Source of the DNA: Candidatus Krumholzibacteriia bacterium
Lineage (GTDB): Bacteria > Krumholzibacteriota > Krumholzibacteriia > JAJRXK01
NCBI GenBank assembly: GCA_035268685.1
Contig: DATFKK010000134.1
Location: forward strand, 1-47,380
DNA: 47,380 bases
Reading direction: 5' to 3'
The position numbers and the translations under genes are program-made. Of the stretch, positions 1-47,380 are shown piece after piece. Every line of letters starts with the position of its first letter. Positions within the stretch are counted from its first letter, which is position 1. The notes beneath the pieces are model-generated. The model was not told where the DNA came from. It saw nothing but the letters and a program-made list of their open reading frames with translations, and ran no database searches.

Positions 1-288
1 ACCCTCGCCTGCCCCTCGAATCGTGAGACTGTCGGTATTGACACCGAGAAGTGCCTGAACCACCTGACCGTCGAGGGTGCTCCACGTGTAGTCTTCGTTC
101 CACGTTCCAGAACCAATCTGGATCGTGTCGCCCGGACTCGCCGCAAGCTCCGCGGTCTCCAGTGATCTCGTGTCGCCGCTTCCATCCAACTCGACGTGGA
201 TCGTACGAGCTCGAGCGGAGTCGACACAGCCCACGACCAGACAGAGGCCCCCTGCACAAGATAGCCAAGAGGGAAACTTCAGTTGCAC
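1..288 (-). CDS. Exported lipoprotein with beta-helix-like N-terminus (3' part beyond window)
   Basis: The reading frame runs off the window start, so only the first 96 residues are visible. A GTG start at 288 follows GAGAGG at good spacing. An in-frame GTG at 342 is an alternative with no better ribosome site. The N-terminus is a short signal peptide ending in a lipobox (V-V-G-C, Cys21), so the protein is probably anchored in a membrane facing the periplasm or outside. After it comes a stretch containing SPGDTIQIGSGTW and LTIRGAGEG. This resembles the opening of right-handed parallel beta-helix (pectate-lyase-like) proteins, where 'GDTI.V..GTY.....I.G' is recurrent. The function is unknown. 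The sequence here is noticeably less GC-rich than the rest of the window. It lies just downstream of a sorting-domain remnant on the same strand. Confidence 0.7.
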   Translation of the reverse strand, partial: MQLKFPSWLSCAGGLCLVVGCVDSARARTIHVELDGSGDTRSLETAELAASPGDTIQIGSGTWNEDYTWSTLDGQVVQALLGVNTDSLTIRGAGEG

Positions 289-371
289 AGCATTCCTCTC
301 ACTGATTGCACCGATTGGCGTGAGCCGAGAACGATAGCCCACGCCAACACAGGTTCACGGGACATCGCTGC

Positions 372-641
372 CTACTTCAGAAGCACGGCACGTTTGTTCA
401 GGACCGCAGTTGGAAGCCGTACTTGCACCAGGTAGACGCCACTTGCCACGGCCAGGCCTGCCGAATCTGTTCCGTGCCACTCGACGGCATGATGGCCAGC
501 GACCAGACCCGAGAGTTCCTTCTCCCACACAAGGGTACCACGTAGGGAGTACACCCGGACGGAAACCTTACCTGCCTGCGACTGCGAGAACCGAATCTGC
601 GTCTTCGGGTTGAACGGATTCGGCTGAATCGAGACGGATAC
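372..641 (-). pseudogene. Isolated C-terminal sorting domain (FlgD-like Ig fold), probable gene remnant
   Basis: These 89 codons encode a textbook C-terminal sorting/Ig-like domain. It opens with IQPNPFNPKTQIRFS, continues with the strand VSVRVYSLRGTLVWEK and the HAVEWHGTDSAG block, and ends ASGVYLVQV...AVLLK before a TAG stop at 372-374. Such domains normally sit at the end of several-hundred-residue secreted proteins. Here the frame stays open upstream to about 1050, but residues 642-1050 encode no signal peptide or recognisable fold, and both strands of that stretch have similar third-position GC. I therefore treat it as the tail of a decayed or rearranged exported protein. A real 226-residue protein starting near 1050 cannot be excluded. 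It sits between rpmG and the beta-helix lipoprotein. Confidence 0.5.
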
Positions 642-1104
642 CTGCTCTCGCTTCTCGTGCTCTACCTGAGTCGATCCCTGATCCAGCTTCGCGCAGACGA
701 CTGCCAACTCCTGCTCGACGTGACGCGTTCGGACGCCTGGGAACCGTGGCTCCTGTTCATGCTCGAAGCGGTCGGATTCACGGCCCGCTGGACCGTCGAC
801 AGGGTCCTGGCGATTCACGAACTCGCCGAACACACGGCCGAGTTCGTCGACGGGCGCGAACCCGAGATCCATGGTCGAGAGCTCGGGGATCTGCTTTTCC
901 GGCAACCCGACTGTCACACCCAGAACGTCGCGACACGAACGTGTCGTCACGACTCCAGCGGACTTCGCAGGGGGCCGAACTGGCTTCGAGGTGATCGATA
1001 CGGGTCGCGTATCGTCCCGCGAGGTGCCTACGTGACCGAGCGACATCCACGGGTCTGCTCCGCGGATCGGGATAGGGGCGCCGGGTCCCCCCGGGAAACG
1101 CGAA

Positions 1105-1128
1105 GAGGCCGGCATCGCTGCCGGCCTC
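1105..1128 (-). terminator. Hairpin terminator after rpmG
   Basis: A perfect 9-bp inverted repeat (GAGGCCGGC / GCCGGCCTC) with a 6-nt loop lies about 30 nt downstream of the rpmG stop. On the minus strand it is followed by TTCGCGTTTCCC, a weak T-rich tail. It probably ends the monocistronic rpmG transcript. Confidence 0.7.
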
Positions 1129-1159
1129 CTGCGAATCCCTGGGTCCGTGGGTGGACCGC

Positions 1160-1321
1160 TCAGCGCGTCTCCTTGTACTCCACGTGCTTGCGGACGACGG
1201 GATCGTACTTGCGCAGCGAGATCCGGTCGGGATTGTTCCGCTTGTTCTTCTTCGTGTAGTAGTGGTGCGCGCTCTCGGTGCTCTTGAGCTTCACCTGCAC
1301 ACGGTTTCCGGGCTTGGCCAT
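1160..1321 (-). CDS. rpmG: 50S ribosomal protein L33
   Basis: This 53-residue basic protein begins [17 protein letters not shown] and ends [16 protein letters not shown]. It matches the L33 family throughout, including the [16 protein letters not shown] core and the typical length. L33 is a structural protein of the large ribosomal subunit near the E site. The core lacks CxxC zinc-ligand pairs, so this is the zinc-independent (C-minus) form. That is of interest because a zinc uptake operon lies immediately upstream on the same strand. The ATG follows AAGGAG by a good distance. The usual partners (tuf, tRNA-Trp, secE, nusG) are absent. A promoter-like pair lies at 1387-1415 and a hairpin follows the gene, so it is probably transcribed alone. 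Confidence 0.97.
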
Positions 1322-1386
1322 GGTCTTTCTCCTTCGGCTCGGGCCGTCGGGTTCCGGGCCGGGCCCGGGTCATGCAACAGCGCAGA

Positions 1387-1415
1387 ATTCTAGCGCGCCG
1401 ACGCGGCGTCCGCAA
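1387..1415 (-). promoter_or_regulatory. Candidate sigma-70-type promoter of rpmG
   Basis: On the minus strand, TTGCGG (1415-1410) and TAGAAT (1392-1387) are separated by exactly 17 nt. The -10 box matches five of six consensus positions, and the -35 box has the TTG. Transcription would begin near 1380, leaving a leader of roughly 60 nt before the rpmG ATG. Confidence 0.5.
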
Positions 1416-1507
1416 CGCGGCCGACCGCGCCCGCACGGGATCAGGGAGACGGGACCTCGACCGGCACCGCGTCCGGCCATCTCCCCAACTCGTTGCCCTG
1501 CCACACG

Positions 1508-1519
1508 TTGACCGGTCAA
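1508..1519. promoter_or_regulatory. 12-bp perfect palindrome TTGACCGGTCAA
   Basis: A perfect palindrome lies in the 298-bp gap between the hflK-like gene (end 1620) and rpmG. It is about 95 bp upstream of the candidate rpmG -35 box. It could be an operator, but nothing identifies the regulator. Otherwise the gap 1322-1619 holds only the promoter described above. Confidence 0.25.
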
Positions 1520-1619
1520 TGGGAAGAGTCCTCGACGAAGGACGTGTTCCCGCGCTCGGCCGCGGCGGGGGCCGTGCACGGTGTCTCCGGGACCGGGGCG
1601 GAGGGAAAGGAACGAGCGA

Positions 1620-2516
1620 TCAGGAACCCGGGCGTCCGATCCGGTTCAGACGCGTGCCCTCCTCGAGCACGACGACCTCGGCGCCGTCGAGCACGCGCTC
1701 GAGCATCTCGAGGTAGAGGCGACGGCGGGTCAACTCCGGGGCACGTTCGAACTCCTCGCGCAGGTTCTCGAAGCGTCGCGCTTCCCCGCGCGCCCGCCGT
1801 ACCCGCGTGTCGGCGGCGGCGCGGGCCTGCTCGACCTGTTCGTTCGCCTCGGCCCGGGCCTCGGGGAGGATCTCGTTGGCGTAGGAACGCGCGTCCTCCA
1901 CCAGGCGCTCGTTGTCCTTCTTCGCCCGCGTGACGTCGTTGAAGGCCTCCACCACGGGCACCGGCGGCGACACCGTCTGCAGGTTGCCGCCGAGGAGTCG
2001 GATCCCGACCTCGTAGCGATCCAACTCGTCCTGGGCAGCTTCGATCGAACGGATCTCGATCGCGGCCTTCGCCGTGGTGAGCAGATCGTCGACCTGCATG
2101 CCCGCCACGTGACGCGTCAGGGCCGACTCGACGGCGCGTTCCACGAGCCAGTCCGGGTCGACCGCGTTGAGCAGGTACTCGCGTGCGTCGGTGATCCGGT
2201 ACTGTGCGACCATCATCACCTTCAGGATGTTCTCGTCACCGGTGAGCATGTCGCTGCGTCGCGCCTCGCTGTACAGCTCGCCGCGGCTGCGGAATCCGAC
2301 CTCCAGGCGACGCACTTCGGTCACCGGAGCCCGCAGCACGGCGCCGATCGGCCACGGCGGGGCCAGACCCAGTCCGGGACCCGTCTCCGCGACGACCCGG
2401 CCGAAGGCGAGCACGACCGCACGCTCGTTCGACGCGACCGCGAACACGCCGGTGGCGATCCAGCCCCCCAGCAACACACCGACCACGGCGAGGGCCCAGC
2501 GTCGGCGGCCGTTCAT
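1620..2516 (-). CDS. hflK: HflK-like SPFH/band 7 membrane protein
   Basis: The protein has 298 residues. It starts with one N-terminal membrane segment (about residues 7-27), then an SPFH/band 7 domain, then a charged helical region rich in Glu, Ala and Arg (about 200-270). The family-typical block MLTGDENILKVMMVAQYRI and the later DVTRAKKDNERLVEDARSYA are characteristic of HflK. HflK pairs with HflC to form a ring-like complex around FtsH in the inner membrane and modulates its proteolysis. It is the last of six overlapping genes. Its ATG overlaps the hflC stop by 4 nt (ATGA), so translation is probably coupled. The gene order hflC-hflK is the reverse of the E. coli order. The link to zinc transport upstream is unusual, so the partner protease may not be FtsH. 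Confidence 0.9.
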   Translation of the reverse strand: MNGRRRWALAVVGVLLGGWIATGVFAVASNERAVVLAFGRVVAETGPGLGLAPPWPIGAVLRAPVTEVRRLEVGFRSRGELYSEARRSDMLTGDENILKVMMVAQYRITDAREYLLNAVDPDWLVERAVESALTRHVAGMQVDDLLTTAKAAIEIRSIEAAQDELDRYEVGIRLLGGNLQTVSPPVPVVEAFNDVTRAKKDNERLVEDARSYANEILPEARAEANEQVEQARAAADTRVRRARGEARRFENLREEFERAPELTRRRLYLEMLERVLDGAEVVVLEEGTRLNRIGRPGS

Positions 2517-3460
2517 CGTCGCGTTCCCTCGGGGTCGGGCTCCGGCTCGGCGCGAGGAGGCCGCAAGGCCGGCAGGTCCGGGTCGATGAGGGTCTCGAGG
2601 TAGGGCATGTCGCGCGGAAGGATCACCGTCGTGCCCTCGCCCAGGGTCTTCTCGTAGGACTCGAGCGTGCGCAGGAACTGGTAGAGCTCGGGATCGCGGC
2701 CATAGGCATCGCCGTAGACGCGTGCCGCCTCGGCCTCGGCCTCCCCCTCGAGCTCCAGGGCCAGGCGCCGGGCCTCGGCCAGGATCTCGGCGCGCTCGCG
2801 GTCGGCCTCTGCGCGCAGCTTCCGGGCCTCCTCCTCACCCTCGCTACGGATTCGGGTGGCGATCTGCTTACGCTCGGCCCGCATGCGTTCGAACACCGAC
2901 CCTCGGTTCTGCTCGGGGAAGGTGATGCGCTTGATCGCGAAGTCCACGACCTCGACGCCACACTCCTCCCGCGCCTTGGTGTCGCTGGTCGCGCGGATGA
3001 GCGCGTCGATCTCCTCGACGCGCACGCTGTCGGGATCGGTGTTGATCAGCGCCGACAATGGAGTTCGACCCAGGACCTTCCCCAGTTCGCTGACCACGAC
3101 GTCGGCCAGGAAGGCCTCGGCACCGACGCGCCCGCCGACCGTCTGCAGGAAGCGCAACGGATCGACGACGCGCCAACAGGTGGTCGCTGCGATCTCCACG
3201 TTCTTCTTGTCGAGGGTCAGGACCTCGCGCGTGGGCTCGTCGGCGGTAGGCGTGTCGAAGACCATCAGACGCTGGTCCACCGCATCGACCCGATCGATCC
3301 ACCAGGGGGCCCGGAAGTACAGACCGGCCTCCTCGACCGTGCGCACGGGTTGGCCGAAGCGCAGGACGACGGCGGACTCGGTCTCGTCGACCGTGTACAC
3401 ACTGCTCGCGACGGTGACCAGCACGACGGCGGCCAGGATCCACGTGGTACTCCGCTTCAA
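2513..3460 (-). CDS. hflC: HflC-like SPFH/band 7 membrane protein
   Basis: This 315-residue protein has one N-terminal transmembrane segment (about residues 6-24), an SPFH domain beginning VDETESAVVLRFGQPV, and a long charged helix. The HflC hallmark KRITFPEQNRGSVFERMRAE is followed by an ERKQIATRIRSEGEEEARK region. The C-terminal part includes the DPELYQFLRTLESYEKTL segment seen in HflC. I chose the TTG start at 3460. It overlaps the stop of the upstream permease-SPFH gene (TTGA) and places the membrane segment at the N-terminus. Extending further upstream adds only Arg/Ala-rich sequence read from the neighbouring gene in another frame. It presumably assembles with the adjacent HflK-like protein, and perhaps with the SPFH domain of the fusion protein. 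Confidence 0.92.
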   Translation of the reverse strand: MKRSTTWILAAVVLVTVASSVYTVDETESAVVLRFGQPVRTVEEAGLYFRAPWWIDRVDAVDQRLMVFDTPTADEPTREVLTLDKKNVEIAATTCWRVVDPLRFLQTVGGRVGAEAFLADVVVSELGKVLGRTPLSALINTDPDSVRVEEIDALIRATSDTKAREECGVEVVDFAIKRITFPEQNRGSVFERMRAERKQIATRIRSEGEEEARKLRAEADRERAEILAEARRLALELEGEAEAEAARVYGDAYGRDPELYQFLRTLESYEKTLGEGTTVILPRDMPYLETLIDPDLPALRPPRAEPEPDPEGTRR

Positions 3461-5568
3461 TGCTCGTCGTCCTTCCGATCGATGCGCAGAGGCGCGGTGG
3501 CGGGCGGCAGTCCGAGCAGGGCACTGCCCGGGTCCCCCTGTCGTTGCCACAGCTCGATGCCGGTGCCGTCGCCGCTCAGGTCGACGATCAGGTCGAGTGG
3601 CCGCAGAGAGGCCTCGAGGCGCTCCAGGTAGAGGCGCCGGCGGTGGACCTCGGGCTCGGCGGAGAAGGCCTCGACCTTCGCGACGAAGGCGTGTCCCTCA
3701 CCGTGGGCGGTGTCACGTCGCATCGCGGCCTCGCCGATCGCCTCGGCACGCAGACGCGCCGCATCGCCGCGGGCCTCGCGCACGACGCGCTCGGCGTACT
3801 CGGCCGCCAGGTGCACGTCGCGGCGGCGATCCTCGCTCGCACTGGCCACGTCGCGGAACGACCAGTGGACGGCGTTCGGTGCGTGCAGGTCGACGATGCT
3901 GATGTCGACCACCTCGAGGCCCGACTCGCAGCGGTCGAGGAAGGGCTGCAGCCAGCGCTCGCGTACCTCGTCCTCCACGCGGCTGCGGTCGACGGTGAGC
4001 AGCGCGTCGATCCCGCGCCGTCCGGCCGCCGTGCGCAGGCCTCTTTCGAGCCCGCTCCGAAGGAGCTGCTCGGGTGATTCGAGCCCGAACAGCACCGCGC
4101 GCACCGCGTCGCCGTCATCGCGCACCCGCCAGTGGAGAACCGCCTGCACGTCGACCATGTTCTCGTCGCCGGTCAGCATCCACGCCTCGGTCTCCCGCCC
4201 GCGCGGCAGGGCTCGCACCCGTTCCTCGCGGCTGGCGTCGCGCCGGAAACCGACCTCGAGGGCCCGGATGCCCTCGACGTCGACCCGGCGCACGTCGCCG
4301 ATCGGCGGAGGCCAGCCCGGGTGCAGGCCGGGACCGAGGACGTCGGTCGTCGCCTGCCCGAAGACCGTCGCCACCGCGCGTTCGCCCGGTGCCACCGTGA
4401 AGACTCCGCTCACGCCCCACACCACCGCGACGACACCACCAAGGGCGCTGGCGGCGAAACGGGGCGATGTCGGCAGGCCGACGAGCCGGGCCCCACGCGC
4501 CCAGGTGGTCTGCAGGAGACGCGTGCGCCGAGCGCTGCCCACGACCATGGCGAACAGGATCCACGCGCTGACCACACCGATCACCGAAGGCGCGGACCCC
4601 GACTCGGCGACCGATCCGAAGCGCACCGCATCGGCCCCCCAGACCATGTCGACGAGCAGGCCGAAGGTCACCGCGATGCTCGCGATGCCGAGCAGGTAGA
4701 CCAGGAGCAACCGCCGGCCGAACTCCCGGCCCAGCACCACGAAGCTCGCGATGTTCGTCGCCGGCCCGGCCAACAGGAGGGTCAGGGCCGCACCTGGGCT
4801 CATCCCGGCCATGATCAGCCCCACGGCCACGGGCGTGGTCGCGGTCGCGCAGACGTACGAGGGGATGCCCACGACCAACGCCACCACGTACCCCAGCACG
4901 ACGGTGTTCCCGAAACCGATGGTGTCGAAGGCGGGCACGAGCGCGGCCACCAGGCCGGCCAGCAGGATACCGAGGATCAGCGGTCCGGCGATGTCGTCGA
5001 AGAACTCGACGAAGCCGAAGTGCGCCGCCCGTTTCCACCAGGGGCCCGTGTCCAGGGACGCGCCGTGCGGCGGGTGGTCATCCGCGCACCCGTCGTCGTC
5101 GCATGCGTCGTCGGGACGCCCCACGGCCTCGGCGGCAGTCGGACCGGACGCTCGCTCGGTGTCGCGGTCGAGAGCATCGACGGCCACCCCGGTGACCAGT
5201 GCCGTCACCAGCGCCGCCACCGGACGAAGCACGGCCATCACCGGCCCGAGCAGGCCGTAGGTCAGCAACACCGACACGATGTCGGTCTCGGGCACGCTGA
5301 TCAGGAACGACGACGTGGCACCCTTGCTAGCGCCCTGACGGCGCAGACCGAGTGCCGCCGGCAGCACGCTGCACGAACACAGCGGCAGCGGCGCCCCGAT
5401 CACCGAGGCCAGGCCGACCGAGCGCAGCCCCTTGCGGCCGAGCGAACGCGCCAGCCAGCTCTCGCGATCGAGGAACACCTTCGACAGCCCGGCGAGTCCG
5501 AAGCCCAGGAGCAGGTAGGGCGCCGACTCGACGAAGATCGCCACGGTCTGTCGGAGGAACTCGATCAA
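3457..5568 (-). CDS. Fusion: Cu/Zn-type permease (SO_0444-like) plus HflK-like SPFH domain
   Basis: The protein has 703 residues. Residues 1-350 form a polytopic permease of the ArsP / SO_0444 metal-efflux type. The diagnostic GAPLPLCSCSVLPAALGLR (about 58-76) is followed by KGATSSFLISVPETDIVSV, with a second half containing CATATTPVAVGLIMAGMSP. Between the halves lies an Asp/His/Cys-rich loop (DDACDDDGCADDHPPHG) that looks metal binding. From about residue 375, after a further membrane segment, comes an HflK-like SPFH domain. It carries APGERAVATVFGQ and MLTGDENMVDVQAVLHWRV and ends in a charged helical tail. The TTG start at 5568 overlaps the znuB stop (TTGA). No frameshift or stop separates the two halves. 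The likely role is metal movement across the inner membrane within an SPFH platform formed with HflC and HflK. Substrate and direction are inference. Confidence 0.85.
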   Translation of the reverse strand: MIEFLRQTVAIFVESAPYLLLGFGLAGLSKVFLDRESWLARSLGRKGLRSVGLASVIGAPLPLCSCSVLPAALGLRRQGASKGATSSFLISVPETDIVSVLLTYGLLGPVMAVLRPVAALVTALVTGVAVDALDRDTERASGPTAAEAVGRPDDACDDDGCADDHPPHGASLDTGPWWKRAAHFGFVEFFDDIAGPLILGILLAGLVAALVPAFDTIGFGNTVVLGYVVALVVGIPSYVCATATTPVAVGLIMAGMSPGAALTLLLAGPATNIASFVVLGREFGRRLLLVYLLGIASIAVTFGLLVDMVWGADAVRFGSVAESGSAPSVIGVVSAWILFAMVVGSARRTRLLQTTWARGARLVGLPTSPRFAASALGGVVAVVWGVSGVFTVAPGERAVATVFGQATTDVLGPGLHPGWPPPIGDVRRVDVEGIRALEVGFRRDASREERVRALPRGRETEAWMLTGDENMVDVQAVLHWRVRDDGDAVRAVLFGLESPEQLLRSGLERGLRTAAGRRGIDALLTVDRSRVEDEVRERWLQPFLDRCESGLEVVDISIVDLHAPNAVHWSFRDVASASEDRRRDVHLAAEYAERVVREARGDAARLRAEAIGEAAMRRDTAHGEGHAFVAKVEAFSAEPEVHRRRLYLERLEASLRPLDLIVDLSGDGTGIELWQRQGDPGSALLGLPPATAPLRIDRKDDEH

Positions 5569-6440
5569 GTCTCACCCCCCGGGCTCTCGTCGGGCACCCG
5601 CCGGGTCCGTCGACGCAGGCCCAGCGCGGTCACCAGCAGGTACAGGCCCCCGGCCAGCAGGATCGTCGTGGCGCCCACGGGCAGGTCGGGAGCATAACTC
5701 ACGGCCAGGCCCGTTGTCGTGATCACCGCGCTCAGCACCGCGGCCACGGCCATCATCTGCCAGAGCTTGCGCGCGAACCTCCCGGCGATGGCGACCGGCA
5801 GGGTCAGCAGCGCGATCACCAGGACGATGCCCACCACGTAGACCAACGTGACCACGGTCAGGGCCACGAGCAACAGCAACAGGTAGTAGAAGAATCCCAC
5901 GCGCAGCCCGCGTGCCCGGGCGAACTCCTCGTCGAAACAGATCGCCAGTAGCGGCTGGTGGAACAACACCGCCACCGCCACCACGAGGACGTCGACGATC
6001 AGCAACAGACGGAGTTCGGACGTGTCGACCAGCACGACGTTGCCGAACAGGTAGGTCATGAGATCGGCCTTGTAGCCCGGTGTCTGCGCCAGGAACAGGA
6101 TCCCCGTGGCCATGCCCAGCGCCCAGAGCGCGCTGATGGCCGTGTCCTCGCGCTCGGCGCCGCGCAAGCGCACCGTCCCGATCACGAAGGCCGCGATCAC
6201 GGCCGCCACCAGGGCTCCGTGCAGCGGTTGCAGCCAACCGATGCCGTGCACGGTCGCGGCCCAGTAGGCCACTCCCATTCCACCGAGGACCGAATGGGCC
6301 AGGCTCCCCGCGATCACCGTGATCCTCCGGGTGACCACGTAGGTTCCGACGACCCCACTGGCCACGCTCGCCAACACGCCGGCCAGCAGGGCGTGCCGCA
6401 GGAACTCGAACTCGGCCAGTGCCCGGAAGAACTCGATCAC
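5565..6440 (-). CDS. znuB: Zinc/manganese-type ABC transporter permease
   Basis: This 291-residue hydrophobic protein belongs to the ABC-3 permease family (ZnuB/MntB/TroC) and has about eight membrane segments. Landmarks are VVTRRITVIAGSLAHSVLGG near the N-terminus, the conserved GMATGILFLAQTPGYKADLM block, and the FDEEFARARGL segment that contacts the ATPase. The GTG start at 6440 overlaps the znuC stop (GTGA). The longer upstream open frame is antisense-like Arg/Gly-rich sequence and is not used. It forms the membrane channel of the ZnuABC importer. The operon position between znuC and the efflux-type permease fusion is notable. Confidence 0.93.
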   Translation of the reverse strand: MIEFFRALAEFEFLRHALLAGVLASVASGVVGTYVVTRRITVIAGSLAHSVLGGMGVAYWAATVHGIGWLQPLHGALVAAVIAAFVIGTVRLRGAEREDTAISALWALGMATGILFLAQTPGYKADLMTYLFGNVVLVDTSELRLLLIVDVLVVAVAVLFHQPLLAICFDEEFARARGLRVGFFYYLLLLLVALTVVTLVYVVGIVLVIALLTLPVAIAGRFARKLWQMMAVAAVLSAVITTTGLAVSYAPDLPVGATTILLAGGLYLLVTALGLRRRTRRVPDESPGGET

Positions 6441-7195
6441 CCGTGCGGCTCCCCGCGCTCGGTGTGCGCGTGGCCGTGGTCGACCAGCAACGCACCCGAG
6501 CTGCCGAACATCGACTCCACGATCTCGCTCGACATCTCGTGGGCCGGATGCTTGACGACCCGCCGGTTCACGCAGACCACCTCTTCGGTCTGCTCGGACA
6601 CCAGCCCGATGTCGTGCGACACCAGCAACATGGTCATGTCGCCGCGCAGGCGTTGCAGCAGCGCGTAGAACGACTCTTCGACCGCCGGGTCGAGATTGGC
6701 GGTGGGTTCGTCCAGGAGCAGGATCCGGGGCCGGCTGACCAGGGCCCGCGCGATCAGCACGAGCTGGCGCTGCCCGCCCGAGAGGTCCGAGAAGCTGCGA
6801 TCGCGCAGATGCGCACACGCGACGGCATCGAGCGCCTCGTCGACCGCCCGACGGGTCTCGCGCCCCAGACGCCCGAAGATCGAACGGGACCCCAGCCGCC
6901 CCAGACGTACGACCTCCTCGACGGTGATCGGGAAGGACGGATCGAGATGCTGGGTCTGCGGCATGTACCCGACGCTCTCCCGCGCCTCCTCCGGACGTCG
7001 CCCCAGGACCTCGATCGATCCGCGGTCGGGCTCGAGCAGGCCCAAAAGGAGCTTCAACAGCGTGCTCTTGCCCCCACCGTTCGGACCCACCACCGACACG
7101 AAATGGCCGGGCTCGATCTCGAGGTCGACGTCCTCGAGCACCGGGCGGCGTCCGTAGGAGAAATCGAGCCCGCGCAGGACGATCGACGCAGTCAT
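6437..7195 (-). CDS. znuC: Zinc/manganese-type ABC transporter ATP-binding protein
   Basis: This is a 252-residue ABC ATPase. It has Walker A GPNGGGKST (about residues 37-45), a Q-loop within VGYMPQTQHLD, the signature LSGGQRQ, Walker B ILLLDEP, and the switch His in LLVSHDIG. All catalytic elements are intact. The C-terminus is His-rich (DHGHAHTERGEPHG), a feature often seen in ZnuC-type subunits. The ATG overlaps the znuA stop (ATGA) and the stop overlaps the znuB GTG. It energises metal import through ZnuB with ZnuA as the binding protein. Zinc is the best guess from the His-rich parts of ZnuA and ZnuC, but manganese is possible. Confidence 0.95.
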   Translation of the reverse strand: MTASIVLRGLDFSYGRRPVLEDVDLEIEPGHFVSVVGPNGGGKSTLLKLLLGLLEPDRGSIEVLGRRPEEARESVGYMPQTQHLDPSFPITVEEVVRLGRLGSRSIFGRLGRETRRAVDEALDAVACAHLRDRSFSDLSGGQRQLVLIARALVSRPRILLLDEPTANLDPAVEESFYALLQRLRGDMTMLLVSHDIGLVSEQTEEVVCVNRRVVKHPAHEMSSEIVESMFGSSGALLVDHGHAHTERGEPHG

Positions 7196-8052
7196 CGACG
7201 GGCCTCCCCCAGATCCGCGCCGAGCTCTCGGGCGAAGCGGCGCAGCATGCCGGCCACGTCGGGCGAGAGGGGATCGATCGGAACGACTTCGACGTCGAGC
7301 ACCGAGGCCAGTGTTTCTGCCCGCTGCGGTGAGAACTGCGGCTGCACGAAGACCCGGTCGACGCCCAGGTCCTCCAGCTGTCCCGCCAGTTCCACGAGAT
7401 GCCGCGCGCCGGGCTCGACCCCGCCCGATTCGACGGCGACCTGACGGAAACCGTAGCGGTCGGCGAAGTGCCCGAAGGCCGGATGGAAGACCGCGATCAC
7501 ACGCGGTGTGACGTCCTGCAGGGAACGCTCGAGCTCCTGGTGCAGCGCGAGGAAGTGGTCACGCAGATCCTGCCGCCGCGAGTCGATGGACTCCGCCCGC
7601 GAGGGCTCCGCTTCGGCGAGAGCCGTGGCCACGTTGTCGACGACCGTGAGCATGGCCAGAGGATCGGTCCAGACGTGCGGGTCGGTCTCGTGGTGGTGGC
7701 CGTCGTGACCGTGGCCCTCGGCCAGGGATCGGGTGGGGATCCCGGCCGCCGCGTCGACGATGCGTAGATCCGACACCTGCCGACGCACGCGCGGGAGAAA
7801 GGTGTTCTCGAAGGGCACACCGATCACGAACAGGGCCCGGGCCCCGCTCAGGGCGACCATCTGACGCGCCGTGGGTTCGTACATGGCCGGCGTGGCACCG
7901 GGGCCGACGAGGACTTCGACCTCGCGATCGCCGCCCGCCAGTTCCGACACGACGCCCTGCAGCGGAAGGATCGACACCACGTAGCGCGGCACCTCCGCGC
8001 GCGCGGGAACCAGCGGCAGGAGGAGCAGTAGCCCGGCCAGAAAGCCCTTCAT
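7192..8052 (-). CDS. znuA: Metal-binding periplasmic protein of an ABC importer (cluster A-I)
   Basis: The protein has 286 residues. A signal peptide (MKGFLAGLLLLLPLVPARA) is followed by a ZnuA/TroA-fold binding protein. A His-rich loop (EGHGHDGHHHETDPHVW, about 112-128) is typical of zinc-binding ZnuA. His in DPHVW, His in FHPAFGHFADRYGF and the PQFSPQRAETLA segment match three metal-site regions. The usual first ligand, His in the P-H-x-Y-E-P motif, is replaced (GATPAMYEPTARQ, Ala56). The site may therefore be three-coordinate or the substrate different. The ATG is preceded by GGAGGT, a strong ribosome site. It is the first gene of the six-gene operon, divergent from a marR-type gene. Confidence 0.9.
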   Translation of the reverse strand: MKGFLAGLLLLLPLVPARAEVPRYVVSILPLQGVVSELAGGDREVEVLVGPGATPAMYEPTARQMVALSGARALFVIGVPFENTFLPRVRRQVSDLRIVDAAAGIPTRSLAEGHGHDGHHHETDPHVWTDPLAMLTVVDNVATALAEAEPSRAESIDSRRQDLRDHFLALHQELERSLQDVTPRVIAVFHPAFGHFADRYGFRQVAVESGGVEPGARHLVELAGQLEDLGVDRVFVQPQFSPQRAETLASVLDVEVVPIDPLSPDVAGMLRRFARELGADLGEARR

Positions 8053-8142
8053 CCCTTCGACCTCCGTCGATCCGCGACTCGATGCGGACACCGCCCAAGA
8101 GTACGGTCCGGACCCCCACCGCGCTACGGCCCCGACACTCCG

Positions 8143-8172
8143 TTGTTGCAACAACAGATGTCACTGCATACT
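8143..8172 (+). promoter_or_regulatory. Candidate marR promoter with overlapping palindromic operator
   Basis: A perfect 14-bp palindrome GTTGTTGCAACAAC occupies 8143-8156. TTGTTG within it (8144-8149) lies exactly 17 nt before CATACT (8167-8172), a reasonable -35/-10 pair reading towards the MarR gene. An operator overlapping a -35 box is the usual arrangement for MarR-family autoregulation. The palindrome also lies about 90 bp upstream of znuA on the other strand, so it could control both. The identity of the binding protein is inference. Confidence 0.5.
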
Positions 8173-8217
8173 TTTTCCGGGCCTGCGCCCACCCCGGCTC
8201 CGGGAGACCGACACGAC

Positions 8218-8694
8218 ATGACGGCACGCAAGCTGGCCGACGAGATCCGCATGACGAAACCGTTCCGGCTCCCGGAACTCGAGGCCTACCTGAATCTCGC
8301 GCGCACCTACGACCAGCTCCACGGCGAGTTCAACGAACTGTTCCGCGAGTACGGTCTCACGCAACAGCAGTACAACGTGCTCCGCATCCTGCGCGGTGCG
8401 GGGGAGGAGGGCCTGCCCAGCCTCGAGGTGGCGCACCGCATGGTCACCCGCGTGCCCGACGTCACGCGCCTCGTCGACCGGATGGAGCGCTCCGACCTGG
8501 TCACGCGTCAGCGCTGCGACCGGGATCGTCGGGTCGTCCGGATCCGACTCACCGCGAAGGGCCGGGACCTGGCCGATCGCCTCGAAGGGCCCACCGACGC
8601 GTTCCACCGCGAGCAGCTCGGGCATCTGAGCGGCGAGGAGCTCGATACGCTCAATCGTCTGCTCGAGAAGATCCGCGCTCGTCCGGACCGGTGA
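8218..8694 (+). CDS. MarR-family transcriptional regulator
   Basis: This 158-residue winged-helix regulator shows typical MarR blocks: LTQQQYNVLRILRGAG before the first DNA-binding helices, RVPDVTRLVDRMERSDLVTR at the recognition helix, and the wing RDRRVVRIRLTAKGRDLADR. The ATG at 8218 follows GGGAG at a slightly long spacing. An upstream GTG-containing extension would overlap the palindromic operator, so it was rejected. It is transcribed divergently from znuA. AdcR, a MarR-family protein, controls zinc uptake in streptococci. I do not see the AdcR zinc ligands clearly enough to claim equivalence, so control of znuABC is inference. Its 3' end overlaps the convergent AstE-like gene by 44 bp. 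Confidence 0.88.
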   Translation: MTARKLADEIRMTKPFRLPELEAYLNLARTYDQLHGEFNELFREYGLTQQQYNVLRILRGAGEEGLPSLEVAHRMVTRVPDVTRLVDRMERSDLVTRQRCDRDRRVVRIRLTAKGRDLADRLEGPTDAFHREQLGHLSGEELDTLNRLLEKIRARPDR

Positions 8695-9732
8695 CGGGGG
8701 GGTTCTCGCCGGCATAGGACGCCGGGTCGGTCGGCCCGTCGTACTCGGGCATCAACCCCGCCACACGTTCGGCCATGTCCCCCGGCTGCGTCGGGCGCGC
8801 GATGTGGTACAGCCCGTCGCCCTCGTTGACCAGAGGGCTCGTCACCGCGCCGATGACCAGACCGTCGTAGGGCGCGACCACCGCCTCGTCGGTCTCGCCC
8901 ATGGGATCGCCGATCACGGCGAGCCGATCTCCTTCACGGACCCATTGCCCCAGTTGGAGACCCTCGCGCAGGATCCCGCTCTCGGGAGCGCGCACCCAAC
9001 CGCTCTCGCGCGCCTGGACGGGACCGGCGCCCCGCGTACGGGAACGCCGGCGGAGCATCCCGATCGCCTCCATCACGCGCAACACCCCGCGCACACCGGT
9101 GCGGATGGCGATCTCGTTGAAGCGGAGCGCCTCGCCGCCCTCGTACAGGAGCACGGGGGTGTTCCGTTCCTGGCACCACTCCCGCAGCGAACCGTCGCGC
9201 AGATCGCTGTGCAGCACGAGCGGCGCGCCGAAGGCCAGCGCCAGCTCCCGATTCGCCGCCTCGTCGAGCGTGGTCCGGACCTGGGGCAGGTTGCTGCGCT
9301 GGAGAGCCCCGGTGTGCAGATCGATCCCGTAGTCGGCCCGCTCGACGATCTCGTCGAGGAACAGGTACGCCATACGCGCGGCCAGCGAACCCTTGTCCGA
9401 TCCGGGGAACGAGCGGTTGAGATCGCGGCGATCGGGCAGATAGCGGGACCGATTGACGAATCCGAAGACGTTGACCACCGGCACGGCGAGCAGTGTTCCG
9501 CGCATGGAGCGCAGACGACTGCTCTTCAGCAGGCGTCGGACGATCTCGACACCATTGAGTTCGTCGCCGTGCACGGCGGCGGACACGAACAGGGTGGGAC
9601 CGTCGCGATGCCCACGGATCACGTGTACCGGCATGGTGAGCGGTGTGTCGGTGACCAGGCGGCCCACGTCGAGTTCGATCGTCCGCCTCTGCCCGCGAAC
9701 GACCTCGACCCCTCCGACCTCGAAATCCGGCC

Positions 9733-9736
<4 letters not shown>
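8651..9736 (-). CDS. AstE/aspartoacylase-family zinc deacylase
   Basis: This 361-residue member of the succinylglutamate desuccinylase/aspartoacylase family has an M14-like zinc hydrolase fold. The zinc ligands are visible as [10 protein letters not shown] (His, Glu) and GIDLHTG (His). The [11 protein letters not shown] segment corresponds to the substrate-binding Arg-Asn region. A C-terminal beta domain with [18 protein letters not shown] resembles the biotinyl-lipoyl-like tail of these proteins. The TTG start at 9736 overlaps the rimK stop (TTGA). The 57 codons further upstream are the rimK gene read in another frame. Genes of this family are often linked to rimK-like ligases, suggesting removal or recycling of an amino-acyl or glutamyl modification. 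The exact substrate is unknown. Confidence 0.88.
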
Positions 9737-10634
<898 letters not shown>

Positions 10635-10638
<4 letters not shown>

Positions 10639-11114
10639 ACTTCGTCTTCCTCGGGATCCGCGGGCAGCCCCTGCCGGAACGAAGCAGAGGGATCGACCCA
10701 GACTCGATGGCGCATGGCGGTCCGGCCGAGCAACATACGATAGCCCATGGTGGACCGGTCGGTGAGGTTCAACTCGATCGGCCAGACATGATGGCCGAGG
10801 TGCAAGCGGGCCCGGATGACGAGCCGGGTCTCCTTGAAGCCGCCCGAGTTCGTGACGTCGCGCTCGCCGAGCACGCGTGCTTCGCACCACACCTCGGACT
10901 CGTCGTCGCCCCGCACGGGGTGCACGCCGAAGCGTACCCGCTCGTGGCCCTCCTCCTCGTAGGTCTCGATCGAGAACGCGTGCAACGAAGAGGTCCGGGC
11001 TCCGGTGTCGACCTTGCAGTCGATCCGATCGAGACCGAGCCCCGGCAACGCGACGTGTTCACGCCAACCGACGACGATCGGCTCTGCCAACTCGAAACGG
11101 CGACGAGCATTCAT
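10635..11114 (-). CDS. rimB: RimB-type ATP-dependent zinc protease (retropepsin-like)
   Basis: This protein of about 159 residues belongs to the 'ATP-dependent zinc protease' family (DUF785), found next to rimK. It has the aspartic-protease-like motif [13 protein letters not shown], a central block ending [22 protein letters not shown], and typical length. A GTG three codons upstream (11123) is an alternative start, and neither has a strong ribosome site. In Pseudomonas the RimB protein works with RimK in control of S6 glutamylation and can cleave the added glutamates. The same is plausible here. It is the first gene of the rimB-rimK-astE-like unit. Confidence 0.88.
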
Positions 11115-11180
11115 GGGACTCACGGTGGGTGCACGCGGCGGATGGAGATCCGAGGAGCCTGCGACAATCTCCGGGACGCG

Positions 11181-12626
11181 TCAATCCGGCGTCGGACCTT
11201 CGTCCTCGGCCAGCGCCCGAGCGGCCGCTCGTTTGATGGCCCGCCGAACGAACAGCAGGACCGCGAATCCCGCCACGACGATCACCACCAGGGGAACCCG
11301 ACCGCCGCCCGGCAGCGGATTGTCGGGCAGGTCTTCGGTGATCCGGTGGTCCACACCCGCGGCCAGGAGGCCGGGGTCGTGGATCCGGCCCGCGCGGACG
11401 ACGGACTCCGTTCGGCGCAGGGCCGTGGCTTCGCCGATCGGCGAAGCGGGCAACACCACGTAGTCGGCCGCGTCACCGGGCTCGAATCCCGACTCGACAC
11501 CGAGAACGGCGGCGGCGTCGACGGTGACGGCCCGCAGTGCGTCCCAGGGATCGATCCCCGCCTCGATCCAGGCCTCGACCTCACGCACCAGAGTGAAACC
11601 GAGTGCGGTTCCCATCGCTCCTGCACCGCTGCCCGCACGTAAGCGCACGCCGCTGTCATCGAGCGCCCGCAGGGTCTCGTAGGCCTGCTGCCGACGGGCA
11701 TCGACCTCGGCGAGACGGGTCTGCGGAACGCGGACACGAGCGTAGTCGTCGCGCATGGTGTCGGGCAGGACGCGCGCCAGTAGCGGATCGTCCCGCAGTT
11801 CGGGGGTGCTCACCAGTGCGGCCAGTTCCAGGCCCACCGTGAGCTGTGGGGTCCACACCAGCTCGGAGCCGAGTTCGGCCACACGCGCACGTAGGGTGGC
11901 GGGCATGGGGCCGTCGGGGAGCCGTACCAGCCAGCGAACCCCTCGCTCGAGTGCGAGTTCGGCGTCGCCCCAGCCACCGACCTCGACCACGACCGGGGCC
12001 CCGGACCCGGCGGCAGTGTCGAGGATCGCCGACACGCTCTCCGGCGACAGCCGCTGCGAACGGCTGCGGTCCAGGATCACCTGCACCGGCCGTGTCCCGG
12101 TCCGCCGTACCACCGACCGCGCCTGTTCCGGCCCACCGACCGTGCGCACCGACGGGAAGTCACTCCCCGACCCTCCGGGCGCGACCAGCAGGGGAGCCCC
12201 GGCGAGCCAACGCGCACCGTCGTCACCGGTACGATCAGACGTGGCGAACACGTCGAGGACCGCCACGGTCCCGGCGGCGAGCGCCAGCCGTGACGCCGCT
12301 GCTACCCCGAGCGAGTCCCGGTGGCCCGGCGACCGCTGCACGTCGCCGTAGACGCGCAGGTCCACCAGGCCGGGCAGCACGTACGCCCCCTCGAGGTCGA
12401 TCGCCCTTGCGGCGAAGGCCGCTTCCGGCAGATCGTTGCCGTCGGGCATCCCCCGAGCGCGGAGCACGCCGCCGTCGATCCACAGCGACGCCGGCACGAT
12501 CGACCGCGTTTCGACGTCGACGCAGCGCGCGTCGAGCAGGCGCAGATCCTGGGCGCCGGCCGAGGGGACCACCGCGGTCAGCCCCAGGACGACGAAGGCG
12601 GGAATCAGGAGCCGGACCGTGATCAC
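11181..12626 (-). CDS. Exported amidohydrolase-like protein lacking the metal-binding HxH motif
   Basis: The protein has 481 residues. It has an N-terminal signal peptide (to about ...VVPSAGAQ), an amidohydrolase/dihydroorotase-like beta-barrel, and a C-terminal membrane segment (VPLVVIVVAGFAVLLFV, about 446-462) with a basic tail. It opens like imidazolonepropionase-type proteins (a short composite beta domain, then AYVLPGLVDLR). Where active enzymes have D-x-H-x-H, this one reads LVDLRVYGD, so the first two metal ligands are absent. Later metal-ligand positions are also not evident. It may be a non-catalytic binding protein in the periplasm. The GTG start at 12626 lacks a strong ribosome site. 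It is divergent from an outer-membrane barrel gene. Confidence 0.7.
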   Translation of the reverse strand: MITVRLLIPAFVVLGLTAVVPSAGAQDLRLLDARCVDVETRSIVPASLWIDGGVLRARGMPDGNDLPEAAFAARAIDLEGAYVLPGLVDLRVYGDVQRSPGHRDSLGVAAASRLALAAGTVAVLDVFATSDRTGDDGARWLAGAPLLVAPGGSGSDFPSVRTVGGPEQARSVVRRTGTRPVQVILDRSRSQRLSPESVSAILDTAAGSGAPVVVEVGGWGDAELALERGVRWLVRLPDGPMPATLRARVAELGSELVWTPQLTVGLELAALVSTPELRDDPLLARVLPDTMRDDYARVRVPQTRLAEVDARRQQAYETLRALDDSGVRLRAGSGAGAMGTALGFTLVREVEAWIEAGIDPWDALRAVTVDAAAVLGVESGFEPGDAADYVVLPASPIGEATALRRTESVVRAGRIHDPGLLAAGVDHRITEDLPDNPLPGGGRVPLVVIVVAGFAVLLFVRRAIKRAAARALAEDEGPTPD

Positions 12627-12769
12627 TCGATGAACTCTCGGTTAAGGTTCGATTCCGGGGATGCCACAGATAGGCGACGGCAGCACCATGTGGCAACATG
12701 TCGGGTCGACCGCCGCCACGGGCGCGGTCCCCGCGAGCTCCGATTCCGTCCGCCGAGGATCCGAGACGA

Positions 12770-13720
12770 ATGCGCCATCATCGCCTCTCGTGGCCCTGGA
12801 CGGGTGCCCTCGCGATCGCGTGCGTGTGCCTGCCCGTCGCGTCGAGCGCCCAGCTGGCCGTGAACCTGTCGAACTACGACGCCGAGAACGCGATCGGCTA
12901 CACCGCCCCCGTCCGCAGCGCGCTGGTCGCCGGACTGGGCAACGGGCTGTTCGCGACCGGGCTCGTACGAACCGAGCAGACCTTCGTGGCCCGGGCCTCG
13001 GTCCAGTACCTGCGCATCTCCTTCCGCGACGAGGATCGTGAATTCCGCGCCCGCGGCCCGCTCGGCCTGCCAGCCCAGCTGCCGGCGCAACAGGACGGCT
13101 TCGGAGCCAAGACACCGCTGCCCGTGGAGCGCGACGCGCCGTCGATCGTGGGCTCGACCGAATCGGTCGAGATGGTCGTCGACCTCGCGACGACGGAACA
13201 GGCCGTGCGCCTGCCCGGGGGCTTCGATCTCGACGGACTGGCGGTGACGGCTCCGCAGCTCACGTTGGGCTACCGCGGCCACGAGGCGGTCGTCCGTTTC
13301 TCCGACGTGAACTCGGGCACGGCCGAACTGGGCGACCTGCGGATCTTCGGCCTGGGCCTGCGCAGTGACGTGACCCGGTACCTCGACGAGGACCTGCCGG
13401 TCAGGGTCGCCTTCATGGGCGCCTACCAATCCGTGGAGTTCGCCGACGGACTCATGGACGCCACGCTGTGGACCGCGGGTCTGCAGGTCGGTCGCCGATT
13501 CGGCCGCGGCGAGGTCTACTCGGCGGTGACCTTCGACACCATCGACTTCGGACTCGACTACGAGGGACCCGACGGCGGTCGCGTCGACGCCAGCGAGACC
13601 GAGTCGCGGCCGCGCGTCACGCTGGGTGGCGGGGTCGCCCTGCCGCTGGCGCACTTGAACGCCGAACTCAGCTTCAACGACTTCTTCAGCGTGGCGGTGG
13701 GCGTCGCGCTGGGCCTGTGA
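12770..13720 (+). CDS. Outer-membrane beta-barrel protein (DUF6588-like)
   Basis: This 316-residue exported protein has a signal peptide (MRHHRLSWPWTGALAIACVC, cleaved near SSAQ). The rest is dominated by alternating-hydrophobic strands typical of outer-membrane barrels. It includes AELGDLRIFGLGLRSDVTRY and a terminal strand ending VAVGVALGL. The arrangement resembles the DUF6588 family ('GLG.K.....Y' and paired strands), but I recall this from pattern only. The ATG at 12770 fits the signal peptide, and 24 upstream codons in the same frame are basic and not signal-like. Two further exported-protein genes follow on the same strand with short gaps (31 and 61 bp). The function is unknown. Confidence 0.7.
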   Translation: MRHHRLSWPWTGALAIACVCLPVASSAQLAVNLSNYDAENAIGYTAPVRSALVAGLGNGLFATGLVRTEQTFVARASVQYLRISFRDEDREFRARGPLGLPAQLPAQQDGFGAKTPLPVERDAPSIVGSTESVEMVVDLATTEQAVRLPGGFDLDGLAVTAPQLTLGYRGHEAVVRFSDVNSGTAELGDLRIFGLGLRSDVTRYLDEDLPVRVAFMGAYQSVEFADGLMDATLWTAGLQVGRRFGRGEVYSAVTFDTIDFGLDYEGPDGGRVDASETESRPRVTLGGGVALPLAHLNAELSFNDFFSVAVGVALGL

Positions 13721-13751
13721 TCCCGTGCCCTTCGCCGGAGCGAACGGAACC

Positions 13752-14414
13752 ATGTCGCGCAAGCCGCTCGTGATCCTCGCCGCCCTGTCGCTGAGCCTGC
13801 TGCTCCGCGCGGACTCGTGCACCACCGTCGACCGTTCGATCGACACCGTCGTGAACTTCCCGGTGGTCTTCGACATCGAGGTGGCGGGCAACACCGCACC
13901 CACCGACACGGTCGTCGTCACGCAGGACCTGTCGGCCGGGATCCTCGCCGCGCTCGAGGACATCGAAGGCCGGGGCGCCGATCCCGACACGTTGCTGTGG
14001 GTGGGGACGGCGGCGCGTTTCGTCCGCAGCGAAGGCTTCGACACCGAGCGTGAACTCCAGATCTGGGCGGGCGAGCCGGGAGCCGAGCAGTTCCTGTTGA
14101 CCACGAGGCAGGCGATTCCCGACAACCGTGCGGGCCGCCGCGCCATCGTCTTCGCCGGCGGTGGAACGACGTTCCCCGAAGAATTCATGCTCGAACTCCA
14201 GGCGCAGGGAGCCGCCGAGCTGAACCGGCTGACCGGTGCGGCCTTCGCCGAGTACGATTCCACCGGCGACATCTCCACCGATCGCGTGCTCTCGGTCAGT
14301 GCCCGCTGGCAGAACGAGCGCACCGTGGACGATCCCCCCGACGACTTCACCCTGCAGTTGCGCCTGAATTTCCAGGTCGTCCAGCGACGCGAGACCGAGG
14401 TGTACAACCCCTGA
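13752..14414 (+). CDS. Exported protein of unknown function
   Basis: This 220-residue protein has a signal peptide (MSRKPLVILAALSLSLLLRA) and a Cys shortly after (DSCTTVD), close to but not matching a lipobox. The rest alternates short beta-strand-like stretches (VVNFPVVFDIEVAG, DTVVVTQDL, RELQIWAGEPGAEQFLL). The C-terminal half contains FTLQLRLNFQVVQRRE, suggesting an all-beta periplasmic domain. I recognise no family. It lies 31 bp downstream of the outer-membrane barrel gene and upstream of the DUF1684 gene, all plus strand, so co-transcription is likely. The ATG at 13752 is the last start before the signal peptide. Confidence 0.6.
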   Translation: MSRKPLVILAALSLSLLLRADSCTTVDRSIDTVVNFPVVFDIEVAGNTAPTDTVVVTQDLSAGILAALEDIEGRGADPDTLLWVGTAARFVRSEGFDTERELQIWAGEPGAEQFLLTTRQAIPDNRAGRRAIVFAGGGTTFPEEFMLELQAQGAAELNRLTGAAFAEYDSTGDISTDRVLSVSARWQNERTVDDPPDDFTLQLRLNFQVVQRRETEVYNP

Positions 14415-14475
14415 TCGCGATGTGGTCCCGATCGCCGCCCTGGTCCCCGCGCGCCCGGGCACGTATGATGCGGCA

Positions 14476-15384
14476 ATGATCTGCGTCCCACCGAGAATTC
14501 CGCTGTCCCTGTCGATCGCCGTCGTGCTGCTGGCCGCCTCCGCCCCGGCGCCCGGTCAGGAACCCACCGGACGCGCCGAGACCGAGGCCTTCGTCGAACG
14601 CCGGCTCTCCTCGCTCACCCGCGACGACGGCTGGTTGTCGCTGGTCGGTCTCTTCGTCCTGAACCGACCGCAGCTCACGCTGGGCAGCGACCCGGAGTCG
14701 GATCTCGAATTGCCCGACCGTCATCCCGCTCGCGTGGGAACGCTTCTCGTGGGCGAGGACGGGGTCCGGTTCCGCGCGGCATCCGACGTCGAGGCACGGG
14801 TCGACGACCGCGCGATCGACGCGCTGCGTCTGGAATCCGACACCGAGGGCACCCCGACGGTCGTCGAGGTCGGCCCGCTGCTGTTCTACGTGATCGAGCG
14901 CAACGATCGTCCCTATCTGCGGGTGAAGGATCGCGAAGCGCCTCTGTTGCGCACCTTCGACGGCATCGAACGCTGGGACTACGATCCTGCCTACCGCGTC
15001 GAGGCGCGTTGGCTTCCCCACGCGGAGTCGCACGAACTGTTCGTGCCGGACGTCCTGGGCGGCGGGTCCGGGGTCGAGTGCCGGGGCGTGCTGGAGTTCG
15101 AACTGCAGGGCACGACGCTTCGGCTCGAGCCCACCGGCTACGGTGCCGAGAGGTGGTCGTTCATCTACGGAGACGCCACGAACGGGGTCGCGTCGTACGG
15201 GGGCGGTCGCTTCCTCTACTTCGACCCGCCGGGTCCCGACGGGCGGACGACCCTCGACTTCAACCAGTCCTACAATCCTCCGTGTGCCTTCACGCCCTAC
15301 TCCACGTGTCCGCTCCCCCCGCCGGACAACGTTCTCGACGTGGCCGTCCTCGCCGGTGAGAAGACGTGGGACGGATCGCATTGA
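14476..15384 (+). CDS. DUF1684-family exported protein
   Basis: This 302-residue protein has a signal peptide (MICVPPRIPLSLSIAVVLLAA, cut near PAPGQ) and the DUF1684 domain. Diagnostic blocks are DDGWLSLVGLFVL near the N-terminus, WDYDPAYRVEARWLP mid-protein, and the highly conserved C-terminal FNQSYNPPCAFTPYSTCPLP followed by PPDNVLDVAV.AGEK. The biochemical role of the family is not established. The ATG at 14476 is chosen because it begins the signal peptide. The stop (TGA, 15382-15384) overlaps a TTG start of the next gene, implying coupled translation. Confidence 0.88.
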   Translation: MICVPPRIPLSLSIAVVLLAASAPAPGQEPTGRAETEAFVERRLSSLTRDDGWLSLVGLFVLNRPQLTLGSDPESDLELPDRHPARVGTLLVGEDGVRFRAASDVEARVDDRAIDALRLESDTEGTPTVVEVGPLLFYVIERNDRPYLRVKDREAPLLRTFDGIERWDYDPAYRVEARWLPHAESHELFVPDVLGGGSGVECRGVLEFELQGTTLRLEPTGYGAERWSFIYGDATNGVASYGGGRFLYFDPPGPDGRTTLDFNQSYNPPCAFTPYSTCPLPPPDNVLDVAVLAGEKTWDGSH

Positions 15385-16862
15385 GCCCGCGCCGGCCCCG
15401 GCAGGCCGGCCCGTGGATCGCCCTGCTGCTCGTGCTCGCCGGTTGCCGCGGGGAAACACTCCGGGGCGGGATCGACACTCTCGACCCGGCGGACACGATC
15501 GTGGCCATCGGCGTGGTCGACCTGCGGCCCGGCGACGTCGACCCCGCGGTCCTGCCGGCCCTCGTGTCGGCCGCCGAGGACGCCGTCCACTGGACCGACG
15601 CACGGGCCTCGGGAACCGGAACGGCGGGAGCACTCGCCGTTCTCGACGGCCGTCCCGCCCTCGACCAGGTCCGGACGCCGCGAGACCCGGCCTCTGCCTG
15701 GGAGGACGCCGGTCGCCGCTTCGAGGTCCACGGGATCGCCCCCACCCTGCGCTCCGAACCCGAAGCCAGCCGCGCGCTGGGGGCGGATGTCGCGGTGGTC
15801 GGGAACGATCTCGCGTCCTTCGACCCCCCGCCCGACGGAGGGGTCCACGCGCTGCTCGTCGATCCCTTCGCCACCGGCACTCCACCGGGCCCGCCCGCTC
15901 CCGGAGCGTCGAGGGTCGAGGGGCTTCGCTGGATCGACACCGATCTCGTCGATCGGATCGACGCTCTGCGCGAGCGCGAAGGCGTCCACGTGCTCTTGTA
16001 CGGCATCGTGCGCTCGCCCGGCCGCACGCGCGCGGCTCCCTTCGGACCGGGCCGGAGCGACGACCCCGTCGCATCGCTCACGGTCCCGGTGCTCTGGTGG
16101 GAGCCTCGGACCGACGCGCGCGGCGCGCGCCTCGACACGCCGATCACCGCGCGTGATCCGGTGTCGACGATCCTCGGACGTGAACGCCGTTCCGCCGGGC
16201 AACGATGGGCCGTGTGGTTCAACGCCGGCGGGGGCGGCGTCGCCCTCGAGGTCGGTGAACGCGTCCTCGTCCACCGCGGACAGGGGCCCTTCGAACTCCG
16301 GGCGGTCGCCGACGGATCTGCCGAGGGCCCCGATCTGGCCGACGACGAGCCCTCCACGGCGACCGCTCTCGCAGATCGATTCGCCGAGATCCTCTTCGGG
16401 AGACGTCCTCGCGCGTGGATCGCCCTGCGGGGGAGCGAAGCCGTGGACTTCGTCGACCTCACCGTTCTCACCAGCGCCGCGGTCGAACCCTGGGCCCTCG
16501 AGGACATCGACACCGTCCGTGACGACCATCCCCGGATCCTGCGGTGCAACCTGGCCGCCGAGCCGCGGGCCGACGGCGTGGTCGTCGAGCTCGGTTGGCC
16601 CCCCGTCCCGGTCGAGGCCCGGATCACCGGCAGCCTGGACCAGGCCTCGTGGCTGGGCCCTCTGGTGCACCTGGGGCAAGAGGCGCGGATCTGGGGACGC
16701 TCGACCCTGCGGCTCGAGCCCTGGTCACGGGCGTTCTGGACGGCCAGCAGTGGGACCTGGCCCGAGGCGGCCGACTCGTGGTGGCGCGACGCGCCGGTCG
16801 GTCTGCACGCGATCGTGACCGGCGACCGGAACGCTCCGGCACCGGCCACCTGGGCCGACTAG
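15381..16862 (+). CDS. Large lipoprotein of unknown function
   Basis: This protein of about 493 residues has an N-terminal lipoprotein signal (PWIALLLVLAGC, lipobox L-A-G-C). I prefer the TTG at 15381, which overlaps the previous stop. A GTG at 15366 gives five more residues. The mature part carries no motif I can name with confidence. A stretch reading HVLLYGIVRSPGRTRAAPF then SLTVPVLWWEP faintly recalls the alkaline phosphatase/sulfatase fold, and the N-terminal part has a DTIVAIGVVDLRPGDVD segment, but no catalytic Ser/Cys motif is evident. It probably sits in the outer membrane facing the periplasm. Its TAG stop shares the CTAG at 16859-16862 with the convergent desaturase gene. Confidence 0.65.
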   Translation: MSPRRPRQAGPWIALLLVLAGCRGETLRGGIDTLDPADTIVAIGVVDLRPGDVDPAVLPALVSAAEDAVHWTDARASGTGTAGALAVLDGRPALDQVRTPRDPASAWEDAGRRFEVHGIAPTLRSEPEASRALGADVAVVGNDLASFDPPPDGGVHALLVDPFATGTPPGPPAPGASRVEGLRWIDTDLVDRIDALREREGVHVLLYGIVRSPGRTRAAPFGPGRSDDPVASLTVPVLWWEPRTDARGARLDTPITARDPVSTILGRERRSAGQRWAVWFNAGGGGVALEVGERVLVHRGQGPFELRAVADGSAEGPDLADDEPSTATALADRFAEILFGRRPRAWIALRGSEAVDFVDLTVLTSAAVEPWALEDIDTVRDDHPRILRCNLAAEPRADGVVVELGWPPVPVEARITGSLDQASWLGPLVHLGQEARIWGRSTLRLEPWSRAFWTASSGTWPEAADSWWRDAPVGLHAIVTGDRNAPAPATWAD

Positions 16863-17842
16863 GACGACCTCTCGGGTACGGCCTCCCGCACGTGCGCCGG
16901 CACCGGCCGCAGGTCCCAGATCAGACCGAGCTTGCTCATGACCCACAGTCCCCAGTACGTCGGGTCGTACTCGTACCAGAAGAAGCCCATGCGCGCGCTC
17001 GACGGATAGTGGTGATGGTTGTTGTGCCATCCCTCGCCGAGCGTGATCAACGCGAACAGCCAGTGATTGCGACTGTCGTCCTTCGTGGCGTAGCGGCGCG
17101 TGCCGAACGTGTGGGTGAGCGAGTTGATCGTGTAGGTGGTGTGGTAGAGCAGGAGCGTCGACACGAAGAAGCCCCACACGAGCATCTGCCCGCCGCTGGT
17201 GCCGAGCGACGGTGCCATGCGCTCCAACAGCGCCCCCAGGCCGAACATGCCCGCCCCGGCCACGATCCCCGGCAGTACGTGGAAACGGTCGAGGAAGCGC
17301 AATTCGGGATAGCGCGCCAACTCCTTCACCTTGTTCATGGCGGTCGGCTTGAACGGACCGCTCAGCACCCAACCCACGTGACTCCACCAGAATCCGTGCC
17401 GCACCGGCGAATGGACGTCCTCGGGCTCGTCACTGTACCGGTGGTGGTCCCGATGGTGCGCCGCCCACCACAGCGCGCCCTTCTGCACGGCCGTCCCACC
17501 CCAGAAGGCCATGATCGCCTGCATGACGCGAGAGGTCTTGAAGGCCCGGTGTGAGAAGTAGCGGTGGTAGAAGCCCGTGATCGCGAACATACGGACGAGC
17601 CAGAATCCGAAGGCCACCCAGGCCGCCACCGGGCTGAAGCCGACGACGAAGGCGAGCAGCGGAGTGAGATGCATCAACAGGAACGGCAGGCTGCGCATCC
17701 ACTGGATGGTCTCGCGCTTCTGGCCGCGGCGGAGCGTCACCCCGAAATGGCGGAACAGGGCGATCGCATTGCGCATGAACTCACCCCGCGTGCGCGCGGG
17801 CGTAGGGGGCTCGTGCTTGGGAGCGGTACTCACGGTCGTCAT
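16859..17842 (-). CDS. Acyl-CoA / acyl-lipid delta-9-type fatty acid desaturase
   Basis: This 327-residue integral membrane di-iron desaturase has all three histidine boxes intact: HRYFSH (about 93-98), HRDHHRYSD (about 130) and HNNHHHYPS (about 265-273). Between them are two pairs of hydrophobic segments, as in stearoyl-CoA desaturases. It inserts a double bond into a fatty acyl chain using oxygen and an electron donor, adjusting membrane fluidity. Because it uses oxygen, it implies at least microaerobic growth. The ATG at 17842 follows a GGGGGA stretch at moderate spacing. The gene stands alone, with a remnant of a membrane-protein gene just upstream. Confidence 0.93.
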   Translation of the reverse strand: MTTVSTAPKHEPPTPARTRGEFMRNAIALFRHFGVTLRRGQKRETIQWMRSLPFLLMHLTPLLAFVVGFSPVAAWVAFGFWLVRMFAITGFYHRYFSHRAFKTSRVMQAIMAFWGGTAVQKGALWWAAHHRDHHRYSDEPEDVHSPVRHGFWWSHVGWVLSGPFKPTAMNKVKELARYPELRFLDRFHVLPGIVAGAGMFGLGALLERMAPSLGTSGGQMLVWGFFVSTLLLYHTTYTINSLTHTFGTRRYATKDDSRNHWLFALITLGEGWHNNHHHYPSSARMGFFWYEYDPTYWGLWVMSKLGLIWDLRPVPAHVREAVPERSS

Positions 17843-17942
17843 CGATCGGCATCCCCCGAACGAAGTCCTCGGAACAGGCCCGGCGACTCGACACTTCGTC
17901 GCCGGACCGGGTACGGATGTGCACCGACACCGCGCCCCGCGA

Positions 17943-18281
17943 TCACGACGGTCGCTCCGCCGGACGCGACACGCTGCGCCGGAAGGCGGCCCGCAACGCG
18001 AACCCGAGCGGGATCGGCGCCGTTGCCCCCAGGGCCTCGGCCACCCGCTCGAGCGGCGCGGTCGACGTCCCCGGCAGGGCCCCGAAGGCCGCCGGGCCGA
18101 GCGTGCGCAGCGCGATCCACGCCGGCCCCAGGCACAGGGGCACGCCGGCCGGAGCCGGTGAAGGCCACGAACAGCAGGACGGTACCGTACAGGAACTCGC
18201 GTGGGCCGACTCCGGTGGCCGTCGACGGAGCGCTCGAGTCCAACGCGGCCGCGACGGCGACCAGGGGCCCGGAATCTCGCA
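17943..18281 (-). pseudogene. Frameshifted remnant of a small membrane protein
   Basis: This 454-bp gap between the desaturase and the prolyl oligopeptidase contains protein-like sequence split over two minus-strand frames. The first frame (about 18281-18150) reads GPLVAVAAALDSSAPSTATG then EFLYGTVLLFVAFTGSG. The second (18145 to the TGA at 17943) reads VPLCLGPAWIALRTLGPAAF then LERVAEALGATAPIPLGFALR. The switch falls in a GGCCGG repeat, where a short duplication or deletion would shift the frame. No convincing ATG or GTG start precedes the first part. It is either a decayed gene or an assembly error, and the product is unknown. Confidence 0.4.
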
Positions 18282-18296
18282 AGCCGTACGGAGAAC

Positions 18297-20345
<2,049 letters not shown>

Positions 20346-20392
20346 TCCACTTCCAATGGCGGGGTGTCGTGAACACGGCGAGCACCGCGGAC

Positions 20393-20416
20393 CGCGGCCG
20401 CGGCCGCGGCCGCGGC
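20393..20416. repeat. Hexanucleotide tandem repeat (CGCGGC)x4
   Basis: Four exact copies of CGCGGC lie about 50 bp upstream of the prolyl oligopeptidase start and 157 bp from the divergent YbjQ gene. The run is also self-complementary (CCGCGG units), so it could form a strong hairpin in the peptidase leader. Such a run is a candidate for length variation by slippage. Confidence 0.8.
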
Positions 20417-20572
20417 GAGGCGGTCGCAGGATGCGGCGCTCGGTTTCGCAGGTCAAGCCGTCCGGCGCTCCACATGGCCGAATCTCCGGCGGCTCCATAG
20501 ACTTCCCCGCGGACCCGGCATCCACGGTATCCACCGTGACCGTGTTCGCGTCCCCCAGCGAGAGGGCAGACC

Positions 20573-20908
20573 GTGTTCGTGGACCATCCCTCGATCGAGG
20601 TCAGCAACCTGGAGACGATTCCCGGCCGGACGATCGTCGCGCATTTCGGCGTCGTCACCGGCAGCACCGTGCGCGCCAAGAACTTCGGCAAGGATTTCCT
20701 GGCGGGTCTGCGGAACATCGTCGGTGGCGAGCTGAAGGAGTACACCGAACTCCTGCAGGAGGCCCGCCACGACGCCGTCATGCGGATGTGCGAACAGGCG
20801 CAGCAGGTCGGGGCGAACGCCGTGGTGAACGTCCGCTTCGCCACCAGTGCGGTGGCCTCGGGCGCGGCCGAACTCTACGTGTACGGAACCGCCGTCGAGG
20901 TGCGGTAG
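20573..20908 (+). CDS. YbjQ/UPF0145 family protein
   Basis: This 111-residue protein matches the YbjQ (heavy-metal-binding domain, UPF0145) family over its whole length. It has TIPGRTIVAHFGVVTGSTVR, a central YTELLQEARHDAVMRMCEQA, and the terminal GANAVVNVRFATS...YGTAVEV. The family forms small pentameric-looking alpha/beta proteins of unsettled function; the metal-binding name is historical. The GTG at 20573 follows GAGAGG. A second, membrane-anchored member of the same family begins 3 bp after its stop, then an M48 protease, so the three probably form one operon. Confidence 0.9.
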   Translation: MFVDHPSIEVSNLETIPGRTIVAHFGVVTGSTVRAKNFGKDFLAGLRNIVGGELKEYTELLQEARHDAVMRMCEQAQQVGANAVVNVRFATSAVASGAAELYVYGTAVEVR

Positions 20909-20911
20909 ATC

Positions 20912-21379
20912 GTGCCGCTCGAATTGGACCTCGCGCTGCGGGTCGGGATCCCGGTCCTGCTCGTGGCGCTGGGATTCTTCTGGGGAAGCTTCGTCGAGCG
21001 ACGGCACTACGCCTCGATCGAACGGCGTGAGCGGGAGCGACGGCCGATCCCGGTGACCAACGTGCGCGAGCTCGACCGGAATCGCCGCGTGGCGAGATCG
21101 CAGCTGGTCAGCGCGAGTGTCGTCGTGTCGGTGGACGCCTTCAAGGCCATGGTCGGCGCGATCCAGATCTTCTTCGGCGGCCGCGTACGGGCCTACGAGT
21201 CACTGGTCGACCGTGCGCGTCGCGAGGCGATCCTGCGACTGTTCGACGAGGCGGGCGCGGCGGACACCCTGGTGAACCTGCGGGTGGAGACCTCGATGAT
21301 CGATCAGAACGAGCCGGGTGCCAATGCGACCAGCATCGAGGCGCTCGCCTACGCCACCGCCGTGGAGTACGAATCGTGA
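20912..21379 (+). CDS. Membrane-anchored YbjQ-like domain protein
   Basis: The protein has 155 residues. One N-terminal membrane segment (VGIPVLLVALGFFWGSFVE, about 11-29) is followed by a basic linker (RRERERRPIPV). A divergent YbjQ-like domain comes next (SASVVVSVDAFKAMVGAI, YESLVDRARREAILRLFDEA, DTLVNLRVETSMI, EALAYATAVEYES). It aligns block by block with the soluble YbjQ protein encoded just upstream, pointing to an ancient tandem duplication. The start is GTG at 20912. The stop overlaps the M48 protease GTG (GTGA). The topology suggests an inner-membrane protein. Its role next to a membrane protease is unknown. Confidence 0.82.
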   Translation: MPLELDLALRVGIPVLLVALGFFWGSFVERRHYASIERRERERRPIPVTNVRELDRNRRVARSQLVSASVVVSVDAFKAMVGAIQIFFGGRVRAYESLVDRARREAILRLFDEAGAADTLVNLRVETSMIDQNEPGANATSIEALAYATAVEYES

Positions 21380-22206
21380 ACACACCCTACGTTCCGTCGG
21401 ACCCCGGTCCGAACCCGAACATCTCCGACGCTCCTCCCTGGCGGATGGTGGCGTTGCTGGCCGGTGGATTCGTGGCGGTCCTGGTGGTGGCGTGGCTGGT
21501 CCTGGGATGGATCGGGGGAGCCCTCGCGACCCGGATCCCCGACGACGTGGAACGTCGCCTCGGCGAGGTGTTCTCGGTCGAGACGATGCAGGGTCAGGAC
21601 CCCGTGTCGCTCGCCGCGCGCGATCACCTCCAGGACATCGTCGATGCGATGGCCACGCATCTTCCGGCACGGGGACTGCGCTACCGCGTGGTCGTCGTCG
21701 ACGACCCCGCCGTGAACGCGGCCGCGGTACCGGGCGGAGGAATCCTGGTGTTCCGCGGTCTTCTCGACGCCGCCGAGAGCGAGAACGAGATCGCCATGGT
21801 GCTCGGACACGAGATCGCCCATCATCACCACCGTGACCACCTGGAGCGCATGGGACGTCAGGTCGTCGTGGGGACCGTGCTCAACGCGATCTTCGGCGGG
21901 ACGACAGGCCTCGAACAACTGAGTCGGGTGGGCACCGAGGGCTTCGAGCGCAAGATGGGCCGTGACGACGAGCGCGCAGCCGACGCTCTCGCGCTGGAAC
22001 TCCTGAACGCCACCTACGGACACGTGGGAGGCGCCACCGACTTCTTCGAACGCATGGTCCACCGCGACGGCAGTGCGGCGCTCGCCTGGTTGCGGACCCA
22101 TCCCATGTCCACGGAACGCATCGAGCGGATCCGGAGTACGGCCCGGGAACACGGCTACCGCTTCGGTCGCCCGGAACCGCTGCCCGACTTCGGCGCGGGA
22201 GGCTGA
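21376..22206 (+). CDS. Membrane-anchored M48-family zinc metallopeptidase
   Basis: The protein has 276 residues. A transmembrane segment near the N-terminus (VALLAGGFVAVLVVAWLVL, about 25-45) precedes an M48 peptidase domain. The active site is GHEIAHHHHRDH (HExxH), with the third ligand in GRDDERAADALALELL. A WLRTHPMSTERIERI block follows, as in the BepA/Oma1-like branch. These proteases act on misfolded envelope proteins. The GTG start overlaps the preceding stop, indicating translational coupling with the two YbjQ-type genes. With no signal cleavage site the domain probably faces the periplasm, anchored in the inner membrane. Confidence 0.92.
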   Translation: MNTPYVPSDPGPNPNISDAPPWRMVALLAGGFVAVLVVAWLVLGWIGGALATRIPDDVERRLGEVFSVETMQGQDPVSLAARDHLQDIVDAMATHLPARGLRYRVVVVDDPAVNAAAVPGGGILVFRGLLDAAESENEIAMVLGHEIAHHHHRDHLERMGRQVVVGTVLNAIFGGTTGLEQLSRVGTEGFERKMGRDDERAADALALELLNATYGHVGGATDFFERMVHRDGSAALAWLRTHPMSTERIERIRSTAREHGYRFGRPEPLPDFGAGG

Positions 22207-22214
22207 CACCCGCC

Positions 22215-23165
22215 ATGGATCCTCGCACACGCATCGCCGGCCACGCCTGGACGCTCTGGCCCTCGATCCGGCAGCGGATCCTGCCCGTGTCCGCACCCGA
22301 GTCCGTGCCCTGGAGCACTCCTGCGCACTCGGACATCGGCGAGATCCGGCTGTCGGGCCGCTGGCGTGGCGAACCCAGCACGGTGGCGGTGGTCGTCCTC
22401 CACGGTCTCGGCGGCAGCCACCAGCGTCCCTACTGTCTGCGGGCTGCGCAGGCGATCCAGGCCCACGGCTGGAGCTGTCTCCGCCTCGCCCTGAGGGGGG
22501 CGGACGGCCGTTCCCGCGACTTCTACCACGCCGGCCTGACCGACGACCTCGACGCGACCCTGGCCTCCCCCGTGCTCAGGGACTACGAACGGATCGTCCT
22601 GCTCGGCTACTCCCTCGGCGGCCACATCGCGCTACGCTATGCCTGCGACCGGCCCGACCCCCGCGTGCGCGCGGTGGCAGCGATCTGCTCACCCCTGGAC
22701 CTCGACCGCACTGCCCACTACCTCGACCACCGCGCATGGCCGCTGTACCGCCACTACGTCCTGCGCGGCCTGTTGACCATGTACCGGCGGATCGCCGAGA
22801 AACGCCCCGTACCCACGCCTCCCGAGGAACTGCTGGGCGTGCAGACCCTTCGCGAGTGGGACTCGCTCACCGTGTGCCCGCGCTGGGACTTCGGCAGCCC
22901 CGAGGAGTACTACGCCACGCAGAGCGTCGGTCCCCTGCTACGCTATCTGCACGTGCCCTCGTTGCTCGTGGTCAGCCGGCAGGACCCGATGCTCGCGCTC
23001 GGCGACATCGAGGTCTCACTCGACGGCGCCAACCCGCTGCTCGAGGTGCGCCGGGTCAGCGCCGGCGGGCACGTCGGATTCCCGCGCCGTCTCGACCTCG
23101 GCGAAGACGCTCCGCGCGGGCTGGAACGTCAGGTGCTGCGCTGGATGGAGCGCCGTCTTCGATGA
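22215..23165 (+). CDS. YheT-like alpha/beta hydrolase
   Basis: This 316-residue protein has an alpha/beta-hydrolase fold of the YheT/EMB-type esterase group. VVVLHGLGGSHQRPY forms the oxyanion region, Ser lies in the GYSLGGHIALRYA nucleophile elbow, Asp in VVSRQDPMLALG, and His in SAGGHVGFPRR. The ADGRSRDFYHAGLTDDL segment is typical of YheT. The ATG at 22215 lies 8 bp after the M48 stop, and the gene's own stop overlaps the next ATG (ATGA). It therefore belongs to the same plus-strand operon. The substrate is unknown, probably a short-chain or lipid ester. Confidence 0.88.
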   Translation: MDPRTRIAGHAWTLWPSIRQRILPVSAPESVPWSTPAHSDIGEIRLSGRWRGEPSTVAVVVLHGLGGSHQRPYCLRAAQAIQAHGWSCLRLALRGADGRSRDFYHAGLTDDLDATLASPVLRDYERIVLLGYSLGGHIALRYACDRPDPRVRAVAAICSPLDLDRTAHYLDHRAWPLYRHYVLRGLLTMYRRIAEKRPVPTPPEELLGVQTLREWDSLTVCPRWDFGSPEEYYATQSVGPLLRYLHVPSLLVVSRQDPMLALGDIEVSLDGANPLLEVRRVSAGGHVGFPRRLDLGEDAPRGLERQVLRWMERRLR

Positions 23166-23479
23166 AGGCCCGCGAGCGGATCGTGGAGACGGTCCTCGCG
23201 ATCCCCCGCGGGCGCGTGGCCAGCTACGGTCAGGTCGCCGCCCTTGCCGGACTTCCCGGCCGCGCCCGGTTGGTGGGACGGGTGCTGTCGTCACTCGGCG
23301 CCGACAGCCACGTGCCCTGGCAACGCGTGATCAACGCGGCCGGGCGGATCAGTCTACCCGAAGGCACCGACGCACACGCGTTGCAACGAGCGTTGCTCGA
23401 AGAGGAAGGCGTGGACTTCGAGGGCGATCGGGTGCGCGACCGGCGTGCGTGGTGGAACCCCGGGGAGGGGTCTCCCTGA
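23162..23479 (+). CDS. Alkyltransferase-like (ATL) DNA repair protein
   Basis: This 105-residue protein matches the DNA-binding domain of O6-methylguanine-DNA methyltransferase (IPRGRVASYGQVAALAGLPG, RLVGRVLSSLG, INAAGRISLP). The alkyl-accepting Cys of the PCHR motif is replaced: it reads VPWQRVINAAG. ATL proteins carry a Trp or other residue here. They bind O6-alkylguanine and flag it for nucleotide excision repair instead of transferring the alkyl group. The motif's His is also changed to Gln. The ATG overlaps the hydrolase stop (ATGA). A GC-rich hairpin follows at 23489-23508. Confidence 0.92.
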   Translation: MKARERIVETVLAIPRGRVASYGQVAALAGLPGRARLVGRVLSSLGADSHVPWQRVINAAGRISLPEGTDAHALQRALLEEEGVDFEGDRVRDRRAWWNPGEGSP

Positions 23480-23488
23480 AAGAACGCA

Positions 23489-23508
23489 ACCCGGGGCGTC
23501 CCCCGGGT
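23489..23508 (+). terminator. Hairpin after the ATL gene
   Basis: A perfect 8-bp inverted repeat (ACCCGGGG / CCCCGGGT) with loop CGTC lies 10 bp after the stop. No T-run follows, so it may act as a weak or Rho-assisted terminator of the YbjQ-to-ATL operon. Confidence 0.5.
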
Positions 23509-23858
23509 CACGTCGACACCTATCTTGCGGTGGGCCTCTTGTGGTCTGACTTGCCCAGGCCCACGGCGTAGAGGGTACGTGTCTGGCGAAGGAGATGCTG
23601 AGCGGTCACGGACCGGGCGCCACCTCCGCCTCACGTTCAATAGTATCGACGACAGACCGTTCCCACTCAAGGGGCAATTTGTGATCCGCGTGCCCCAGGC
23701 CGTCCGTTCCGCCCTATCTTGCCATTCCACGCACGGTTGACCCCGCCGCGCGCTTGCCCGAGAGTGCCGGGGTTGCCCACCGGTCGGCCGTCCCGGAGCA
23801 AGGCGGCGACCCGGGCCTTCTCCGTCGCAGTCCGACCCTCCAGTCCCTGGTCGTGCGC
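23509..23858 (+). other. 350-bp non-coding region upstream of gatE
   Basis: No convincing gene is seen here, and base composition is slightly less GC-rich than the flanks. A 10-bp direct repeat CCTATCTTGC occurs at 23519-23528 and 23714-23723. The second copy contains TATCTT about 145 bp before the gatE start and could be a -10 box, but no good -35 partner is visible. No tRNA, riboswitch or T-box sequence is recognisable. Confidence 0.4.
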
Positions 23859-25937
23859 ATGAAAGACGTCCGTGACCTCGGCCCGCATCTCGCGCCCCCG
23901 AGCGACCTGAATCCGAACCCGGATCCACTGCTCGACTTCCCCGACCGCGAGTGGGACGAGCTGAGCGAGTCCGACTACCACGAGCTCGGATTCATGGGTG
24001 GGCTCGAAGTCCACCAGCAGCTCGACACGGCGACCAAACTCTTCTGCCGGTGCCCGACGGGTCACTACACCGACCACGCCGACGCCGAAGTGTTGCGCCA
24101 CATGCGACCCACGCTGAGCGAGCTGGGCGAGTACGACGGCACCGCGCTCATGGAGTTCAAGACGCGCAAGGAGATCGTCTACCTGCTCGACCGTCGCAGC
24201 GTGTGCACCTACGAGATGGACGACACGCCGCCCTTCGAGGTCGACGACGAGGCGGTGCGGGTCTCTCTCGAGATCGCCGACCTGTTCGATCTCGATCCGG
24301 TCGACGAACTGCACGTCATGCGCAAACAGTACCTGGACGGATCGATCCCCACGGGCTTCCAGCGCACGGCGATGATCGGACTGAACGGCCAGGTCCCCTT
24401 CCGTGTCCCGGAACTCGGAATCGACCGCTCCCTGCGCATCCGGCAGCTCTCGCTCGAGGAGGACAGCTGCCGCGAGGTCAGCGACATCGGTCATCGCGTC
24501 GTCTTCCGGACCGACCGTCTGGGAATGCCGCTGACCGAGGTGGTGACCGAGCCCGAGTTCTACTCGCCGCTGGAATTGCAGGCGGGGGCGCGGCTGGTGG
24601 CGAACACCACCCGTGTGTGCTCGCGAACGCGCCGCGGTGGAGGCGCTGCGCGCCAGGACGTGAACGTGTCCGTGGCCGGCGGCCGGCGGATCGAGATCAA
24701 GGGCGTGAGCCACCACCGCGGTCTACCCCGACTGGTGCACAACGAGGCCTACCGCCAGCTGAACCTGCTGCGCATCCGCAGCGAACTGCAACGCCGCGGC
24801 GTGACCCACGAAGCACTGCTGATCCCCGACGGTGGACTCGCGTGGGACGTCTCACCGATGGCCGTCGAGGCCACGAACGCGCTGCGCAAGAGCGACTTCG
24901 CACCCCTGCGCGACGCCGTCGCGGCCGGAGGCATGGTCGCCGCGTTGCGCCTGCCCGAGTTCCGCGGACTCCTCACGCATCGCACCCAGAGCGGGATCAT
25001 CTTCGCCCAGGAGATGTCCGAGCGGATGCGCGTGATCGCGTGCCTGACCGGCCGCCCGTTCATGATCCACAGCGACATCGAGGGCTACGGCCTGCGCGGC
25101 AGCGAATGGCAACAACTGCGCAAGGCCCTGCGCGCGAGCAAGACCGACACCATCGTCCTGGTCTGGGGTCCGCGACAGGACGTCGACACCGCCGTCCGCG
25201 AAGCGTTCATCCGGGCCCAGGATGCTCTCGCCGGCGTCCCCGCCGAGACCCGCCAGGCACGGCCCGACGGCACGACCGGTTTCGAACGCATCCTGCCGGG
25301 TGCAGACCGTATGTATCCCGACACCGACACTCCACCCATGCCGATTCCGCCGGCGTGGATGGAATCGATCCGTGCCCGTCGCCCCCGCCGGCCGTGGGAG
25401 CGCGAGGACGCCCTGCTGGCGCTGGGGCTCGACCGGACCGCCGCCCAACGGCTCGTGGCCTCGCCGTGGATCGGCCTGTTCGAGAGACTCGACGTTCCCG
25501 CGGGAGACACAGCCCGTCTCGCCGAACGCGCCATGCAGCACCGGCTGCCACGCCTCGTGCGCGAGGACGGTGTCGAAGCGCTGCCCGGCGCCGACCGGTT
25601 GCAGCCGTGGGTCGACGCCATCGGAGCGGGTGACCTGACGGCATCGACCGTCGAGAACGCGCTCGAACGGATCCTGGCCGAGACCTCGCGTCCGGCCGAG
25701 GCCGTGCTCGAACGCATGCGCCCGCACCCCGGCGACCAGCGCGCGCTCGATCAGCTCGTGAAGGACGTGGCGCGCGAGGCTCCCTCGCTACGCCGCCGTG
25801 ACGAGCCCGACGCCGTGCTCCGCTGGGCCATGGGCCGCATCATGCCGACCATGCTCGGTCACGTGGACCCACGCACCATCCGCGATCGGGTCGAGACCGA
25901 ACTCGACTCCACGATCCGTTCCGGTTCGGTCGAGTGA
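23859..25937 (+). CDS. gatE: Archaeal-type glutamyl-tRNA(Gln) amidotransferase subunit E
   Basis: This 692-residue protein resembles archaeal GatE rather than bacterial GatB. It has LGFMGGLEVHQQLDTATKL followed by FCRCPTG (about 43-68), the kinase-like core with EEDSCREV and TEVVTEPEF, and then an insertion of about 140 residues (320-460) resembling the GAD domain shared with bacterial AspRS. GTTGFERILPGADRMYPDTD (about 470-490) and a helical YqeY-like tail follow. GatB lacks the insertion. GatE phosphorylates Glu on misacylated Glu-tRNA(Gln) and uses ammonia from GatD to make Gln-tRNA(Gln). The ATG at 23859 has no clear ribosome site, and the first 40 residues form an acidic, Pro-rich extension. 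gatD starts 22 bp downstream. Confidence 0.93.
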   Translation: MKDVRDLGPHLAPPSDLNPNPDPLLDFPDREWDELSESDYHELGFMGGLEVHQQLDTATKLFCRCPTGHYTDHADAEVLRHMRPTLSELGEYDGTALMEFKTRKEIVYLLDRRSVCTYEMDDTPPFEVDDEAVRVSLEIADLFDLDPVDELHVMRKQYLDGSIPTGFQRTAMIGLNGQVPFRVPELGIDRSLRIRQLSLEEDSCREVSDIGHRVVFRTDRLGMPLTEVVTEPEFYSPLELQAGARLVANTTRVCSRTRRGGGAARQDVNVSVAGGRRIEIKGVSHHRGLPRLVHNEAYRQLNLLRIRSELQRRGVTHEALLIPDGGLAWDVSPMAVEATNALRKSDFAPLRDAVAAGGMVAALRLPEFRGLLTHRTQSGIIFAQEMSERMRVIACLTGRPFMIHSDIEGYGLRGSEWQQLRKALRASKTDTIVLVWGPRQDVDTAVREAFIRAQDALAGVPAETRQARPDGTTGFERILPGADRMYPDTDTPPMPIPPAWMESIRARRPRRPWEREDALLALGLDRTAAQRLVASPWIGLFERLDVPAGDTARLAERAMQHRLPRLVREDGVEALPGADRLQPWVDAIGAGDLTASTVENALERILAETSRPAEAVLERMRPHPGDQRALDQLVKDVAREAPSLRRRDEPDAVLRWAMGRIMPTMLGHVDPRTIRDRVETELDSTIRSGSVE

Positions 25938-25959
25938 CCCCCGAAGAGGGAGACCCCGA

Positions 25960-27354
25960 GTGAACGACGATCTCTACAAGGGCTACCGCTCCCCGATGCG
26001 CGACGTCATGGAGCGCGAGGGCGTCACGGTCTGGTGCGAGGTCCGCGCCGTCACCGAGCGCGGGGTGTTCGAGGGATTGATCCTTCCGCGCAGCGAGACG
26101 AGCGATCCCGAACACCTGGTGATCAAACTCCCCACCGGTTACAACATCGGGTTGCGACACGACCGGATCCGCGCGCTCGAGGCGATCGGTTTCCGCGAGG
26201 CGCACTACAAGGTTCCCGAACAGGAATTCCCGGTCGACGCCGCGAAGCCGAACGTGAAGCTCTTCGGGACCGGCGGCACGATCGCGTCGCGTCTGGACTA
26301 CCGCACCGGAGCCGTCATCCCGGCCTTCACGCCGGGCGAGCTCTACGGTTCGGTCCCCGAGCTGGCCGATGTGTGCAACCTGCAGACCGAGAAGCTCTTC
26401 GGGGTGTTCAGCGAGAACATGGGGCCGGAACAGTACGTGGAGCTGGCCGAGAACGTGGGCCAGGCGATCCGCGACGGCTACCACGGCGTGGTGATCGGTC
26501 ACGGCACCGACACCATGCACCACACCGCCGCGGCGCTCAGCTACATGGTGCAGAATCCGCCGGTGCCGATCGTCATGGTCGGTAGCCAGCGGAGCAGCGA
26601 TCGCCCGAGCAGTGACGCGGCCCGCAACCTGATCGCCGCGACCACGGCCGCGGCACACGGCGATATCGCCGAGGTCCTGGTGTGCATGTTCGGTCCCACC
26701 AGCGATCGCTACAACCTGCTGCACCGCGGGACCCGTGTGCGCAAGATGCACAGCTCCTACCGCAGCACCTTCCGCACGCTCGGCGACATCCCGGTGGCGA
26801 TGCTCGAGATCGACGAACGGAGGATCACCCCGCTGAAGGACGACATCCGCCCGCGCCGCAAGGACACCGAGGTCGACGTGCACGCGGTCTTCGACGACCA
26901 GATCAGCCTGCAGTACTACTACCCGGGCATGAAGGCCGACGTCTTCGACGCGCTGGTCGACGCCGGATACCGCGGCATCGTCATCGCGGGTACCGGCCTG
27001 GGCCACGTCAACCGCCAGGTCTATCCGGCGCTCGATCGCGCCCGCGAAGCCGGCGTGCTGGTCTTCATGACCCTGCAGACCCTGTGGGGCTTCGTGCAGA
27101 TGCACGTGTACGAGACCGGCCGCGAGATCCTGCAGCTCGGTGTGGTGCCGTTGGCGAACATGCTCCCCGAGGCGGCCTACATAAAGCTGGGCTGGGCCCT
27201 GGGGATGCACCCTGACGATCCAGGAGCCGTCGAATCGCTCATGCGCACGCCACTGGCCGACGAGATGACTCCGCGCGAACCGCACGACGGGTATCTCGTC
27301 TTCCAGGGCGGCGTGCCCGAGATCGAGGGCTTCATGACCGGCAGCTGGAAGTAG
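25960..27354 (+). CDS. gatD: Archaeal-type glutamyl-tRNA(Gln) amidotransferase subunit D
   Basis: This 464-residue protein has the GatD layout. An N-terminal SH3-like domain (GLILPRSETSDPEHLVIKLP, about 39-58) is followed by an L-asparaginase-type domain. Catalytic residues are in place: Thr in LFGTGGTIAS (about 101-110), the HGTDT motif (181-185) and Lys in RVRKMHSSYRST (Lys262). GatD hydrolyses glutamine and channels ammonia to GatE. The N-terminal domain distinguishes it from ordinary asparaginases. The GTG at 25960 is preceded by AGGGAG at ideal spacing. The pair gatE-gatD is a two-gene operon closed by a strong hairpin. GatDE is classically archaeal, so its presence among bacterial envelope genes suggests ancient transfer. 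Confidence 0.95.
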   Translation: MNDDLYKGYRSPMRDVMEREGVTVWCEVRAVTERGVFEGLILPRSETSDPEHLVIKLPTGYNIGLRHDRIRALEAIGFREAHYKVPEQEFPVDAAKPNVKLFGTGGTIASRLDYRTGAVIPAFTPGELYGSVPELADVCNLQTEKLFGVFSENMGPEQYVELAENVGQAIRDGYHGVVIGHGTDTMHHTAAALSYMVQNPPVPIVMVGSQRSSDRPSSDAARNLIAATTAAAHGDIAEVLVCMFGPTSDRYNLLHRGTRVRKMHSSYRSTFRTLGDIPVAMLEIDERRITPLKDDIRPRRKDTEVDVHAVFDDQISLQYYYPGMKADVFDALVDAGYRGIVIAGTGLGHVNRQVYPALDRAREAGVLVFMTLQTLWGFVQMHVYETGREILQLGVVPLANMLPEAAYIKLGWALGMHPDDPGAVESLMRTPLADEMTPREPHDGYLVFQGGVPEIEGFMTGSWK

Positions 27355-27372
27355 GCCGGGCCCGACGTCCGA

Positions 27373-27419
27373 CGTACGAAGGCCCCCGCTCCACTCCGGA
27401 GCGGGGGCCTCGTCGTACG
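27373..27419. terminator. Strong bidirectional hairpin between gatD and the lamin-tail gene
   Basis: A 13-bp perfect stem (AGGCCCCCGCTCC / GGAGCGGGGGCCT, 27380-27392 and 27398-27410) has a 5-nt loop. It is extended by an outer 7-bp stem (CGTACGA / TCGTACG) after a 2-nt bulge. It separates two convergent genes and can serve both. Confidence 0.85.
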
Positions 27420-27436
27420 CGGAACACGAAGAGCGA

Positions 27437-28123
27437 CTAGAAGCGGCTCTTCAGCGCGCCGAAGCTGCTGTCGTCGTTGCTCACCGGCGAGCAGGCCTCG
27501 TTCCGGCCCGGGTTGGTGAGCTGCAGGATCAGGTCGAGCTCGGTGGCGTCGTCTCCGGTCTCCAGGGAGTCCGCACCGCCGATCGTCCACTCGGTCGGAT
27601 CGAAGGTCGGGTTGGCGCTGTTGGTCAGACGCTGGGCGTAGCCGTCGGTGTACTCCCAGACCTCACCCGAGCCGTCGACACCGATCACGCCGTAGACGTC
27701 GATCAGGGTGGCGTCGCTGCCGTCGCCGGTGGCCGGGCCCTCGTACAGGGCGATCACGTCGTCACCGTTGAAGAAGGCGCCGAGGTCGAAGTTGTCGGGA
27801 TCGAAGCCGTAGGTGTCGAAGAACAGGCCGATCCCGGGCTCGTCGCCGAACTCGTACGAGATCACGTAGGTCTCGCAGGAACCGAGCGTGCCGGACAGCA
27901 CCGTCGAGGCGCCGCCGCCGAGCTCGGTGCCACCGTTGTTGAAGTTGCCGATGCTGTAGTTCGACAGGTCGACCGGATCCTGACCGGTGTTCGTGAGTTC
28001 CACGAACTTCGGCAGACCACCGGGCAGGGTGGCGTCGACGACTTCGCTGATGATCAGGTCGGCCTGGGCCGGCAGGGCGGTGACGGCCACGAGGCCGGCG
28101 CCCAGCAAGAGCTTCCGTAGCAT
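27437..28123 (-). CDS. Exported lamin-tail-domain protein
   Basis: This 228-residue protein has a signal peptide (MLRKLLLGAGLVAVTALPAQA) and then a lamin-tail (LTD) Ig-like domain. The features are DLIISEVVDATLPGG, KFVELTNTGQDPVDLSNYSI, a central SCETYVISYEFGDEPG with DDVIALYEGP, and the closing WTIGGADSL / NPGRNEACSP. In bacteria LTDs occur on secreted nucleases and surface proteins, where they act as binding or adhesion modules. Here the LTD is alone, with a short acidic tail ending LKSRF. The ATG at 28123 follows AAGGAG. It is probably monocistronic, with a large palindrome 85 bp upstream. No sorting domain is present. Confidence 0.85.
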   Translation of the reverse strand: MLRKLLLGAGLVAVTALPAQADLIISEVVDATLPGGLPKFVELTNTGQDPVDLSNYSIGNFNNGGTELGGGASTVLSGTLGSCETYVISYEFGDEPGIGLFFDTYGFDPDNFDLGAFFNGDDVIALYEGPATGDGSDATLIDVYGVIGVDGSGEVWEYTDGYAQRLTNSANPTFDPTEWTIGGADSLETGDDATELDLILQLTNPGRNEACSPVSNDDSSFGALKSRF

Positions 28124-28208
28124 TGTGTCTCCTTGGTCCTCCACGGTGCAGAGGCGTTCGGACGGGCGCGAGGACAGCAGGGGGCCGCGCGCACGGGGTT
28201 CAGGTCCG

Positions 28209-28226
28209 ACGATCGTCGACGATCGT
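28209..28226. promoter_or_regulatory. 18-bp perfect palindrome upstream of the lamin-tail gene
   Basis: ACGATCGTC immediately followed by its reverse complement GACGATCGT gives an 18-bp perfect dyad. It lies 86 bp upstream of the lamin-tail gene start and within the 232-bp gap before the next gene. It may be an operator, but the regulator is unknown. Confidence 0.4.
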
Positions 28227-28338
28227 GGACGCGTGCTTCCAGTGTAACCGACCAGACCCAGGTCCGGGAACGCGTCCTTCTCCGATCTCGGGCAAGATCC
28301 GGTGAAGAGGTGAAAGTGGGGCGCAATCACACGCTGCC

Positions 28339-28368
28339 GTCGACGGTCTTCGGGCTCAGACCGTCGAC
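28339..28368 (-). terminator. Hairpin overlapping the end of the lipoprotein gene
   Basis: An 11-bp perfect inverted repeat (GTCGACGGTCT / AGACCGTCGAC) has an 8-nt loop. On the minus strand the first arm covers the last codons and part of the TGA stop of the lipoprotein gene at 28356. The hairpin is followed by GGCAGCGTGTGATT, so it is probably a terminator. Confidence 0.55.
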
Positions 28369-29009
28369 GCCTCGGCGAGCATCGCCCGCATCTCCTCTTC
28401 CATCGCCTTCGCGGTGGCCTCGGGGCCGGTGAGCTTGAAGAACACGAGACCCTGCGGTGCCTCGACGATCGCACCGACCATGCGGTAGCCCTCCATGGCC
28501 TTGGTGCGGCCGCCCGTCATGGGACCACCGCCCATGCTCATGTTGTAGGTGCCGTCGACTTCGACGAAGTGGACGTCGAGTCCATTGGCCGTGGTCAGCT
28601 TGCTCCGCACCGCCACCGCGCCGGCATCGCCGCCGTCGGGTGCCTCCATCTGCCCGACCCAGCGGCCGATGTTGCTCTCGACGTCGCCGCCCTGATTCGG
28701 ACCGAAGTAGAACACGTTCAACTCGGCGGGTTCGGTGTCGCCCTCGACCGGTGGATGCGTGTACTGCGCTTTCCGCATGCGGCTCGGTCCGAGGTCCTTC
28801 CACGCGTCGGCCGGCGCGAAGCGGATCCCGGCCAGGGTGACGGCACCGCCGGTCGGCTGCGCAGGAGTGTCACCGGGGTTCGCCGGAGCGACCTCCTGGG
28901 CCGAGGTCGAGGCATTCGCCTGCTCCCCGGACGACGAGTCTCCGCCGCCACATCCGGCGACGAGAAGAGCGCTGCACACAGCGATGGGCAGGGTTCGTAG
29001 CAGATCCAT
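28356..29009 (-). CDS. Lipoprotein of unknown function
   Basis: This 217-residue protein has a lipoprotein signal (PIAVCSALLVAGCGGGDSSS, lipobox V-A-G-C) and a low-complexity Ser/Ala/Pro linker to about residue 50. A compact domain follows, with FAPADAWKDLGPSRMRKAQY, PAELNVFYFGPNQGGDVESN, VHFVEVDGTYN, and a final helix rich in Met and Glu. The domain pattern (N-terminal W/L, a mid FYFG..QGG..E.NI.RW, then a GLVFFKLTGP strand) recurs in uncharacterised planctomycete and FCB lipoproteins as I remember them. No enzyme motif is present. The ATG follows CGGAGAA. Likely membrane-anchored and periplasmic; function unknown. Confidence 0.75.
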   Translation of the reverse strand: MDLLRTLPIAVCSALLVAGCGGGDSSSGEQANASTSAQEVAPANPGDTPAQPTGGAVTLAGIRFAPADAWKDLGPSRMRKAQYTHPPVEGDTEPAELNVFYFGPNQGGDVESNIGRWVGQMEAPDGGDAGAVAVRSKLTTANGLDVHFVEVDGTYNMSMGGGPMTGGRTKAMEGYRMVGAIVEAPQGLVFFKLTGPEATAKAMEEEMRAMLAEASTV

Positions 29010-29099
29010 GGGTTCTCCGCGAGGCTCGGGTCGAGACGTCCAGGGGGCAGCGCGGCACTATAACACGCTGCCCCCGGACGGCCACGGCAGAGCCCGCCC

Positions 29100-30353
29100 T
29101 CAGGACGCGCGGCGCCCGACCACGTGGTGGTTCTGGGCCGAGGCCGAGCGGATCGTCGCCACTCCGAGCAAGCGGTCCTCCTGCCGCGACGGCCCTTCGC
29201 CCCGTCGGGTCCACGGATAGATCTCGCGCACGACCAGATCCAGCGTCACCGGACACGGCCGGCCGGTGATCGCGTCGACGAACTCGCGCAACGCGTGGCC
29301 GAGCTGCGAGGTCCGGAGGACGACGCCCGTTCCCCCTTCGGTCCGCAGGACGTGGCGACCGCTCTCGAGCACGATCCGGCCGTCGAGCGCGATGGATCGG
29401 CCCTCGAGCGTGTCGACCCCCGCCTCGGCCCCGAGATCGAGACGGTCGAACGTGCGGAAGCCCACCTCCTGGGCAAGGGGCCCGCGGACCGGCTGCTCGT
29501 CCGACGAGGCGAGTCGAGCCACCCGCTCGAGGACCAGATCACGGGCCAGGACCTGTCCTGCGCAGTGCACCCTCTCCACCCGCAGCTCACCGTCGGCCGC
29601 CACGGCGTCCACGATCAACGGCGCCGACCGGGCCCGCATCTCGTTCAGCCAGGGCATGACCTCGTCGGCGCCCTCGAAGCACAGGAAATGACCGTCGGCA
29701 AGGATCATGTAGGGCCCCGACGCGTAACGGACCCGCCGGATCTCGTGACGCACCAAGCGGGAATGGTCCGGGTCGAGCACCGCCGACCACCAGCTCTGCT
29801 CCACCGTCGGCCGTTCGGCGCGGGCGAACATCTGACCCAGGGGCACGGTCTCGTACCGGTCGCCGGTGTGGCGCGCGACGACCACGATGGCCACCGCGAC
29901 GATCAGCACCGGGATCGCGCGCAGCGCGAAGGCTCCGGCCACGGCCTTGGGCCCCCGCTCCCAGACGGACTGGTGGCGCTGCTCGATGGTGTCGACGTAG
30001 CTCGTGTACGGCTCCGACGACGTCGCCACGTGCAGGGGCTCCCCGGGCGGCTCGGGCAAGAGGTCGGCGCCCTCGAGCACCTTCACGTCGCGATCGCGTA
30101 CGACCTGCGCCACGCGAGTGAGCCGGTCGGCGGTCACCAGCGCGTGCAGGTCCGAATCGAAGTCCATCTCGTGCCAGAGGAAGGCCTGGTTGGGCCCGAG
30201 CACGGAGTCGTAGCTCTCCCCGTCGGGCGGGGGCTCCACTTCTTCGAGGTCGAGGGCCTTCTCGATCTGATGGCCCTCCCAGGGGCCCATGTAGTTGTGG
30301 AACCGCAGGTGATAGAGCTCACCGTGGGCTTCGATCGTCAGTTCGCGTTGCAT
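29100..30353 (-). CDS. Single-pass membrane protein of unknown function
   Basis: This 417-residue protein has an N-terminal soluble part of about 135 residues (starts MQRELTIEAHGELYHLRFHN). One strongly hydrophobic helix follows (ALRAIPVLIVAVAIVVVARH, about 142-162), then a C-terminal part of about 250 residues rich in charged beta-like sequence (YMILADGHFLCFEGADEVMP, RSIALDGRIVLESGRHVL). I recognise no domain. The ATG at 30353 is preceded by GGAGGGG at good spacing, while 29 upstream codons in frame are not protein-like. It has no signal peptide, so the N-terminal domain is probably cytoplasmic and the C-terminal one periplasmic. It lies 90 bp upstream of the lipoprotein gene on the same strand. 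Confidence 0.6.
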   Translation of the reverse strand: MQRELTIEAHGELYHLRFHNYMGPWEGHQIEKALDLEEVEPPPDGESYDSVLGPNQAFLWHEMDFDSDLHALVTADRLTRVAQVVRDRDVKVLEGADLLPEPPGEPLHVATSSEPYTSYVDTIEQRHQSVWERGPKAVAGAFALRAIPVLIVAVAIVVVARHTGDRYETVPLGQMFARAERPTVEQSWWSAVLDPDHSRLVRHEIRRVRYASGPYMILADGHFLCFEGADEVMPWLNEMRARSAPLIVDAVAADGELRVERVHCAGQVLARDLVLERVARLASSDEQPVRGPLAQEVGFRTFDRLDLGAEAGVDTLEGRSIALDGRIVLESGRHVLRTEGGTGVVLRTSQLGHALREFVDAITGRPCPVTLDLVVREIYPWTRRGEGPSRQEDRLLGVATIRSASAQNHHVVGRRAS

Positions 30354-30528
30354 GACGTGTCCCCTCCGTCCGGGAAGCGATCCCCGGCCCGGCGAGACAC
30401 CGGTCACAGCGGTCCGACCCCCCGGAGGCATCTCCGCCATGACCGGAGCGACACGGGGTCGGGATTCGAGTGTGCGCCCGAACGCCCCGTCGGTGACTTC
30501 GAAATGTGTGATGTGCCCGGAACGGTGA

Positions 30529-31620
30529 TCAGAAGGCGTGCCCGAAGGACAGGTCCCCCTCGATCGACTCCTCGCCGACGGCCAGATCCGCGCGGATCAG
30601 GAGATCCCGGTCCTCGGTGGCGTGCAGGCGCAGCCCCACCCCGACGGTGGGTCGCATGGTGCCCAGCTTGAAGTCGTTGTAGGCGGGCGCGACGTTCGCC
30701 AACCCGCCGAAGGCCACCCCGTCGAGCCGCCCGATCAGTGGTCGCCGCCACTCGGCCTGCACGGCGGCCATGCGCCGCTCCAGGAAACGCCCCCGCTGGT
30801 ATCCCCGCGAATGCGCGCGTCCCCCGACGGCGGCGTAGCGCCAGATCGGAGGGTCTCCGAAGAGAGCGAAGGTGAAGGCCTGCAAGGCCAGGACGTTCCC
30901 GCCTCCGAGGTCGTGGTACGAGCGGAAGTCCAGGTGGTAGTTCTGGAACGCGAAGTCGCCGCTCATGTCCTCACTGAAGAACAGTGCGAATCCCTGGGCG
31001 TGGACACCACTGCTCGGTGCATAGAGGTTGTCGCGGCCGTCCCACTCCCAGACGATTCCGGCGCCGGCGGCGTTGTCGCAGCAGAGGCCCGGATAGTCCC
31101 GTGTGTCGAGCAGGCCACCGTCTTCGGTCTCGAGGTAACGGAAGTCGTTCCACTCGACCCGCCCGCCGACGCGGAAGCCGTCGAACACGCGGTGGAAGAG
31201 TTCGACGTACGCGAGCAGGCTCTGGGGGCGGTAGGTCTCTTCGTTCGACTCCGGCGAGTCCGATCCCAGCCCCCAGAACCGCCGCGCGAGGGTCTCGAAT
31301 TCGACCTTGCTCTTGAGGAACCAGGTGCCCTTGCCGAAGTAGACCGTCGCCACGGCCTCGGCCGATCCGTGGCCGGTCGTGTGCAGACGCCCCTTCACCG
31401 TGAACTCGGAATCGACGGAGAGATCGCCCTGAAGTGGTGTACGGAAGGGTCGGATGGCCTCGAGACCGACCCCGAAGTCGTCCTGGGAGGAGTGGTAGGC
31501 CTTGGGCACGAGCACGATCCCGGCCCCGTCGAACCGGGGCGGGAAGAAGTCCCACTCGACCGCCCCGGCCGACGTCGGCAGGACGACGAAGAGCAGGGCC
31601 AGGACCGGACCTCGGATCAC
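30529..31620 (-). CDS. Omp85/surface-antigen (D15)-like outer-membrane barrel
   Basis: This 363-residue exported protein has a signal peptide (VIRGPVLALLFVVLPTSAGA). The barrel resembles the C-terminal surface-antigen (D15/BamA-like) domain without POTRA repeats. The start of the barrel (FFPPRFDGAGIVLVPKAYHS) and the strand WEWDGRDNLYAPSSGVHAQG are typical, as is the conserved RGYQRGRFLERR near the C-terminal third, the [V/I]RG[Y/F] signature of Omp85 barrels. The sequence ends with an aromatic strand terminus (SFGHAF). The GTG start at 31620 overlaps the stop of the AhpD-like selenoprotein gene (GTGA). That puts the barrel in the selenium operon, a connection I cannot explain functionally. 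Confidence 0.82.
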   Translation of the reverse strand: MIRGPVLALLFVVLPTSAGAVEWDFFPPRFDGAGIVLVPKAYHSSQDDFGVGLEAIRPFRTPLQGDLSVDSEFTVKGRLHTTGHGSAEAVATVYFGKGTWFLKSKVEFETLARRFWGLGSDSPESNEETYRPQSLLAYVELFHRVFDGFRVGGRVEWNDFRYLETEDGGLLDTRDYPGLCCDNAAGAGIVWEWDGRDNLYAPSSGVHAQGFALFFSEDMSGDFAFQNYHLDFRSYHDLGGGNVLALQAFTFALFGDPPIWRYAAVGGRAHSRGYQRGRFLERRMAAVQAEWRRPLIGRLDGVAFGGLANVAPAYNDFKLGTMRPTVGVGLRLHATEDRDLLIRADLAVGEESIEGDLSFGHAF

Positions 31621-32183
31621 CCGGCGACCTCCGGGTCGTCGGGTCCACCCTCTCCCGGCCGTGTGGGCCACAGGCCCATCGCCTCGGCGAAGCGGTTCAG
31701 GTAGTTGAACATGCCGATCACGCAGGCCATCTCCACGATCTGGTCGTCGTCGAAGTGGGCACGAAGCCGCACGATGTCGGGCTCCTCGATGGCCCGTGCC
31801 TCGCGCGTCATGCGCTCGGCGAAGCGCAGTGCCTCGCGCTCGCCCTCGCTCACCGGACAGGTCTCGGGGTCTTCGAGGGTCTCGAGCACCTCATCGCGAA
31901 TTCCGTGCCGTCTTGCCAAGACGGTGTGCGAGGCGAGTCAGTAGCGGCACTCGTTGATCTGCGACACACGGACCGCGAGCATCTCCTTGAAGCCCACGGT
32001 GAGGGTACCGTCGGCCGACAGCACCGCTCCGAAGTGCGCGTTGAACGTCTTCATGAGTTCGGGACGTCGGCCCATCACCCGGAACAGGTTGGGCACGTTC
32101 CCGCGCTCGTCGTGGAAGTGTTCGAAGATCCGCTGCAGGCGGGGTTCCACCTCACCCCAGCGGAGGCGCTCCAGGTAGGACAC
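31617..32183 (-). CDS. AhpD-like selenoprotein with CxxU redox motif (UGA read as Sec)
   Basis: Read through an in-frame UGA at 31940-31938, the gene gives a 188-residue AhpD/carboxymuconolactone-decarboxylase-fold protein. Without readthrough it is cut exactly inside the active site: ...VSQINECRY-[UGA]-LASHTVLARRHG. In cysteine homologues this reads CxxCxxxH, so Sec82 replaces the resolving Cys, Cys79 is the partner and His86 the proton-relay residue. The C-terminal half continues normally (ETCPVSEGEREALRFAERMT then DDDQIVEMACVIGMFNYLNR). A hairpin of SECIS shape begins 13 nt after the UGA. AhpD-like selenoproteins are known, and the family reduces peroxiredoxin-type partners. The GTG at 32183 follows CTGGAG. 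It is the second gene of an operon whose first gene also has an internal UGA, and the divergent neighbour is yedF. Confidence 0.9.
31908..31924 (-). promoter_or_regulatory. Candidate bacterial SECIS hairpin in the AhpD-like gene
   Basis: On the minus strand, CCGTCTT-GGC-AAGACGG forms a perfect 7-bp stem with a loop beginning GG. It starts 13 nt after the UGA, putting the loop at nt 21 after the codon. Bacterial SECIS elements lie within the reading frame, with the apical loop about 16-37 nt downstream and a G at the start of the loop. This meets both rules. Confidence 0.75.
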
Positions 32184-32219
32184 GGGCGACTCCAGGGTAA
32201 CTGGGCGCGTCGCCGCGGT

Positions 32220-32408
32220 TCAGCGACTCGAGGACGACACGCCCGTCTCTTCGTCGTCCGTCTCGATCCGGGACGACTTCGGGCTCTCGCGCTGCTCGAC
32301 CGAGCAGCCGTCGGGCGCCATTCAGGTGGCAATGCCGAATCGCGGCAGCACCCAGCGCTGCAGCGCGAACCAGGCGACCAGGAACAGCAGGACGTAGAGG
32401 GTATCCAT
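32220..32408 (-). CDS. Small membrane selenoprotein candidate (62 residues, UGA at codon 29)
   Basis: The first 28 codons encode a transmembrane peptide (MDTLYVLLFLVAWFALQRWV then LPRFGIAT). The in-frame UGA at 32324-32322 is followed at once by MAPDGCSVEQRESPKSSR and a Ser/Glu/Asp-rich tail to a second TGA at 32220. Read as Sec, the motif is T-U-M-A-P-D-G-C just after the membrane helix: a Sec and a Cys five apart, on the cytoplasmic side by the positive-inside rule. A SECIS-like hairpin follows with the same geometry as in the next gene, and its GGUC loop equals that of the E. coli fdhF SECIS. It lies 36 bp upstream of the AhpD-like selenoprotein gene. The start codon has no good Shine-Dalgarno site and lies in an inverted repeat. 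I cannot name the family. Confidence 0.75.
32291..32308 (-). promoter_or_regulatory. Candidate bacterial SECIS hairpin in the small selenoprotein gene
   Basis: On the minus strand, GCTGCTC-GGTC-GAGCAGC is a perfect 7-bp stem with a GGUC loop. It starts 13 nt after the UGA, the same spacing and stem length as the hairpin in the AhpD-like gene. The loop sequence matches the minimal fdhF SECIS of E. coli as I know it. Confidence 0.75.
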
Positions 32409-32422
32409 GGGTGTTCACCCAT
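32407..32422. promoter_or_regulatory. Inverted repeat over the start codon of the small selenoprotein gene
   Basis: ATGGGTG-TT-CACCCAT is a 7-bp perfect inverted repeat with a 2-nt centre, covering two bases of the ATG at 32408 and the upstream leader. In the mRNA it could mask translation initiation, although a 2-nt loop would need the inner pairs opened. As DNA it could be an operator. Confidence 0.35.
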
Positions 32423-32434
32423 CCTTCGCCGGGG

Positions 32435-32454
32435 ACGTACGATCAACCGTACGT
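32435..32454. promoter_or_regulatory. Inverted repeat ACGTACG-N6-CGTACGT between yedF and the selenoprotein operon
   Basis: Perfect 7-bp arms are separated by ATCAAC in the 188-bp divergent intergenic region. The position, 27 bp from one start and 143 bp from the other, fits a shared operator. The regulator is unknown. Confidence 0.45.
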
Positions 32455-32596
32455 ATCCAAGATGGAGCGGTTCCCGATCTCCCACAAGGCGAAGATCCGC
32501 GAGAACCCCACCCGGAGGGGGGCGCCGCCCCGGATTCGCGGCCCCGGGGCCGTCGGGGCTAGACTGACGACTTCCTGCAACGACGAGGAGCCGATC

Positions 32597-32941
32597 ATGG
32601 ACACCGCCTATCTCGTGACCCGCCCACACCTCGGCCACGTCGCGCCCGAGGACCTCGAATTCGGGCAGAAGATGCTCGGGAAGTTCCTGGGCCAGCTCGT
32701 GGGCGCGCCCGAGCCGCCCGAGGCGATCTGCCTGTACACCGAGGGCGTGAAGGCGGCGCTGGAGGGCTCGCCGGTGCTGGGCGACCTCGAGCAGTTGGAG
32801 GCCGCCGGGGTCCCGATCCTGCTCTGCGGTACGTGCATCGAGCACTACGGTGTGGCCGACCGCGTGCGCGTGGGCGAGGTGGTCGACATGCAACGGATCG
32901 CGATCGCCCTGGGCGGGGCCGACAAGGTCGTCACCGTCTGA
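32597..32941 (+). CDS. yedF: YedF-type selenium-metabolism protein (DsrE-like domain)
   Basis: This 114-residue protein matches the C-terminal DsrE-like domain of YedF, the 'sulfurtransferase-like selenium metabolism protein' often encoded near selD in selenium-using bacteria. Blocks seen are EFGQKMLGKFLGQLV, AICLYTEGVKAALEGSPVLG, LEQLEAAGVPILLCGTCIEH and VGEVVDMQRIA. The CGTC pair is the conserved Cys site. The usual N-terminal TusA-like domain is absent. The ATG at 32597 follows GAGGAG at ideal spacing. It is divergent from the operon with two internal UGA codons, which supports reading those UGAs as selenocysteine. Its molecular role is unproven. Confidence 0.85.
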   Translation: MDTAYLVTRPHLGHVAPEDLEFGQKMLGKFLGQLVGAPEPPEAICLYTEGVKAALEGSPVLGDLEQLEAAGVPILLCGTCIEHYGVADRVRVGEVVDMQRIAIALGGADKVVTV

Positions 32942-32946
32942 GCGGC

Positions 32947-32976
32947 AGCGCCCCGAGGGTCTTCCCCCGGGGCGCT
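32947..32976. terminator. Bidirectional hairpin between yedF and the TonB receptor gene
   Basis: Outer arms AGCGCCCC / GGGGCGCT (8 bp) and an inner GGG/CCC pairing form a long stem starting 6 bp after the yedF stop. The hairpin sits between two convergent genes and can terminate both. Confidence 0.75.
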
Positions 32977-32981
32977 CCGGA

Positions 32982-34862
32982 TCAGCGCTCCAACCGCAGC
33001 CCGGCCATGACCGTGGCCCCCGGCATGGGGTAGCCGCGGTCGATCTCGTACTCGGTGTCGGTCAGGTTCTCGCCGCGCACGAAGGCGGTGACGCCGTGGC
33101 CCACCGGCACGTGCAGCGAGGCGTCGAGCAGAACGTAGTCCTCCTGCGTGCCACCACCCGCCGGCGACGGCAGCGACGTGTACAGATCCGACACCGCGTG
33201 GGCACCCACGGTGAGCCGGAAGCGCTCGTGGCGGTAGGTCGAGGTCAGGTTCAGGTCGTGTGCGGGGGCCAGTAGCTCGGGGTCCTCGGTGTCGAGCCAG
33301 GTGTAGCCGAGCCGGAACTCGAGCTGCCGGACGGGAAACCAACGAAGGCCGGTCTCGACGCCGGCGTGGGAGAACTCGCCACTGTTCAGTCGGCGCGGGG
33401 GTCCGGCCGCCTGCGGCACCACCTGGACCAGGTTGTCGCCCTCGGCCACGAAGCCCGTCAGCTCCACGCGCAGCCGCCGGCCCAGCAGCCACTGGTCGAC
33501 GCCCGCCTCGGTGCTCCACATGCTCTCGGGTTCGAGCTCCGCGTTCGCCGGCGGGAACAGGAACAGGTCGAGCAGCGTGGGGTTGCGGAACGAGCGCCCC
33601 GCCGAGGCGCGCAGCGTCGTGCTGCCGGTGAGCTGATGGGTGAGCCCGACGTAGGGCAGCCACTGCGTATCGCCCTCCTCGAGATCGAAGCTCTTCACGA
33701 AGCGCAGGCCCGCGGTCAGGTCGAAGCGCGCGGGCAGTCCCTGCTCGAGGAAGCCGTAGACGTCGACCTGGTCGAGCGTCTCGTCCACGAGGTCACCGCC
33801 GGCACTCGGGTTGCGGGCGTCGCCGCCGTAACGCGCCAGATCCACGCCGAAGGTGGTCACCGTGGTCTCTCGGGCGCGCAGGCTCTGGTGCGCGGACAAC
33901 CCGGCGTAGAAGTCGTTCGAGTCGAAGCCGTCGGAGAATTCGTGGTCGCCCCAGCTGTAGAAGGCGCGCAGCGTGCCCTCGAGCCGCTCGCTGCGGTTGT
34001 GCAGGGCGATCGAGGTGCGACCGCGCAGGTACTCGCGGATCGAGTCGGCCGGCGCAGTGGCGGCGCCCACGGCGTTGGGCTGTTCGTACTCGGCGTCGAC
34101 CAGGTTCAGGTCGCCCACCAGTCGCCACTGCGCGCCGAGTTCGCGCTCGACCTTGACCGTGCCTCCGAGATTCTCGAAGCCGTCGTCGAAGTCGTCGCGG
34201 TGACCGTCGGTACGGTTGAAGGTGAGTCCGGTGAAGACCGAGGTCGGTCCCTCGTTGTACTGCGCCGAAAGGCTGTTCTCGCTCGTCGTCTCCGAGCCGA
34301 AGCTCGTCATGGCCGACGTCGACCAACCCTCGCGCCCGCTGCGGCGGGTGACCAGGTTGATCGCCCCGGCCATGGCGTTGCTGCCGTACAGCACCGACGC
34401 CGCTCCACGGATCACCTCGACGCGCTCGACGTCCTGGGTCGCGTAGGTGTCCGAGATCGGATGGCCGAAGATCCCCATGAACTGCGGCTGGCCGTCGATC
34501 AGCATGAGGATGCGCGTGTTCGGCTGCCCACTGATCCCGCGGATGCTGATGTTGCCGCCCGAGCCCGGCCCGATGCCGAAGCCCGTGGTGGTGCGCTGCT
34601 GCAGGAACACGCCTGGCACGGTGCTGGCCACGGTGGGCAGGACGTTGTCGGTGTCGTCCTCGAGGGTCTCGCGACCAACCACGGTCACCGTCGCGCTCAC
34701 CGACCGCTGCGGGCGGACGATGCGCGAGCCCGTCACCACGACGGTGTCGGGGAGGACGTAGGGATGGTCGGACGTGCCCTCGGTCGATTGCGTTCGGGCC
34801 GGACTGGCGGAGAAGGTCGTGAACAGGACAAACAGGAACAGCCAGGGGGCGGCCGTCTTCAT
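32982..34862 (-). CDS. TonB-dependent outer-membrane receptor (BtuB/CirA-like)
   Basis: This 626-residue protein has a signal peptide (MKTAAPWLFLFVLFTTFSAS) and a TonB box-like segment (PDTVVVTGSRI). The plug domain contains NISIRGISGQPNTRILMLID and DVERVEVIRGAASVLYGSNA, and a 22-strand-type barrel follows. The C-terminal region carries the family motif GHGVTAFVRGENLTDTEYEI and ends VMAGLRLER. The size is close to BtuB. It imports a scarce substrate, such as a metal chelate, cobamide or other small compound, using TonB energy. The ATG overlaps the stop of the upstream nucleoside hydrolase-FmdE fusion gene (ATGA), so the pair is one operon whose products likely share a substrate. Confidence 0.93.
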   Translation of the reverse strand: MKTAAPWLFLFVLFTTFSASPARTQSTEGTSDHPYVLPDTVVVTGSRIVRPQRSVSATVTVVGRETLEDDTDNVLPTVASTVPGVFLQQRTTTGFGIGPGSGGNISIRGISGQPNTRILMLIDGQPQFMGIFGHPISDTYATQDVERVEVIRGAASVLYGSNAMAGAINLVTRRSGREGWSTSAMTSFGSETTSENSLSAQYNEGPTSVFTGLTFNRTDGHRDDFDDGFENLGGTVKVERELGAQWRLVGDLNLVDAEYEQPNAVGAATAPADSIREYLRGRTSIALHNRSERLEGTLRAFYSWGDHEFSDGFDSNDFYAGLSAHQSLRARETTVTTFGVDLARYGGDARNPSAGGDLVDETLDQVDVYGFLEQGLPARFDLTAGLRFVKSFDLEEGDTQWLPYVGLTHQLTGSTTLRASAGRSFRNPTLLDLFLFPPANAELEPESMWSTEAGVDQWLLGRRLRVELTGFVAEGDNLVQVVPQAAGPPRRLNSGEFSHAGVETGLRWFPVRQLEFRLGYTWLDTEDPELLAPAHDLNLTSTYRHERFRLTVGAHAVSDLYTSLPSPAGGGTQEDYVLLDASLHVPVGHGVTAFVRGENLTDTEYEIDRGYPMPGATVMAGLRLER

Positions 34863-36364
34863 CGGGTCCTCCGGTCGTCGGTGCGTTCGAAGATCGAATG
34901 GCGGTCGAGGTCGAGCCAGTACTGCAACGAGAGCCGGCGGATCTCGTCGAAGTAGGCGTCGGTGAGGTTGCCGTAGCGCTCGGCGGCGGTGCGGACGTCG
35001 GTGCGGATGTCCGCGAGGACTTCGTCGGACAGGGCGAGTTCGAGCGAACGATCGCCCTTGGTGAAGCGGGCGCGCACCTGCGGGCGGCCGCCGTCGACGT
35101 TCTCGATCGTCCCGCGGCCCAGACTGGCTCCGGTGGCGACCTGCAGTCCGTCGGCCAGACAGCTCACGGGAGGCTTCGGCCCCGCCCAGGTCGTCACGCG
35201 CAGTTCGTCGAGATCGGCGTCGAGCAGCTCCCGCGCGAGGATCCCCATCTTCACGCCGACGATCGAATAGATCCCCAGGTGACGGTGCAGCTCGTTCGTG
35301 AGTACCGACGCCCGCCATTCCTCGAGGCCGTGGCGCTCGAGGATCGGGTCGACCACGGGCGCCACGTCGGGCAGGAACTGCTCGGGATCGGTGGGGTAGC
35401 GCTCGAGCACGACGTAGGGACGCGGCTGCGGTCCGTGGTCGTCGGAGAAGCGATCGCGGTAGACCGTCCGCGCGAAATCACGATCCCAGTCGGCCAGTGA
35501 CGCCGTGCGGGCCTGGATCGGGTTGGTGTCCGACCACGACTCGAAGCGCGCGACCAGCGGCTGCAGGGCGACGATCGCGGCCAGGTCGTCGGCCACCGAG
35601 TCCGCCTGCTCGAGGGCGTGCGCGCGCAGATCGTCGACGGCGTGCAGAGCGGCGAAGGCCTCGGCCGCGGGTGTGGACTGCGACTCGACGGCGTCGAGCA
35701 GGGCGGCGTCGAACAACGCCACGTCACCCGCCGCGGGGGTCACCAGCCGCAGGTCGATGCCCAGGTCGAGGATCGCGTCGGCCGCGGCGCGGTCGCGTTC
35801 GAGGTTCCACTGCGCGCCCGGATCGTCGCTGCGCGGGTCGGCGGCCCAGTACACGGAGTGGATCGCATCGACGATCCCCGGATCGGACTCGATCAGGGCC
35901 GCGAGGTTGGTCAGCGGACCGAGGCAGAGGATCCTCACCCCGGCGCCGTGCTGGGCGCTGATCCACTTCCGCACGTGGGCCAGGGGGTCGCCGTCGGTGC
36001 GGCGGTCGTCGCGGATCGGCAGACCGGCGTCGCGCAGGTTCGCCCGCACGAAATCGCGGAAGGGCGGCGGCGATGCCCCGACGGACCGGCCCGCGACCAC
36101 CGGAACGTCTCCGCGGCCGAGCCGCTCGATCCACGCCTCGACCACGAACGCACCCTGGGCCGGCCCGAGCACGCCGTCCGAGGTGACGATGCCCGCCACC
36201 TGGGGACGGGGCTGGGCCAGCACGACGGCCAGGGCACGCAGGTCGTCGAGACCGGCGTCGGTGTCGATCAACAGTGGCGGTTCGGCGACGTCGTGCGCCG
36301 CGACGGGCGTGACGGCGAGGGCGACGAGGACCGCGAGCACGATCGCGGTACGGGAGCGTGGCAT
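34859..36364 (-). CDS. Exported fusion: nucleoside hydrolase domain plus FmdE-like domain
   Basis: The protein has 501 residues. A signal peptide (MPRSRTAIVLAVLVALAVTP) precedes an inosine-uridine-type nucleoside hydrolase domain (about 28-310) with the calcium-binding LLIDTDAGLDDLRALAV and ILCLGPLTNLAALIE. The C-terminal domain (about 360-490) resembles FmdE: LHRHLGIYSIVGVKMGILA, SCLADGLQVATGASLGRGTI and RARFTKGDRSLELALSD. The usual Cys in the FmdE HGHxCPG opening is missing (HRHLGIY), while a Cys precedes LADGLQ. Both parts should be periplasmic. It precedes and overlaps a TonB receptor gene, suggesting it processes the imported compound. GGGAGG precedes the ATG, and a long inverted repeat lies 20 bp upstream. 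Confidence 0.85.
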   Translation of the reverse strand: MPRSRTAIVLAVLVALAVTPVAAHDVAEPPLLIDTDAGLDDLRALAVVLAQPRPQVAGIVTSDGVLGPAQGAFVVEAWIERLGRGDVPVVAGRSVGASPPPFRDFVRANLRDAGLPIRDDRRTDGDPLAHVRKWISAQHGAGVRILCLGPLTNLAALIESDPGIVDAIHSVYWAADPRSDDPGAQWNLERDRAAADAILDLGIDLRLVTPAAGDVALFDAALLDAVESQSTPAAEAFAALHAVDDLRAHALEQADSVADDLAAIVALQPLVARFESWSDTNPIQARTASLADWDRDFARTVYRDRFSDDHGPQPRPYVVLERYPTDPEQFLPDVAPVVDPILERHGLEEWRASVLTNELHRHLGIYSIVGVKMGILARELLDADLDELRVTTWAGPKPPVSCLADGLQVATGASLGRGTIENVDGGRPQVRARFTKGDRSLELALSDEVLADIRTDVRTAAERYGNLTDAYFDEIRRLSLQYWLDLDRHSIFERTDDRRTR

Positions 36365-36383
36365 GACGGGGCCTCCCGGTGGA

Positions 36384-36408
36384 TATTACGAATTGCGAAC
36401 TCGTAATA
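36384..36408 (-). promoter_or_regulatory. AT-rich 25-bp operator-like inverted repeat upstream of the transporter operon
   Basis: TATTACGA-N9-TCGTAATA has perfect 8-bp arms in an otherwise GC-rich region, 20 bp before the start of the nucleoside hydrolase-FmdE gene. Its size and position fit a metalloregulator or cofactor-sensing repressor site overlapping the promoter. I cannot assign it to Fur, Zur or NikR by sequence. Confidence 0.6.
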
Positions 36409-36471
36409 CGCTGCACCAGGCGGCCCCGCTCGACCACTGTGGAGATGTGAGAAGACCGACGCGGTGCGGGA

Positions 36472-37467
36472 TCAGAATCGCGCGGGCGGCGCCGGCCGAT
36501 TGTCGAGGATCGACTCGATCCGCTCGACGACGTCTCCGGTGAGCTTCGGCAGCACCTCGAGCGCGTCGAGGTTCTCGGCCAGCTGATCGGTGCGCGACGC
36601 CCCGAGGATCACCGTGCTCACCCGCGGGTTCAGCAGACACCACGCGATGGCCAGCTGGCCGAGCGAGCAGTCGAGATCGGCCGCGATCGGTTCGAGACGG
36701 CGCGCCTTCTCGATCTTCGCCTGCCCTTCCTCGTTCTCGAAGAGGCGGCGCAGCCACTCGTAGCCGGGCAGCGTCGGCCGCGATCCCTCGGGAATGCCGT
36801 CGCGGTACTTGCCGGTGAGGATCCCGCTCGCCAGCGGCGACCAGATGGTGGTGCCGATCCCCGCGGTCTCGTACAGCGGGCGGTACTCGGCCTCGACGCG
36901 CTCACGGTGGAACATGTTGTACTGCGGTTGCTCCATGGTCGGCGCGTGCAGATGGTTCGCGCGTGCCACGCCGACCGCCTCCTGGATCTGCTGCGCGTTC
37001 CATTCGCTGGTTCCCCAGTACAGCACCTTTCCCGCGCGGATCAGCTGGTCCATGGTGAACACCGTCTCTTCGATCGGCGTGTCCACGTCGGGACGATGGC
37101 AGAAGAACAGGTCGAGGTGGTCGACCTGCAGCCGCCGGAGCGCCGCGTCGCAGGCCTCGCGCACGTGCTTGCGGTGCAACCCGCGCTGGGTCGGGCAATC
37201 GCCGCCCCAGAAGACCTTGCTCGACACGACGTAGGTGTCGCGCGGCCAGCCCTCCTTCTTCAGCACCTCGCCCATCAGGCGCTCGCTCTCGCCGGCGGCG
37301 TAGGCCTCGGCGTTGTCGAAGAAGTTCACGCCCCGCTCGTAGGCCAGCCGCATGCACGCGGCCGCCTCGTCGAGCTGCATCTGCGTGCCGAAGGTGACCC
37401 AGCTGCCGAAGGAGAGAGCGCTCACGGGGAGACCGGAGCGGCCGAGGCGGCGGTAGGACATGTCCAT
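36472..37467 (-). CDS. Aldo/keto reductase (AKR6, potassium-channel beta-subunit-like)
   Basis: This 331-residue TIM-barrel oxidoreductase has the tetrad in place: Asp and Tyr in [14 protein letters not shown], Lys in VVSSKVFW, and His in [13 protein letters not shown]. The [20 protein letters not shown] and [15 protein letters not shown] segments are typical of Kv-beta-like AKR6 members. It reduces aldehydes or ketones with NADPH. I chose the ATG at 37467 because GAGGATCCC precedes it and the protein begins at the family N-terminus ([12 protein letters not shown]). An ATG at 37527 would add 20 residues with an Asp-His repeat (DHDHDHDH), a possible metal-binding extension. It is transcribed alone, divergent from a sorting-domain protein gene. 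Confidence 0.92.
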
Positions 37468-37627
37468 GGTGGGATCCTCACGGGTCGGGGTCTGTGGGTG
37501 GTCGTGATCGTGGTCGTGATCGGACATGCTAGGCGGCACACCGGGGGAATCAAGGGCGGCGGCTTCCGTTCGGTCGCGCGAGCGGGTAGGCTGGATCCCG
37601 AACGGACTCCCGCGAAAGGCCCGCCCC

Positions 37628-38632
37628 GTGATCGCTCACCTGCTCTCGCGCGCTCGCCGTGTCGTCGTCGGTGTCGCCCTGTCGGTGGTGCTGCTGCCGT
37701 CGGCCGGCCAAGCCGACCTCACGATCGTCTCCGGCGACTGCGGCGAACTCGACACCGAGCTCCTCGATGCGTCCCCCCACCTCTTCACGACCACCGTCGA
37801 GGTCTTCGAGTGCGACTTCGTCGAGGCGGGCATGACCGAGGGCGGGCTCGAAATCTTCACCGACGGCAACGCGGGCGGCAGCTCGATCTACTCCGAGATC
37901 CTCGCCCACGATCTCGCCGCGGCCTGCGACGGCGCGACCCTGCTGAAGACCGAGACCGAGATCCTCTACGACGATCCCAACGGCAAGAAGACCGATCTAC
38001 TGGTCGAGATCGACGGGACGAGGATCGGGGTGAGCGTGACGCGGGCCATCACCTTCCCGCCCGGAACGCCGCTCACCCTGGCGCGCGCCGAGGAGGTCCT
38101 CTTCGACAAGCTCGACGACGTCCGCGCGAGCAGCGCCAACGTCAGCGCCACCGACGCCTGGCAGAAGCAGATCCTGGTGGTGGAGGTCCCCGTCGGGAGC
38201 GATCGCGATCAGGTGGTGGCCGCCTACGGCAACGCGGATCCCGCGCGGCGGGCCGACACGATCGTGTGGGCCGTCGACACCGACGGCAGCGACGAGTTCC
38301 TGTACTTCGGCGACGCGCCCACCTGCGAGTCCACCGCGGCGCCCGCGGCACCCGCTCCCCTCGTGGTGCGTGCCTTCCCGAATCCCTTCAACCCGACGAC
38401 GACCTTCGCCTTCGAGCTCGAGCGGCCCGCGTCGGTGTCCCTGCGCATCCTCGACGCACGGGGACGGGTGGTCCGCACGCTCGCGGCCGGCCGGGCCCTC
38501 GCCGCCGGCGATCATCGGCTCCGCTGGCGCGGCCGCGACGACCACGGAGTCGCCGTGGGCAGCGGCGTCTATCTCCTGCGGCTGACGGCCGGCGACCGCA
38601 GCGGATGGCGCCGCGTGGTGCTCGTGGAGTGA
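37628..38632 (+). CDS. Exported protein with C-terminal sorting domain
   Basis: This 334-residue protein has a signal peptide ([19 protein letters not shown]) and a middle domain of about 200 residues, with [20 protein letters not shown] and [15 protein letters not shown] suggesting a compact alpha/beta fold with an endonuclease-like look, though no motif is certain. The C-terminal FlgD-like sorting domain contains [47 protein letters not shown] and [10 protein letters not shown]. Such domains direct export or surface attachment in FCB-group bacteria. The GTG at 37628 follows GAAAGG. The gene is convergent with a small membrane protein gene six bases downstream. Confidence 0.85.
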
Positions 38633-38638
38633 CGGCGC

Positions 38639-39016
38639 TCAGGACTGCGCTTCGCGTGCCTTGCGGGCGTCGACGAAGCTCTTGATCGCACCGACGAGGA
38701 AGATCACCGACAGCAGCGCCATGATCGCCTGGGAGACGGCGGCCTCGGGGCGCTCGACCTCGCCGCCCTGCGCCACGGAGATCGCTCCGGGAATCCCGCG
38801 GGCGCTCCCGATCAGGGCGAGCAGTGCCAGAACCGCCGCGGCGTGACCGGCGTGCTTGATCTTCGACTCGTCGCGCATCACCAACCCGAGCACGACGAAG
38901 ACCACGCCGAAGAAGGCCGGGATGAGAGCCGTGATGCTCTCCTGACCCGTGGCGAAGTACGCGATCAGACCGAGCAGGACGAAGAGGACGCCGAAGATCG
39001 TGGTGAACCGGGACAC
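38639..39016 (-). CDS. Small integral membrane protein
   Basis: This 125-residue protein has four hydrophobic segments (FTTIFGVLFVLLGLIAYF, ALIPAFFGVVFVVLGLVM, AAAVLALLALIGSARG and QAIMALLSVIFLVGAIKSF) and a short basic C-terminus. This is the layout of an uncharacterised four-helix inner-membrane family. The GTG at 39016 has TGGAGCC upstream and places the first helix at the N-terminus. Eighteen additional upstream codons in frame are Pro/Ala-rich and not needed. No functional motif is visible. It is downstream of the CoA-transferase terminator and probably has its own promoter. Confidence 0.75.
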   Translation of the reverse strand: MSRFTTIFGVLFVLLGLIAYFATGQESITALIPAFFGVVFVVLGLVMRDESKIKHAGHAAAVLALLALIGSARGIPGAISVAQGGEVERPEAAVSQAIMALLSVIFLVGAIKSFVDARKAREAQS

Positions 39017-39101
39017 CGTGGCTCCAGAGAAGGGGGAGGTCGGGGCACCCGCGGTCGCGGGCGGAGCCACAAGCTAGTCGTGGTGCGGGGGGAATCAAGC
39101 G

Positions 39102-39131
39102 CGGGGGCGGCCCCGATCGGAACCGCCCCCG
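39102..39131 (-). terminator. Hairpin terminator after the CoA-transferase gene
   Basis: A perfect 9-bp stem (CGGGGGCGG / CCGCCCCCG) encloses a 12-nt loop that itself contains the palindrome CCGATCGG. It lies 12 bp beyond the CoA-transferase stop and is followed on the minus strand by CGCTTGATTCCCCC. Confidence 0.7.
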
Positions 39132-39143
39132 GCGCAGGACCTC

Positions 39144-40442
39144 TCAGGCCAGCAGCTTGCGCTCGCGGGCCTGCTCGGTGAGTTCGTCGCGGAACTGCGG
39201 GGCCGCGATGCTGATCAGTGCCTCGGCCCGCTCCCGCAGGTTCTTGCCGAAGAGGTTCACCGCACCGAATTCGGTCACGACCCAGTGCACGTCGGCCCGA
39301 CTGGTGACCACGCCCGCCCCCTGCTTCAGGAACGGCTGGATCCGGCTCAGGGTGCCCTTCTTCGCCGTGGCCGGCAGGGCGATGATCGGCATGCCGCCCT
39401 TGCTCTTGGCCGCGCCGCGGATGAAGTCGACCTGACCACCGAAGCCCGAGTAGATGTACGGACCCATGGAGTCGGAACACACCTGACCGGTGAGATCGAC
39501 CTCGATCGCCGAGTTGATGGCCACCATGTTGTCGTGCTGGCTCACGATGAAGGGGTCGTTCACGTACTCGGTCGGATGCGCCTCGATCAACGGGTTGTTG
39601 TCGAGGTAGTCGTAGAGAGCGTCGCTGCCGAGCGCGAAGGTGATCACGACCTTGCCCGGATGCAGGGTCTTCTGACTTCCACTCACCACACCACGTTCGA
39701 TGGCCCGCATGGCGCCGTCACTGAGCATCTCGGTGTGGATCCCGAGGTCGAGCTTTCCCTCGAGCGCCCCGTAGACCGAGTCGGGAATCCCGCCGATGCC
39801 CATCTGCAACGTGGCACCCGGCCGGATCAGTGGCACGATGTGACCCGCGATGGCCTTCTCGACGTCGCTGGCATCCTTCGTGTGCAGGTTCGGCAGGGGC
39901 GCCTCGTGTTCCACGACCGCATCGACCCGGCTCACGTGCACGAAGGCGTCGCCGAGCACGCGCGGCATGTTCGGGTTGACCTGGACGATGACCTTCTTGG
40001 CAGAGGCCGTCGCCGCCTTCGAGGCCAGGACCTCGATCCCCAGGCTCATGAAGCCGTGCTCGTCGGGAGGCGAGACCTGGACCATGGCCACGTCCAGCGG
40101 CACGATCCCCTCGCAGAAGAGACGCGGGATCTGGTGCAGGAAGATCGGCATGTAGTCCGCGCGGCCGTCGTTCACGGCGGCGCGATCGGCCGGGCCCACG
40201 AACAGCGAATTGTGGCGGAAGTGCCCTTCCATGCCGGGCTGGGACAGCAGGTCCTCGCCCAGCAGGAGCACGTGGTTCAGCTGGACGTTCTGGAGCTCGT
40301 CGCGCCGCTCGGCGAGTGCACTCACCAGGGCCGACGGGATCGCCGCGTTCCCCCCGTAGTACACCCGGTCCCCGCTACGAACCATGCCCACGGCTTCGGC
40401 CGCACTGGCCAGCTTCGACTTGTAGTCGTCCACCCAGCTCAT
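39144..40442 (-). CDS. Acetyl-CoA hydrolase/transferase family protein (4-hydroxybutyrate CoA-transferase-like)
   Basis: This 432-residue member of the family-I-like CoA-transferase group includes acetyl-CoA hydrolase and 4-hydroxybutyrate CoA-transferase. Landmarks are RVYYGGNAAIPSALVSALAE near the N-terminus and QVSPPDEHGFMSLGIEV. QMGIGGIPDSVYGALEGK and the catalytic-Glu region in VVTEFGAVNLFGKNLRERAE complete the set. It transfers CoA between acyl groups or hydrolyses acetyl-CoA. It begins 1 bp after the stop of the alanine-dehydrogenase-like gene, so the two are co-transcribed. The physiological substrate is unknown, with a fermentative amino-acid route plausible from the neighbour. Confidence 0.92.
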   Translation of the reverse strand: MSWVDDYKSKLASAAEAVGMVRSGDRVYYGGNAAIPSALVSALAERRDELQNVQLNHVLLLGEDLLSQPGMEGHFRHNSLFVGPADRAAVNDGRADYMPIFLHQIPRLFCEGIVPLDVAMVQVSPPDEHGFMSLGIEVLASKAATASAKKVIVQVNPNMPRVLGDAFVHVSRVDAVVEHEAPLPNLHTKDASDVEKAIAGHIVPLIRPGATLQMGIGGIPDSVYGALEGKLDLGIHTEMLSDGAMRAIERGVVSGSQKTLHPGKVVITFALGSDALYDYLDNNPLIEAHPTEYVNDPFIVSQHDNMVAINSAIEVDLTGQVCSDSMGPYIYSGFGGQVDFIRGAAKSKGGMPIIALPATAKKGTLSRIQPFLKQGAGVVTSRADVHWVVTEFGAVNLFGKNLRERAEALISIAAPQFRDELTEQARERKLLA

Positions 40443-40443
40443 G

Positions 40444-41565
40444 TCACTCTCCCAGCAAGCGTTCGATCGGGGTGACGGGCATGTCGAGCGTGTCGCCCAC
40501 GCGGCGGTGCACCAACTCGCCCTTGTACAGGTACGCGCCCGCGGCCAGGCCGGAGTTCTCGCGCAGCGCGGACTCGGTGCCGTTCTGCGCGATCTCGATC
40601 AGGTAGGGCAGGGCCGCGCTGGCCAGAGCGCGCGACGCCGTGCGAGCCACGTTCGAGGTCATGTTCGGAACGCAGTAGTGGATCACTCCGTGCCGTTCGA
40701 AGACGGGATCGGCGAGCGTGGTCGGACGGCTGGTCTCGATGCAGCCACCCTGGTCGATCGAGACGTCGACGATCACGCTGCCCTGCTTCATCTCGCGGAC
40801 CATCTCCTCGCTCACCACGAAGGGAGCGCGCCCACCGGGGATGAGCACCGCGCCGATGATGACGTCGGAAATGGCGGTGAACTTCTCGAGCCGATCACTG
40901 CCGGCGACGATGGTCACCACGTGGCCGTTGGTCTCGTCGTGCAGGCGGCGGAGCTTGCCGACGTCGGTGTCGATGACCACGACGTGCGCACCCGCCTGCA
41001 GGGCATGGCGGGTGACCGCGTGCCCGACCCGACCCGCGCCCAGCACGAGCACGGTGGGCGGCGCGACACACGGAACGGATCCGAGGAGGATCCCGCGACC
41101 ACCCTCACCGTTCTGCAGGTAGCGGGCGGCGATCTGCAGGACCATGTGCCCGGCCATCTCGCTGAACGGAACGAGGACCGGAGCCTCCCCCGAGCCGTCC
41201 TCGATCAACTCGTAGCCGATGAGTGTGGCCTCGCGGTCGCGCAAGGGGCCGACGGTCTCGGGACCGGCCACGGCCATGTGCTGGAAGCCGCAGACGGTCG
41301 CGCCAGGGCGCAACATCGAGGCCTGCTCACGGTCGAGACGACCGACGCAGCACAAGAGGTCGCTGCGACGGAGGATCTCTTCTCCGCTGTAGAGGATCTG
41401 CGCGCCGGCGTTCTGGTAGTCGGCGTCGCTGAAGTGGGCGTCCTCGCCCACGCCCCTCTCGACCACCACCGTGTGCCCGAGACTCGACAATCGATGGACG
41501 GCGAAGGGGGTCAACCCCGCGCGATGTTCCAAGCCGTGCGCTTCGCGCGGAACTCCGACGATCAT
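40444..41565 (-). CDS. ald: Alanine dehydrogenase-like NAD(H)-dependent oxidoreductase
   Basis: This 373-residue protein belongs to the alanine dehydrogenase/PNT family. The N-terminus MIVGVPREAHGLEHRAGLTP carries the substrate Arg. GFQHMAVAGP provides the His, and VLVLGAGRVGHAVTRHALQA is the Rossmann NAD-binding motif. VIDVSIDQGGCIETSRPTT and VPNMTSNVARTAS are highly typical of Ald. The conserved substrate-binding Lys found in a V-K-V-K-E-P block appears replaced (DLLCCVGRLDREQ), so activity on alanine should be questioned. AGGAGGT gives a near-perfect ribosome site before the ATG at 41565. The CoA-transferase gene follows after 1 bp. Confidence 0.87.
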   Translation of the reverse strand: MIVGVPREAHGLEHRAGLTPFAVHRLSSLGHTVVVERGVGEDAHFSDADYQNAGAQILYSGEEILRRSDLLCCVGRLDREQASMLRPGATVCGFQHMAVAGPETVGPLRDREATLIGYELIEDGSGEAPVLVPFSEMAGHMVLQIAARYLQNGEGGRGILLGSVPCVAPPTVLVLGAGRVGHAVTRHALQAGAHVVVIDTDVGKLRRLHDETNGHVVTIVAGSDRLEKFTAISDVIIGAVLIPGGRAPFVVSEEMVREMKQGSVIVDVSIDQGGCIETSRPTTLADPVFERHGVIHYCVPNMTSNVARTASRALASAALPYLIEIAQNGTESALRENSGLAAGAYLYKGELVHRRVGDTLDMPVTPIERLLGE

Positions 41566-41696
41566 GGTGCGACCTCCTGGACGACGCATTCGCTGCACAG
41601 TGTCGACGAACGCCGTCCATTGTCAGGTCGCGAAAGTGTGAGATCGATCACGGCTTCATGGGGCTCACACTTTTGCCGAGGCGCGAGGCGACCGGA

Positions 41697-42509
41697 TCAA
41701 CCTCCGGCGCGTTCGAGCACCTCGGCAGCGGCGGTCAGTCCGTCGGGGAACGGCCAGCCCTTGTCGTCGCGACGGTGCAGGGCCCAGCCCCGTGGCGTGC
41801 GGCCGTGGTTGGGATCCACCGCCTTCGGATCGAGCCCATGCGACAGCAGATGTTCGACCACCTCGGGCCGCCCGTACCACGCAGCCCAGTGCAGCAGGGA
41901 TGCCTCGCCGTAGTTGGCCTGGAGGTCGGCGCCGGCTTCGCGCAAGGCAGCGAGGCATCGGAAGCGCGCATTGATCGTGGCCCCCACCACCGCGCGATCG
42001 GTCGGCGCCGAATCCTGCAGGTGGCGCCGCAACTCGTCGAGCGCACCGCCCCCGGCCGCGCGGTCCTGGGTGCCCAGCTCCGCCCCGGCTCCGACCAACC
42101 GATCCACCTCGCGGGTCGCCGCGAAGGCGATCCCGAGATCGAGGGCGGTTCCACCGTCGACGGCCCCGCCCCGTCGCTCGAGATCCACCCCGCGACGGAT
42201 CAGCAGGTCGACGATTCCGAGCTCGTACACGCTGACCGCCGTCATCAGGGGCGTCTCTGCCCGCTCGTCGGTCATCGGGTCCCAGTCCGCCGCGGCACCG
42301 GCGTCGAGCAGCACCCCGGCCATGGCCGTCTGCTCGCCCCGCGGGCACAGACCGTGGAAGGGGGCGCCTATCAGGTAGACCAGCAGCGGGACCTCGCGCT
42401 CCTCCCACGACATGGCGGCGTTCGCGCGCTCGGGGTCGCCGCCCACGGCACGGGCGAGCGCATCGGCGTGGCCGGTCGCGATGGCGTCACGGAGATCGTC
42501 GGTGATCAT
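41697..42509 (-). CDS. Ankyrin-repeat protein
   Basis: This 270-residue protein is composed of about six ankyrin-like helical repeats: DERAETPLMTAVSVYELGIV then DLLIRRGVDLE, DGGTALDLGIAFAATREV, INARFRCLAALREAGADLQA, and ASLLHWAAWYGRPEVVEHLL. There is no signal peptide or membrane segment, so it is probably a cytoplasmic protein-binding scaffold. The ATG at 42509 follows GGGAGG. It is divergent from a kinase-like gene 193 bp away. The partner is unknown. Confidence 0.88.
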   Translation of the reverse strand: MITDDLRDAIATGHADALARAVGGDPERANAAMSWEEREVPLLVYLIGAPFHGLCPRGEQTAMAGVLLDAGAAADWDPMTDERAETPLMTAVSVYELGIVDLLIRRGVDLERRGGAVDGGTALDLGIAFAATREVDRLVGAGAELGTQDRAAGGGALDELRRHLQDSAPTDRAVVGATINARFRCLAALREAGADLQANYGEASLLHWAAWYGRPEVVEHLLSHGLDPKAVDPNHGRTPRGWALHRRDDKGWPFPDGLTAAAEVLERAGG

Positions 42510-42702
42510 GGGAGCCTCCCGGAACGTCGGAAATCCCGGAGACGATGCGTCCCCGGGCGTGCGATCATACATGTTCTCCGAGGACTTGCATCGTTCGCGT
42601 CCCGGCCTCGACCCCCGGGGCGATTCCGAGGCCCCGACCGGGGCGGAAACGGTGCTGGCACGAAGCGGCTCGCAGTTCCCCGGCCTCTCTCCCGGCACGC
42701 CC

Positions 42703-43425
42703 ATGAGCACCCCCACCATCGACTCCTTCGACCTGTCCCCCGACCGCGTCCTCGCCCGCAAGTACCGGGTGCTCGAGCAACTCGGTGCCGGCTACGAGGG
42801 CGAGGTCTACCGCGTGGCGGAGGTACGGACGGGGATCGAACGCGCAGCCAAGCTGTTCTTCCCGCAGCGCAATCCGGGCCTGAAGACCTCGCGGGACTAC
42901 GCGAAGAAGCTGCACAAGCTGCGGCACTGCGACATCCTGATCCAGTACCAGACCGAGGAGCAGCTCACGCTGCGCGGCCACACGATCACCGCGCTGATCT
43001 CGGAATACGTCGACGGCCCCGTCCTCGACGACTTCCTGAAGACCCGGCCCGGCCGTCGCCTCGCGCCCTTCGAGGCCCTCCACCTGCTGTACGCCCTGGT
43101 GGTGGGCATGGAACCGATCCACCAGGCCGGCGAGTACCACGGTGACCTGCACGCCGGTAACATCATCGTCGCGCGCCACGGCCTGGAGTTCGAACTGAAG
43201 CTGATCGACTTCTTCCACTGGGACGCGCCGAAGGTCGAGAACCGACGCGCCGACGTGTGCGACGCGATCCGGCTCTTCTACGATGTGCTGGGTGGGCGAA
43301 AGACCTACGCGCGGCAATCGGCGGCGGTGAAGGAGATCTGCTGCGGACTCAAGCGCACCTTGATCCTGCGGAAGTTCCCGACCATGGCGCGGCTGCGCAA
43401 GCACCTCGAGACCATGCAGTGGTGA
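42703..43425 (+). CDS. Protein kinase-like protein
   Basis: This 240-residue protein has a kinase-like fold. YRVLEQLGAGYEGEVYRVAE is a glycine loop, AAKLFFPQ holds the ATP-binding Lys, and YHGDLHAGNIIVA is the catalytic loop (H-G-D-x-H-x-G-N, the form used by ABC1-type and aminoglycoside phosphotransferase-like kinases rather than HRD). KLIDFFHWDAPK is the metal-binding DFG equivalent (D-F-F). It is shorter than typical Ser/Thr kinases and lacks a sensor or membrane part. The ATG at 42703 is the last plausible start before the fold, without a clear ribosome site. It converges on the spermidine synthase fusion gene with a 6-bp gap. Confidence 0.8.
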   Translation: MSTPTIDSFDLSPDRVLARKYRVLEQLGAGYEGEVYRVAEVRTGIERAAKLFFPQRNPGLKTSRDYAKKLHKLRHCDILIQYQTEEQLTLRGHTITALISEYVDGPVLDDFLKTRPGRRLAPFEALHLLYALVVGMEPIHQAGEYHGDLHAGNIIVARHGLEFELKLIDFFHWDAPKVENRRADVCDAIRLFYDVLGGRKTYARQSAAVKEICCGLKRTLILRKFPTMARLRKHLETMQW

Positions 43426-43431
43426 GGGCCG

Positions 43432-45951
43432 TCAGGGCTGCAACAGACGCTCGTACTGACGTCGATAGCGTGCGGCCTCGGCCGAGCGTCCGGTGCGGCG
43501 CATGACCTCGTAGCCGTAGTAGGCGGTCCCCGCGCGGACCTCCCGCCTCATCTCCGGAGGCGCCGTCCGCAGATAGGGATCGCTCTCCGGTGGCACGCGC
43601 TCGTGCAGTTCCTGGCAGAAGTGCAGCAACGGCTCCCAGGCCAGGACCTCGCGCTGGTGGGAACCCTTGGCCTGGCGCTCGGTCACCGGCGCCATGTACT
43701 CCAACACGGTGCGGTCGTCCGTGTTGAGGGGCGCACCGGCGAACTCGTCGCGGATCCGGGTCAGGTTGGCCACGTAGGCGGCCAGGGGAATGTTCGGCAG
43801 CCACACGCGTTCGTCCAGGTGCCCCTGGTCGACCAGGCGATCGAGGTCGCGCTCGAGGGCCACGACGTCGAGCGGACGCTCGTCGGTGGTCGCGACGAAG
43901 GCGTACACCGGAAACACGGGCGAGAAGCTGCGGCGCCACAGGGTGACCTGGGGGAACACCTCGAGCAGCGTGCGCGCCAGAACGTCGAACTCGCGACGCG
44001 ACGTGTCGAAGGCACCGAACCACTGCACGAAGACTCCGCCGTCGTTCAGCCGGTCCCGCACGGTCTCGAAGTGCTCGAGCGTGTACAGCGCCCCGACGCC
44101 CGCCTTGTAGCTGAGGAAGATGTCGGCGGTGATCACGTCGTAGCGATCGCGGCGGGTGCTCAGATGGATCCGGCCGTCCTCGGCCACGACGTCGACGCGC
44201 GGATCGTCGAACAGACCCTCGAGCCAGGGCTGGAAGTGCCGACGCGCCGCGGTGACGACGTCGGGATTCACCTCGGTCACCGTGATGCGCTCGTAGGGGA
44301 AGTGCATGGCCCCGCTCGCGGTGATCCCCGTCCCCAGACCGATGAAGAACGCACTCCGCGGATCGGGGTGCAGCAGGCCCGGCAACTGCCCCTGCAGCCG
44401 CTCGTTGATCGCAGACGCACTCGAACCCAGGTTGTACGAACTGTTGATCCGCAGCCGTAGCTGCTCTTCGTCGTGACGGGTGACGGCGACGGCGGCGTCG
44501 GGCCCCTGCCACATCTCGACGATCTCCTCGCCGTGGGCGTCGTCGAAGCCGATCCGCATCTCCTCGAGATCGAGACCGATGGCCAACGCGAGTGCACCCA
44601 CGGCCCCCACGGCGACGACGACCCGTCGTCCGCGCTGCTCACCGCGCAGCAAGAAGAGCGACACGACGAAGTAGGCTGCGGCGATCGTCCAGATACTCGC
44701 CCAGACACCCAGCGTGCCCAGCAACACGAATCCGGCGAGCAGCGAGCCCAGGATCGCCAGGACCGTGTTCACCGCGGCGAGTTCTCCGACCGTGCGTCCG
44801 GCGCTGCGCATGCCGGGCTCGCTGACCTTCATCAGGAAGGGGAAGACGGCGCCCATCACGGCCACCGCGGGTCCGAGCGTGATCGCCGTGCCGGCGAAGG
44901 TGAGCCCGACGTAGGGCCAGAAGCCCAGGTCGCTGTTCCAGAACTCGAGTCCACCGGCGATCGCCTGGAAGAGCAACGGCGTCACCGCCACCGCGAGTCC
45001 CGACACGGCCAACAGGTCGACGAGGGTCGACGTGGCCGACCGCGTGCGTCGGCACAGGCGGTTCGCCAGCGCCGATCCGACGGCCAGCGAAGCCAGGAAC
45101 ACGGTCAGGATGATGGCGAAGGTGTAGACCGAGTTCTGCAGGACCTGCGAGAACATCCGGGTCCACAGCACCTCGAGCCCCAGCGCGGCCAGACCCGAGA
45201 AACCCGCCACGAACCAGAGCCGCCGCGGGCTCGTGTCGATCGCCTCACCCGCGGGATCGGAGGACTCCTCGACCTCGGCGGTCCCCGGGACCTCCGACCG
45301 CGACCACCACCACGTGATCGCCGCCACCGTGAGGTCGATCGCGATCGCGAAGAGGTACGCCCCGGACAGACCGAGCACACGCGGCAGTAGGAAGCCCGCG
45401 GCCAGGGCACCGGTCGCGGCCCCCAGCGTGTTCACCGCGTACAGGAGCGTGGTGCGTCGGCCCAGCTCCGAGCGACGCCGCACCAGGTACTGCGCCATGA
45501 CCGGCAGCGTGCCGCCCATGAAGAAGGCCGGCGGGAACAGGATGAGCAGGGCGAGGGCGCTCTTCACCACGAGCGCCAGCACCGGCTCGTGCCCCACCGC
45601 CTCCAGCAGCGGCGTCTGCACCGCGCGGAAGGCCGCGAACAGTCCGAAGAACAGCAGTGCGCTCGCCCCGACCGCCAGCTCGAGCCCGGCGAAGACCCGC
45701 AGTGGTCGCCGGACCGCTCCCACCCGACGACCCCAGACCCAGCCCCCGACGGCGAGTCCGAGGAAGAAGATCGAGAGCGTGACCGCGGTGGCGTGCGCGT
45801 TCACGCCGAACAGCCGGGTCAGCTGTTTCAGCCACAGGACCTGGTAGACCAGAGCGGCGGCACCGGAGAGGAAGAACAGGACCAGCAGGGCGGCCAGTCC
45901 GCTGCCCGGAGCCGCGCGCGTCGGAGGCGAGGACTCGACGACGTCGTTCAT
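43432..45951 (-). CDS. Fused MFS-like membrane domain and spermidine synthase-like domain
   Basis: The protein has 839 residues. An N-terminal region of about 460 residues has roughly 12-14 membrane helices (starting LAALLVLFFLSGAAALVYQV). PPAFFMGGTLPVMAQYLVRR and LLYAVNTLGAATGALAAGFL are typical of 'fused MFS/spermidine synthase' proteins. The C-terminal part (about 490-760) is a spermidine synthase-like Rossmann domain, with FFIGLGTGITASGAM for substrate binding, VTEVNPDVVTAARRHF, and DVITADIFLSYKAG replacing the usual catalytic D-x-x-D-P. A helical tail follows. The enzyme activity of this group is largely undetermined. The ATG at 45951 starts the membrane domain. Confidence 0.9.
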   Translation of the reverse strand: MNDVVESSPPTRAAPGSGLAALLVLFFLSGAAALVYQVLWLKQLTRLFGVNAHATAVTLSIFFLGLAVGGWVWGRRVGAVRRPLRVFAGLELAVGASALLFFGLFAAFRAVQTPLLEAVGHEPVLALVVKSALALLILFPPAFFMGGTLPVMAQYLVRRRSELGRRTTLLYAVNTLGAATGALAAGFLLPRVLGLSGAYLFAIAIDLTVAAITWWWSRSEVPGTAEVEESSDPAGEAIDTSPRRLWFVAGFSGLAALGLEVLWTRMFSQVLQNSVYTFAIILTVFLASLAVGSALANRLCRRTRSATSTLVDLLAVSGLAVAVTPLLFQAIAGGLEFWNSDLGFWPYVGLTFAGTAITLGPAVAVMGAVFPFLMKVSEPGMRSAGRTVGELAAVNTVLAILGSLLAGFVLLGTLGVWASIWTIAAAYFVVSLFLLRGEQRGRRVVVAVGAVGALALAIGLDLEEMRIGFDDAHGEEIVEMWQGPDAAVAVTRHDEEQLRLRINSSYNLGSSASAINERLQGQLPGLLHPDPRSAFFIGLGTGITASGAMHFPYERITVTEVNPDVVTAARRHFQPWLEGLFDDPRVDVVAEDGRIHLSTRRDRYDVITADIFLSYKAGVGALYTLEHFETVRDRLNDGGVFVQWFGAFDTSRREFDVLARTLLEVFPQVTLWRRSFSPVFPVYAFVATTDERPLDVVALERDLDRLVDQGHLDERVWLPNIPLAAYVANLTRIRDEFAGAPLNTDDRTVLEYMAPVTERQAKGSHQREVLAWEPLLHFCQELHERVPPESDPYLRTAPPEMRREVRAGTAYYGYEVMRRTGRSAEAARYRRQYERLLQP

Positions 45952-46102
45952 GATGCAATCAGACTATCACCCGCGAAGAGCGGCGACGGCTCCTGAATCG
46001 TGAGATCGAGTCCCGAGCCGCGGCTCAAGTCACGGATGCGACCTGCCGATCACCCCCACGCCAGTTCCATCACGAGACTCCGCATCCGAAGCCGCTGGTA
46101 CC

Positions 46103-46909
46103 ATGCACACGTCGAGACATCGGCCCCTCCGCCGTGCCCCCGTGCTCGCCGCCCTTCTCGCGCTCCTGGTGGCCTCGTCGGCCACCGCCGGCGACGCCCA
46201 CCACCACGAGACCCTGGACTGCCGCCGCTGCCACGAGCTGGGCCGCTCCACCGTGGACGACCCCACCCCGACCTGTGCCGGTTGCCACGGGCCCGGCTCG
46301 AGCCGGCCGTGGGGCTCCGCCGCCTTCCACGGAACCGGCGAGCGCGCCTGCATCGACTGCCACTCCTTCCACGAGCCGGGTCGCGTGACCCTCCCCGGCC
46401 GCACCGAGCACGCCGAGCTGTCCCGCCTGGCGCCGGCCGGCAGTCAGGACGGGGCGACGGCCTGCGGTCCCTGCCACGGCGACACCGTCCCGGACCTCTC
46501 CCTGCTCACGGCCGCCCACCGGGCGGCCGCGGACTGGTACCACGCGAACATGGAGCTGGTGACGAACCAGACGGTGACCGAGAGCTGCCTGCGCTGCCAC
46601 GACCACCAGCAGGAACTCCCGGCGGAACTCGCCGACGGATGGGATCCGCCTCGTCCCCACACCCAGGCGAGCCATCCCTACCTGGTCGAGGTCACCGGAG
46701 ACCGCGGGGGCGGCTTCCGGCTCCGCACGTCGATCGACCCCCGCCTCGAACTGATCGAAGACCGGATCGAGTGCACGACCTGCCACGACATCTTCCGGCA
46801 CGAGAACGACATGCTGGTCGCGTTCGAGTCGCATGCCGCGCTGTGCACGGGTTGCCACGCACGCAACGCGCCCCGGGGCTCGGATGCGGCGGCCGTTCTC
46901 GCGCGCTGA
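46103..46909 (+). CDS. Seven-heme periplasmic cytochrome c
   Basis: This 268-residue protein has a signal peptide (APVLAALLALLVASSATAG) and seven CxxCH heme-binding motifs: CRRCH, CAGCH, CIDCH, CGPCH, CLRCH, CTTCH and CTGCH. Extra His residues (DAHHHETLDC, HANMELVTNQ, RHENDM) can be distal ligands. The spacing resembles the cytochrome c3/NapC-NrfH-type multiheme families, but no catalytic motif identifies an enzyme. It probably moves electrons through the periplasm. It converges on another multiheme cytochrome gene ending 4 bp beyond its stop, so the two belong to different transcripts. Confidence 0.9.
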   Translation: MHTSRHRPLRRAPVLAALLALLVASSATAGDAHHHETLDCRRCHELGRSTVDDPTPTCAGCHGPGSSRPWGSAAFHGTGERACIDCHSFHEPGRVTLPGRTEHAELSRLAPAGSQDGATACGPCHGDTVPDLSLLTAAHRAAADWYHANMELVTNQTVTESCLRCHDHQQELPAELADGWDPPRPHTQASHPYLVEVTGDRGGGFRLRTSIDPRLELIEDRIECTTCHDIFRHENDMLVAFESHAALCTGCHARNAPRGSDAAAVLAR

Positions 46910-46913
46910 GACC

Positions 46914-47380
46914 TCAGCGCCGGTGGCACTGGATGCACAGGTCCCGCGCCGGATCGAGCGGCAGGTACCAGTCGAACTCCGCACCGTGCAGCTGGTGGCA
47001 GCTCAGACACGTGACCGGCTCCCCGGTACGGGCGTCGATGACCTCGGGACCCACCGGGTGCGTGACGGCATGGGCCTGTTCGTGGCACGGCCGACAGAAG
47101 TCCCCGTCGGGTGAGATCAGGTAGTTCGCGTTGTTCGCCCCGTGCGGCACGTGACACTCGAGGCAGTTCATCGAGTCGTGCGTCATGTACGCCGCCTTCG
47201 GCTTCTCGCGCTCGGGCTCGTCGAAGTGGCAGTTCGCGCACATGACGCTCGGCTCGGCCGTCAGCAGGGCGTCGACGTTCGACGCATGCGGATTGTGGCA
47301 CTGGTTGCACGAACCCTCTTCCTCGAGGTTGTGCCGGAAAAGGGCCGTCTCGAATTCCTTCGTGCCGCGGTGGCAGCGCT
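46914..47380 (-). CDS. Multiheme cytochrome c (5' part beyond window)
   Basis: The frame enters from the right edge and ends with TGA at 46914, leaving about 155 residues visible. Six complete CxxCH motifs are present (CNQCH, CANCH, CLECH, CRPCH, CLSCH, CIQCH), and a seventh is cut by the window edge (..RCH). The spacing of paired motifs with NPHASN, VPHGANNANYL and QLHGAEF is that of cytochrome c3-type or decaheme DmsE/MtrA-like cytochromes. The function is probably periplasmic electron transfer. The N-terminus and signal peptide lie outside the window. Confidence 0.88.
   Translation of the reverse strand, partial: RCHRGTKEFETALFRHNLEEEGSCNQCHNPHASNVDALLTAEPSVMCANCHFDEPEREKPKAAYMTHDSMNCLECHVPHGANNANYLISPDGDFCRPCHEQAHAVTHPVGPEVIDARTGEPVTCLSCHQLHGAEFDWYLPLDPARDLCIQCHRR

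Follow-up and report, generated by a model that had tools for sequence, protein, structure and literature searches.

A probable selenocysteine-containing AhpD-like enzyme encoded next to a candidate small membrane selenoprotein in a Krumholzibacteriia bacterium

Introduction

A gene for an AhpD-like protein in a draft genome of a Candidatus Krumholzibacteriia bacterium is interrupted by a single in-frame TGA, and the question is whether this codon is read as selenocysteine (Sec) or marks a broken gene. The locus lies in a stretch of 47,380 nucleotides (contig DATFKK010000134.1), which was analysed as a whole and is referred to here as the window. A sequence-only reading of the same DNA had joined the two open frames into one full-length AhpD-fold protein, placed the TGA at the second Cys of CxxCxxxH and preferred Sec to a nonsense mutation.

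Results

One AhpD/CMD-fold protein spans the TGA

The gene, its recoded codon, its hairpin and its downstream neighbour are as follows.

31617..32183, minus strand: AhpD-like (TIGR01926 / PF02627) predicted selenoprotein gene, 188 aa, U82; GTG start at 32183, TGA stop at 31619-31617
31938..31940, minus strand: in-frame TGA, predicted Sec82, second position of CxxUxxxH (C79, U82, H86; E67 upstream)
31908..31924, minus strand: predicted bacterial SECIS hairpin, CCGTCTT-GGC-AAGACGG; 7 bp, GGC loop 20 nt past the UGA
30529..31620, minus strand: gene for an Omp85-like outer membrane barrel, whose GTG start and the AhpD-like stop overlap by 4 nt

The TGA (31940-31938) divides the frame into 81 and 106 codons, and readthrough gives a protein of 188 residues (...SQINECRY-U-LASH...). 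Joining two frames is by itself no evidence, since the window holds 145 joins over a single TGA when all six frames are scanned with at least 60 open codons required on both sides. The weight is therefore carried by homology across the TGA, by the position of the TGA and by GC3 on its two sides. The joined protein matches TIGR01926 (peroxidase-related) with 100.7 bits against a cut-off of 81.8 over residues 4-173, a match that spans the TGA and places the protein in this family; the Pfam CMD model gives 54.7 bits. PDB entry 2pfx aligns with residues 15-175 (E=7e-21), and 2prr and 2oyo likewise cover both halves. GC3 is high before (0.89) and after (0.86) the TGA, and the gene contains no further stop or frameshift. 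The two frames at 31617-32183 are thus confirmed as one full-length AhpD/CMD-fold protein, as had been claimed without naming the strand, which is minus. The placement of the TGA at the second Cys of CxxCxxxH also stands: Cys lies opposite the TGA column in three printed alignments with solved homologues.

Searching genome contigs with this protein as the sole query returned just three relatives, all distant and from Bacteroidota. No close orthologue was found, the congeneric genome offering only a 31% relative. No Rfam hit in the window reached its gathering score; a local search brought up only a chance match to a miRNA.

Active site

The proton relay of Mycobacterium tuberculosis AhpD consists of Glu118, Cys130, His132, Cys133 and His137, that of PA0269 of Glu36, Cys48, Tyr50, Cys51 and His55 (PMC3141380); by the literature, the Sec82 column is the position of Cys133. 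The AhpD-like protein has E67, C79, Y81, U82 and H86 at the AhpD spacing, with the predicted Sec replacing the second Cys. In the AhpD family the residue equivalent to Cys133 adjoins the relay His and is the more reactive of the two Cys, for which reason we favour the term 'attacking' over 'resolving' for the position of Sec82.

A SECIS-like hairpin follows the UGA

The hairpin begins 13 nt after UGA82. Published criteria for bacterial SECIS elements call for a loop of 3-9 nt, a stem of at least 4 bp, a G in the first two loop positions, a distance of 16-37 nt from the UGA and a minimum free energy of at most -7.5. With 7 bp, a GGC loop at 20 nt and -8.6 kcal/mol for the 42-nt fold, the AhpD-like gene falls within all of these limits; the bare stem (-7.4) is just short of the -7.5 limit. 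The stem is built with rare codons, TTG accounting for 7.5% of Leu and AGA for 0.3% of Arg codons in the window genes. Total folding energy over 45 nt does not set the gene apart, 89% of synonymous recodings being at least as stable, so the published SECIS pattern was used instead.

Compared with synonymous recoding, the hairpin of this gene alone is suggestive (p=0.06-0.10). The same test applied to the family (16-37 nt, G[GU] loop) finds a hairpin in 14 of 15 UGA genes with a combined p=3.7e-5, a value that is somewhat optimistic because a few rows are related to each other. The UGA homologue L049 is without a fitting hairpin. Cys homologues give no hairpin signal in this test (p=0.98). Across the AhpD-like family the SECIS evidence is strong.

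Sec machinery and further selenoprotein genes in the host

The host genome is a 4.59-Mb draft in 202 contigs and is 99.3% complete. It encodes SelA (385.8 bits), SelB (335.7 bits) and SelD (324.9 bits) as well as tRNA-Sec (74.2 bits against a 47-bit cut-off), which ARAGORN also reports as tRNA-SeC with anticodon tca. Three checks had been proposed along with the sequence-only reading, and all turned out in its favour: homologues have Cys or UGA at column 82, a SECIS-like hairpin of the published pattern lies past the UGA, and selA, selB, selC and selD all occur in the same genome, as expected for an AhpD-like selenoprotein.

Other genes of the host carry in-frame TGA codons. The SelD gene (L018, G000:C87:29957-30889) has one at SAAG-U-AAK and a hairpin (7 bp, GGA loop) after it; a second AhpD-like paralogue (L024 / L045, G000:C198:5154-5705) has TGA in the same column (GCRY-U-RRAH). 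Two peroxiredoxins (L118 and L119, on G000:C97 and G000:C59) carry a TGA at the U position of a TxxU motif; several AhpC-TSA matches of the genome, at most 6 of 21, hold one in-frame TGA. A Cys-type AhpD-like relative, L064, is encoded as well. The host uses Sec, and its selenoproteome is sizeable.

The UGA recurs in one alignment column across the class

A TIGR01926 search of 80 genomes of the class yielded 30 related loci. In-frame stops occur in 16 of them, one TGA per locus and in every case in this column, never TAA or TAG; this recurrence lies beyond the single-sequence view of the earlier reading. Among the 18 loci above the TIGR01926 cut-off, 13 have UGA, three Cys, one Gly (GGA) and one Ala (GCA). 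On a tree the Sec label requires three changes. The Gly form (L039, GGA), the Ala form (L044, GCA) and a Cys form (L040, TGC) are nested inside Sec forms in one family group, and a weak hairpin is retained at the SECIS place in L039 and L044. Such nested relatives with a leftover weak hairpin are as expected after loss of Sec. SelA was found in 78 of the 80 genomes, and the Sec trait is very uniform for the whole class.

Other readings of the TGA

If an AhpD-like gene that once had Cys here had suffered a nonsense mutation, its frame would equally be broken by a single TGA, and the Cys-type relative L064 in the same genome fits such an origin. A pseudogene is nevertheless very improbable. The TGA occupies precisely the codon at which Sec would be expected, the family alignment and GC3 are kept on either side of it, no other stop or frameshift has accumulated, and the start of the downstream gene still overlaps the AhpD-like stop by 4 nt. 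Moreover, 15 other loci, including the paralogue in the same genome, have TGA in the same column. This last point bears also on a sequencing or assembly error that turned TGC or TGT into TGA: an assembly of 202 contigs leaves room for such errors, but independent errors would not give the same TGA in other assemblies of the class, and we rate this explanation lower still.

Just as improbable as an assembly error is a change of code that assigns UGA to another amino acid, or unspecific readthrough. UGA terminates ordinary genes here, the AhpD-like gene itself included; a tRNA-Sec with anticodon UCA is present together with SelA, SelB and SelD, and the recoded UGAs stand at Cys positions with SECIS-like hairpins. 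We conclude that the gene very probably (about 0.96) encodes an AhpD/CMD-fold selenoenzyme in which UGA82 is read as Sec through SelB and the hairpin. Machinery, hairpin and recurrence at 16 UGA loci in the class strongly support this assignment at the level of sequence, and the earlier preference for Sec is upheld.

A candidate gene for a small one-helix selenoprotein upstream

Upstream of the AhpD-like gene lies a second candidate selenoprotein gene, which was absent from the sequence-only reading, and beyond it a gene with a link to selenium metabolism.

32220..32408, minus strand: predicted gene for a small selenoprotein of 62 aa with U29 and a membrane helix at its N terminus; 36 nt separate it from the AhpD-like gene downstream
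32322..32324, minus strand: in-frame TGA, predicted Sec29 of the small selenoprotein
32291..32308, minus strand: SECIS hairpin predicted for this small gene; 7 bp, GGTC loop (GCTGCTC-GGTC-GAGCAGC)
32600..32941, plus strand: gene for the C-terminal (DsrE-like) domain of YedF, a protein of selenium metabolism, standing alone; it scores 77.6 bits where the TIGR03527 cut-off is 110

The YedF-domain gene is divergent from both selenoprotein genes. The small protein reads MDTLYVLLFLVAWFALQRWVLPRFGIAT-U-MAPDGCSVEQRE..., its membrane helix being read by eye off the sequence, and its gene is probably on the same transcript as the AhpD-like gene.

Relatives were found in 53 of the 80 genomes of the class with the single protein as query and in 64 with a 12-row profile, in which P22, G25 and U29 are invariant and R23 and C35 nearly so. 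Of the matches, 65 extend to the Sec column and every one has TGA there (three short matches stop before it); no Cys form occurs among these 65 matches from the 80 genomes. Searches for Cys/Sec pairs that start at Cys homologues could therefore not find this family. Of the 30 loci that were read completely, 27 have a hairpin at p<=0.05. The stem covaries in one subgroup of 17 sequences, where 25 cells are changed on both sides and shuffles give 7.3; in the same sequences none of the slid registers comes near the covariation of the true register.

Pfam and NCBIfam hold no credible match to the small protein, and plasmid records no credible relative. Table 1 of a 2026 review (119 families) has no entry that fits, although the family may go under another name elsewhere, and a literature text search on its motif returned only unrelated words such as septum. 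On balance, we favour the view that the small gene represents a selenoprotein family that has not been described before. Its proteins have ~50-70 residues, a single membrane helix and the pattern LPRxGVxTU-x(4-5)-C-x(2)-GDR, were seen in the Sec form only and occur in most genomes of a phylum-level lineage. Here the small gene and the gene of the Sec AhpD-like enzyme would make up one selenoprotein operon, and the small protein is perhaps the membrane-bound redox partner of the enzyme.

We had considered the small gene as a constant neighbour of AhpD-like genes and rejected this: elsewhere it adjoins ArsR-like, FmdB-like, MATE-like or tRNA-synthetase-like genes (by eye). It is often found beside genes for FmdB-like zinc-ribbon proteins or ArsR-like regulators (L099, L108, L114; L101, L102, L113; by eye).

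Discussion

We propose that SelB with GTP and Sec-tRNA-Sec would bind the hairpin and that the ribosome would thereupon insert Sec at UGA82, as the machinery and the hairpin suggest. Going by the chemistry of the family, the selenolate of Sec82 most likely attacks a peroxide or a disulfide; Cys79 would resolve it, giving a selenenylsulfide that a thiol donor of the cell could then reduce. By this analogy the protein is most likely a reductase of peroxides or disulfides that works through a selenenylsulfide intermediate. Spacing and overlap make co-expression with the upstream small membrane selenoprotein and the downstream Omp85-like gene probable; GGAGGT stands just before the GTG of the latter.

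Standard annotation would cut the AhpD-like enzyme in two and miss its 62-codon neighbour altogether. The lineage, with its near-universal SelA, appears to use Sec not only in SelD, AhpD-like enzymes and peroxiredoxins but also in a tiny membrane protein, which, if real, would be a widespread selenoprotein lacking from catalogues.

AhpD-like selenoproteins of the COG2128 / TIGR01926 type with CxxU were described from the Sargasso Sea in 2005 (PMC1088965), 'AhpD-like 1' selenoproteins are listed for GOS in 2008 (PMC2398784), and the TIGR01926-type CxxU family appears in Table 1 of PMC13188914. The AhpD-like gene thus adds one member to a selenoprotein family that has been known since 2005. The sequence-only reading had estimated its novelty in the same way, as a new instance of a known family in a poorly sampled lineage, and the listings of TIGR01926 CxxU proteins (PMC13188914, PMC1088965) bear this out. 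The small neighbour family is the better candidate for novelty. Two related AhpD-type (seleno)protein families of NCBIfam, 'AhpD_rel_CFYUT' (NF041238) and 'GroundWater_YciW' (NF053654), do not include the AhpD-like protein, which scores 54.9 of 175 and 66.7 of 310, far under their cut-offs.

With the known TIGR01926 CxxU selenoproteins the AhpD-like protein shares a model score over the cut-off, the CxxU motif and a SECIS-like hairpin directly past the UGA. It differs in its poorly sampled lineage, in the second selenoprotein gene and YedF-like gene that adjoin it, and in being only about 25-36% identical to the relatives found. Fold family and relay spacing are shared with M. tuberculosis AhpD and PA0269-type proteins (PDB 2o4d, 2pfx, 2prr, 2oyo; PMC3141380). 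Unlike M. tuberculosis AhpD, the protein described here is predicted to carry Sec for the second Cys (Cys133), and its operon has no AhpC partner.
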